IMG/VR virus record: IMGVR_UViG_3300028831_000812
Coordinates: 1-34,384 of that record
Reading direction: 5' to 3' (one strand)
DNA: 34,384 nt
Origin: a virus
The notes below the pieces were generated by a model. It did no database searches and was not told where the DNA came from. It saw only the letters and a list, made by a program, of their open reading frames with translations. The translations under genes were made by a program, and so were the position numbers. Of the stretch, positions 1-34,384 are shown one piece after another. Each line of letters begins with the position of its first letter. Positions within the stretch are counted from its first letter, which is position 1.

Positions 1-258
1 CTAGCGTTTCATCCTGCCCATCAGCTCGTGAAGTCGTAGGCCCTGCGTCACGAGCTCGGCGAGTGCTTCCGCGCGCGTCAGGTGCCGCGGTGCGCGCCAA
101 GCGTCGAGCGCAGCGACCGTCTCGGCCGGGAGCGGCAACGCCATAGTCGTAGCCTTCGCCGGCACTCTCGGCTTCTTCGGCTTGTGGCCGATCGAGCGCT
201 TCAGCAGGCGGGTCATGTCTTTGGCCATCGCGGCAGCATAGCGCACGGGCGCGTTCAT
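1..258 (-). CDS. Ribbon-helix-helix-like small DNA-binding protein
   Basis: Small protein of 85 residues. The C-terminal ~45 residues read as a short beta strand (MALPLPAETVAALDAW) followed by two helices (LTRAEALAELVTQGLRL). This is the layout of Arc/CopG/MetJ ribbon-helix-helix regulators, which bind palindromic operators as dimers. The N-terminal part is basic (KRSIGHKPKKPR), consistent with nucleic-acid contact. I chose the ATG at 258; the longer frame would start at a TTG. The stop codon (TAG on the minus strand) sits exactly at the window edge, so the gene is complete. It lies beyond the terminator at 498-525 and is divergent from the small gene at 335, with a perfect 7-bp palindrome between the two. 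A repressor or partner-antitoxin role is inference from fold and position. Confidence 0.6.
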   Translation of the reverse strand: MNAPVRYAAAMAKDMTRLLKRSIGHKPKKPRVPAKATTMALPLPAETVAALDAWRAPRHLTRAEALAELVTQGLRLHELMGRMKR

Positions 259-305
259 CCTACAACCTGTGGGCAATTGCTATCACTGTCCTGCATAACC
301 CAAGT

Positions 306-325
306 TCAGACTGAAGCTAGTCTGA
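306..325. promoter_or_regulatory. Inverted repeat, possible operator or leader hairpin
   Basis: TCAGACT (306-312) and AGTCTGA (319-325) form a perfect 7-bp inverted repeat with a 6-nt spacer. It lies in the 76-bp gap between the divergent genes starting at 258 (minus) and 335 (plus). The right arm overlaps the Shine-Dalgarno GAGGA (324-328) of the plus-strand gene. It could be an operator for the neighbouring ribbon-helix-helix protein or an RNA hairpin masking the ribosome site. The symmetry is seen directly; the role is inferred. Confidence 0.5.
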
Positions 326-334
326 GGAACAACT

Positions 335-487
335 ATGGGAAGCAAAGACGATACCAAATTGCTGCATGATTTGGAGGAATTCTTGACTTTGCTTGCCAAA
401 ATTCGCCGCCGAAAAGGATTTGAGAAGATCGCGCTTCTAATTACCGAAATAATACCGCCACAGCGGAAGCCGCGACGGCGACGATAG
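335..487 (+). CDS. Small basic protein, 50 residues, unknown function
   Basis: A 50-codon reading frame begins ATG GGA AGC AAA at 335 and ends TAG at 485-487. A Shine-Dalgarno GAGGA sits about 6 nt upstream (324-328). The product is an acidic-then-hydrophobic helix (KLLHDLEEFLTLLAKI) followed by a basic stretch, and it ends in KPRRRR. This resembles a small helical protein with a nucleic-acid-binding tail, but no family is recognised. Base composition is visibly more AT-rich than in the structural operon. It is transcribed away from the regulator at 1-258 and towards the terminator at 498-525. It is supported mainly by the ribosome site and position. Confidence 0.45.
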   Translation: MGSKDDTKLLHDLEEFLTLLAKIRRRKGFEKIALLITEIIPPQRKPRRRR

Positions 488-497
488 CCCATAAACG

Positions 498-525
498 AAA
501 AAGGCGCCGGGGTTGCCCCGGCGCC
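498..525 (-). terminator. Rho-independent terminator of the structural/lysis operon
   Basis: GGCGCCGGGG (503-512) and CCCCGGCGCC (516-525) form a perfect 10-bp stem with a 3-nt loop. Read on the minus strand, the stem is followed by five T residues (502-498) and a further T-rich stretch. This is a textbook intrinsic terminator placed 26 bp after the last gene of the long minus-strand operon. Confidence 0.9.
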
Positions 526-551
526 TAATCTGCTCTCACTTACTTGTTCAG

Positions 552-785
552 TTACGCCGCATCGTCGGCGGGATGCCCGAAGGTGAAATAGTTGCTGGCC
601 GTGGCTTCGGGCGTTCCGCTTTCCACGATCACATTGGTCTGATCGCGGTGCGTCCCATCGGCGGCGACCACGACAAGATCGACGTGCGTGTCGTCCACCA
701 CTTTCGTCACCATCGCGTGTTCTGCGGTGGCGGCGGCGGTCGCGTGAAACCTTCCGGCGCGACCAATATGCAGCTGATGCTTCAT
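552..785 (-). CDS. Small protein at the end of the lysis region, unknown function
   Basis: 77 residues from the ATG at 785, which has a good ribosome site (GGGAGAG, ~5 nt upstream); a longer frame to 818 lacks that support. The product starts MKHQLHIGRAGRFHA and is rich in Ala, Val and Asp, with alternating hydrophobic residues (VTKVVDDTHVDLVVVAADGT) suggesting beta strands. No signal peptide, membrane segment or known motif is visible. It is the last gene before the operon terminator and 87 nt after the multi-span membrane protein. A small virion or lysis accessory role is possible, but nothing in the sequence proves it. Confidence 0.6.
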   Translation of the reverse strand: MKHQLHIGRAGRFHATAAATAEHAMVTKVVDDTHVDLVVVAADGTHRDQTNVIVESGTPEATASNYFTFGHPADDAA

Positions 786-872
786 GAACTCTCTCCCATG
801 TGTTTTTACTTTTGCCAACCCGGGAACCGCCCGGGCACGGTTTCTCGCAGGTCAAAAGAGCCGGACGACAGC

Positions 873-1364
873 TCAATCAGAACGGCGTTGTAGGTCATGA
901 CACGGCGCCTTCGCGCCATCAGTCGCAAAATCGAGCCGGAGCAAATGCCCCGCCGCGGCGCCGGCAATCGACGTGACCAACAGCACGATCAGCCATGCAG
1001 TCCTAAAGCGCCGACCGAACTTGTATCCGCGCCCGCCGTACCACGCGACCATCGCAAAGTAATATCCGCAGAGCGCAACAAGCGCGAGGCCGACATTCAC
1101 GACGGCGAGCAGCAATGTGTCCGCAACCGGCCATGGATGATAGATCATGCCGATAACAAACCGCATCGCGCTTCCCGTATTGAAGATCGCGATTAGACAA
1201 ATCGCCCCCGCGATGTATTGCGGGATTCGTTCCGGCGTAATCTGGCAGCGTCCGGCTTCCCTGACTGTTGCGAACAGTCCCCACGAATAGGCGCGGCCGA
1301 CGCCGATGGATGCCACGACGATGGCGGAATATATGCCAACGATAATATCAGCGACATTGATCAT
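873..1364 (-). CDS. Four-span membrane protein, holin candidate
   Basis: 163 residues with four clear hydrophobic segments at about residues 2-23, 50-75, 79-109 and 123-142. A charged tail follows (DGAKAPCHDLQRRSD). Its ATG overlaps the stop of the preceding gene (ATGA, 1361-1364). It belongs to a chain that starts with the endolysin and spanins, so a holin or other lysis-timing role is reasonable. However, most holins are shorter and have one to three spans. Alternatives are a superinfection-exclusion or generic prophage membrane protein. The membrane call is firm; the function is inferred from position only. Confidence 0.65.
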   Translation of the reverse strand: MINVADIIVGIYSAIVVASIGVGRAYSWGLFATVREAGRCQITPERIPQYIAGAICLIAIFNTGSAMRFVIGMIYHPWPVADTLLLAVVNVGLALVALCGYYFAMVAWYGGRGYKFGRRFRTAWLIVLLVTSIAGAAAGHLLRLDFATDGAKAPCHDLQRRSD

Positions 1365-1567
1365 GTGTGCGCCCCGTTGATATGCTTGTTCCCACCGACA
1401 GCTTTTGCGAGGGCGTCTTTTTCAAGCCCGCGCATGAATTCTCGAATGTCCCGCGTCGCCTTCATTGTCGCTTCATATTCGGCATTGCGGATTGCACTGT
1501 CATCCGGTGGCAGGGCTGGCGGATTTTTCAGACCAAACATCTCCAAGATCACGGCCCATACATTCAT
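1361..1567 (-). CDS. Small amphipathic protein in lysis cassette, unknown function
   Basis: 68 residues starting MNVWAVILEMFGLKNPP. The ATG at 1567 has GGAGG 5 nt upstream and overlaps the upstream stop (ATGA, 1564-1567); a GTG at 1579 is possible but less well placed. The first ~12 residues are hydrophobic and could sit at a membrane surface. A proline turn and a charged helix (IRNAEYEATMKATRDIREFM) follow. It is linked by ATGA overlaps to the coiled-coil membrane protein before it and the four-span protein after it, so it is probably made with them. No family is recognised. Confidence 0.55.
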   Translation of the reverse strand: MNVWAVILEMFGLKNPPALPPDDSAIRNAEYEATMKATRDIREFMRGLEKDALAKAVGGNKHINGAHT

Positions 1568-1869
1568 GGCCGCCTCCACGCTTCGACAGAATTGGAGAGC
1601 CGGTCGATTGATGCGCGTAGGCCATCCAGCATTTGGCGTTGCGTTTCTAGGATTCCTTGAAACGTCGTCATCGTCATTTGGACTTGCGTAACTGTTGTCG
1701 CAACGCTACTGGTCATAGCCGTGAATTTGTCACCGAGGTCTTGATTGCGCTGCGTCAGTTTTTCGATGGTCTCGTTTTTTTCCTTGATGGTGGAGAACAG
1801 AAGATAGAGCAGGAGTGCGCCAAACCCGAGCTGCGGAATGAATGTCTTAAGGGCGTCGAGCGCGTCCAT
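1564..1869 (-). CDS. Single-span membrane protein with coiled coil
   Basis: 101 residues: an N-terminal membrane segment at about residues 12-27 (QLGFGALLLYLLFSTI), then a long heptad-rich helix (KEKNETIEKLTQRNQDL onward) to the C terminus. This topology (short N terminus, one span, long cytoplasmic or periplasmic coil) is common in phage lysis cassettes. It lies between the o-spanin and two further small genes, 24 nt after the o-spanin stop. It could be a pinholin-type or antiholin-like protein, or a second spanin-like rod. The structure is visible; the role is inferred. Confidence 0.6.
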   Translation of the reverse strand: MDALDALKTFIPQLGFGALLLYLLFSTIKEKNETIEKLTQRNQDLGDKFTAMTSSVATTVTQVQMTMTTFQGILETQRQMLDGLRASIDRLSNSVEAWRRP

Positions 1870-1893
1870 ATCTGTTACCCCACATTATGCCGG

Positions 1894-2199
1894 TTACGGT
1901 CCGCTGCACGCCTTTAGCGCCGCAAGCAGTTCGGCCTCGCGCGCGATTCGCATGAGCCGGCCAGCCTTCAAGAGTTGGACGCCAGCAAAAATATCGGTGA
2001 CACCGACGAGCGCTGCCGCGGTATCGGGATAATCAGGCTCTGGCCCGAGGTCTGGCTTACACGGCACGGGGATCGGCACGTTGACGATCTGTGTCTCGAC
2101 CTTCGGCGTTCCTGTTGTTGTGCACGCGGCGAGAAACGCCACGCCGATGCAGAGCACGATCAGGAGCGCAATCGCGTTGACGATTCGATCGCGTGTCAT
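1894..2199 (-). CDS. Rz1-like o-spanin lipoprotein
   Basis: 101 residues with a hydrophobic N-terminal signal (IVNAIALLIVLCIGVAFLAA) ending in a lipobox, LAAC. The mature protein would begin at a lipidated Cys and be anchored in the outer membrane. The following part is proline-rich (VNVPIPVPCKP), as in Rz1 proteins. With the inner-membrane spanin encoded directly upstream (ATGA overlap at 2196-2199) it should form the complex that fuses inner and outer membranes at the last step of lysis. Unlike lambda Rz1 it is not nested in the Rz gene but follows it. At 101 residues it is longer than the classical o-spanin. Confidence 0.75.
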   Translation of the reverse strand: MTRDRIVNAIALLIVLCIGVAFLAACTTTGTPKVETQIVNVPIPVPCKPDLGPEPDYPDTAAALVGVTDIFAGVQLLKAGRLMRIAREAELLAALKACSGP

Positions 2200-2570
2200 G
2201 GTGTATGCTCCCGTATGAGGGCCAGTGCGGCCGCGCAGTGATCGCCTGTCGGCTTCATGGCAAGGATGGCCTGAGCCGTCTTCTGGCTGGCCTGTGCTGC
2301 TTTGCGTGCGTCAGCTATGGCGCTATCGGCCCGCGCAGTGGCTGCTGCACTATCGGCCTGCATCTTCGCGATCTGCCCGTTCTGCACGTCGATTGAGCCG
2401 CGCAGCTTCGCCGTGTTCTGGGAACATACCGCCAGTTCGGTGCGGGCAAGATCGCGCTCGCCCTGCGCGTCCCCCAGCCGAATCCACATGACGGCGATTA
2501 GGATCAGTAACGCCGCTGTTGCCGCCCAGGCGATAATGGCGCCGAGCTTGCCCGTGAGAAACCCGATCAT
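2196..2570 (-). CDS. Rz-like i-spanin
   Basis: 124 residues: an N-terminal membrane segment (about residues 10-30, IIAWAATAALLILIAVMWI) followed by a long Ala/Gln-rich coiled coil through most of the protein. This is the layout of i-spanins, which sit in the inner membrane with a periplasmic helical rod. The start overlaps the endolysin stop (ATGA, 2567-2570) and the stop overlaps the o-spanin start. The order endolysin, i-spanin, o-spanin matches the family's usual arrangement. The family assignment rests on topology and position. Confidence 0.8.
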   Translation of the reverse strand: MIGFLTGKLGAIIAWAATAALLILIAVMWIRLGDAQGERDLARTELAVCSQNTAKLRGSIDVQNGQIAKMQADSAAATARADSAIADARKAAQASQKTAQAILAMKPTGDHCAAALALIREHTP

Positions 2571-3157
2571 GTGAACACCACCTTGGCGCGCGCGGTGATG
2601 GCCGCGCGTGCTTCTAGGCCGTCCATCGCGGGGCCGTTGATCGCCTTCGTGACGCCCGCCACGTTATCGGCGTCCGCCCATGCGTTGCAGCCTGCCGCAT
2701 TCCAGAAGGCCACTGCGGTCATGGCCGCACCCTCGGGCTGCGCCACAAGATCGGGCGTGGATTCCATCCCATAGCGACGATAGTTGTCCCGGCCGGTTAA
2801 CTGGATGAGGCCCTTACCTGCAAATTTCCATCCGTCGCCGGATGCCTCAGGGCCGTTGCCAAGCCGTCCACCGTAAGCGGCATTCGCCAGCTTCTCGGGA
2901 TTGTGGGCCAATTCCTGTGCGCGCGGTGCAAGTCGCGGCCAGACTTGACCGATACGCTCGGCCGAGTAATTGAGGTTTTCGACCAGCCGGTGAAAATGCA
3001 TGGATTCCCAATCTATCTGCGCCACGAAATGCGCGACACGAAGATGCGTCGTGATCCCGCCATGGGGCATCGCGGCGTTCAGAGGCGCGACGATGCTGCG
3101 CGCGATCGCCTGATCGGCGCCAGGTTCCAAGGCGAGAATTTGCGCGAGTGAAATCAT
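2567..3157 (-). CDS. Endolysin, glycoside hydrolase family 19 (chitinase-like)
   Basis: 196 residues starting MISLAQILAL at 3157, with GGGAG upstream; an ATG at 3190 would overlap the sulfatase gene and is less likely. GH19 features are clear: Glu51 in IDWESMHF and Glu60 in VENLNYSAERI are in the positions of the two catalytic acids. The family signature GKGLIQLTGRDNY lies around residues 113-125. GH19 endolysins cut the sugar backbone of peptidoglycan, causing host lysis. No signal peptide or membrane anchor is seen, so export should depend on a holin. It starts 2 nt after the sulfatase stop and overlaps the i-spanin gene, placing it at the head of the lysis cassette. Confidence 0.9.
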   Translation of the reverse strand: MISLAQILALEPGADQAIARSIVAPLNAAMPHGGITTHLRVAHFVAQIDWESMHFHRLVENLNYSAERIGQVWPRLAPRAQELAHNPEKLANAAYGGRLGNGPEASGDGWKFAGKGLIQLTGRDNYRRYGMESTPDLVAQPEGAAMTAVAFWNAAGCNAWADADNVAGVTKAINGPAMDGLEARAAITARAKVVFT

Positions 3158-3159
3158 GG

Positions 3160-4545
3160 CTACGGCTCCCAACAGGTTGATCCGGCGCACGTCTTGAGCG
3201 ACGCGAGCATTGAAGCCAGCGCGGCTATACGGGCCTGGTTCGCCGGCTTGTTGATTTTGTTCGCGAGTTGATCGGGGTCAGCGACGAGGTCATTGTATTC
3301 TCTGCCGCCGCTGTTCCATTCCGCGTAGCAATCAGTCAGGCCGAAGCCCGACGTGCTTTTCGTTATCACACCCACGGCATCACCTGATGCGACAAGCATG
3401 GCGCTTCGCCAATCGGCATGGACCGGATCAGCGAACAGCGGCCGCATGGACTTGCCGTCCAGCGCATAGCCAGGGGGCACGGTGATCCCGGCCATATCGC
3501 AAATCGTCGCCGCGAGGTCGAGATTGCTCACCATCTTGTTGCAGGTCACGCCCTCTGGGATGCCTGGGCCGCGGATGTAGAGCGGCACACGAAGCACCTT
3601 GAGATAGGTCGAATCCTTGCCCATCAAGCGAAGCTGGCCGTGCGCCAGTCCATTGTCGGACGTGACGATGATGTAGGTGTTGTTCAGCCGGTTCTTGTCG
3701 CGCAGCTTTTCGACAACGGCGTGCACCATGTCATCGGCCGATCTCACGCACTCGCATTGCTTACGCCAGAAAGAAACCTGCCCGTCGATGTCGTTCTGCG
3801 TCAGAAGCGGCAGCGCCAGCATTTCGGACGGCTTAAGCTGGTCCATCGGGTTCAGGTTGAAGCTGGGGTCACTGAAAAATGGGAACGGCTCGCTCGCGTA
3901 GGCGCCGGCGTAAGTCACAGACGGCACAGCTGGCGTGTGTGGCGTCACCGGCGAAAGGTTCAGGTAGAACCGCTGGCCCGGCACCATGCCGTCGAGAAAT
4001 TCGAGTGCCTGGCGCGTCATCGTGTCGATGATGTATTCGCCGGTGTAGGTATGCGATGCGCCCGTCGCCCCGCCGTCGTTGGATTCGTAGAACGTGCAGC
4101 CGACGTAATTGGCGTTCGGCACGTCATCTATGTCGCAGCGCCAGAAATCGTGACCTGGGAAAACATGCGTAGGAGCGATCTTCTCGTCGCCGTTAATTTT
4201 CTTGCCGGAATGCCCCACGCGCCGGCCACTGTTCTTAGCCCACACCGGCAGCACGTTGCCTTCGATCAGGCTGAACGCCTGGTAGCCGCCATCAGGTCCG
4301 TTGTTATCGATGACGCCGGTGTTGTGGTACGATCTGCCGGCATCAATCGACGCCCGCGATACCGCGCAGAGCGACTTTTCCACGAAGGTATTTGGAAACC
4401 GCATTCCGCGGTCGATGACATTCGCCTTAATCCACGGCATAAATGAATTGCCGTGACTGTCCAAGAGCACATTGCCCTGGCTGTCCAGCATGTTGCCGGT
4501 CATATCGTCGAGAAGGATCAGGACAACATCGTATTGATCGCTCAT
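3160..4545 (-). CDS. Sulfatase-family (alkaline phosphatase superfamily) protein
   Basis: 461 residues, the usual size for a type I sulfatase. Metal-binding and active-site features in order: Asp13-Asp14 in LILLDDM; the formylglycine motif region CAVSRASIDAGR at Cys60; a GHSGKKIN motif (His112, Lys115); TPHTP (His203); SDNG (Asp297, Asn298); Lys310; and RVPLYIRGPGI near 319-329. Known sulfatases hydrolyse sulfate esters after the Cys is oxidised to formylglycine. Here the core is C-x-V-S-R rather than the usual C-x-P-S-R or C-x-A-S-R. The GxHR His near residue 304 also appears to be Leu (GQLRL). No signal peptide is visible. The gene has a good ribosome site (GGGGAG) and lies between the tail-fibre partner and the endolysin, so a virion-bound enzyme acting on surface sulfated sugars is an attractive inference. 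A phosphodiesterase activity is an alternative. Confidence 0.85.
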   Translation of the reverse strand: MSDQYDVVLILLDDMTGNMLDSQGNVLLDSHGNSFMPWIKANVIDRGMRFPNTFVEKSLCAVSRASIDAGRSYHNTGVIDNNGPDGGYQAFSLIEGNVLPVWAKNSGRRVGHSGKKINGDEKIAPTHVFPGHDFWRCDIDDVPNANYVGCTFYESNDGGATGASHTYTGEYIIDTMTRQALEFLDGMVPGQRFYLNLSPVTPHTPAVPSVTYAGAYASEPFPFFSDPSFNLNPMDQLKPSEMLALPLLTQNDIDGQVSFWRKQCECVRSADDMVHAVVEKLRDKNRLNNTYIIVTSDNGLAHGQLRLMGKDSTYLKVLRVPLYIRGPGIPEGVTCNKMVSNLDLAATICDMAGITVPPGYALDGKSMRPLFADPVHADWRSAMLVASGDAVGVITKSTSGFGLTDCYAEWNSGGREYNDLVADPDQLANKINKPANQARIAALASMLASLKTCAGSTCWEP

Positions 4546-4666
4546 GGGTTCTCCCCGCGCGCACTTTCGCCACCGGCTCGGTCAAATTGCGACCTGCCCT
4601 ACTGATGCTCTACTGATTTGAAAGATGCTGTTGCGCGCGGCCCGCTTTAGTTCAGCGCGCTGGTGC

Positions 4667-5122
4667 TCAGTGGACTATAGGTTTGGCGCCGAAAAGTTTT
4701 GCCGCGGCCTCGGTAGCAAGTTCAACCTCGTCGTCATCGAGCAACCCAGGGACGCCGTGGATGAACCAACCATTCAGGCGAAGCAACTCGCCGCCAGAGA
4801 AGCCCACTGGTTTCATCGTCTCGTAGGCGAACGGCGTAATTGGAACGTTCACCTTGACCTCGAGTAGTTTGGTCTGGCGCACGAGATCGTTGTTGAATTT
4901 CTGGGCCTCACGCAATGAGGCGTCGATGAACGGCCCGCATTGTTGAACCGCTAGAGCGACGGCGATATTGTCTTCCGCCTTTGGAAAGACGAAATCCCGC
5001 GCCTTTATAAGCGCATCGCGCGCGCCCAAGAGCCGCCCGATCGTGACCGCTACCGATCCTGTCGGCTTCTCGGTTTCCGCAGCCTCACTGGTTGCGGCAT
5101 TGCTGTTTTTCCCTTTGGCCAT
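4667..5122 (-). CDS. Tail-fibre-associated protein, unknown function
   Basis: 151 residues starting MAKGKNSNAATSEAAE at 5122. The start is fixed by AGGAGAG 6 nt upstream; the longer frame to 5221 overlaps the fibre gene without support. The N terminus is low-complexity and polar. The remainder is helical with a hydrophobic C-terminal half containing GFSGGELLRLNGWF, followed by an acidic patch (GLLDDDEVELA). No enzyme motif is seen. It lies 16 nt after the giant tail-tip/fibre gene, the position of tail-fibre assembly chaperones or fibre accessory proteins, which is the most likely type of role. Confidence 0.6.
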   Translation of the reverse strand: MAKGKNSNAATSEAAETEKPTGSVAVTIGRLLGARDALIKARDFVFPKAEDNIAVALAVQQCGPFIDASLREAQKFNNDLVRQTKLLEVKVNVPITPFAYETMKPVGFSGGELLRLNGWFIHGVPGLLDDDEVELATEAAAKLFGAKPIVH

Positions 5123-5138
5123 TTGCTTCTCTCCTAGG

Positions 5139-8100
5139 TTATGGGATTTCCCAAACGTCGAATGTCGAACCGCGCTTGATGGTCGATTTGGTGCCGAACG
5201 ATGCGTTCTGTGCAAAAGCAACCGATATGGTACCGGCGACTCCGACCAAAAGCTCTCCCCAGATTATCGCCACTCCGGGACCAGCGGTCGTCGAACCGAA
5301 CGCAGTATCCAAAGCTGTTTTCCTAGAACCCGTGAATGTTCCTGAGTCCAAGAATACCTGTACATTATAGATGATGTTTGTAGCGGTCAGTGCCGATGGT
5401 GTCGGTTGACCGGCACTAATATCGAACTTGTACCCGCCCGATGCGTTTGCATCGAAATGGAGCACTGCCCTAAACCCATAGCGAACGCCAGCAAGGATAG
5501 CCTGTGTTAGACCCGTGACATCCGCCATTGTCGTCGAACTTGTCACGTCGAAATCTGCGTTTACTCGGTTGGGGAATATCCCAAGTATCGTGCGCGCCTG
5601 AGTTGGATTGAGTGCCGTCGGGGTGGCCGGATCAGCCGCGTCGGCAGCGCCGCCAATAAATCGCGACGCCGCGATAGTCGCCATCTTGGCGAGCGTGACT
5701 TTGTTCGCCCCGATAGTGGCTGCGAATGATCCCGTTCCTGATCCGGTTACATCACCCGTCAGCGTGATTGTCTGATCGCCAGTGTTGTTGCCAGAACTTG
5801 TTCCGCCGAGGGTCGCATTGGCGGTGAGCGTCAGGTTTTTTCCGGCTAGCGTGAACGTCGATCCGCCGCCGGTGAGGTCGAGTGTCAGCGCTCTATTGGC
5901 ATCGAGAACGGGGATGATGTTCAGATAATTGGCGCCACTCGCCAGAATTTTTAAGGTGCCGTTGAAAAAGATATTTCCGAGAAATGTCTGGTCCCCAACA
6001 TCAGAAATCGCCGCAAGGGTTGTATTGGCATTTTGTTTAATCGGAACGTTGATGTCTTTGTTTGCCGTTAATGCTGTTCCGTCTGTCCCGATCTTCAGAA
6101 GCCAAAAGAACGAGCTATTTGGATCATCGAAGCGGAACGTCCCGTCCGAAGGAACGATAGCTTTACCGGTGAAGGTTTGGTCTGCGCTGAATGTCTGAGC
6201 GCTACCAAGACATGCAATTGTATCACTCGTATTAGGCAGCGTGTAGGTTTTGAGTGAGGTCGCTGGCCCAGAAAACTGCATGAAGGCGTTATTCGTACCG
6301 CCGTTCGCACCGGCAAGGATGCTTGTCCCCACCGCTGCCGATGCGCTGAGGTCGATTGAGCCGAAGCCGAGCGAACCGCCAGACCGCCGTAAAATTTGCC
6401 CGTCGGTCGCTGTCGAAATCGCTGCCGGTGCGCCGGTCCCAGATGCTTTTCCGAGGACGGCCGGACCCGTCATGTCCGCGAGTTTGCCCAGCACCACTGT
6501 TCCAGCGGTGATGGCCGCACCGTCAAAGGACGTTGCGCCGTCCGTAAGCGCAAGGATCAGGTTTCCGTGCGTGTCCCAAACTTTGATCCCATAATCGCCG
6601 GAAGCGAACTTTCCAACTCGAACGCGAAGCGTCGTCCCATCTGCCTGAAAAACGTCGAGGCGTTTATTGGAGCTGTCGATAACTATTTCACCGCCACTCG
6701 ATGAAATCTTGGTCGTGTCGATGCCAAAGCCGCCAATGGCACCTGAGGTCGCGGTGATCGCACCACTAATCGTAGCTCCGGTCGCGAACAGCAATCCCGA
6801 TTCGTAAAGACGGAAAGTCGCTATCCCCCGATTTGCGAATGACGCACCAGCCCAAAACCGAACATCGTCGGCACCAGTGACGGTCGAGGCGAGGCCGAAG
6901 GAATTGGCGGCATCGCGGATATAATCGGCGCCGATCTTGAACCCGCTGATGAGCGTGCCCGAACTGTCCGAACGGAAAACAAGCGTGCCGTCGCTGTCCC
7001 AGATCTTGAAACCATAATCGCCGCTACCGAATTTTCCGAACTGCGCGCGATCAAACGTGCCGTCATTTGCCGTGATGCGTGCATTTGGCCCGTCGATGAA
7101 AAGGCGGCCTGCTTCACCAAGATGGAGCGTTTTGGTCCAGGTGTCGCCGTCTAGGAGCTTTCCCCCCGCAAGGGTGTTGTCGGTAACATCGGCGTTGACG
7201 ACTTGAGCCGTGCTGCCCAGCGAGGAAGAACTAAAAGCGCTCGCATTGCCCGAATTGTCGATGGAGCGAAGCCAATAGTAATTCGAGGCCCCAGACGCTA
7301 AACCGCCACGTGGGTGGCTTTGCCTCTTGCCGATGCGCGCAGGAACCGTGGCAATAAGATAGTTGGTAGCATCCGCAACCGGATCAGGCGCTACATTGGT
7401 CGGCGTTTCCCAAATTTCGATCAGCGTTAGGTCTGCATCGCTTGAATTCAGCCAGCGCAGCGAAACATGATGGAGCTTGCCAGTAATGGAAACCCAAGTC
7501 GGAGCCGATGGAGCCGTTGCATCATAAGTAGATGTGTATGGCCCGGCTACGGAACTGAATGCCGATTTGTTCCCAAGCCGGTCGATTGCTCGCACCTTGG
7601 CGGAATAGGCTGTGTTCGATTTCGTCGGGAATGTAAAGGATGTGCTGTCACTATCGACACGACCGCGGTGCTCAAAGCTACCGCTTCCCTCCTGGACCAT
7701 AATTCCGTAGGAACCGAGATCAGCCTCGGAGTTCGCATTCCAGGTGAATGTGACAAAAACGACTGGAAGACCCGTTTTTGGATCAGCACCTCCCGCTGAG
7801 GTAAAGGGTGAGCCGCCGAAGGTTGGAGTTGCCGGCGCTGTGGCATCCAGATCGTCGACAGTGACGAGAGCAGGTCCATACGGACCCGCCGCCGCTGTGA
7901 ACGCGCTGACATTTCCGGATTTGTCGATGGCGCGAAGCCGATAGTATTTCGACGAACCAGTCGCCATCGCACCGCGCGTATATGCGCCTTTGGCAACCTT
8001 GTGACCTTGAAGAACGTTGATGCGGTAAGCAATGTCAGCGACCGGATCGGGCGATGCGTTTGTTGGCGTCTCCCAAATCTCGATCTTGTCGAGATCATCA

Positions 8101-11100
8101 TCACTCGGATTTGTCCATGTCAGAGCGACAGACGTGGCACCGGACGTACCGGCAAGAGCTGTAGGTGCCGCCGGCGCAACAGAATCGTAGGTCGAGGTAT
8201 AGGGCCCGGCCGTGGCGCTCCAATCCGATTCGTTGCCGAGCCTGTCCACGGCCATTACGCGCCACGAATAGGCGACGTTGGCCTCCACAGTGGTCTGCGC
8301 CCAAGTCCGGCCCTTGCGCGTCTTGGCGACGTGCTCCCAAACGCCGTCGATCAGGATTTCGGCAACGTAGGCGCCGATATCGCTTTCGGAATTCGCATTC
8401 CAAGTGAATTTCTCAGTGATGACCGGAAGGCCAGTCTTCATATCGATCGAAACCGACGAGGTGATCGGCGCGCCGCCGAATGTCGGAGCCGCAGGCGGAT
8501 CGGTTTCGAGATCGCCAGGCACCACCTCTGCCGCGGTCGACGTACTAACCGGAAGCCAATCGGTCCAGTTTGTTACTGTATCGCGAAACCCATTCGCACG
8601 ATATTTTGCGCGAACCTCATAAACCGTCCCCGGCATGATGTTGTGGCCGAGCGTCTCCGTACCGTCGTCAAAATCAGAACGTCCGCGCGCGACATTGCTG
8701 TCATCGGCCGCAAGCCTGACCTGATAGCGGACGTGATCGACGTTAAGGATGGGATAACCGTCACCATCGACAAGCGCCCAAGTCAGATGAAGGGTTGCGC
8801 GTTGACGCCCACCGGCACCGGTGATTGTCACGGCTTCGACTGCGAAGCCGATCATGTCTTGCGGCGGCGGCCATTTTCCTGTCGGCGTGTATTCGTAAGC
8901 GGTTACGGTCGAAATATCCTCGAGCCCGAGGCCAAAGATATTGACCGACACGAGTTTTACGTAGATCAGCTTCCCAATGTATTCGATCGGCAACGGAAAT
9001 TTGAAGATCGTACCATCGAGGCGGGCGAATTGGGTTCCCGAGGAATGAGCCGCGGCCTTGGTGCCGTATTGTCCGCGCCACAGATTGCTCAGGACGAAGT
9101 GGTGCGAGTTCGCATAGTCGTAGGTGATGTCCACCGCAGCGCCGGCGTCGGCCGCATTGAACGTGTAGAGGCCTTCTCCATCCTCGGTGTATTCGCTTGG
9201 TCCAGGGTGCGATCCGACAAATGTGAGGGCAGCGCCTCCATGGAAGCTGACTCCACCATCAGAATCGAAGGTGCTGTCATGGTTGACCGCAATTTCGTAT
9301 GGCGCCACCGCTGGAATATTGTGAGGCTCGGCCGAGGCCGTCGCGATCGAGAGCGTCGCGGTTTCGTAGGATAGTAGCTCGCCATCGACATAGCAGAGCG
9401 TGCGTCCGTTCTCGGCATCGTCGGCCGAGCCCGAACGCACCCGACCGTGGCTCTGCGTAAGATCGACGGAAAGCGTGTGACTCGTGTCAGGGTTGGCGCC
9501 GCCAAACGACGCCAGCGAACCAGTGATGACCCCCATACGGCAGGTGTTGGTGATGTTGTCGACATGTTCGTAAACATCGTCGTCGACCGAAAGATGGACC
9601 TGGCATCCACCCCAATTCGGATCGTAATCGCCGCCGCCGCCGCAGACCCCAATCCATATCTCTGGCGAACCCACCAAAAGGCTTGACGGCTCGAAAATGA
9701 TCGGCGTGTTGACGGCACTGGCTGGGGCCCGTGAATTGTGTGCCGTGCCGCTGCTTTTTTCCTTCTCGTATCGGACCGCTGTACCCGTGCCAAGGCGCAG
9801 TTCGTCTATATCGACGGTCAAATCGCCCTGATCATCTTCCTCGATCGACACGATGCGAAACGAGGCCTGCGCGTATTCCAGCAGCGGGACCGCGACAGTG
9901 ACGTTGTCCATTGGATCATATGGGCAAAAGGTGACCGGCAGTTTGAACGTGGCCGAATTACGGTTGTAGAGGCCTTTCTGCAAAATGAGATGCGCGATGA
10001 TGGCGCCGACCTCTGTGCCGATGATCTCATGCGCGGTGACTGTACTGTCGATGCGCCTGGTCAGCGCATTCTCGATGGCGCTTTGGTCCCATGCTGGGAT
10101 CGGCAAATAAGAGAAATTCCCGTCCTCGGACGTGATCTCAAGGTTGACGACGTTCTTTGCTTCAGCCGGATCGGTGCGCGACACCGAAAATGGCGCATCA
10201 CCACTCTGCTCCAGAAAGTCGTCTGCGCTCAAGTCGACGACTGCGGCGAGATCTGGAAGATACGTGACACCATTTGCGGTGATCGTTTCGTCGCCGTACG
10301 GAATGAATTTCAGTTTCTCGCCTGACCAAACCGCCGCGCAGTTGCAGAGTTGCAGCCAACGATCAAGGATAGATGATGCGGTTTCCTGGCTGGTAAGCGC
10401 CACGCCCATACCGATGCCAAGGGCGCGGAGATAGGTTTGCAGGCTGGCGTCGCCCGTTGTGGTCGCGGCGTCCGTGGAAAGCAGCGTGTCGGTATCGAAG
10501 GAGTTGGCGAAGCCCGGCACGCCGTATTGTTCACTCGACAGAAAATCCTGGATGACTAGCGCCATATCGGCTGTGGCTATGCCACTAGGCGCACACCACG
10601 ACGCTTCGAACCCGGTCGTACGGACGCAGAGAACATTATGCTGGGGCAGCGCCGCTGACGGCCCGAGATCGTAATTCTCGATCACGATGATGGCCGTTCC
10701 AGGATAGCCGAAGGCATCTTCCGGGTGAGCGTGCTCTAGGTACGACCAGGGCGCCTGCTCAGGATATGTGCCAGGGATAAGCGTCATCCCGAGCTCGGCG
10801 AGCGTTGACGTGCCCTGGTCGACAAAAACCTTCGGCACAGAGTCAACGACGCCTTCACACAACATCAATTCGACCGAAGCGGTGTAATCGGCAATCTCGG
10901 CGCCTTTCCCACCGCCCTTGCCGCCGGCACTGACACTCTTGTTGTGCTTTGTAAAATCGCCGTACCAGCCGACGTTCGGCGCGATCTTCACCGTCCCCCA
11001 AACTACGGGGATCGGCAGCGTATTGACCGACGTCTGAATTTGCAGGCCCGTGTACGCTGGCGTCTTATTGGTCGGCAGGTTTGCTCCAAATAGAACGCTC

Positions 11101-11102
11101 AT
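5139..11102 (-). CDS. Giant tail tip / central fibre protein (gpJ-like, GTA g15-like)
   Basis: 1987 residues. The N-terminal ~450 residues resemble tail-tip hub proteins of the gpJ/GTA 'megatron' class. They start MSVLFGANLP and contain a hub-type segment near residue 390-440 with CPYDPMDNVTVAVPL and an acidic 'EEDDQGDLTVDIDELRLG' stretch. Residues ~840-1300 are fibronectin type III-like domains arranged as a duplicated module. After ~1330 come fibre repeats, including the paired phrases GKFGSGDYGFKIWDSDG (~1358) and GKFASGDYGIKVWDTHGN (~1500). Next is a collar-like stretch (GDQTITLTGDVTGSGTGSF, ~1771) and a C-terminal beta-rich domain that probably binds the receptor. Its start overlaps the NlpC/P60 stop (ATGA, 11099-11102). 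The protein should join the tail tube end to the host-recognition fibre in a single polypeptide. Confidence 0.88.
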   Translation of the reverse strand: MSVLFGANLPTNKTPAYTGLQIQTSVNTLPIPVVWGTVKIAPNVGWYGDFTKHNKSVSAGGKGGGKGAEIADYTASVELMLCEGVVDSVPKVFVDQGTSTLAELGMTLIPGTYPEQAPWSYLEHAHPEDAFGYPGTAIIVIENYDLGPSAALPQHNVLCVRTTGFEASWCAPSGIATADMALVIQDFLSSEQYGVPGFANSFDTDTLLSTDAATTTGDASLQTYLRALGIGMGVALTSQETASSILDRWLQLCNCAAVWSGEKLKFIPYGDETITANGVTYLPDLAAVVDLSADDFLEQSGDAPFSVSRTDPAEAKNVVNLEITSEDGNFSYLPIPAWDQSAIENALTRRIDSTVTAHEIIGTEVGAIIAHLILQKGLYNRNSATFKLPVTFCPYDPMDNVTVAVPLLEYAQASFRIVSIEEDDQGDLTVDIDELRLGTGTAVRYEKEKSSGTAHNSRAPASAVNTPIIFEPSSLLVGSPEIWIGVCGGGGDYDPNWGGCQVHLSVDDDVYEHVDNITNTCRMGVITGSLASFGGANPDTSHTLSVDLTQSHGRVRSGSADDAENGRTLCYVDGELLSYETATLSIATASAEPHNIPAVAPYEIAVNHDSTFDSDGGVSFHGGAALTFVGSHPGPSEYTEDGEGLYTFNAADAGAAVDITYDYANSHHFVLSNLWRGQYGTKAAAHSSGTQFARLDGTIFKFPLPIEYIGKLIYVKLVSVNIFGLGLEDISTVTAYEYTPTGKWPPPQDMIGFAVEAVTITGAGGRQRATLHLTWALVDGDGYPILNVDHVRYQVRLAADDSNVARGRSDFDDGTETLGHNIMPGTVYEVRAKYRANGFRDTVTNWTDWLPVSTSTAAEVVPGDLETDPPAAPTFGGAPITSSVSIDMKTGLPVITEKFTWNANSESDIGAYVAEILIDGVWEHVAKTRKGRTWAQTTVEANVAYSWRVMAVDRLGNESDWSATAGPYTSTYDSVAPAAPTALAGTSGATSVALTWTNPSDDDLDKIEIWETPTNASPDPVADIAYRINVLQGHKVAKGAYTRGAMATGSSKYYRLRAIDKSGNVSAFTAAAGPYGPALVTVDDLDATAPATPTFGGSPFTSAGGADPKTGLPVVFVTFTWNANSEADLGSYGIMVQEGSGSFEHRGRVDSDSTSFTFPTKSNTAYSAKVRAIDRLGNKSAFSSVAGPYTSTYDATAPSAPTWVSITGKLHHVSLRWLNSSDADLTLIEIWETPTNVAPDPVADATNYLIATVPARIGKRQSHPRGGLASGASNYYWLRSIDNSGNASAFSSSSLGSTAQVVNADVTDNTLAGGKLLDGDTWTKTLHLGEAGRLFIDGPNARITANDGTFDRAQFGKFGSGDYGFKIWDSDGTLVFRSDSSGTLISGFKIGADYIRDAANSFGLASTVTGADDVRFWAGASFANRGIATFRLYESGLLFATGATISGAITATSGAIGGFGIDTTKISSSGGEIVIDSSNKRLDVFQADGTTLRVRVGKFASGDYGIKVWDTHGNLILALTDGATSFDGAAITAGTVVLGKLADMTGPAVLGKASGTGAPAAISTATDGQILRRSGGSLGFGSIDLSASAAVGTSILAGANGGTNNAFMQFSGPATSLKTYTLPNTSDTIACLGSAQTFSADQTFTGKAIVPSDGTFRFDDPNSSFFWLLKIGTDGTALTANKDINVPIKQNANTTLAAISDVGDQTFLGNIFFNGTLKILASGANYLNIIPVLDANRALTLDLTGGGSTFTLAGKNLTLTANATLGGTSSGNNTGDQTITLTGDVTGSGTGSFAATIGANKVTLAKMATIAASRFIGGAADAADPATPTALNPTQARTILGIFPNRVNADFDVTSSTTMADVTGLTQAILAGVRYGFRAVLHFDANASGGYKFDISAGQPTPSALTATNIIYNVQVFLDSGTFTGSRKTALDTAFGSTTAGPGVAIIWGELLVGVAGTISVAFAQNASFGTKSTIKRGSTFDVWEIP
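7215..8560 (-). repeat. Tandem duplication of a fibronectin-III pair within the tail-tip gene
   Basis: Two consecutive modules of about 660-670 bp (about 220 residues) are related at both protein and DNA level. Each contains VDRLGN / IDRLGN, then AGPYTSTYD, then IEIWETPTN with PDPVAD, and a closing YYxLRxIDxSGN. The DNA near 7521-7594 matches 8181-8252, and 7231-7285 matches 7901-7955. This is an internal segmental duplication of the stalk domains and may lengthen the fibre. Confidence 0.8.
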
Positions 11103-11563
11103 GTCGCGGCCGACCTTGCCCAGTAGCTAAAAAACCGCCGTGGGTATTTCGGATCATTAAAGATGCCCTGCAGCGAGACATCGGATTCGACAACCATTCC
11201 AGCCTTCTGGAAGGCGTGGATGACTTTCGGCCATACCGAAACAATTCCGCCGTGGGCGTAGAGGCGGCCGACTTTGTAGACGACGACATCGCCTGGAAGC
11301 GGAGGGCCGGCGATTTCTCTGCCGCCGCACCGATAGATGATCTCGAGGTACTTTTCCTCATTGCGGTGAAGAAACCACGTCCGCGAATAGGGGCGCGGAT
11401 CGAAGGGTTCAACTAGGCCTGTATCGACGAATGCCCGGACCAAAAACATCCCGCAATCCACGCCAGCATGCTTGATGTCGGCGCTGTCGCAATATGGCGT
11501 GCGGAGCCAAGTGCTGGCTTCGGCGACGACGGCGGCGCGCTGTGAACGCTCCAATTCGTTCAT
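11099..11563 (-). CDS. NlpC/P60 tail peptidase (GTA g14-like)
   Basis: 154 residues starting MNELERSQRA at 11563. NlpC/P60 cysteine peptidase features are visible: catalytic Cys37 in HAGVDCGMFL, His104 in LYAHGGIV, and a third polar residue likely His116 in KVIHAFQKAG. The motif LPGDVVVYKVG is also typical. Such proteins sit in the tail tip and cut peptide bonds in peptidoglycan so DNA can pass during entry. Order (DUF2460, DUF2163, NlpC/P60, giant tip protein) and length match GTA-type tail modules. The start is uncertain because the ribosome site (GAGG) is ~10 nt away; an in-frame upstream start at 11617 would overlap the opposing gene's start. Confidence 0.85.
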   Translation of the reverse strand: MNELERSQRAAVVAEASTWLRTPYCDSADIKHAGVDCGMFLVRAFVDTGLVEPFDPRPYSRTWFLHRNEEKYLEIIYRCGGREIAGPPLPGDVVVYKVGRLYAHGGIVSVWPKVIHAFQKAGMVVESDVSLQGIFNDPKYPRRFFSYWARSAAT

Positions 11564-11587
11564 TTCTGGCGCGCCTCGTGATAGACT
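11559..11587 (+). promoter_or_regulatory. Possible plus-strand promoter for the gene at 11611
   Basis: A weak -35 (TTCATT, 11559-11564), a 17-bp spacer, then TAGACT (11582-11587) preceded by TG one base upstream, which gives an extended -10 element. It would start transcription near 11594, just before the Shine-Dalgarno of the plus-strand gene. Pattern match only. Confidence 0.35.
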
Positions 11588-11610
11588 GTTGGCTGATTTG
11601 GAGGTTAGCC

Positions 11611-12000
11611 ATGCCAAAGTTCAGAGATCTCGGCGTCCAAATGGTGCGCGGCAAGCGCACATTCGACATGATCCGCGTCGATAGAGATCCGGAGAAAGGC
11701 CAATACGCCTTCGACGAAGAAACCGGCGTCTACACCTTTGCGCGGGCCGATAGCGTTAAGCGCGGCCAAAGGAACCCCCAGCGCGTTCAGTTGAATTACC
11801 TGATGACGGGAGCGTTGGCGACGATTAGCTGCCTAAACGCCCATGATTGGCGGCGGCACGCGCGGGAAGCCTCGGAAATGGGACAAGTTATTGAGCTTGG
11901 TGCAACCACCCGCCGGCGTATGATCGCAGCCGGGATAGACGTGAAAGGTGTCACCCACATGCGGCGCTGCCGGCATGGCGTCCGCCATCGTCAAGAGTGA
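11611..12000 (+). CDS. Counter-strand small protein, unknown function
   Basis: Starts MPKFRDLGVQMVRGKRTFD at 11611 with an excellent ribosome site (GGAGG, 7 nt upstream) on the plus strand, opposite to the tail operon. The first ~73 residues fill the gap between the NlpC/P60 and DUF2163 genes. They form a small charged domain with the phrase VDRDPEKGQYAFDEETGVYTF, typical of a beta-rich fold. The open frame continues to 12000 (129 residues), so the C-terminal ~56 residues are antisense to the conserved end of DUF2163. No family is recognised. A moron-type accessory gene is the likely nature. The C-terminal extension may be a readthrough into antisense sequence after loss of the original stop. 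Confidence 0.6.
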   Translation: MPKFRDLGVQMVRGKRTFDMIRVDRDPEKGQYAFDEETGVYTFARADSVKRGQRNPQRVQLNYLMTGALATISCLNAHDWRRHAREASEMGQVIELGATTRRRMIAAGIDVKGVTHMRRCRHGVRHRQE

Positions 12001-12762
12001 GCCTGTGGACGACTTCACCGTCAGATTTTGACCCGCAAGCTGACCCGTGAGGAATGTCACGGTGCCCTGCTCGAAATAGCCATCGGCGTGCGCGTCGGTC
12101 CAATGGATCGCGTATTGCGTGGATCCCGAACCGACAGTTCCGTTAACGGCAAAGGCGCTTTTGATGAGCGTGCAGCCGCTATCGAAAAGAACATGCATGC
12201 AGGTCGGCTGATAGATATTGCGCGGATAGGGCGTGTCGAGCCGGACCAAATCGGATTTCACGCGCAACTGGGCCTCAGAGTAACCGATTTTTCCGATTGT
12301 CGAGACGAAGCCATGAAAGCGGGTGACGGCGCCGATCGCGGGCAAGCCCCACGCCCATAGGAACGCTGTTTCGCGTTGGATCGTAGCGTTGTCGAACACG
12401 CCGGCCCGCATCGCGACCAGAGCGGGCAGACCTTGGATCAGTTCACTGGCGGTCGCATAGATCGTGATTTCCTGCTCATCAACATCGAGCCCGATTTTCA
12501 GGGAGGATTTCAGACCCTGGATGCGGATCGCATTCGCGACGAAGACAGCTGGGGTGATCCCGATGGTATCGGGAAGCGAAAAGTTCGAAAGCCAATCGGT
12601 GCGGTTCGGGTCCTCGCCGCGGTAAATTGTGACGGGAACGTCGGCATTGGTGTAGCGATAGACCGTTCCATCGGCGAGCGTCAGCGTGAAGCAATCCGGT
12701 GGGATGACGCTTTGCGGCTTGGTCGCGAGATAGGCGCGCAGCCGCGCCGTCGTCGCTTTCAC
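11833..12762 (-). CDS. DUF2163 / BR0599-type tail tip protein (GTA g13-like)
   Basis: 309 residues starting from a GTG at 12762 that overlaps the DUF2460 stop (GTGA, 12759-12762). The N-terminal domain (ADGTVYRYTNAD, YRGEDPNRTDWLS) and the C-terminal cysteine-containing domain (CDHTPAGGCTKLNN then FRGFPRVP) are hallmarks of DUF2163 proteins with a BR0599-type end. The conserved Cys residues in YQPTCMHVLFDSGC and near the C terminus may bind metal. In gene transfer agents this protein forms part of the baseplate/hub ring between distal tail protein and tip. The 3' end is overlapped on the other strand by the gene at 11611-12000. Confidence 0.85.
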   Translation of the reverse strand: MKATTARLRAYLATKPQSVIPPDCFTLTLADGTVYRYTNADVPVTIYRGEDPNRTDWLSNFSLPDTIGITPAVFVANAIRIQGLKSSLKIGLDVDEQEITIYATASELIQGLPALVAMRAGVFDNATIQRETAFLWAWGLPAIGAVTRFHGFVSTIGKIGYSEAQLRVKSDLVRLDTPYPRNIYQPTCMHVLFDSGCTLIKSAFAVNGTVGSGSTQYAIHWTDAHADGYFEQGTVTFLTGQLAGQNLTVKSSTGSLLTMADAMPAAPHVGDTFHVYPGCDHTPAGGCTKLNNLSHFRGFPRVPPPIMGV

Positions 12763-13406
12763 GGTTTCACCGTAACCAACTTTATCGAATCGGCCGACCA
12801 GATCATGCGGCCGTTCACCATGAGATCGAGCATATCGTCTTCAAACGCGCACACGAAATACCAAGTGTAGTCGGCCCTCACGTTTTTGCCAGCGGCCGGC
12901 GCCGTGTGGAACTGGATGACGTTTGGCGACACAAGATCGTAAGTGCTGGCGTCCTGCAGCACGCCATCAACATAAACCTTGAGGCCGCTCGCCTTGATGG
13001 CGCCGACAGGTTCGGCGTAATCGTCAACGTAATCGGTTTGGATGGTGCGCGTGCCGATGAAAATTGTGTTTGCGCCATCGCCAACGCCGAGCAGTTGGCC
13101 TGTGACGGTGGAATCGGCGTCATTGGCGGTATAATCAGATTTCTTGACGTAGAAGGTTCCATACTGCCCGCCCATCGCACCGAATAGGGCTTGGAGCGCT
13201 TGCTGCGATTGTTTGCCGAGACCATCGGCAACGGAATCCGATGACAGTCCGGCATATTTGAGTTCGATGTGATAGATAGGTACAGCGAACATCGACACCG
13301 CGGTACGTCGCCCCGACGACGCACGTTTCACCAGCGTCGAGGTCTCCATGATTTCGTTTGTAGGCCAGGAACGTCCCGGCAGTTTCGGGAAAAGCGGGAG
13401 CGTCAT
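12759..13406 (-). CDS. DUF2460 distal tail protein (GTA g12-like)
   Basis: 215 residues: LFPKLPGRSWPTNEIMETSTLVKRASSG-type N terminus, then a middle section with DYTANDADSTVTGQLLGVGDG and a C-terminal DDMLDLMVNGRMIW. This is the DUF2460 family of distal tail/baseplate ring proteins. ATGA overlap with the tape measure (13403-13406) and GTGA overlap with DUF2163 place it at the tube-to-tip junction. It carries an insert around residues 95-175 (VYVDGVLQDASTYDL and similar) that looks like a small beta domain found in many phage tip proteins. Confidence 0.85.
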   Translation of the reverse strand: MTLPLFPKLPGRSWPTNEIMETSTLVKRASSGRRTAVSMFAVPIYHIELKYAGLSSDSVADGLGKQSQQALQALFGAMGGQYGTFYVKKSDYTANDADSTVTGQLLGVGDGANTIFIGTRTIQTDYVDDYAEPVGAIKASGLKVYVDGVLQDASTYDLVSPNVIQFHTAPAAGKNVRADYTWYFVCAFEDDMLDLMVNGRMIWSADSIKLVTVKP

Positions 13407-16318
13407 GAATGCTTCACCGCATTGCGCATGGAGTTTTCGATAACTTTCTCGATCTTCCGACGCTCTCCTGGATTGCGCAGAATGTCATCGGCTGACGCCT
13501 TGGTAAGATTCCAATAATGTTTATGGTAATGCGCGGCGCCGGCGAGACTGCCGTCGAACTTTGACCTGCTTCCGGCCATGTCACGAACCGCATCGGCGGT
13601 GCCCGCATCAAGCACCATTTCCTTGTAATGCAGTTCGGTGAGCTGCCGAGAGACAGGTACCATCGTTTGGCCGCCTTCGGCAGAAATCACATCCCAGGCC
13701 GCAACGGCTGCAAATGTCACGCCGGCCGCTATGGGGGCGAGCGCGAGATTTGCTGGCGGCGGGATGCTTTCCATGACGCTTTTGTACGCCTGAGCGGCGC
13801 TCACGTAAGCGGCGTTCAAAATGGACTTCGAATCCGCTGCGGCGCCGATGGCATTTGAAGCTCCGACCGATGCTGCCTTGATGCCGACCTTCGCGGCCTC
13901 ACCCGCTGCAATTGCCGCGACCTGCGCAGATTCACCTGCAGTCACTGCCGTCGTGTTGGCAGCTTCACCGGCGGCAACTGTCGCGGTTTTCGTCGCCGTT
14001 GACGCTTGAACTGCGATGGTTTTGCCTGTCAGAAGACGGATGAGTTCGGAAAAGCCGCCATGCTCAGCCGCGTTTTCGGCATGAACCCCTTCAAGAGCGA
14101 GCAATTCTCGTTCGGTCCAATATTTCAAGTCATCGGCTAGCATTTGCTGCAGGAATTGCAGCCCGGCTTGGCGTAAGGTCTGACCCAGGGTTTGCTGTCT
14201 AGAGAACAGACCACCGATAAGCGTGTCCTCGGCCGAAAAGACGCGCGAGTTAAGCCGGCCCCATTCCTCGACCTGAATATCAAGGCCACGACGCGTGATG
14301 TCATCCAACCGCTTTTGATGTTCGGATGTCGCCTCTTCGATCTGCTTGTTGACTTGACGAACGATGTCGAGATTGTCGCCGGCTGCCTTCAGCGCAACCG
14401 CGAGGCTACCGCGCACCGCTGCATCGCGGGCATTTTCGACCTTCGTGGCGAGCGCAACTTCTTCGGAGGATGTGAGGTTGAAATACCTCGCCTCTTGGTC
14501 AAGCGCGCGCATTTGCGATTGCGCCGAGTCATTCGCGGCCTTGATCCTGGTGGCTGCAGTAGCCTGGGCATCGCGAGCGGCAGCATCGGCCAGCGCACGT
14601 TGGTCACGGATCAGAGCGTCGTTCGCTGCATGCGCCTGGGCGCTTCGTTCGCCATAGGCGGAAACCGCATAGGCAAGCCATTTTCGATCAGCGTCTATCC
14701 GTTCCTGCGAACCCTCACGTGCGCGCTGTGATTCTTCTTCGAGTTCACGAATGACCTCGTTCCTAGCTTCTTTCGAGACGGCGATGGCGACGGTGGCCTG
14801 TTGTTGATGCAGCGCAGACAGCTTGGCATTGAGATCCCGCTCTACTGAGAGGCGATCTTCCGCCGTTAGTCTGTGGTCGGCGAGCAACGCACGGTCTGCG
14901 GCGATCTCTGCGTTGGCGCGCGCTTGACCGATCAGCCCACCAGCATCGGCGCTCGCTCGCGCTGCTGCAATCAGGTCGGCACTGCTACGCCGAGCTAGCT
15001 CAGCCCGCTTCTGCCCCAAGTCGCGGTCAATTTCCTCCATCAGCTTAGCATTCGTGCCTGCCGCGGCACGCTGGGCTTGCAAAAACTCAATCTGCCTTGC
15101 GAGAATCTGCGAATTCGTCAAATCTGTTCGCTGTGCCAAATCTTGCAGTCCTCGGTTCACCGTTTCCGAGGAACTCGTTACAGCCTTTGGGCGGGATGCC
15201 TCGGCCGCAGCGGCGCGAGCGATCTGGTCGGCAAGTGCCCCGTAGCGACCGGCCAGCACTTCCAAGACATATTGCTGGCGGAGTTCAATGGGAACGCCCT
15301 GTTCAAGAGCGCCCATATAGAGTGAGAATTGCGTATAGGATTGAAAAATACCTGTGTTTGCATCAGCGATCGATGGAACCATCGCGCGATATTTTTCGTC
15401 AAGCGCACGCAGCATCAGGCTTAAGGTGCCGCTCGCATCGCCAGCTGCGACAGCTCTGTTTACCTGCTCCGTCAGCGCCGGCGAAACGTTGTGTAGCGCA
15501 ACGATGAACTCTCTAGCGGATGCAAGTGGGTCGGCAAAGGCATGAACGATTGCGTCTTTCGCCGTTCCCATGTCCACGTTCGCTGCGGATGAATAGGCCG
15601 CAACCGCTGCCGTCATTCCACGGAACTCTTCTTCCGTCACATCCTTGAGTGAAAGGATCGCTTGTGCAGTCTGGCTCGCATCCTCGCCGGAGATGTTCGG
15701 CAACTGATCAAGCTGCTTCACCATCTCTTCGATTGCGTCGACATCGACTTTAAAATTACCTGCAAAATCCGCAGCTAGCTTCAAGTGCTCCGCGGCTTCA
15801 GCTGCAACAACCTCTTCCGCTGCCATATAGGCAATGGCACCGCCGGCAGCTACCGCTGCTGCACTGATGGCAACAATGGATCCACCAATATTTGCGACTG
15901 CAGCACTGACGCTCGCGGCGGCGGTTTCCAAACCACCCATTCGACTAGCCATAACGACAAGCGTTCCGGGGATGCGGGAAAAATTTCCCTGCATCACTTC
16001 ATGGCCGAGGCGAACGTATTCCTGGATCGCGCCCGATGTAGTGAGGTTCAGGCCCTTGGTTGCGCCCTCGGCTTCCTCAGCTCCGCGAGCCGCGCTCAAA
16101 AGCGCGTCTTTTCCAGTCTTCCCAGCTTCTAACGCATCGCCACTCAGCTTGCGGAGATCACCGTCGGCCGCTTTTAACGCCTCAGAGAATTGCTTCGCAC
16201 TAACAGTCCCCGCGGTGCCGAGTTTGCTGATTTCGGCGTTTGCCTGAGCCGTTGACGCGGACAGAGACGCATCGATTGACCCGGTAATTCGGATTTCAAC
16301 TCTGCCTTCATCGGACAT
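13403..16318 (-). CDS. Tail tape measure protein
   Basis: 971 residues from the ATG at 16318 (MSDEGRVEIRITGSID). A start at 16351 is possible but would lie inside the opposing gene's leader. The protein is almost entirely helical and Ala/Glu/Arg-rich, with a hydrophobic segment around residues 150-180 (AAVAAGGAIAYMAAEE) and a Gly/Ala-rich hydrophobic region near the C terminus (PPANLALAPIAAGVTFAAVAAW). This fits tape measure proteins that set tail length and are ejected ahead of DNA. At the family's usual ~1.5 angstrom per residue it would predict a tail of roughly 145 nm, which is an inference. Gene order (chaperone, tape measure, DUF2460) supports the call. Confidence 0.88.
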   Translation of the reverse strand: MSDEGRVEIRITGSIDASLSASTAQANAEISKLGTAGTVSAKQFSEALKAADGDLRKLSGDALEAGKTGKDALLSAARGAEEAEGATKGLNLTTSGAIQEYVRLGHEVMQGNFSRIPGTLVVMASRMGGLETAAASVSAAVANIGGSIVAISAAAVAAGGAIAYMAAEEVVAAEAAEHLKLAADFAGNFKVDVDAIEEMVKQLDQLPNISGEDASQTAQAILSLKDVTEEEFRGMTAAVAAYSSAANVDMGTAKDAIVHAFADPLASAREFIVALHNVSPALTEQVNRAVAAGDASGTLSLMLRALDEKYRAMVPSIADANTGIFQSYTQFSLYMGALEQGVPIELRQQYVLEVLAGRYGALADQIARAAAAEASRPKAVTSSSETVNRGLQDLAQRTDLTNSQILARQIEFLQAQRAAAGTNAKLMEEIDRDLGQKRAELARRSSADLIAAARASADAGGLIGQARANAEIAADRALLADHRLTAEDRLSVERDLNAKLSALHQQQATVAIAVSKEARNEVIRELEEESQRAREGSQERIDADRKWLAYAVSAYGERSAQAHAANDALIRDQRALADAAARDAQATAATRIKAANDSAQSQMRALDQEARYFNLTSSEEVALATKVENARDAAVRGSLAVALKAAGDNLDIVRQVNKQIEEATSEHQKRLDDITRRGLDIQVEEWGRLNSRVFSAEDTLIGGLFSRQQTLGQTLRQAGLQFLQQMLADDLKYWTERELLALEGVHAENAAEHGGFSELIRLLTGKTIAVQASTATKTATVAAGEAANTTAVTAGESAQVAAIAAGEAAKVGIKAASVGASNAIGAAADSKSILNAAYVSAAQAYKSVMESIPPPANLALAPIAAGVTFAAVAAWDVISAEGGQTMVPVSRQLTELHYKEMVLDAGTADAVRDMAGSRSKFDGSLAGAAHYHKHYWNLTKASADDILRNPGERRKIEKVIENSMRNAVKHS

Positions 16319-16323
16319 ATAGT
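16295..16323 (+). promoter_or_regulatory. Possible promoter for the zinc-ribbon gene
   Basis: A strong -10 match TATAGT (16318-16323) lies 17 bp after a weak -35 TTCAAC (16295-16300), on the plus strand. A start near 16330 would give a short leader before the ATG at 16350. Pattern match only. Confidence 0.35.
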
Positions 16324-16328
16324 GCGCG

Positions 16329-16346
16329 CCCTTTTTGGAGGGCGAT
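16329..16346. promoter_or_regulatory. Inverted repeat containing both divergent ribosome sites
   Basis: CGCCCT and AGGGCG flank a 6-nt loop (TTTTGG) in the 31-bp gap between the tape measure start (minus) and the zinc-ribbon gene start (plus). On the minus strand the repeat contains AAGGG, the likely ribosome site of the tape measure gene. On the plus strand it contains GGAGGG, the ribosome site of the zinc-ribbon gene. A hairpin in either mRNA would cover its own ribosome site. The symmetry is seen; any regulatory effect is inferred. Confidence 0.5.
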
Positions 16347-16349
16347 CCC

Positions 16350-16547
16350 ATGCTGTGTGCTTATTGCAAAGAGCCGATGAACGAAGGTGCCGGCGTCTGT
16401 AAAGCGTGCGGACGGAAGCAGCCGATGTCACGTGTGGCTCGTGACAAGTGGTGGCGATGGTTGACCCTCGCAGTCTTGATTGTCCCAGTCCTTGGTGCAC
16501 TCATTTATTGGGCCTATTACTCGATAGACCCGACCTTCTGGAAATAG
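16350..16547 (+). CDS. Counter-strand zinc-ribbon, single-span membrane protein
   Basis: 65 residues from the ATG at 16350, with GGAGGG about 8 nt upstream; a TTG at 16335 is in frame but less likely. The N-terminal part carries two CxxC pairs (CAYCKEP and CKACGRKQP), a zinc ribbon. A basic linker (RVARDKWWRW) leads to a membrane segment (LTLAVLIVPVLGALIYWAYY). The stop TAG (16545-16547) abuts the opposing stop of the tail chaperone extension with no gap. This architecture (short zinc ribbon plus one membrane helix) is that of small cytoplasm-facing membrane proteins. A host-modifying or superinfection-exclusion moron is plausible. Confidence 0.75.
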   Translation: MLCAYCKEPMNEGAGVCKACGRKQPMSRVARDKWWRWLTLAVLIVPVLGALIYWAYYSIDPTFWK

Positions 16548-16847
16548 CTACGCCTCATCTCGCGGAAGCTGTGGCGTCGCATCCGCGTCAGCGGACGTGT
16601 CGTCACCAGCGATCACAGGCGCTTTGTATCCCATCTTCGCAGCGACAAGGATGTCGGCCGGCGGGTATTGCTGAATGTGTTTCTTCCCAGCGAGCAGGCG
16701 GCGGATAGTCAGCGTATGCCAAAGCTGATCGGGGTCGCCCCCAAACCAACGCGCATAATCCAATATCAGATATTCGAAGTCTGGCTTGGACTCTCCGCCG
16801 CCAATGCTTCCCCCGTTGGAACGGGCTCGCTCACAATGGGCTTGCTT
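16548..16847 (-). CDS. gpT-like extension of tail chaperone, reached by -1 frameshift
   Basis: This is the open -1 frame downstream of the gpG-like gene; it runs from just after a TGA (16848-16850) to the TAG at 16548. It encodes ESKPDFEYLILDYARWF followed by GGDPDQLWHTLTIRR, a sensible folded segment, but no ATG occurs early in it. The only early in-frame start-like codon is a TTG at 16763 without a ribosome site. A five-G run at 16810-16814 lets the GGG codon re-pair after a -1 slip. The fusion would be 147 residues of the upstream protein plus 87 more (234 total) with a Gly-rich junction (GGSIGGGES). This matches the lambda G/GT pattern of a minor fused chaperone that recruits the tail tube subunit. 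Confidence 0.75.
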   Translation of the reverse strand, partial: KQAHCERARSNGGSIGGGESKPDFEYLILDYARWFGGDPDQLWHTLTIRRLLAGKKHIQQYPPADILVAAKMGYKAPVIAGDDTSADADATPQLPRDEA

Positions 16848-17251
16848 TCAAAGTCGCCATAAATACCGGACTGTCGGCGAACCACAAAAAACGCGCTCAG
16901 CATTTCGAGTGACGTCGCCGGTACCGCACGAAATTCTTCACGCGTCAGCCCTGGATGCGCACGGGTGAGCCCGTAATAGACCACATCGCAAAGTTTCCCG
17001 TATTGCTCGCGCGTCAGTTCGTAGCGTTTGTTGACGACCTGCATGCCACGACGGAGCGCGGTTGCATCGGCTTCTTCGCCTTCTTGCCGTTTCGCGTCTT
17101 TGTCCTGCGCGAACAGAACCTTGGTCAATTCGATAATATCGTCCCACACCATGTCGAGCTGATCGGCGACCAACGGCGGGATTGGCCACTGCTTAGCGTT
17201 CCACGCGATCGGCGGTGTTCGCTTGGGATCAAAAGATGCAGGTTCTGTCAT
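16766..17251 (-). CDS. gpG-like tail assembly chaperone
   Basis: 161 residues starting MTEPASFDPKRTPPIAW, with the ATG overlapping the preceding stop (ATGA, 17248-17251). The protein is helical with a charged central part (KVLFAQDKDAKRQEGEEAD) and no catalytic motif. It lies two genes after the tail tube and directly before the tape measure, the conserved position of gpG-type chaperones that coat the tape measure during tail assembly. The end of the gene overlaps an open -1 frame and carries a slippery G run (16810-16814), supporting the G/GT interpretation. Sequence similarity to known G proteins is not obvious by eye. Confidence 0.75.
   Translation of the reverse strand: MTEPASFDPKRTPPIAWNAKQWPIPPLVADQLDMVWDDIIELTKVLFAQDKDAKRQEGEEADATALRRGMQVVNKRYELTREQYGKLCDVVYYGLTRAHPGLTREEFRAVPATSLEMLSAFFVVRRQSGIYGDFESKPIVSEPVPTGEALAAESPSQTSNI
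16810..16814 (-). other. Candidate -1 ribosomal slippery site
   Basis: On the mRNA strand the frame reads CCA ACG GGG GAA. The run of five G allows perfect re-pairing of the GGG codon one base back. It lies inside the only stretch (16847 down to 16766) where both frames are open. It is not a perfect X-XXY-YYZ heptamer, so the exact slip point is uncertain. Confidence 0.55.
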
Positions 17252-17622
17252 TGCGTTCTCACCGTTGCGCCGACTTTGATAACGGCCTCTTGAAGATGAT
17301 CTTGGTTCTCGACTTCGTGGGCTTTGATACGCGGCAGGAGCAGTTCACTTGAAAGATAGTTGGGGCCGAGATGCGCTAACGTTTCTAGTAAGGCCTTGCG
17401 ATTGCGGCGAATATCAACAAGGTCACCGCAGGCAAGCGGCGGCATGTAGCGACGAAAGCGGTATTCGGTGATTTTCTTCGCGACAAACGCCGTCTCCCGC
17501 CATATCTCGGTTTCGGAGCGGCGGAAGGTCGTGCAGATTTCCGGCAGCGGAACGCCGTTGGCGAGGTTTTCGAAGATCAGTTTTCGATCCTCGCCAAGTT
17601 TAAGGCGTTCCGCGTCAGTCAT
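17248..17622 (-). CDS. Tail-region protein, unknown function
   Basis: 124 residues starting MTDAERLKLGEDRKLIFENLANG. Helical, with a segment (NGVPLPEICTTFRRSETEIWRETAFVAKKI) that resembles a helix-turn-helix of the kind found in terminase small subunits and small phage adaptor proteins. It sits between the tail tube gene and the gpG-like chaperone, 12 nt after the former and overlapping the latter by ATGA. The position suggests a tail assembly factor. No firm family assignment can be made. Confidence 0.65.
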   Translation of the reverse strand: MTDAERLKLGEDRKLIFENLANGVPLPEICTTFRRSETEIWRETAFVAKKITEYRFRRYMPPLACGDLVDIRRNRKALLETLAHLGPNYLSSELLLPRIKAHEVENQDHLQEAVIKVGATVRTQ

Positions 17623-17634
17623 CGGGATGCGACC

Positions 17635-18375
17635 TTAAGCCGCCTCTGCGAAGCTGAACGTGCCGAGCACGTCGTTGTCATCGACGCCAGCGATGTAGTC
17701 GAACGTGGGTTTTCCAAAGTCGCCTTGCTTGGTCGACCAGTCCGCGTTCGTGTTGATGCAGGAGTTCAGCACGAGCACGTCCTGATCGGAACCCCACGGC
17801 ATGACCATGACGGCGTTGAAAGCGCCGGTCTTGCCCTGCGGCTGATTTGTCATCGTCACGATCTCGCCCTGGCTGACGGTATAGAGATAGCTGATCTTGA
17901 CGTTGAGGCTCGCGTTGGTTGACGCGAACGTATAGACGCCGGCCGCAACCGAGTATTGTCCAGCCGCAGGGGCGCTGGCGACGCGCTTCATCGGATTCAT
18001 AGCGTTATCCGCGTTCAGCACGCCGAGGTCGGTTGTCCACGTCGCCGAATTCGCTACGGTGATGGTGTAAGGTGAAGTCGCTGGCACCGTGCCGCTTTCC
18101 TTGTCGGCCTCTTTGAGGATAAGCGTACTGGCCCCGCTCACGCCGGCGATCAGATCGGCCAGGATGCGCGCGTTCGGGCGGCCCATTGTAACCTTGCCCG
18201 ACACCTCGGCCTCGCCCGCGGCGACCGCCACTGCGAATTGGTTCTCGCCGAACAGCGACTTAGACGCTCGCTTGATGGTAATTCCAACGTCCTGCGGGAC
18301 ATAAAACCGTGCAGGTGTTGGATTGCTGCCGGCTGCGATTCCGAAGAAGCGTGACGCGCCGAAAATGGTGTTCAT
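17635..18375 (-). CDS. Major tail tube protein
   Basis: 246 residues starting MNTIFGASRFFGIAAG. It is predicted to be mostly beta structure, with repeated alternating segments (YTITVANSATWTTDLGV, YSVAAGVYTFASTNASLNV, KISYLYTVSQGEIVTM). The length and fold type fit tail tube subunits, and the gene precedes the chaperone and tape measure genes as expected. Its leader (CCTTTGACGGAGTAGACC before the ATG) shares a core with those of the capsid and decoration genes. This suggests that the three most abundant virion proteins use related translation starts. Confidence 0.8.
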   Translation of the reverse strand: MNTIFGASRFFGIAAGSNPTPARFYVPQDVGITIKRASKSLFGENQFAVAVAAGEAEVSGKVTMGRPNARILADLIAGVSGASTLILKEADKESGTVPATSPYTITVANSATWTTDLGVLNADNAMNPMKRVASAPAAGQYSVAAGVYTFASTNASLNVKISYLYTVSQGEIVTMTNQPQGKTGAFNAVMVMPWGSDQDVLVLNSCINTNADWSTKQGDFGKPTFDYIAGVDDNDVLGTFSFAEAA

Positions 18376-18424
18376 GATGGTCTACTCCGTCAAAGGTGGA
18401 TGGGGAGTGGGGAGTGGCAGTTGG

Positions 18425-18751
18425 CTAGGGCTTTGTCGTTTCTTGCGGCGCCTTTACCGGCTCCTGAGGCTTGCCGACTGTCGCGGCCGGCTTGAGCTTT
18501 TCGAGCCCAGCGCGAACCGTCTCTTGGGCGGCGGTATTCAGCGCGAGCGCGCCATGCTGGCAGTTGTCGCCAAACCACGCAGCGATGCCGCCTTCGGTCG
18601 AAAGCGCCGCCGCTAGGGCTGGCAGAGCGGCGTGAACCTGGTTGTAGGCTGCCGTGTCTTGCGAGAGAGGAGTGCCACTGAAGCCGCGTAGCCATTCACG
18701 TGCGATCTTCATGTTGGCGTGGTCTTTGTGTTCTTTCTCGTCCTTAGCCAT
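18425..18751 (-). CDS. Small protein between tail terminator and tail tube, unknown function
   Basis: 108 residues from the ATG at 18751 (MAKDEKEHKDHANMKIAREW), chosen because AAGGAGAG lies 5-6 nt upstream; the frame is open to 18820. The product has a charged N terminus, a helical middle and a Pro/Lys/Thr-rich low-complexity tail (PQEPVKAPQETTKP). No motif is recognised. A minor tail or assembly protein is likely from position alone. Confidence 0.6.
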   Translation of the reverse strand: MAKDEKEHKDHANMKIAREWLRGFSGTPLSQDTAAYNQVHAALPALAAALSTEGGIAAWFGDNCQHGALALNTAAQETVRAGLEKLKPAATVGKPQEPVKAPQETTKP

Positions 18752-18788
18752 GTGGCTCTCCTTGAAGTTAAAGAATTGAACAACGCCG

Positions 18789-19316
18789 CTATCGGGCGAA
18801 GATGATTTCGTATGGGACATAACAGACAGCTTGTCCGCAGTTTGGGTCCGTTGAATTGCCGCCGAGGTTCTTTATGGCGAGGCCATTAAACTGCGCGCTT
18901 TCGATGATGTTGTTGGGACCTTCCAGCCCCAGTTTGTGCGAGTCATCCGGGTCGGTTGGCGTGACTGCAGCCTCCAGCGTGTCGAGAAGTGGATTAAGAA
19001 TTGTTTGCGAGGCCGTACCGATCTGAGCTGTTGCGCCGACATGGAAATAGACAGTCCACTTTCGTTTCACGAGGCCAGTGCCTTCCCGTATAAATTCCTC
19101 GAAGGCTTCATCCATGAACAGGACTGGCTGTAAGCTGGGCGGAACGCGCTGAACCTCGATCACCTTCCGCGACACAAGGTTGAAGGGTTTGTCAGCCGTG
19201 GGGGTTCCGGCCTTCGCATCGCCGTTACCGTCTGGGCGGCCGTCAACGGCGCCAGGCGCACGGAGCGGCGTGACGAGCGCGAACAGCGCAAGATAGATGG
19301 TTTCACGCGGGATCAT
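18789..19316 (-). CDS. Tail terminator protein (gpU-like)
   Basis: 175 residues starting MIPRETIYLALFALV. The mixed alpha/beta sequence with RKWTVYFHVGA and NPLLDTLEAAVTP, ending YVPYEIIFAR, resembles minor tail/terminator proteins that cap the tail tube. The start overlaps the gp10-like gene stop (ATGA, 19313-19316). The order connector, gp10-like, terminator, tube is the standard siphophage arrangement. Similarity is judged from layout and length rather than a decisive motif. Confidence 0.7.
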   Translation of the reverse strand: MIPRETIYLALFALVTPLRAPGAVDGRPDGNGDAKAGTPTADKPFNLVSRKVIEVQRVPPSLQPVLFMDEAFEEFIREGTGLVKRKWTVYFHVGATAQIGTASQTILNPLLDTLEAAVTPTDPDDSHKLGLEGPNNIIESAQFNGLAIKNLGGNSTDPNCGQAVCYVPYEIIFAR

Positions 19317-19852
19317 TCGGCGGCCACGGCGAAGGTTTCTTGCCTCGCCTCGCCGACGACTTCGCGAATCCCACGCTCGAACGGTTGCCGCATTTGGAAC
19401 AGCGCCAGCCGCGCGTAGGAGCGTTCGGGAATCGTGACGGGGTGTGCCTTGGCCCTCATCGCAAAGACCATTCCGCTTGCGCCGCCGCCACTGGATAAGC
19501 CCATCCGGGCTGGCGCCATGAAGGCAAGGGCGCGCGCGTTGACTGGAACGACTTCTGGGATGTGGACGGTGCCGCCACGTTCCTGAATTCCGGCGTAGCG
19601 AATGACCTCGTCGATGTAGACGCGGCCCGTAACGCTCCCGGGCGATTCCTCGATTTCAGATTTCACGCCCCGGTAGAGCGGCCCCTGTGAATGGAACCGC
19701 GACAGAATGTTGTTCTTAACCTTCTCGCGCAGACTGATCGTGAAGCGCGCGATAAAGATGCGCAGTTTGTCCTGCAATACGACCGGCAGGCGCGCGAACT
19801 TCGCATTCAGCGCTGTCAGGCCTTTTACCTCGACGCCGATAAAGTCCGACAT
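19313..19852 (-). CDS. HK97 gp10-like head-tail joining protein
   Basis: 179 residues from the ATG at 19852 (MSDFIGVEVKGLTALNAKF); the longer open frame to 20191 overlaps the connector gene and is rejected. Features of gp10/gpS-type completion proteins are present: an N-terminal helix pair (LPVVLQDKLRIFIARF), a basic turn, then IRYAGIQERGGTVHIP, a phrase typical of this family (YAxxQExG). The C terminus reads ERSYARLALFQM. It follows the connector gene by 14 nt and overlaps the terminator gene. Confidence 0.8.
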   Translation of the reverse strand: MSDFIGVEVKGLTALNAKFARLPVVLQDKLRIFIARFTISLREKVKNNILSRFHSQGPLYRGVKSEIEESPGSVTGRVYIDEVIRYAGIQERGGTVHIPEVVPVNARALAFMAPARMGLSSGGGASGMVFAMRAKAHPVTIPERSYARLALFQMRQPFERGIREVVGEARQETFAVAAE

Positions 19853-19866
19853 CGCCGACCTCAGAC

Positions 19867-20313
19867 TTAGGTTTCGTTTTCCGTGGGCGCGACCGGAAGG
19901 TTGGAGTCGTGCATCCCGATACCGAACTGCGGCTGGACGCGGTCGCCATCGCCTTGCCGACGTTGCTTGTCGGCAATCGAAATGCCGCCGGCGTACGGCA
20001 TTACTGCACCGGGTTTGCCAGCCATGACTTCGTAATTGATCGCCATGCGTAGATAGTTGTTGGCGCGTTGGCTGTACGTGGTGCGTAGATCGCGATCGAC
20101 GGTGTCCGCCTCTCGTGAGAGACGTGAAGCCAGTGCCCGGCACAGGATTGCAGCCACGGTGTACGAATTCGTGTTCTGCGTAAGTGCCCAATCGATCTCA
20201 GCATCCTGGAACTGCTGATCCGCGTTCTTGATGTCACCCACCAAGAGACGCACTTGATACCGTTTCGATGTCGCGAGTTGCGACGGATCATAGGTCCAGG
20301 TGGGCGCTGTCAT
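19867..20313 (-). CDS. Head-tail connector / adaptor protein (gp6-like)
   Basis: 148 residues starting MTAPTWTYDPSQLATSKRYQ. The segment YQVRLLVGDIKNADQQFQDAEIDWAL is typical of head-tail adaptors that bind under the portal (the phrase 'R.LVGDT....F.D.EI' recurs in this family). It is followed by a helical middle region with SRLSREADTVDRDLR. The C-terminal part (residues ~105-148) is less ordered. Its place between the head proteins and gp10-like gene supports the assignment. Confidence 0.8.
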   Translation of the reverse strand: MTAPTWTYDPSQLATSKRYQVRLLVGDIKNADQQFQDAEIDWALTQNTNSYTVAAILCRALASRLSREADTVDRDLRTTYSQRANNYLRMAINYEVMAGKPGAVMPYAGGISIADKQRRQGDGDRVQPQFGIGMHDSNLPVAPTENET

Positions 20314-20321
20314 GGCGGGCG

Positions 20322-21002
20322 CTACGCGCTAGCGGCGCCGAGCTGTGCGGAGACCCAAGCCCCCGTCGTGAGGCAGAAATAGATAGCGCGCTTCGCATTG
20401 GTGAGCGGAACGCCCGTCGCACCGGCAACGTCATCGATTGTATCGGAGCCATCGGCGAAAATTTGTGCCGCAGCCGCGCCATCGTTGAACACAGCGCGGA
20501 AATCGCCCGCGACTGCGGCGGGCAGAACCACGCTGTCTGCTGTCGTGGCGCAGACCGAGATGCGATTTACCTGCTTGTCGAGCGCCACAGCGCTGGTACG
20601 GCCACCGCCGGCGTGCGCCGTAATGGTGTTGTGCGTCGACACCTCAACCTCGCCTGTCACGGTGAGATCGGTGACCGAAGCTGCAGCCGGCGTCGAGCCG
20701 CCAATCGTTCCGTCGAACGTGCCAGTGTACGTGCCGGCGCCCGTGGCCGTGGTCAGCGCGGTCCAGGTCGGCGAGGCCTTGGTGTTCGTGTTCTGGTAGA
20801 GCACGGCGTTCGTGAGGTCGAGCAGCAACGCGCCCTTGACCGCAATGCCAGCGAGGGTGCCGCTGCCGCCGTTCACTGGCACGCCGGCGTTCGTGTACGG
20901 CAGAATTGCGGCCTTGCCGTCCAGATAGAGACCGCCGGTCAGGAAGTGGGCGACCTTTGCCGCGATCTTGCCTTTCCAGCGCTGCATGAATCCTGTGGCC
21001 AT
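20322..21002 (-). CDS. Virion structural protein, unknown type
   Basis: 226 residues starting MATGFMQRWKGKIAAKVAHF. A beta-rich, Gly/Thr/Ala-rich protein containing LDLTNAVLYQNTNTKASPTW, then TFDGTIGGSTPAAASVTDLTV and VVLPAAVAGDFRAVFNDGA. These phrases recur in phage surface or fibre-like proteins. It has a clear ribosome site (AGGAGAC, ~10 nt) and lies between a small head gene and the connector. It may be a head fibre or head-surface protein; this is inference from composition and place. Confidence 0.65.
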   Translation of the reverse strand: MATGFMQRWKGKIAAKVAHFLTGGLYLDGKAAILPYTNAGVPVNGGSGTLAGIAVKGALLLDLTNAVLYQNTNTKASPTWTALTTATGAGTYTGTFDGTIGGSTPAAASVTDLTVTGEVEVSTHNTITAHAGGGRTSAVALDKQVNRISVCATTADSVVLPAAVAGDFRAVFNDGAAAAQIFADGSDTIDDVAGATGVPLTNAKRAIYFCLTTGAWVSAQLGAASA

Positions 21003-21061
21003 GTCGATTGTCTCCTAGAAGCGTTTGGGTTTTGATTCTTGGGATCGGGCCGGCGTGACCG

Positions 21062-21406
21062 TCAGTTCTCGATTGTGGATTCGGCGATCTTCTCCGCCTC
21101 TGCCCGCGTCACCGCCTTCTTCGTGACCGTGACGCCGCGGACGACGATGTATTTCCCGCCACCGAGATGAACGAGATGGTTTGCGAGCTTGCCGAGCTTG
21201 GCGAGACCGCCATCGTCACCTTCGGGCGCTGCGGGATACAGCTCGATTTTCCCACCCTCGATGAGGGCCTTCAGGTTCGCGCGTGGTATGCGCGCGAGCT
21301 CCTGCTTGGTGAGCTTGTCCTGGTTGGTGAGGACGCGCTCGCCCATCGTGAACGTGCGCCGCACATAGGCACCGCCGGCGTTCGCGATTTCGGATGGTGA
21401 GTTCAT
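21062..21406 (-). CDS. Small head-region protein, unknown function
   Basis: 114 residues from the ATG at 21406 (MNSPSEIANAGGAYVRRTF), with GGGAGATG upstream. The open frame extends further to 21715, but that part is the antisense of the nuclease gene and has no ribosome site. The middle has a charged helical part (NQDKLTKQELARIPRANLKALIEGG) and the C terminus a Lys/Glu helix. No motif is recognised. It may be a small connector or capsid-associated protein, based on place only. Confidence 0.6.
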   Translation of the reverse strand: MNSPSEIANAGGAYVRRTFTMGERVLTNQDKLTKQELARIPRANLKALIEGGKIELYPAAPEGDDGGLAKLGKLANHLVHLGGGKYIVVRGVTVTKKAVTRAEAEKIAESTIEN

Positions 21407-21435
21407 TTGAACATCTCCCGTTAGTTGTCTATTCT
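21407..21435 (+). promoter_or_regulatory. Probable sigma70-type promoter of the nuclease gene
   Basis: TTGAAC (21407-21412) and TATTCT (21430-21435) are separated by exactly 17 bp on the plus strand, each matching the consensus at 4 of 6 positions. Transcription would start near 21442, 19 bp before the ATG of the counter-strand nuclease gene. The -35 abuts the start codon of the opposing small head gene. Confidence 0.45.
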
Positions 21436-21460
21436 CAAGAAGTGATTTGGGGCGCTCGGC

Positions 21461-22174
21461 ATGCCATCCGTTGCTCAGAAGCGTTGCGAGGGCTGCGGAA
21501 AGCGGTTCGCCAAACCTTTGAATTGCAGTGTTCGGCGGTGGTCTGAACGCCGGTTTTGCTCCCAGCCATGCAAGGTAGAAGCGCAGGTGGGTGCACCATC
21601 GAAAAAGCGTGGAAACCGCTATCGCGATAGTGCCGAGAGGCTGCCGTGCAGGATTTGCGGACAACCAACCCGTTACCTCGGCACCCGAAGAAACCATCTC
21701 TTCGGATTGGTGCATTGTGGATCGGCCAACTGTAGACAGGCGTCACTCGCTCTCAAGAACGAGCGAATTGCCAAGCGACATCTCGCCGATTACGCCAGTG
21801 GAAAGCGAAAGAAGATACGCACGGCATGGCTAAGCGTCGCCCGGATCAGTGTTGAAGAGAGGGCAATTTCATCGTGGTTTGAGCTGCGGGGCTGGACACC
21901 GCAATTCCGCCTCCTGCTAGGCGTCAGCGATGTGCGGCAGCCAAGATCGCTCGATCTCGATTTCGCGCAACCGGCCCTTCGCCTTTGCGTTGAAATCGAC
22001 GGAACTAGTCACCGCAAGCGCAAAGACATTGACGCGCGCCGCGATGAACTCCTGGCAAAGCGCGGCTGGAAAACTCTGAGGATTCCAGCCTCGCTAGTAC
22101 GAAGTGACATCCACGCAGCAACCGGAAAGATCGCTGCGTGGATCAATCACGAAACAATCGACGTGAAAAAATAG
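21461..22174 (+). CDS. Vsr/DUF559-like nuclease with zinc fingers, probable free-standing homing endonuclease
   Basis: 237 residues on the plus strand within the minus-strand head operon. Two cysteine clusters come first: Cys9, Cys12, Cys33, Cys37, and Cys63, Cys66, Cys86, Cys91, both zinc-finger-like. The C-terminal ~100 residues match the Vsr/DUF559 type of PD-(D/E)XK fold: LDLDFAQPALRLCVEIDG (Asp165/Asp167, Glu178-Asp180), His184, the Arg/Asp helix DARRDELLAKRGW and the strand KTLRIP. Vsr-like nucleases of this layout occur as phage homing endonucleases. Its own promoter-like sequence lies at 21407-21435. The 3' end overlaps the capsid gene end by 28 bp. DNA cleavage is inferred from the fold; the target site is unknown. 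Confidence 0.85.
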   Translation: MPSVAQKRCEGCGKRFAKPLNCSVRRWSERRFCSQPCKVEAQVGAPSKKRGNRYRDSAERLPCRICGQPTRYLGTRRNHLFGLVHCGSANCRQASLALKNERIAKRHLADYASGKRKKIRTAWLSVARISVEERAISSWFELRGWTPQFRLLLGVSDVRQPRSLDLDFAQPALRLCVEIDGTSHRKRKDIDARRDELLAKRGWKTLRIPASLVRSDIHAATGKIAAWINHETIDVKK

Positions 22175-23145
22175 CCCAAATCCGCGCCGACCAACTTCAT
22201 GTCGAACGCCATTTCGGCTTCGACACGGATGGTCGATCCGGGCTTGCCGCGGTTCGGCACCGGCTCGGTCCAGGACGCGATGCCGAAGGCGTTCTCGCCC
22301 TCGAGTCCGTCCCAGCCGAAGATGTAACCGGCCGACGGGATCATCAGGCCAGGTGCATCCGGCGCATACGACAGCAACGCGACCTTCCCGACCGCGAAGT
22401 TGTACGACGCGGCCGCGCCCTTCTTCGCGCTGTTGTAGGTCGCCTTCGCCACGACCACGCGGTCGACGTCGAAAGCGGCCGCGAGCAGTTCTGGGGTGAT
22501 CTTCTTCGCGTCGGCCTGCAGCGTGTACTTCACGCGGTCGATCACCAGCGGGTGCTTGCGCAGCGCCTGGTACACCGGATAGCCCAGCGTCAGGACGTTC
22601 GGCTCGTGGCCGGTGTTCTGAAGCATGGCCGTCTGGCCATTGGAGATGTCCGTGAACGGATCGGAGTTCGCGTCATCGTTCCACTGGATCGTGTGCGTGG
22701 CATCGCTCGTCGCTGCGGTGCCGGTGATATCCGTCGCCCACTTGCCCGTTGCCAGGTAGTTGGTGGCGAACAGCCGGTCGCGCCGGATGAGCAGCTTCTG
22801 CATCAGGAATTCGGTCATCGACGCTTCGAGGTCGATTTCCTTGTCGGCGTTCGCACGCGTCTGGTCGCCGAGATCCTTGTGCAGCGCCCAAACGTCGGCG
22901 AGGTAGCTGTCGGTCGCCAGATCGACGCCCGAGCCGGCCGACTCTTCTCCGTCACCGCGCTTCTGCGCTTCATCACGGAAGAAATCGTCCTTGTTCCACT
23001 TGTAATAGATGTCCGATTTGTTCGCGACGGGAACGATCGGAAACACCTTGTCGGCGATGAAGTTGTTGTGGTCCTGCATGTACGCAACCGCCACGTTGGT
23101 GAGCGGCTTGTTCGTGTGGACCTGACGAACTGTGGGTGAAGGCAT
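22147..23145 (-). CDS. Major capsid protein
   Basis: 332 residues starting MPSPTVRQVHTNKPLTNVAV. The family phrase 'AYMQDHNNFIADKVFPIVPV' appears near residues 21-40, followed by a charged arm (WNKDDFFRDEAQKRGDGEES) and the mixed alpha/beta body. Residues 160-190 contain a short loop typical of HK97-fold shell proteins. It lies after the protease, scaffold and decoration genes. A ribosome site (GATGGAGAA) and a repeated leader precede it. The last codons overlap the convergent nuclease gene by 28 bp, so the C terminus (GYFFTSIVS) is shared with antisense coding sequence. Confidence 0.85.
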   Translation of the reverse strand: MPSPTVRQVHTNKPLTNVAVAYMQDHNNFIADKVFPIVPVANKSDIYYKWNKDDFFRDEAQKRGDGEESAGSGVDLATDSYLADVWALHKDLGDQTRANADKEIDLEASMTEFLMQKLLIRRDRLFATNYLATGKWATDITGTAATSDATHTIQWNDDANSDPFTDISNGQTAMLQNTGHEPNVLTLGYPVYQALRKHPLVIDRVKYTLQADAKKITPELLAAAFDVDRVVVAKATYNSAKKGAAASYNFAVGKVALLSYAPDAPGLMIPSAGYIFGWDGLEGENAFGIASWTEPVPNRGKPGSTIRVEAEMAFDMKLVGADLGYFFTSIVS

Positions 23146-23160
23146 AGCGGTTCTCCATCA

Positions 23161-23190
23161 AAGGGATTGCAGCGCCTCACGGCGGTGCGT
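23161..23190 (-). repeat. Leader RNA hairpin copy B (upstream of capsid gene)
   Basis: On the mRNA strand this gives a 3-bp outer stem (GCA/UGC), a C-C mismatch, a 4-bp inner stem (CGCC/GGCG) and a GUGA tetraloop (GNRA class). It lies about 25-45 nt before the capsid start codon. It is related to copies C (23264-23293) and A (23711-23740). Confidence 0.65.
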
Positions 23191-23215
23191 TCATGAGAGG
23201 GGCTGACAGGAGTGA

Positions 23216-23238
23216 CGGCGGGCGGTCTTTACCCGCCG
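23216..23238 (-). other. GC-rich hairpin between decoration and capsid genes
   Basis: CGGCGGG (23216-23222) pairs with CCCGCCG (23232-23238) across a 9-nt loop. No T tract follows on the minus strand, so it is not a classical terminator. It may stabilise or process the mRNA between the two abundant gene products. Confidence 0.5.
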
Positions 23239-23263
23239 CCGCGCCCATGCCCGGCTTGCCCCT

Positions 23264-23293
23264 TTGGGATTGCGGCGTCTCACGACGGCGCGA
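23264..23293 (-). repeat. Leader RNA hairpin copy C (intergenic)
   Basis: Shares GGGATTGC and the hairpin design of copy B but with sequence changes that keep pairing: outer stem GCG/CGC and inner stem CGUC/GACG on the mRNA, again with a C-C mismatch and GUGA loop. It lies in the 174-bp gap between the decoration and capsid genes. Confidence 0.6.
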
Positions 23294-23319
23294 GCGCGCT
23301 TGCCGACGCGCGTTTCTGA

Positions 23320-23700
23320 TTAGCCCCCGGTCGGAATGACCCGAACCAGGGCCTGTTCATCGGCATTCGCAGTCTCGATCGCGACGGCGACCACGACGTT
23401 CGTGCTCGTCTTCACGACGAGCTTTCCGGTTGCGGCTTCCGTCATGAGCTGCTGGCCGGCGGTGCAACCGCCGACGCCGATGATTGCGGGCGTGAAGCCT
23501 TCGTATTTCACGATGGCCGCCTCGCCCGCCTTGGGATCGTTCTGCAAGATGCCGGTGATCGCTTCGCCGCCGGTCGACGCCAGGTTCACGGCGCGATCGG
23601 TCGACGTCTGCTTCACGGCGAGGTACTGCCCGGTCGTGCTGAGGTCGGCGCCGGCGATAAGGTTGCCGCCTTCCGACAGACCGGTTCCATGCGTTGTCAT
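23320..23700 (-). CDS. Capsid decoration / stabilisation protein (DUF2190-like)
   Basis: 126 residues starting MTTHGTGLSEGGNLIAGAD. A beta-rich, Gly/Ala/Val-rich protein with LSTTGQYLAVKQTSTDRAVNL and a C-terminal VVVAVAIETANADEQALVRV. This is the pattern of small phage head decoration proteins that bind the outside of the capsid. It precedes the major capsid gene, as decoration genes commonly do. It shares a nearly identical leader with the capsid gene (SD in GATGGAGAA), in keeping with equally high expression. Confidence 0.75.
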   Translation of the reverse strand: MTTHGTGLSEGGNLIAGADLSTTGQYLAVKQTSTDRAVNLASTGGEAITGILQNDPKAGEAAIVKYEGFTPAIIGVGGCTAGQQLMTEAATGKLVVKTSTNVVVAVAIETANADEQALVRVIPTGG

Positions 23701-23710
23701 AGGGATTCTC

Positions 23711-23740
23711 CATCAAAGGGTGGTGCCGCCTCACGGCGGG
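23711..23740 (-). repeat. Leader RNA hairpin copy A (upstream of decoration gene)
   Basis: On the mRNA strand CCGCC and GGCGG form a 5-bp stem closed by a GUGA tetraloop (23726-23739). The hairpin is followed by CCCTTTGATGGAGAA and the decoration start codon. The whole ~42-nt leader matches that of the capsid gene with a one-base length difference. Confidence 0.65.
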
Positions 23741-23764
23741 TGGTGGGTGGTCGGCGTAGCGCTG

Positions 23765-24535
23765 TTACGCGCTCGCCTCGGCCCGCATGCGCTTCACGAT
23801 GGCCATGTTGGCGGGGTCCTTGTAGGCGCGCGTGTACGCCTGCTGGTCCGACAACTTCGGTTCGGCCTTCTTGATCTCCGCCGCCTTGGCGATGAGTTCG
23901 GATTCGGCCGAACCTTCCTGCGGGCTCGACTTGCCGAAATTGCTGAAGAGCTGGCCGGTTTCGACCTGCTTGTTCAGAGCCGCGATGCGCTTCTCGACTT
24001 CGAGCTGCGCGGTCACGTCGCCGCCGTAGGCCTTCCGCAGTGTCGGACCGAAGTCCTTACCGAAACCAAGGTCGTCGGCGCGCTTGGCGAAATCCAAAAC
24101 GGCCTTCTCTTCGGCCGCCTTGGCGATCGCGTCGCGGCTCTTGCGGATTTCCTCATCCTGCGCCTTCACCACGTCGTACATGACGCCGGCTGCGCGCTTC
24201 GTGATGATCTGTCCGCTAATGGACTTGAACGCATCGCCCGCCTTCAAGGCCTTCTCGGTGTTTTCGTCGTCGCCACCGTCGCCGGTCACCGGATTGTCCT
24301 CGATGTGTTTGTCGCGCTCCGCCGGCGTCATGGCCGCGAACCTGTCCCTACCGCCTTCCGGCAGCTTGGCGCCTTTGTTGTTCGCGAACGCCTTGTGCTT
24401 GTCGCTCATCTTTTCGATGGCGAGTTCGGCCTGCATCTTCTTGAAGTCATCGTCGCGCTTTGTAACCGCGGCCGAAACTTCCGCTTCCGTCGCCGTGGCG
24501 GGGAGCCCCAGCGCCTTCTTCAGTGTGTCGCTCAT
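23765..24535 (-). CDS. Nested scaffold protein from internal start
   Basis: An in-frame ATG at 24535 (MSDTLKKALGLPATATEAE) is preceded by AAGGAGT (24540-24546) with ideal spacing, better than the ribosome site of the full-length gene. The product would be the C-terminal 256 residues, a charged helical protein of scaffold type. This parallels lambda C/Nu3, where the scaffold is made from an internal start of the larger gene. The SD and ATG are seen directly; separate production is inferred. Confidence 0.7.
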   Translation of the reverse strand: MSDTLKKALGLPATATEAEVSAAVTKRDDDFKKMQAELAIEKMSDKHKAFANNKGAKLPEGGRDRFAAMTPAERDKHIEDNPVTGDGGDDENTEKALKAGDAFKSISGQIITKRAAGVMYDVVKAQDEEIRKSRDAIAKAAEEKAVLDFAKRADDLGFGKDFGPTLRKAYGGDVTAQLEVEKRIAALNKQVETGQLFSNFGKSSPQEGSAESELIAKAAEIKKAEPKLSDQQAYTRAYKDPANMAIVKRMRAEASA

Positions 24536-25222
24536 GGGTACTCCTTCGAGCGTTGTGATGCCGGCAGCACCGGCAAGGGTCGCCGCAATTCCCGCGGTCA
24601 GGGATTTCGAGACATCACCAGCGACAAGGCCGTTGATGAAGGACGAAAACTCGTCAAGACTTTGCCCGATCATCGCCGCCTTATCGATGACGGCGTCGTC
24701 CTTGATAATGGATTCGATGGATTGTCGAAGCGCTTCTTGGCCCTTCCAGAATTTGTCCCAGAGGTTCTGAAGCTGGAGTTGCTCGTCGAACTTCTCCGCG
24801 AAGGTCTCGGCGCAGATCGCACCGTTGGTCGCAATTCCGTATTTCGCGAACATCTCGTCGAGCGCTTTGCCGACCTCGCTCCCTTTCCAGTCGCCCGGAA
24901 TTTTATCGGACAGATCAAGGGCCTTCGCGCGTGTCTTGATATGCGTGCGGATGGCGGCGTGTGAATTGTTCTTGCCGCGGCCAACGGCGTGAATGGCGTT
25001 TTCAAGGTCGGCCGCATCCTTGATCGGATACGATCCGTCCTTCATGGCTTCCTTGCCAGCCATGTCGCGGCGATCCTGCGCGCTGTACTTCGCCTTCCAG
25101 AACGCCTCATCGGCGTCATCGCGCTTCATGATAGTCACTGTTGCGTGTTCCTGACACGGACGGTCGACGGCGGCTATCTTGCCGATCGTCAGGGCGGAGA
25201 GGATACGTTTGAAACCGCTCAT
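23765..25222 (-). CDS. Capsid assembly protein with scaffold region
   Basis: 485 residues. The N-terminal part contains a conserved head-gene segment at about residues 65-110 (YPIKDAADLENAIHAVGRG and HAAIRTHIKTRAKAL) seen in many phage head-assembly proteins. Residues ~230-485 are highly charged, helical and low in hydrophobic residues (DDDFKKMQAELAIEKM, AKAAEEKAVLDFAKRADD), as in scaffolding proteins. The start overlaps the protease stop by 4 nt (ATGA at 25219-25222). A strong internal ribosome site precedes Met230, so the scaffold half is probably also made separately. Confidence 0.75.
   Translation of the reverse strand: MSGFKRILSALTIGKIAAVDRPCQEHATVTIMKRDDADEAFWKAKYSAQDRRDMAGKEAMKDGSYPIKDAADLENAIHAVGRGKNNSHAAIRTHIKTRAKALDLSDKIPGDWKGSEVGKALDEMFAKYGIATNGAICAETFAEKFDEQLQLQNLWDKFWKGQEALRQSIESIIKDDAVIDKAAMIGQSLDEFSSFINGLVAGDVSKSLTAGIAATLAGAAGITTLEGVPMSDTLKKALGLPATATEAEVSAAVTKRDDDFKKMQAELAIEKMSDKHKAFANNKGAKLPEGGRDRFAAMTPAERDKHIEDNPVTGDGGDDENTEKALKAGDAFKSISGQIITKRAAGVMYDVVKAQDEEIRKSRDAIAKAAEEKAVLDFAKRADDLGFGKDFGPTLRKAYGGDVTAQLEVEKRIAALNKQVETGQLFSNFGKSSPQEGSAESELIAKAAEIKKAEPKLSDQQAYTRAYKDPANMAIVKRMRAEASA
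24540..24546 (-). promoter_or_regulatory. Internal Shine-Dalgarno site for the nested scaffold
   Basis: AAGGAGT on the mRNA strand ends 4 nt before the ATG at 24535, inside the long capsid-assembly gene. It is one of the strongest ribosome sites in the window, which argues for regular use. Confidence 0.7.
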
Positions 25223-26148
25223 GCTTCGATCTCCTTGCAGCCTTCGAGGCGCTTGCCCTGAATGGAAAAGCCGGTGTATTCGCCACTACGGAATTTCGCG
25301 AGCACGGCGGGCGGCGGCTTGTAAGCGATCATCAGTCCGGTCTTGTTGGTCTGAATGTCCATCGCTTTCGCGATCTCCGTCGTCAGGGGGAATGCAAAGA
25401 TGTACGTCCCCACATCGGGGTCATTGTGCATCTCGTTCCCGGCGCGGCTGTTCTCCATGAAGTCGGCCGCAGCCTTCAGCATCGCGTCTTCCGGAATGTG
25501 CTCTGGCACGCGTTCACCGGCGTGCTCGCCTTGATAGTCAACGTTCAAATCGAAATAATCTTCGCCGTTCACTTTGCAGACCACGGCCCAACCGAAGACC
25601 AAGCCGAGCGATTCATCGACCTTAGCGATGCTGTAGCGTTTTAGGGCGGTCGAGACTGGTTCCAGATCGTTAAACCGAACCTCGGCGGTGGTTTGGCCGT
25701 CGAGCCACTGTGCCGCTAAGCGATGATGCCCGTCGGCGATATAATTTTTGTTATTATGACGCACTACGACGGGGAATTTATTACCCTTGATCCCGTTGGT
25801 GCGCATCGCCTCGACCTTTTTCGGATCGACGCGGTCTTGCATGGCATGAAGCTCGTCAAGCTTTACTGTGGTCTTCGGCAGCGTTTCCGAATTCGTCAGC
25901 GAGCCGAAGAAACGAGGTACCTGATCCGGCCGCAGCGAACCCAGCGCGTTTACGTCGTACAGAAACGGTGTCTTCGCGGTGTCGGCGTCGTGCGGTTTTA
26001 GTTCGCGCTTGGCCACGACGGCGGTTTCACCGATACATGCCTTGAACGACTTTGCCCTACCACGCTTCGCGTTGCCCAGCGCCGTCGGAACATGAACCGA
26101 CGAGGTGGTCATGTCTTTCATGACAGTAGCAAAGTTTACGGCGGTCAT
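25219..26148 (-). CDS. XkdF/S78_2-type prohead protease fused to a ParB-like domain
   Basis: 309 residues with two parts. Residues ~90-165 form a ParB/sulfiredoxin-like domain: a start motif (ELHAMQDRVDPKKVEAM), then FPVVVRHNNKNYIADGHHRLAA with the hallmark DGHHR at about 138-142. Residues ~175-300 match phage XkdF-type proteases: ESLGLVFGWAVVC, a conserved YQGEHAGERVPEHI segment, ENSRAGNEMHNDPDVG with a likely catalytic His near 240, and EYTGFSIQGK with a likely Ser near 294. The protease should process scaffold or head proteins during maturation. The stop overlaps the scaffold gene start. The ribosome site is weak, so the exact start is uncertain. Confidence 0.8.
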   Translation of the reverse strand: MTAVNFATVMKDMTTSSVHVPTALGNAKRGRAKSFKACIGETAVVAKRELKPHDADTAKTPFLYDVNALGSLRPDQVPRFFGSLTNSETLPKTTVKLDELHAMQDRVDPKKVEAMRTNGIKGNKFPVVVRHNNKNYIADGHHRLAAQWLDGQTTAEVRFNDLEPVSTALKRYSIAKVDESLGLVFGWAVVCKVNGEDYFDLNVDYQGEHAGERVPEHIPEDAMLKAAADFMENSRAGNEMHNDPDVGTYIFAFPLTTEIAKAMDIQTNKTGLMIAYKPPPAVLAKFRSGEYTGFSIQGKRLEGCKEIEA

Positions 26149-26184
26149 GTGCCAATCGCCCCCACACCTTCCTGCACAAGGGTT

Positions 26185-26550
26185 TTAAGCGGCATGGCCA
26201 AACGCGATCTGCGTCACGCCATCAAGGACAGATTCGGCATCGCCGAACGCACCCTCGGCACCAGTCGCCGTCGACTCGACACCGCCGAGCGTTGATGACG
26301 CTGGCCCAGTCAGGGTTGCAAACCCTAACATCGATTGCTCGACAGCACCGAGAACGTTGGTACTGGTCCCGCCGATCACGCCGCTGACAGCTATCTGAAT
26401 TACGCCGCCGAGAACGCTTACTGCCGCGCCGCCAACCTCACCTCCGGCCACATCGTCGCTCTCAAGCGCCGCCAGCACCGAACGGATCACGCCGCTCGGC
26501 AGCTTGGTGGCGATGAACGAATGGCCAAGCGGTGAATGCAGGAGCCCCAT
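26185..26550 (-). CDS. Repeat-built head-region protein
   Basis: 121 residues from the ATG at 26550 (MGLLHSPLGHSFIATKLPSG); the frame is open further upstream to 26622, overlapping the previous gene. From residue 24 it is built of five units of 20-21 residues, each with an S-x-L-G/A-G/A-V core; Leu occurs at 26, 47, 67, 88 and 109. The rest of each unit is Gly/Ala/Thr-rich. Such units usually stack into a beta-solenoid or fibre. Similar 'LGxVxxxAxG' repeats are seen in phage surface or fibre-like proteins. Function is unknown; a head-surface fibre is the best guess. Confidence 0.65.
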   Translation of the reverse strand: MGLLHSPLGHSFIATKLPSGVIRSVLAALESDDVAGGEVGGAAVSVLGGVIQIAVSGVIGGTSTNVLGAVEQSMLGFATLTGPASSTLGGVESTATGAEGAFGDAESVLDGVTQIAFGHAA

Positions 26551-26554
26551 CGGC

Positions 26555-26995
26555 TTAGGCTCCGTCGCCCGGAGCCTCTCCCGGCGCTTCCGGCAGTTTG
26601 ACGATCCAAGAGGTAATACCAAGCGGGAAGCCGGCCACGATCGCCGTAGTGTTGAGCACGAGGTCGGATGTAGCGAGCCCGACCGTACCCTGAATCACCG
26701 GCGCATCGTCGGACGCGAAGGCCCGGAAGTGACCTGCGGTACCGCTGTGATCGGCGCTGGAATCGGGCGTAACCGTGCCTGCAGTCGCCATCGCGCCTGG
26801 ATCGGCATCCGCGGCGGCACCGAAGGCCGGTGTATCGAGCGTCAGATGGGCGAGAATGTCGCCATCCTCGGCAATCTCGAGGGTGTCTTTTGGGGCACCG
26901 GCGTAGATATTGACGTAGCCGCCATCGAGAAGCGCCGTGAGCGCGTCGAGCATGTCTTTGGCGGCCGCGTTGGAAATGCGTGGTGAGGTAGCCAT
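26555..26995 (-). CDS. Small virion-region protein, unknown function
   Basis: 146 residues starting MATSPRISNAAAKDMLDALTAL, with AAGGATG upstream. A helical start is followed by a beta-rich part containing GGYVNIYAGAPKD, then VTPDSSADHSGTAGHFRAFA and APVIQGTVGL. This combination is common in small phage head-region proteins. No catalytic motif is seen. It lies between two small structural-looking genes and the minor head protein. A structural or adaptor role is inferred. Confidence 0.65.
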   Translation of the reverse strand: MATSPRISNAAAKDMLDALTALLDGGYVNIYAGAPKDTLEIAEDGDILAHLTLDTPAFGAAADADPGAMATAGTVTPDSSADHSGTAGHFRAFASDDAPVIQGTVGLATSDLVLNTTAIVAGFPLGITSWIVKLPEAPGEAPGDGA

Positions 26996-27001
26996 GTCAG
27001 A

Positions 27002-27376
27002 TCATCCTTTTCCTAGGCGGCACTCGACGGTGCCAGAGGTGAAGTCTCCGGTCTTGACGCCGAGCCGCAATTCGCAGCTTTCGTCGGCCTCATAGGTTTG
27101 CTGTGTCGGCCCGGCGAAACCAAACGACCCATCGGGGTTTGGAATATCGGCCCAAGCGCCGGCGCCAAACCTGCGCTGCAGCGTCACCAGCGTATTGAAC
27201 GTGCCCGATACGCTGACGCTCGCCTTATCCCCGGCGGAGAGTGGCAGCGGATCGGTGAAGCTGTTTTGCGCCGTGACACTCGCCGTCACGCTCGCGCGAG
27301 TGGTCGAATTCGCCACAACATTGGCGTAAGTGCCGTCGCCTAGGTCGCGGAATGCTTTTTTTCCTGCCGTAGTCAT
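27002..27376 (-). CDS. Small beta-rich structural protein, unknown function
   Basis: 124 residues starting MTTAGKKAFRDLGDGTYANVV. The sequence alternates short hydrophobic strands (ASVTASVTAQNSF, DKASVSVSGTFNTLVTLQRRF) and ends in an acidic/charged strand (DESCELRLGVKTGDF). This resembles an immunoglobulin-like or other beta-sandwich domain, often used on capsid surfaces. The gene lies 13 nt after the minor head gene, with AGGAG upstream. Family not recognised. Confidence 0.65.
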   Translation of the reverse strand: MTTAGKKAFRDLGDGTYANVVANSTTRASVTASVTAQNSFTDPLPLSAGDKASVSVSGTFNTLVTLQRRFGAGAWADIPNPDGSFGFAGPTQQTYEADESCELRLGVKTGDFTSGTVECRLGKG

Positions 27377-27389
27377 CGACTTGAAGCTC

Positions 27390-28379
27390 CTAGGCCGCTT
27401 GCGCGAAAGGTTGTTCGGTAAGCCGCGTCAGATCGGCAGCGTAGGACTCTGAACAGCAACAACTCGTGTGGGCTAACGGAGCCATGATTGGGCCGTCGAT
27501 GCTGTCGTAGGGTTCATCAATTCCAACGCCGTCACCGTTGAGAAGAGGAATGGACGAACAGATGGGGCAGACCAGTTCATCCTCGGCAGTTAGCCAACGT
27601 CGCCTCACCTCATGATCGAATAGTCGGCCCGAATTCACCGCCTGCAAATAGGCATCGCGTATCCCGCCGGTCGCGGCCTGCATGGCTTCCGTTCTCGCAA
27701 TGGTCGTGGCGCGGTAGGCGACCATCCGTTCGGCGTAACGCTCGACCATCGCATCGATCTTTGCGGCGTCGCGTTCAATATCGCCGGCGATCATCGCGCG
27801 GACCGTCGAGTCGAAGCGCCGATCACGTAGCGCGCGTGTAAGGACGTCGCTATCGCCGCTTTCCAGCATAGAGCGGAAATTCATCACTGCTTGGGCCTGG
27901 CGTGGCGTTAGCCCGATCACGTAGCTCAGCGATTCAGCAACGGCGTCGGGTGAAATTCCGTAGCGTAGGGATTCCAGAATGCGGGCCTGGATGACGGCCT
28001 TTGCTTGCCCGAGGATGGCGTCCTGGAATTGTTGTCGTATCGCGGTAAGAGGCGCCGCTGTGGCAAGTGGATCATAGACGATAAGGCTCCCGAACTTTGC
28101 CTCAGCTTCATCGTTCGCCGCAGTGAGGAATGTCTCCCCGATCGGCTTGAACCCGCCGATGATGATGGCCTGAAGCTCAGGTTGGTCGAGAATATCCCAC
28201 AGGGATGGAATGTCGTAGCGCGCGATCAGTTGCGCAATTGCATCGCCGGTAAAAATGGCTGCCAACGCCGCTAGCATGTCTTCAATCGCCGCACGGATGC
28301 GAGACTCACGGCGAGAAGCAAGTATAAGGGCCGCATCGTCATCGGGCTGAACGTCGGACGCCTTAAGCAGCCGTGCCAT
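27390..28379 (-). CDS. MuF-like minor head protein (SPP1 gp7 family)
   Basis: 329 residues. A helical N-terminal half is followed by the typical MuF C-terminal domain: YRATTIARTEAMQAA at about residue 220, WLTAEDELVCPICSSI, and a Cys/His-rich ending PLAHTSCCCSESYA. Proteins of this family bind the portal and are packaged in the head. The gene overlaps the portal gene end by 17 nt, its usual neighbour. No toxin or enzyme extension follows the MuF domain. Confidence 0.85.
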   Translation of the reverse strand: MARLLKASDVQPDDDAALILASRRESRIRAAIEDMLAALAAIFTGDAIAQLIARYDIPSLWDILDQPELQAIIIGGFKPIGETFLTAANDEAEAKFGSLIVYDPLATAAPLTAIRQQFQDAILGQAKAVIQARILESLRYGISPDAVAESLSYVIGLTPRQAQAVMNFRSMLESGDSDVLTRALRDRRFDSTVRAMIAGDIERDAAKIDAMVERYAERMVAYRATTIARTEAMQAATGGIRDAYLQAVNSGRLFDHEVRRRWLTAEDELVCPICSSIPLLNGDGVGIDEPYDSIDGPIMAPLAHTSCCCSESYAADLTRLTEQPFAQAA

Positions 28380-29904
28380 TGCCGCGCCTGCTCTTCGTCT
28401 TGGATTTCAGCGGCATGAACCCTTTCCGCGATAGGCGCCGCGCCATCATCCCAGCGACATGCTTCTGCACATCCTCTGATGCGTCCGGATTGGCGCTGTT
28501 CATCATCTCGTTCAACATATCGTCGGTCAGCTCGGGTAAGTCGGCGATGTCCCGAAGGTAGTTTTCCAGATCGTCGTCGGGAAACAATCGTGCACCCGCT
28601 TGGCTCATGCGAACGATGAAATTGCTTAGTGCATCCAAATCGACACGCTGCGGCATGTCGGGCGCAAACCTCGGCATCGTGTCGGGGTGGAACCCATTCA
28701 GCTCCCACAACCGCGGCAAGCCGTGATCGTTCAGCACGGCGGCGTCGGAATCGAGCCACCCTTCTGTGGCCTGGAAGAAAAGATCGACCTTCGCTTCGCC
28801 TAGCGTTTGCGCTCCACGCGACGATGACCCATGCCCGAGCATGAGAAAGTCCGCGAGCACACTGGTCATAATGTCGAGCTTGTGGCGATCGATCGCCGGC
28901 CCGAACGCCGTCATGCCGCGACCAGTGTTCTGCGGTACGTTGTATTTGAACTCATACATTGGCACGTTCGAGATCGTGCCATCGGCGTTCTGATAACAGT
29001 CCGATGGGGTAACTAAACCCATCTGCTCGTCGATCTTGATGTTCGTAACGATGCGCTTGAACTGTTCGAGGGCCGCTACCGCCAACGGATCGTTATTGGC
29101 CGCGCCCTCAAGCAGCACGTTTGGTACACGATACTCCGGCGTTCCACTCATTCGTTCGAGCGCGACGCCTTCCTGTTCCTCAAGCCGCTTCTGAAACCAC
29201 CAACTGCGATAGGCCGTTCGCAAGATACTGGTGCCTTCAGGCGATCCTTTGTGCGCGCGCGGCCGGAATAGCAGGAGCTTTTCTGCTGGAATATTGATCG
29301 TCCCGCCGAACCATGGCTGTTGCGTCAGTCCGGTCCAGTCACCTTCGTCGTTGAAAAACCATTTGATGACTGTTTCCTGTCCGCGCAGCGCCAGCTTCGC
29401 CCAGCCGACACGGCCGTCATCGTATTTGCTAGAATGAACGATGGGCCCGCTCGGCTTGAGCTGCTTGTTGCCAGACCGGCGTTTGTAGACGATCTCGTGG
29501 GGCGCGAAACCGTACGGCAGCATCGACAGTGTTTCAGACACGAAATCGGGCCAGCCTTGGGCCATGTCGTTCATGCAAGACTCAACAAAGGCGACACTTT
29601 CGGCCGATTGCGGTTTGCTGTCTTGCGCATCCACGCGCCACGTTACCTGCCGCATGGACTGCTGTATCGCGAATAGAATGGCGCCGACCGTCGGCGAGTT
29701 ATCCTGCATTTCGCGATACGTGCGCGCAGCTTGGCGTCCGCGTAGCTGAGGTAGAAATTCCTCTCGGACCCACCCGCCGTATTGGCGAAGGCCGGACGAC
29801 CCGATTGAGCGCCACGCCATGTCGGCGCCGTATGCCGGAGCAATGTAGCCTCGCGAGCTGTCCCCGCCTGGACGTTGCAGCGCCGACATCTTGCGTGCCG
29901 CCAT
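28363..29904 (-). CDS. Portal protein (DUF935 / Mu gp29-like)
   Basis: 513 residues starting MAARKMSALQRPGGDSSRGY. Family features include the phrase REMQDNSPTVGAILFAIQQS at ~65-85, FDVSETLS-like and APHEIVYKRR segments, RAHKGSPEGTSILRTAYRSW near 215-235, and FLMLGHGSSSRGAQTLGEAK near 360-380. This is the portal ring through which DNA enters the capsid. It follows the large terminase gene by 6 nt and precedes the MuF-like gene. GGAGG lies ~10 nt before the chosen ATG. Confidence 0.88.
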   Translation of the reverse strand: MAARKMSALQRPGGDSSRGYIAPAYGADMAWRSIGSSGLRQYGGWVREEFLPQLRGRQAARTYREMQDNSPTVGAILFAIQQSMRQVTWRVDAQDSKPQSAESVAFVESCMNDMAQGWPDFVSETLSMLPYGFAPHEIVYKRRSGNKQLKPSGPIVHSSKYDDGRVGWAKLALRGQETVIKWFFNDEGDWTGLTQQPWFGGTINIPAEKLLLFRPRAHKGSPEGTSILRTAYRSWWFQKRLEEQEGVALERMSGTPEYRVPNVLLEGAANNDPLAVAALEQFKRIVTNIKIDEQMGLVTPSDCYQNADGTISNVPMYEFKYNVPQNTGRGMTAFGPAIDRHKLDIMTSVLADFLMLGHGSSSRGAQTLGEAKVDLFFQATEGWLDSDAAVLNDHGLPRLWELNGFHPDTMPRFAPDMPQRVDLDALSNFIVRMSQAGARLFPDDDLENYLRDIADLPELTDDMLNEMMNSANPDASEDVQKHVAGMMARRLSRKGFMPLKSKTKSRRGNGTAA

Positions 29905-29910
29905 TTTACG

Positions 29911-31437
29911 TCATCCTCCCGGGCTCGGCCGCGTTCCGCTCACCACGATGGGCTTTGCGATCGGTGCCTTTGGAATGGTCGGCGGCGAACCGAAAGCGAG
30001 GACGAGCGCGTCCCAGTCGTCAGGACTCGGCACGCCGCGCTTCTTCATGTCTTCCTTGGACTCGATGACGATCTGACCGCTGCTGCTGTAGGCGTAGCGC
30101 ATGTCGCAGGCCTGGGCCTGCAGATCCTCGTCGGCGTCGATGTCGATGGTGCCGTCGACGAAGCGTTCGCGCAGGCCCCAGTTCATTTGCGCCCGCAGGT
30201 TCTTGAAGCGGTCGCCGTCGATGTTCGAGATCGGCGCCTCGCCAGCGTTGACGGGGATGATCTCCACATCGGCCGCGATCTTCGGTTTCCCGTCTGGCCC
30301 CTTCTCGGTCTTCAGCTCCCTCAAACGATCGGTCACGCCGCCGCCGAGGCCGCTGTCGTCGATCTTCACGCGCTTGGCACCGGTCTCCTTGATCGCGACA
30401 ACCACGCGCCCGGTCACATACATCAGATCGCGGTTGCCGAATTTCTCGCGCTTACGGGCAACGGCTCCCCGCCGGTGACAGATCACCGTCGAGTCCTCGC
30501 CGAAGCGGGCGACGTCGACGCCGAGCTCGTTGGGCTCGCCCGGTTGCAGCTCGCGCGCCACCGCGGCGCTCACCGTCGAAATCGGGATCAGGCCGTCTTT
30601 CGACTGCTCGGGAAATTCGCCCTTCACCTTCGACTTGTAGAGCGCCGATGTTTCGCCCCACCGGTGCTTGCGTTCCTCGACCCATGTCTTGCTGACCAGG
30701 AGCGGCCGTAAGAACGCCGGCACTGGTTCCTCGGTGAAGTTGGGCGACTCGAAAGCGCTGATCGGGATGACGTTCCAGCCGGAGCCGGGCTTGCACACGT
30801 TCGCGAATTCCGACGCCGGATCGTCCGGGTTGCCGATAGCGAGAAAGCGCGACATCTCGTTGGTGACCAGCGTGTCAGCGGCGTCCCACAATGGTTTCGC
30901 GATACCGCACGCCTCGTCGAAAATTACGAGCACCCGCAACTGGTGGATACCTTGAATGGCTGTCGGGTCAGTGTCCTTGGGCGAGCGGCCCATGCCGATG
31001 AGCTCGCCGTTGTCGAGCTTCCATTCGGTGACGTTGGTGTAGCCCGGCAGATTGCCTTCGGCGTGGATGCGGCCGATTTCACGCCACAGGATGCCCTTCA
31101 CCTGGTGGGCGGTGGGGGCGAGGGTCACGACGAATGCCTCGCCCGGTTCGTGCGCCGAGATCCACCATGCCGCGACGATAGCGGCGCCGCGGCTCTTGCC
31201 CACGCCGTGACACGAGGGAACGGCAGTGTGCCGGTGTTCGAACACGGAATGGCAGATTAGCTTTTGTTTCGACCACAGCGTCCCGAGGAGGCCGTCTTCG
31301 ACGAACCCAACCGGGTCGCTGGCATACCGTGTCCACCGGTCCGTCTTGACCCTTTGCCGCTTGCTCTTCTCGGCCTTAAGCGCCGCGAGTACGGAGCGCA
31401 GCTTCGATGCGTTCGATGAGGGTGTTGAGCTGAGCAT
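29911..31437 (-). CDS. Terminase large subunit
   Basis: 508 residues with both terminase domains. ATPase: Walker A SCHGVGKS (Lys81) and Walker B LVIFDEA (Asp174, Glu175). RNase H-like nuclease: ELGVDVARFGEDSTV (Asp308), VKIDDSGLGGG (Asp360/361) and a C-terminal acidic DDWDAL near 477. The protein drives DNA into the head and cuts the concatemer. The start overlaps the small subunit gene by 62 nt; a clear ribosome site is not visible, so the exact start is less certain. Confidence 0.92.
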   Translation of the reverse strand: MLSSTPSSNASKLRSVLAALKAEKSKRQRVKTDRWTRYASDPVGFVEDGLLGTLWSKQKLICHSVFEHRHTAVPSCHGVGKSRGAAIVAAWWISAHEPGEAFVVTLAPTAHQVKGILWREIGRIHAEGNLPGYTNVTEWKLDNGELIGMGRSPKDTDPTAIQGIHQLRVLVIFDEACGIAKPLWDAADTLVTNEMSRFLAIGNPDDPASEFANVCKPGSGWNVIPISAFESPNFTEEPVPAFLRPLLVSKTWVEERKHRWGETSALYKSKVKGEFPEQSKDGLIPISTVSAAVARELQPGEPNELGVDVARFGEDSTVICHRRGAVARKREKFGNRDLMYVTGRVVVAIKETGAKRVKIDDSGLGGGVTDRLRELKTEKGPDGKPKIAADVEIIPVNAGEAPISNIDGDRFKNLRAQMNWGLRERFVDGTIDIDADEDLQAQACDMRYAYSSSGQIVIESKEDMKKRGVPSPDDWDALVLAFGSPPTIPKAPIAKPIVVSGTRPSPGG

Positions 31438-31795
31438 CGTTCAAGCTTTCGAGGCGCAGCGGGATGCCATCGCCATTAGGCCCCGAATGTTCGTAGCGCT
31501 CGGTCCAGCCGAGGGCCTTACCCTTCGTCTTCAGCACGAAGCAGATCGCCCACGACTCGCCCCTCTTGATTGCAGCGGCGAGCTTGCCCCAGGCGGCGCC
31601 GAGCAATTCCATGGTCGCAAAATCGAGCTCGCGCGCGCAGTGCTTGCGGATCGTTTTTAGGTCCTTGCCGATGTACTGGCCGATCAGCTCTTCGCCGTAA
31701 CCGACTCCGCTCAAGGCCTGGACCGCACCGCGTTCCTTTTCTGTCGGTTGCCATGGCGGTTGGCCGCGGCCGCGCGGTGCTGCTTTCGTCGCCAT
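31376..31795 (-). CDS. Terminase small subunit
   Basis: 139 residues starting MATKAAPRGRGQPPWQPTEKE. A helix-turn-helix segment (GYGEELIGQYIGKDLKTIRKHC) lies at about residues 33-54, followed by a helical domain ending in ...KTKGKALGWTERYE. This layout (PWQPTxxxR...TxxKHC...) is common to terminase small subunits in alphaproteobacterial phages; they recognise the packaging site. It is directly followed by and overlaps the large subunit gene. Confidence 0.8.
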   Translation of the reverse strand: MATKAAPRGRGQPPWQPTEKERGAVQALSGVGYGEELIGQYIGKDLKTIRKHCARELDFATMELLGAAWGKLAAAIKRGESWAICFVLKTKGKALGWTERYEHSGPNGDGIPLRLESLNDAQLNTLIERIEAALRTRGA

Positions 31796-32040
31796 GAGAC
31801 CTTGATGGGTTGGAGCGGTTTGTTCTCGCGGTTCGGGGCGCTGGTAACGCCCCAGGCTCCCCGTCCCTCTTTTTTAGGGCGGGAAGTATTCGTGTAGAGT
31901 TTGCCTTGCTACGGATGCGCCCGGGTCCGAACGAATTGCTGTCGTGGTCATCGGCGCCGCAGCGAAAGGCCGAGAGGTTCGAGCTCGCGGTTGCGCATAC
32001 TTTGAGCGACGGGCGGCCACCGCTGGGGATTCCGCTTCAA
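31796..32040. other. 245-bp intergenic region before the terminase genes
   Basis: No convincing gene on either strand. It holds a hairpin GGGGCG / CGCCCC (31835-31853, 7-nt loop) and a second imperfect one around 31861-31884 with an A/T-rich loop. Neither is followed by a T tract on the minus strand. The location ahead of the packaging genes would suit a packaging (cos/pac) site or a late promoter, but neither can be shown here. Confidence 0.35.
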
Positions 32041-32562
32041 TTATTGGGATGGGTGCCGGATGGCGTCCGAACGGTTTCTCAGCTTGCCAAATGGGGCGGC
32101 AGATTGGGCAGTGATACGAAGGTCGTGTTTCGATGGACCGGTCTTGCCCAGCAGGCAGTTCGTGCACGTCGTGCAGTATTTCTGACGGCGCATGGTCATC
32201 GGGCCATCGCATAGCGGGCACGCCAATTCGCCGTGAAGCGGCACGTGCATTCCGGTTGGTAACCGGCACGGATTCCCGGCGACATTCAGCAACGATGGTC
32301 CATACTTGATGATCGCTTCAGCTTCTGCCGCCGCAAGGTCGGGCGGATCACGATGAAGTACCATCACCAGAAGGCCGTTGGCCGCCTTCCGAATTCTCCG
32401 GGCCAGTTGCAGGTTCGAAGTCACCGCACCGTGCTGGTAAAACCGCCTGCGCGCGTTCGTAGTCTTACCGACGTAGAAAATGCCGCCTTCATCCACAAGC
32501 GCATAAACGAACGAACCGCGCAAAGCGCGAGCAATCGCCATCGTGTAGACGGGTTCGGTCAT
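32041..32562 (-). CDS. GIY-YIG nuclease-domain protein with zinc finger
   Basis: 173 residues. Residues ~18-45 carry the GIY-YIG pattern: SFVYALVDEGG-IFYVGKT, then NARRRFYQH with a likely catalytic Arg39/40. AAEAEAIIKYGPSLLN supplies the family Glu (80-82) and Asn. A C-terminal zinc finger follows at ~115-135 (CPLCDGPM, CTTCTNC). GIY-YIG domains cut DNA; combined with a zinc finger they are common in mobile or homing nucleases. GAGG lies close upstream of the ATG. It stands between the NusG-like gene and the terminase genes with gaps on both sides, as expected of an inserted gene. Confidence 0.8.
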   Translation of the reverse strand: MTEPVYTMAIARALRGSFVYALVDEGGIFYVGKTTNARRRFYQHGAVTSNLQLARRIRKAANGLLVMVLHRDPPDLAAAEAEAIIKYGPSLLNVAGNPCRLPTGMHVPLHGELACPLCDGPMTMRRQKYCTTCTNCLLGKTGPSKHDLRITAQSAAPFGKLRNRSDAIRHPSQ

Positions 32563-32709
32563 AGGACCTCATGCCCATTTTGGCAGTCGCGCGGCGTGTT
32601 GATTTTGGTGAGCGTCAGTCATGCGTCCCGAGTCGTTGGTGCAACGGTGCGCACCCACGAGAGGCGGAAACGGCAGCAAAGCAACAAATCGACTGCGCAT
32701 GGTATTTGC

Positions 32710-33354
32710 CTACGCCACTGCGTTGTCAAGACTATTTTCACATAGCGGGATCGCGTCGATGGGGACTTCCACCATCATGGGGCGGTTGAAAAGTAGGATG
32801 ATAACGCTGATCTTGCCCCTGTCCTCGCCAAGATACTTGCCTATGAAATCCGCGTACGGGCCAACGGAAATCTTCACCTCGTCGCCTGGCTGGTAGCCCG
32901 TCTTGAACCTACCGGCCATGGCACTAAGTGTTTGCTCGCGCTTGCGCACTGAGGCCACAACACGATCAGGAACCGGCTGTGGAACGCCGTCGGTATCGCA
33001 TAACAGGTGCGAGACGCCGCGGGCGTAACGGATCACGCCGTAGGTCTTCTCTTTTTCCACGAAGGCCGTGAAGATGTAGCGTGGGAACAGCGGACGGACG
33101 GTGTCCACGCGCCTGCGGTTGCGCGTGATGGTGGCCGGTCGGAGTGGGACGAAGACCTGAAATCCCTTGTTCACGATCTCGACCGAGGCCGATATTTCCT
33201 TCCCGGCTTTGGTCTGGACAATGTACCAGCTTTCACGGCACGCCGATGCGCGTGGGCGCGCGAATGTCGCCGCCAGACGTTGCTGGGCCTCCAGCACTGG
33301 CGACAATTCGGCTTCTGTCTGCACCTGCTTCCCCCTTCCCTTCCTGCGCGTCAT
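32710..33354 (-). CDS. NusG/RfaH-like transcription antitermination protein
   Basis: 214 residues. After a basic leader (MTRRKGRGKQ), the NGN domain starts at ESWYIVQTKAGKE (~41-53), with FVPLRP (68-73) and PLFPRYIFTAF (88-98). The KOW domain follows at about residues 155-200 (PGDEVKISVGPYADFIGKYL, then SVIILLFNRPMMVEVP). Such proteins bind RNA polymerase and suppress pausing or termination. The gene overlaps the previous one by ATGA and is the last gene before the GIY-YIG insertion and late operon. It is a good candidate to allow polymerase to cross the long structural operon; that role is inferred. Confidence 0.85.
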   Translation of the reverse strand: MTRRKGRGKQVQTEAELSPVLEAQQRLAATFARPRASACRESWYIVQTKAGKEISASVEIVNKGFQVFVPLRPATITRNRRRVDTVRPLFPRYIFTAFVEKEKTYGVIRYARGVSHLLCDTDGVPQPVPDRVVASVRKREQTLSAMAGRFKTGYQPGDEVKISVGPYADFIGKYLGEDRGKISVIILLFNRPMMVEVPIDAIPLCENSLDNAVA

Positions 33355-33587
33355 CCACGGCCACCTGCAACGCGGCTGAAAACCGCAGGCGCCGGTGCTT
33401 CCTGAGGCCTTACCACGCTCGCGGGCAGGTCACGCTCGAGCATCGCAACCTTGTTAATCTCAAACCGCGCGCGGCGCTCAGCATTGATGGCCGGCTCGTA
33501 TACGAGACGCGATGCCCACAGCGCTTCGATTTGCGAACGCCTTTCGAGTTCAGCCGCAGATATGGGTTTTACGTGAAACGTGGTCAT
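33351..33587 (-). CDS. Small early-region protein, unknown function
   Basis: 78 residues starting MTTFHVKPISAAELERRSQ. The ATG overlaps the preceding stop (ATGA, 33584-33587) and the stop overlaps the NusG-like start (ATGA, 33351-33354), so the reading frame is fixed by coupling at both ends. The product is a charged helix (ALWASRLVYEPAINAERRARFEINKVAM) with a Pro-rich tail. No motif known to me. A longer frame to 33680 is rejected as antisense/overlap. Confidence 0.65.
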   Translation of the reverse strand: MTTFHVKPISAAELERRSQIEALWASRLVYEPAINAERRARFEINKVAMLERDLPASVVRPQEAPAPAVFSRVAGGRG

Positions 33588-34384
33588 GCTGCGCGCACCT
33601 TCGTATCGTATTTTGCCCAGAGTTCTTCTGGGCAAAGATGGCCTGGCTGCCCGCGCTGCGGGCCCCATTTTGGAAGCCACAAACCTGGCGTTACGGTGCC
33701 GAGACCATCGCCTTGGTCTGGCATCCCTTCAATGAAAAGTTTCAGCCGTTGCCGCCAGCCGTTGTCGTCGGTGTATTCGATCGGAACCGGCATCGACGCG
33801 ACAATCGAGCGTTTTGCTTTCTCGGCTTCCGCTCGCTTTCGAACCCATTGCAGATTTGCGATTCCTCGCGCTTTGGCCTCAGCACACGCTGGGAGGATGT
33901 CGCCTTCGATGTCGAGGCCAGCCTCGATCATCGCGGCCAGCTGCGCCGGCCAGTTCAGGCGGCTAGGATTGTCGGTGAGCGCAACGCCGAGCGCCGCGCA
34001 CACTCGCTCAAGCCTGTCCTTCGGTTCTGACCTCGGCGCTGTTGTAGCTTCTTCTTTGGAGAAGGAAGAGGAAAAGGAAGAGGCGCGCGCCTTAGGGTGT
34101 GGAGTGGCATTGCGAGTGCCACCGCGAGTGGGTGCGCGAGTGGCGTGAATACCTGTTTGTTTGTCGAGACTTGCTTGACCACCTATCTTACCTCCCTTCT
34201 TGCTCGCTGCTCGCTTTTTCGCATCGCGAACCATGCGTCGGCAGTAGATATTTTTGTTCCGATCTCGTGCAAAAACTGCGTTGCGTTCGAGTTCGGCGAT
34301 GTATGCCGTAACCTCATCGAGCGGCTTGCCGACGACCGCGGCGATGTCATCAGGCGAGGCGTACCGGCCAGCCACCATGACGTA
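33584..34384 (-). CDS. Replication-type phage protein, 5' end outside window
   Basis: At least 264 residues; the frame stays open past the methionine at 34378 to the window edge, so the true start is probably outside. The N-terminal part contains DIAAVVGKPLDEVTAYIAEL, then NIYCRRMVRDAKKRA followed by SKKGGKIGGQ. This resembles proteins of the DUF1376/replication-initiator neighbourhood, where such a phrase marks the junction after a winged-helix domain. A low-complexity Ser/Arg linker leads to a helical C-terminal domain. It is coupled by ATGA to the next gene. The role in DNA replication is inferred. Confidence 0.65.
   Translation of the reverse strand, partial: YVMVAGRYASPDDIAAVVGKPLDEVTAYIAELERNAVFARDRNKNIYCRRMVRDAKKRAASKKGGKIGGQASLDKQTGIHATRAPTRGGTRNATPHPKARASSFSSSFSKEEATTAPRSEPKDRLERVCAALGVALTDNPSRLNWPAQLAAMIEAGLDIEGDILPACAEAKARGIANLQWVRKRAEAEKAKRSIVASMPVPIEYTDDNGWRQRLKLFIEGMPDQGDGLGTVTPGLWLPKWGPQRGQPGHLCPEELWAKYDTKVRAA

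What the first reader, a model, noticed from the sequence alone, without database searches (positions are those of the whole stretch)
3160..4545. Sulfatase-family enzyme in the tail-fibre/lysis interval of a phage
A full-length sulfatase-like protein stands between the tail-fibre partner and the endolysin. The alkaline phosphatase-superfamily metal and sulfate residues are largely present. Phage tail enzymes that break surface polysaccharides are usually lyases, hydrolases or esterases; a sulfatase would remove sulfate groups from host or capsule sugars, opening a receptor or removing it after infection. The formylglycine motif has Val instead of Pro/Ala in C-x-P-S-R and the GxHR His is Leu, so substrate or even activation could differ.
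Basis: partly seen in the sequence, partly recalled or inferred. Interest (0 to 1): 0.7.

Follow-up and report, generated by a model that had tools for sequence, protein, structure and literature searches.

The report
Phage sulfatase between tail and lysis
This phage carries, between its tail and cell-bursting genes, an enzyme of the family that strips sulfate groups from sugars, without the usual export signal and with an unusual activation motif, which is rare among known phages and might help it get through or let go of its host's sugar coat, though activity is unproven.

Summary
The gene is real. The ORF at 3160-4545 (minus strand, 461 aa) is a full-length sulfatase-family protein (Pfam Sulfatase E 1.3e-29). 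It was modelled with high confidence (pLDDT 90.4) and falls among S1 carbohydrate sulfatases of known structure (Z up to 43). It stands on the late strand of a tailed phage, after the 1987-aa tail protein and a 151-aa orphan, and 2 nt before the endolysin start. Metal, nucleophile and sulfate-binding positions are all kept. (1) There is no room for a signal peptide, whereas the related proteins I looked at carry one. (2) The formylglycine region departs at two sites, C-A-V-S-R and Leu68 to Asp, the latter unique among 85 relatives. (3) C-x-V-S-R is not necessarily dead: 25 of 30 fetched Nocardioides relatives keep C-C-V-S-R. Three other viral contigs hold relatives at different genome positions, so the gene was probably captured more than once. 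A late, non-exported sulfatase acting outside the cell, on the virion or after lysis, is the best reading. Virion presence, formylglycine and substrate are untested. New variant of a known kind.

The parts
3160..4545 (-). sulfatase-family gene, 461 aa, no signal peptide
   Evidence: in-frame stop 12 codons upstream of the ATG
4354..4368 (-). codons for C60-A-V-S-R64, the formylglycine motif with Val for Pro
4342..4344 (-). codon for Asp68, where 72 of 85 relatives have Leu and none has Asp
4504..4509 (-). D13 D14, first metal-ligand pair
   Evidence: D in 83 of 85, the other 2 gapped
3652..3657 (-). D297 N298, second metal-ligand pair
   Evidence: D in 85 of 85, N in 79 of 85
3631..3633 (-). 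Leu305, at the family's GxHR histidine
   Evidence: H in 77 of 85; also lost in viral L096
4667..5122 (-). 151-aa protein of unknown kind between tail gene and sulfatase
   Evidence: no Pfam family, no phage relative, single-sequence model poor, pLDDT 44.6
5139..11102 (-). 1987-aa tail (tip/host-specificity) protein
   Evidence: Phage-tail_3 and Rcc01698_C; phrog_1101 tail; 41% to Brevundimonas phage tip attachment protein
2567..3157 (-). GH19-type endolysin, ATG 2 nt after the sulfatase stop
   Evidence: phrog_181 endolysin E 1.2e-66 (from the GTG start); junction; 44.5% to a Pseudomonas phage lytic protein
2196..2570 (-). probable inner-membrane spanin (membrane segment plus coiled coil)
   Evidence: by eye; no Pfam match over its cut-off

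Best explanation
It is a bacterial carbohydrate sulfatase captured by a tailed phage and put under late (tail-lysis) expression. Shown: sulfatase fold, complete catalytic set, late-strand position 2 nt ahead of the endolysin, no export signal. Inferred: the protein builds up in the cytoplasm, where a host formylglycine-generating enzyme oxidises Cys60 (no FGE is on this contig), and it leaves the cell only in the virion or when the cell bursts. Outside, it removes sulfate esters from host surface or matrix polysaccharide, either loosening the coat for the next adsorption or keeping progeny from sticking to debris.
For: Family and fold. All metal, nucleophile and sulfate-binding positions kept on the longest branch of the tree, 1.9 changes per column. 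Close coupling to the endolysin, and no sigma-70-like promoter in 1800-5600. No signal peptide possible, while the related proteins inspected by eye have hydrophobic leaders. C-x-V-S-R is kept in 25 of 30 Nocardioides loci, and the three genomes that held its first three members encode FGE-family proteins, so Val at +2 is compatible with long-term retention. In viral contig L095 a relative lies directly behind an 861-aa gene on the same strand, in a run that also holds a gene with virion-structural PHROG hits.
Against: Pro->Leu at the same motif position in human iduronate-2-sulfatase (P86L) is pathogenic (PMC10185571, passages). Asp68 is unique. The window record has no FGE and the host is unknown. 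No virion-docking domain was found. In viral L096 a 34% relative sits beside a DNA methyltransferase and a primase, not beside tail genes. The 121-nt gap before the sulfatase could hide a separate promoter of a non-sigma-70 type.
Confidence: 0.45

Rival explanations
1. Catalytically silent relative: with Pro62->Val and Leu68->Asp the cysteine is not converted, and the protein survives as a glycan-binding tail or lysis accessory, or is cargo on its way out.
For: Two departures in the maturation region, one unique among 85 relatives; longest branch; pathogenic Pro->Leu precedent; loss of the GxHR histidine.
Against: Every metal, nucleophile and sulfate-binding position is intact; the ORF is intact and fold confidence is high; C-C-V-S-R is stable in Nocardioides.
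Confidence: 0.22
2. Intracellular hydrolase: without an export signal it acts in the cytoplasm on a phosphodiester, phosphonate or sulfated metabolite, for example a signal molecule of a host defence.
For: No signal peptide; phosphonate monoester hydrolases lie in the same fold list, Z about 36; the 34% viral relative L096 sits with DNA-metabolism genes.
Against: Its sequence kin and best structural rows are mostly carbohydrate sulfatases; the late tail-lysis position is late for early counter-defence; L096 itself has a leader.
Confidence: 0.13
3. Metabolic or lysogenic-conversion cargo (moron) that lets an infected or lysogenic host use or alter sulfated substrates.
For: Four viral copies do not form one clade and lie at different genome places, as expected of cargo; a sulfatase is mentioned among viral auxiliary genes of deep groundwater (PMC10029852, passage).
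Against: Without a leader it could not reach extracellular substrate before lysis; tight junction with the endolysin.
Confidence: 0.15

Closest known systems
Bacterial GNS-like sulfatases of Pfam PF00884 with CCPSR, GKYLN and (most of them) a C-terminal Cys pair (e.g. Azohydromonas L016, Ca. Fraserbacteria L013, Fischerella L003); the label GNS-like is mine, from recall
   Same: about 29-36% identity, full length, same catalytic residues, GKxxN
   Different: They have leaders, CCPSR, usually Leu at position 68 and GxHR; the phage protein lacks these
S1 carbohydrate sulfatases of known structure: BT4656 (5g2v), BT3177 S1_11 (7p24), S1_25 module (6hr5)
   Same: Same fold over about 360-410 residues, Z 39-43, rmsd 2.1-2.2
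   Different: 23% identity; Pro at the +2 position in 5g2v, with Ser as nucleophile in the alignment shown; substrate pocket not compared
Sulfatases in viral contigs L096, L095, L012 (IMG/VR)
   Same: 29-34% identity; L096 shares the ending LKTCAGxxCW and also lacks the GxHR histidine
   Different: All three have leaders and CCPSR; different neighbours; L095 has an extra C-terminal stretch that looks Ig-like by eye
Nocardioides C-C-V-S-R sulfatase clade
   Same: Val at the Pro position of the formylglycine motif
   Different: 28% identity for L090; leader in L090 by eye; hydrophobic residue at position 68
phrog_19870
   Same: Matches over positions 2-437 of 459, E 1.2e-28
   Different: Listed as unknown function; its members and their contexts are not available here

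Membership tests
Pfam Sulfatase PF00884 (homology family) | profile score above the curated cut-off over the domain | tested here: met
   103.9 bits against a cut-off of 25, positions 2-301 of 301
Pfam Sulfatase PF00884 (homology family) | alkaline-phosphatase-superfamily sulfatase fold | tested here: met
   6hr5 Z 43.0, rmsd 2.1 over 363; 5g2v Z 39.7, rmsd 2.2 over 409
formylglycine sulfatases (type I) | Asp-Asp and Asp-Asn/Gln/His metal ligands | tested here: met
   D13 D14 D297 N298
formylglycine sulfatases (type I) | Cys or Ser nucleophile with Arg at +4 | tested here: met
   C60 and R64
formylglycine sulfatases (type I) | Pro (Ala tolerated, recalled) at +2 of the maturation motif | tested here: not met
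   Val62; 82 of 85 relatives have Pro, 3 have Val, all Nocardioides; 25 of 30 Nocardioides loci have Val
formylglycine sulfatases (type I) | cysteine actually converted to formylglycine | not testable with these tools
   needs mass spectrometry; no FGE on the window record
GNS-like subgroup found here | GKxxN motif and C-terminal Cys pair | tested here: met
   G114 K115 N118, C453, C458
GNS-like subgroup found here | GxHR histidine | tested here: not met
   Leu305; 77 of 85 relatives have His
numbered SulfAtlas S1 subfamily | assignment by SulfAtlas profiles | not testable with these tools
   no SulfAtlas library on hand; no number is claimed
virion tail enzyme | presence in purified virions | not testable with these tools
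   no isolate, no proteome

The most novel reading that the evidence does not exclude
A late phage sulfatase stripped of its export signal, matured in the cytoplasm through a non-canonical C-x-V-S-R site and delivered by the virion or by lysis, so that a phage edits sulfate, not sugar bonds, on its host's coat; and C-x-V-S-R is an overlooked natural class of formylglycine site.
Probability: 0.25. Interest if true: 0.7.

Novelty: new variant of a known kind. Interest (0 to 1): 0.5.

Why it matters
Phage surface enzymes are usually said to cut or de-acetylate polysaccharide (recalled). A desulfating phage enzyme would add a chemistry to that list and point to sulfated coats as phage barriers or receptors. 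Independently, the C-x-V-S-R clade gives a direct test of how strict formylglycine-generating enzymes are in nature.

Tried and rejected
Close viral relatives: single-protein scans of viral contigs with the sulfatase, the hub protein and the tail protein found none. An alignment scan and pattern scans gave L012 (and again as L094, same contig), L095 and L096 only. L093 and L097 showed no sulfatase match by tblastn and were dropped. Six of the seven stretches from the C-terminal pattern were not relatives, the seventh being L096. These scans need exact degenerate matches, so they are a lower bound.

Annotated phages: 9 of 50,697 records matched and none covered 80% of the query. Seven were unannotated faecal records and two were Klebsiella prophage records; in the one I opened the gene lies beside a sulfatase maturase at the record end, which may be host DNA. 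With L012 as query 12 records matched, 3 over 80%, all faecal; those 3 at about 24% identity. In the viral fold library 8 models passed E 0.001, all from viruses I recall as giant viruses.

Host: capsid, terminase and endolysin kin are spread over many hosts; 0 of 398 Pseudomonadota genomes held the capsid at E 1e-30; no tRNA, no repeats. No prophage copy was identified among the sulfatase loci: 4 of 398 Pseudomonadota genomes rang at E 1e-20, and I did not annotate their flanks, nor those of the 80 genome-contig loci.

The 151-aa neighbour gave no relative and a poor model. Active-site geometry could not be measured because I found no model coordinates in the box. Rows dropped: 6 of 91 relatives lack the motif column in the counts (these 91 include L012 but were gathered before L095 and L096); the tree kept the window plus 84 relatives with over 95 bits and over 380 aa; the fold alignment used 39 relatives. 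The first ORF taken for L002 was in a wrong frame; it was replaced in alignments A1 and A2, but the table still shows it.

Papers: searches brought up no paper that I could recognise, from listings and passages, as describing a phage-encoded sulfatase of this kind or C-x-V-S-R in sulfatases. Passages only were read in PMC9853417, PMC13288928, PMC12724379, PMC10185571, PMC10232697, PMC6359870, PMC10029852, PMC8746622, PMC6273756, PMC6698867, PMC11318856 and PMC3458804; the rest were seen as listings.

Full report
What is there. The window is a 34,384-base virus record. On its minus strand run a terminase, portal, head proteins and major capsid protein, a 982-aa gene without a family match in the tape-measure position (inference), a baseplate-hub protein, an NlpC/P60-like protein and a 1987-aa tail protein. 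Then come a 151-aa orphan, the sulfatase gene, a GH19-type endolysin (phrog_181) and small spanin-like genes (by eye).

The protein. Residues 6-354 match Pfam Sulfatase at 1.3e-29 and the C-terminal part matches SGSH_C at 4.2e-12. NCBIfam equivalogs match only far below their cut-offs, for instance choline-sulfatase 74 bits against 433, so no function-level name follows. An AlphaFold model on 40 sequences has pLDDT 90.4 and pTM 0.93. VIA-align puts S1 sulfatases first: 6hr5 Z 43.0, 5g2v 39.7, 7p24 39.1.

Residues. Against 85 relatives with the motif column filled (of 91 aligned), the phage protein keeps D13, D14, C60, R64, K115, H203, D297, N298 and K310. It departs at position 62 (Val; 82 Pro, 3 Val), 68 (Asp; 72 Leu, none Asp) and 305 (Leu; 77 His). 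The roles of these positions (metal, nucleophile, sulfate binding) are assigned by recall of arylsulfatase A. His305 is not a catalytic residue there as I recall it, and viral L096 lacks it too, so its loss speaks to substrate more than to chemistry. Position 62 lies in the recognition motif of the maturing enzyme; FGE recognition is described as CXPXR or LCTPSR in passages of PMC6698867 and PMC6273756, and Pro->Leu there causes disease in humans (PMC10185571). Since the six-residue tag LCTPSR is enough, position 68 lies outside the minimal motif.

A natural C-x-V-S-R clade. The three Val-bearing relatives were all Nocardioides. A search of 78 genomes of that genus gave 34 with a match at E 1e-60. 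Of the 30 loci fetched, 25 have C-C-V-S-R and 5 C-C-P-S-R, most at about 50-55% identity to the query L090. The genomes of the first three members encode FGE-family proteins, though not necessarily for this target. So Val at +2 is retained over long divergence and does not by itself prove inactivity. Activity in that clade is not known to me.

Export. An in-frame stop lies 12 codons upstream of the ATG, and the codons between encode no hydrophobic stretch. The protein begins almost directly with the first strand of the fold. By eye, the bacterial relatives whose starts I looked at and all three viral relatives begin with hydrophobic leaders; no predictor was run. The phage version therefore most likely stays in the cytoplasm until lysis or packaging.

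Expression. The endolysin ATG is 2 nt after the sulfatase stop, with a GGGAG inside the sulfatase end as a possible ribosome site; a GTG start overlapping the sulfatase is also open. No sigma-70-like promoter was found between 1800 and 5600. Terminator-like matches exceed the shuffles (8 against a mean of 3.4, both strands); on the minus strand one lies upstream at 5237-5221, inside the tail gene, one inside the sulfatase at 3895-3883 and one at 2007-1993, all weak. Late co-expression is an inference from position.

Other viruses. Relatives in IMG/VR: L096 (34%; beside a DNA methyltransferase and primase), L095 (31%; behind an 861-aa gene in a run with virion-structural hits) and L012 (29%; converging on tail-hub and fibre-like genes). 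None shares the window's position. The four viral rows need four label changes on the tree, as many as shuffled labels do, so nothing shows one viral lineage; deep forks are poorly supported and the window row has the longest branch, 1.9. For the same reason, repeated capture is likely but not proven.

Verdict. Sulfatase-family membership is secure as homology and fold. A functioning formylglycine sulfatase is the likeliest reading but not shown, since the strict maturation motif is not met. Virion location and target are open. The finding is uncommon (no relative covering 80% of it among 50,697 annotated phage records) but not without kin: phrog_19870 and three viral contigs exist.

Noticed in passing
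L080, L090, L091 and L114-L143: A Nocardioides sulfatase clade has C-C-V-S-R in place of C-C-P-S-R in 25 of 30 fetched loci: a possible natural non-canonical formylglycine site.
   Followed up: partly
window 25219-26148: 309-aa head-region protein matches both a ParB-like nuclease and the XkdF-type phage protease in Pfam, and a methyltransferase-named PHROG: perhaps a fused capsid protease.
   Followed up: no
window 4667-5122: 151-aa orphan between tail protein and sulfatase, without relatives in 50,697 phage records even at E 1.
   Followed up: partly
L095 1742-3478: Viral sulfatase with a leader and a C-terminal extension that looks Ig-like by eye, which Pfam did not name.
   Followed up: no
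window 1894-2570: Two small genes after the endolysin look like a spanin pair: a membrane/coiled-coil protein and a lipobox-bearing small protein (by eye).
   Followed up: no

Follow-up and report, generated by a model that had tools for sequence, protein, structure and literature searches.

A hairpin leader at the ribosome sites of capsid and other virion protein genes in tailed phages

Head genes and leader copies in the window

The window, that is, the whole stretch of DNA that was analysed, is a 34,384-base contig from IMG/VR and contains a tailed-phage late module on the minus strand, with genes for a portal protein, a head morphogenesis protein, a ParB-like/protease-like protein, a decoration-type head protein and a gpE-type major capsid protein. 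The major capsid gene (22147..23145, minus strand) was assigned by its match to phrog_1005 (major head protein, E 2e-87), and the decoration-type head gene (23320..23700, minus strand) by a weak match to phrog_673. Small head genes related to the latter are found in L008 and L250, preceded by the same leader as the window gene. Beside the head genes, the ORF at 25219-26148 (minus strand) joins a ParB/VapB-like N-terminal part to an XkdF-like protease C-terminal part; relatives carry the label DNA methyltransferase, apparently a misannotation that has been propagated. A 461-aa ORF at 3160-4545 (minus strand) has a sulfatase-like reading (LCAVSRAS...), unusual amid phage tail and lysis genes.

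A preliminary description, made from sequence alone, had placed three hairpins with GUGA loops on the mRNA strand: upstream of the decoration gene (copy A), upstream of the capsid gene (copy B) and in the decoration-capsid gap (copy C). All three were confirmed at these places on the minus strand. In copy B (23169..23188, minus strand) the hairpin, here termed P2, consists of a GCA/UGC outer stem, a C.C mismatch and a CGCC/GGCG inner stem closed by GUGA. It is followed by CCC (23163..23165, minus strand), corresponding to the CCY that follows U in most of 132 copies, and by the conserved Shine-Dalgarno block GAUGGAG (23153..23159, minus strand). P2 of copy C (23272..23291, minus strand) has a GCG/CGC outer stem, the C.C mismatch, a CGUC/GACG inner stem and the GUGA loop. 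The 3-bp outer stem, mismatch and 4-bp inner stem claimed for B and C therefore held, as did the compensatory changes from B to C (inner C-G to U-A, outer A-U to G-C). Upstream of P2, copy C contains a hairpin absent from the preliminary description (23295..23312, minus strand), which resembles the P1 hairpin described below; it has a CGCGC/GCGCG stem, a G.A mismatch, a U-A pair and a CGGC loop, without a bulge. Copy A (23726..23739, minus strand) is a mismatch-free hairpin of 5 bp (CCGCC/GGCGG, GUGA loop) 5' of the decoration gene, and its block CCC UUU GAUGGAG (23708..23720, minus strand) repeats that of copy B. Near-identity of leaders A and B over ~42 nt held roughly: the two share the core of the hairpin and, at 91%, a block of 23 nt. 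Assignment of the loop to the GNRA class had to be corrected: it is GNGA or GNGAN, and there is no well-paired copy with GNAA.

R1, a covariance model covering P2 and the ribosome site, was built from a seed of A, B and 47 copies from elsewhere. R1 scored 49.7 bits over 23143-23189 (copy B) and 31.3 bits over 23698-23743 (copy A), both part of the seed, and 34.0 bits (E 1.2e-7) over 23250-23292 for copy C, which was absent from it. With model R2, whose seed includes C, this copy reached 52.3 bits over 23246-23312. The best R1 match in the window beyond A, B and C scored only 7.4 bits. Single-sequence folding energies were unremarkable, with z values of -1.46 (B), -1.28 (A) and +0.6 (C), and the three window copies alone are therefore no proof; proof is supplied by the comparative evidence.

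A 23-codon ORF, MGAAAGKDRPPSLLSAPLMNAPP (23177-23248, minus strand), starts at 23248 after copy C (AAAGGGG) and ends with a UGA located in the loop (GUGA) of hairpin B. This ORF may encode a leader peptide or be due to chance.

Leader architecture and conserved pairing

The element is ordered as follows: an optional P1, 1-6 nt, P2, about 2 nt, (U/G)CCC, 5-8 nt, an A(U/A)GGA Shine-Dalgarno sequence and the start codon. P2 has 3 outer bp (mostly GGC/GCC; also GCC/GGC and GCG/CGC), usually a C.C mismatch (115 of 132 filtered copies), a CGNN/NNCG inner stem of four or five pairs (CGUC/GACG, CGCC/GGCG, CGCU/AGCG, CGCA/UGCG, CGAC/GUCG) and a GNGA or GNGAN loop (GUGA, GUGAN, GCGA(N) or GAGA(N), rarely UGAN or GGAN). 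CCY and GGA were 5-8 nt apart in 131 of the 132 copies, and GGA lay 6-12 nt from the start codon. This set was filtered by regular expression, and the ranges are those that the filter admitted.

P1 consists of a 4-bp stem, a bulged C, UU/AA and an NGRC loop. It was present upstream of P2 in 51 of 142 copies (about a third), compared with 1.7% in shuffles, and lay 1-8 nt from P2 in 46 of these 51. Tandem copies in one gap, such as C and B in the window, recur in L018, L021 and Pseudomonas phage PAJU2. In L164, L172, L177, L195, L201 and L253, P1 is replaced upstream of P2 by another hairpin, which has a GCGGGAC(C)A loop on a stem that varies and which precedes genes for sheath and tube proteins in Mu-like phages.

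In the P2 alignment (49 sequences) 90% of cells pair, and both sides were changed in 63 cells versus 21 in shuffled alignments; all slid versions were far worse. In the P1+P2 alignment (38 sequences) 97% of cells pair, with both sides changed in 9 of 13 pairs. Because pairing had been part of the filter by which most of the aligned sequences were chosen, tests without selection for pairing were added. Loci selected by capsid protein and anchored on the loop and the 3' (Shine-Dalgarno) side showed perfect pairing over four positions in 9 of 20 cases, versus 19% with shuffled partners; with the same anchoring, loci selected by Shine-Dalgarno block did so in 11 of 18 cases versus 10%. The 4-mer further upstream gave 0 pairings in both sets. 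Among leaders picked by Shine-Dalgarno pattern, 9 of 22 had a stem of at least 7 pairs; such stems occurred in 4% of shuffles and at 1 of 23 sites outside leaders. Finally, unpaired columns were simulated along the alignment's own tree as a tree-aware null. Total covariation was 3.09 for P2 (null mean 0.60, maximum 1.65) and 4.71 for P1+P2 (null 0.77, maximum 2.28). Compensatory change is strong in both P1 and P2 and exceeds the tree-aware null.

The hairpins had been proposed to be a selected RNA element, to be checked by covariance-model search and by a test for covariation. Both checks support this: the model detected the element in many phages, and covariation stood above the shuffled and the tree-aware expectation. 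Pairing was kept, moreover, in the sets picked by capsid protein or Shine-Dalgarno block alone.

Distribution and downstream genes

The window hairpins are members of an RNA family found in well over 100 IMG/VR contigs and also in a few named prophages and phages. A scan for the pattern GGCCCGUCGUGA(N)GACGCGCC returned at least 120 viral contigs; across 257 Gb of cellular genomes, 62 stretches fitted a looser version. Of 119 viral P2-core matches, 103 had an ORF of 60 aa or more behind them, no more than 40 nt away; the CC-to-GGA ribosome-site block stood behind 21 of 63 cellular matches. Named host genomes or isolates with a pattern match belong to Rhizobium, Sinorhizobium, Mesorhizobium, Chelativorans, Paracoccus and Pleomorphomonas, and from these few names we infer that the carriers are mostly phages of soil Alphaproteobacteria.

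On whole contigs, R1 gave about 60 matches at E<1e-4 in 32 of 43 contigs, confined to a single strand per contig. Most of the 43 had been picked for holding one copy, and only the additional copies are independent. An alphaproteobacterial sample of 289 genomes contained 3 matches at E<1e-4, all before phage genes: a tail-fibre-like gene of a prophage in Sinorhizobium medicae (the genome at the centre of the sample), a major-tail-type gene and an HK97-type capsid gene. These genes were identified by reading translations, not by profile search. Of 15 named phages searched with R1, PAJU2 was the sole supported case. Here P2, UCC and a GGAG block end at the major tail gene, and a second P2-like hairpin lies at the start of the same gap; the score is low, and it is position and pairing that carry the case. 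When consensus leaders were compared with named phages by BLAST, only chance matches turned up, one of them within the tail-sheath gene of Burkholderia phage BgManors32.

The genes downstream of the leader encode mainly abundant virion proteins of unrelated families. Proteins behind 73 leaders were compared with families. Six or more major-capsid families were represented (Phage_capsid, 15; Phage_capsid_3; Major_capside; P22 coat; cap_E; SU10), together with tail-tube families (Phage_tube_2, 7; TTP_11, 3; Phage_tail_2; Phage_tail_3; TTP_12; Tail_tube), sheath (3), cement, gpD decoration and scaffold proteins. In contig G018 the element precedes four genes (head structural, major head/capsid, sheath and a further virion structural gene).

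For the window capsid, 80 relatives were gathered by protein. A minority of them, from 73-74% identity downwards, had an R1 match close to the capsid or decoration gene, and several distant relatives have the same leader layout, which is missing in the closest: the element was absent from all five nearest relatives searched with R1 (L003-L006 and L020, capsid ~80% identical). Relatives with this gene pair and no paired structure had been named as a finding that would refute selection, and this condition is partly fulfilled. Because these five lack it, the element is dispensable for the window capsid/decoration pair, and its absence there implies gain and loss. Its behaviour is that of a module which virion genes acquire or lose, not that of an ancestral part of the pair.

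Possible functions and comparison with known RNA elements

Structure, position, orientation and gene association of the leader are conserved. Its function is inferred, without expression, probing or binding data. By a modest margin we favour a conserved cis-acting translation-initiation leader that would be read by a conserved, so far unidentified factor, with an effect of undetermined sign. In this model the leader, placed directly 5' of the Shine-Dalgarno sequence of the most abundant virion protein genes, would act on translation initiation, as inferred from its fixed distance to the ribosome site. P2, with its GNGA loop and C.C mismatch, would be recognised by a conserved RNA-binding factor, along with P1 (bulged C, NGRC loop) where present; the presence of P1 in only about a third of copies counts against the model. 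Specific recognition is inferred because the GNGA loop, mismatch, bulge and CCC are fixed and a plain stabiliser needs none of them. Since the element is common to unrelated phages, a host factor or the ribosome is a likelier reader than a phage-specific protein. The CCC, 5-8 nt before GGA, may pair weakly with the Shine-Dalgarno sequence. This CC-GG pairing is predicted by folding and its letters are invariant, without support from covariation; GCCC variants break the third pair of the stem. Pairing of CCC with the P1 loop was dropped as a candidate, as CCC is kept where P1 is absent. The bound structure and CCC may gate or pre-position the 30S subunit, and the most likely outcome would be that capsid, tube, sheath and decoration proteins are made in large amounts and in a coordinated way. 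It remains possible that a hairpin flanking the Shine-Dalgarno sequence could equally repress.

A bolder reading, against which we lean slightly, is a post-transcriptional regulon in which an RNA code of P1, P2, CCC and Shine-Dalgarno sequence is common to unrelated tailed phages and read by a conserved cellular RNA-binding factor. If true, the code would single out those genes, whichever they are, whose products are the abundant virion proteins, and the same host input would tune particle output across many phage lineages.

A translational operator, a stabiliser and a binding site for a phage protein had been suggested as functions, and the evidence does not separate the three. The main rival to the initiation leader is a possible mRNA stabiliser or processing element, in which cleavage of the late polycistronic mRNA leaves P2 (with or without P1) as a hairpin at the 5' end, where it blocks 5'-dependent decay of heavily used cistrons and raises yield via mRNA level. 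Use of hairpins as mRNA stabilisers is known from phages (T4 is reviewed in PMC3014915). Location between cistrons directly before the ribosome site, the frequent tandem arrangement of two hairpins and the abundance of the served gene products, the highest of all, speak for it. However, any strong hairpin should then do, yet the loop (GNGA only), mismatch and CCC are fixed, and P2 with only ~7 bp is too short for a typical RNase III site.

Less likely is a translational repressor operator modelled on the coat-protein operators of RNA phages, at which a virion protein or phage regulator bound to P2 or P1 would stop initiation when subunits are in excess. The P1 layout of stem, bulged nucleotide, 2 bp and tetraloop is formally MS2-operator-like, and the position at the Shine-Dalgarno sequence fits. 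Against this, the served proteins come from many unrelated families, which rules out any single virion protein as the ligand, and in contig G018 the same element stands before capsid, sheath and other virion genes alike.

An element acting at DNA level or in transcription (late promoter, operator or terminator), whose palindrome is merely hairpin-like, is very unlikely. Inverted repeats are common at operators and the spacing to the gene is constant, but the element always points the same way as the gene, the loop tolerates an extra nucleotide, the asymmetric bulge is kept, no U-tract stands behind the hairpin, no promoter-like site was seen near the window copies, and the constant distance is that to the ribosome site. 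Chance, or recent duplication and drift of one leader within the window phage, which had been raised as a caveat and could account for the 91% block of A and B and for copy C lying in the same gap as B, is all but excluded and is refuted as sole explanation by comparative evidence (more than 100 copies elsewhere, covariation and gene association).

Rfam 15 at the gathering cut-off gave no family in the window or in seven element-bearing loci (tRNA only), and at relaxed E-value nothing relevant for the window copies, L126 and L308. P1 shares with the MS2/R17 coat-protein operator the lower stem, one 5' bulged nucleotide, 2 bp and a tetraloop near the start region. Membership of this class fails: the P1 bulge is C and not A, the loop is NGRC and not ANYA, a second hairpin (P2) is present, and the served genes encode unrelated virion proteins of dsDNA phages without such a coat protein. 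Lambdoid boxB is likewise a short phage-mRNA hairpin with a GNRA-like tetra- or pentaloop, but the present element has a C.C mismatch and lies at the Shine-Dalgarno sequence of each virion gene instead of the operon start; the likeness concerns the loop only (boxA and N protein were outside the comparison). T4-type intercistronic hairpins and translational operators also lie at ribosome sites of phage genes; they are gene-specific, whereas one family is reused here on unrelated genes and phages. The guanidine-II (mini-ykkC) riboswitch has two small hairpins followed by a Shine-Dalgarno sequence as well, but with ACGR loops and before metabolic genes, and the element has no Rfam match. An intrinsic terminator was rejected, as P2 is followed by UCCC and the Shine-Dalgarno sequence and no minus-strand terminator-like site occurs at the copies. 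ANTAR-bound tandem hairpins (hexaloops with A1 and G4) do not fit the NGRC and GNGA(N) loops. CsrA/Rsm targets show GGA in the loop of a hairpin bound by CsrA; in the present element GGA lies 3' of P1 and P2, at best in the weak CC-GG stem. The A(N)GGA block is not used as evidence for CsrA, since the copy filter itself had selected that block.

No description of the element was found in the literature searched, outside which some phage RNA surveys may fall. Structured phage leaders are of a known kind; as far as checked, the reuse of a single family before unrelated virion genes in different phages appears to be new. One long late mRNA has to yield hundreds of copies of a few proteins while the products of adjacent genes stay low, which is largely unexplained outside a few model phages. 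One RNA family repeatedly acquired at abundant-virion genes makes this question testable and points to a conserved recogniser. The model can also serve annotation, flagging major capsid and tail-tube genes without protein similarity.

Two further repeated stretches were noted in cellular genomes. In a Bacteroidales MAG (L324), GGCCCGUCGUGAUGACGCGCC occurs twice (6370-6400 and 6980-7000), 604 nt apart, each time within a longer repeated leader before small ORFs and with no clear Shine-Dalgarno sequence; these leaders may be convergent. Three Lysobacter genomes (L301, L322 and L338) have GCCCGUCGUGAGACGCGCC in common; it is part of a longer stretch that is also conserved, GTGTGCAG...ACA-ATTCCCCTGCAAAGACCTGTGACTCC, and that may be an unrelated structured RNA.
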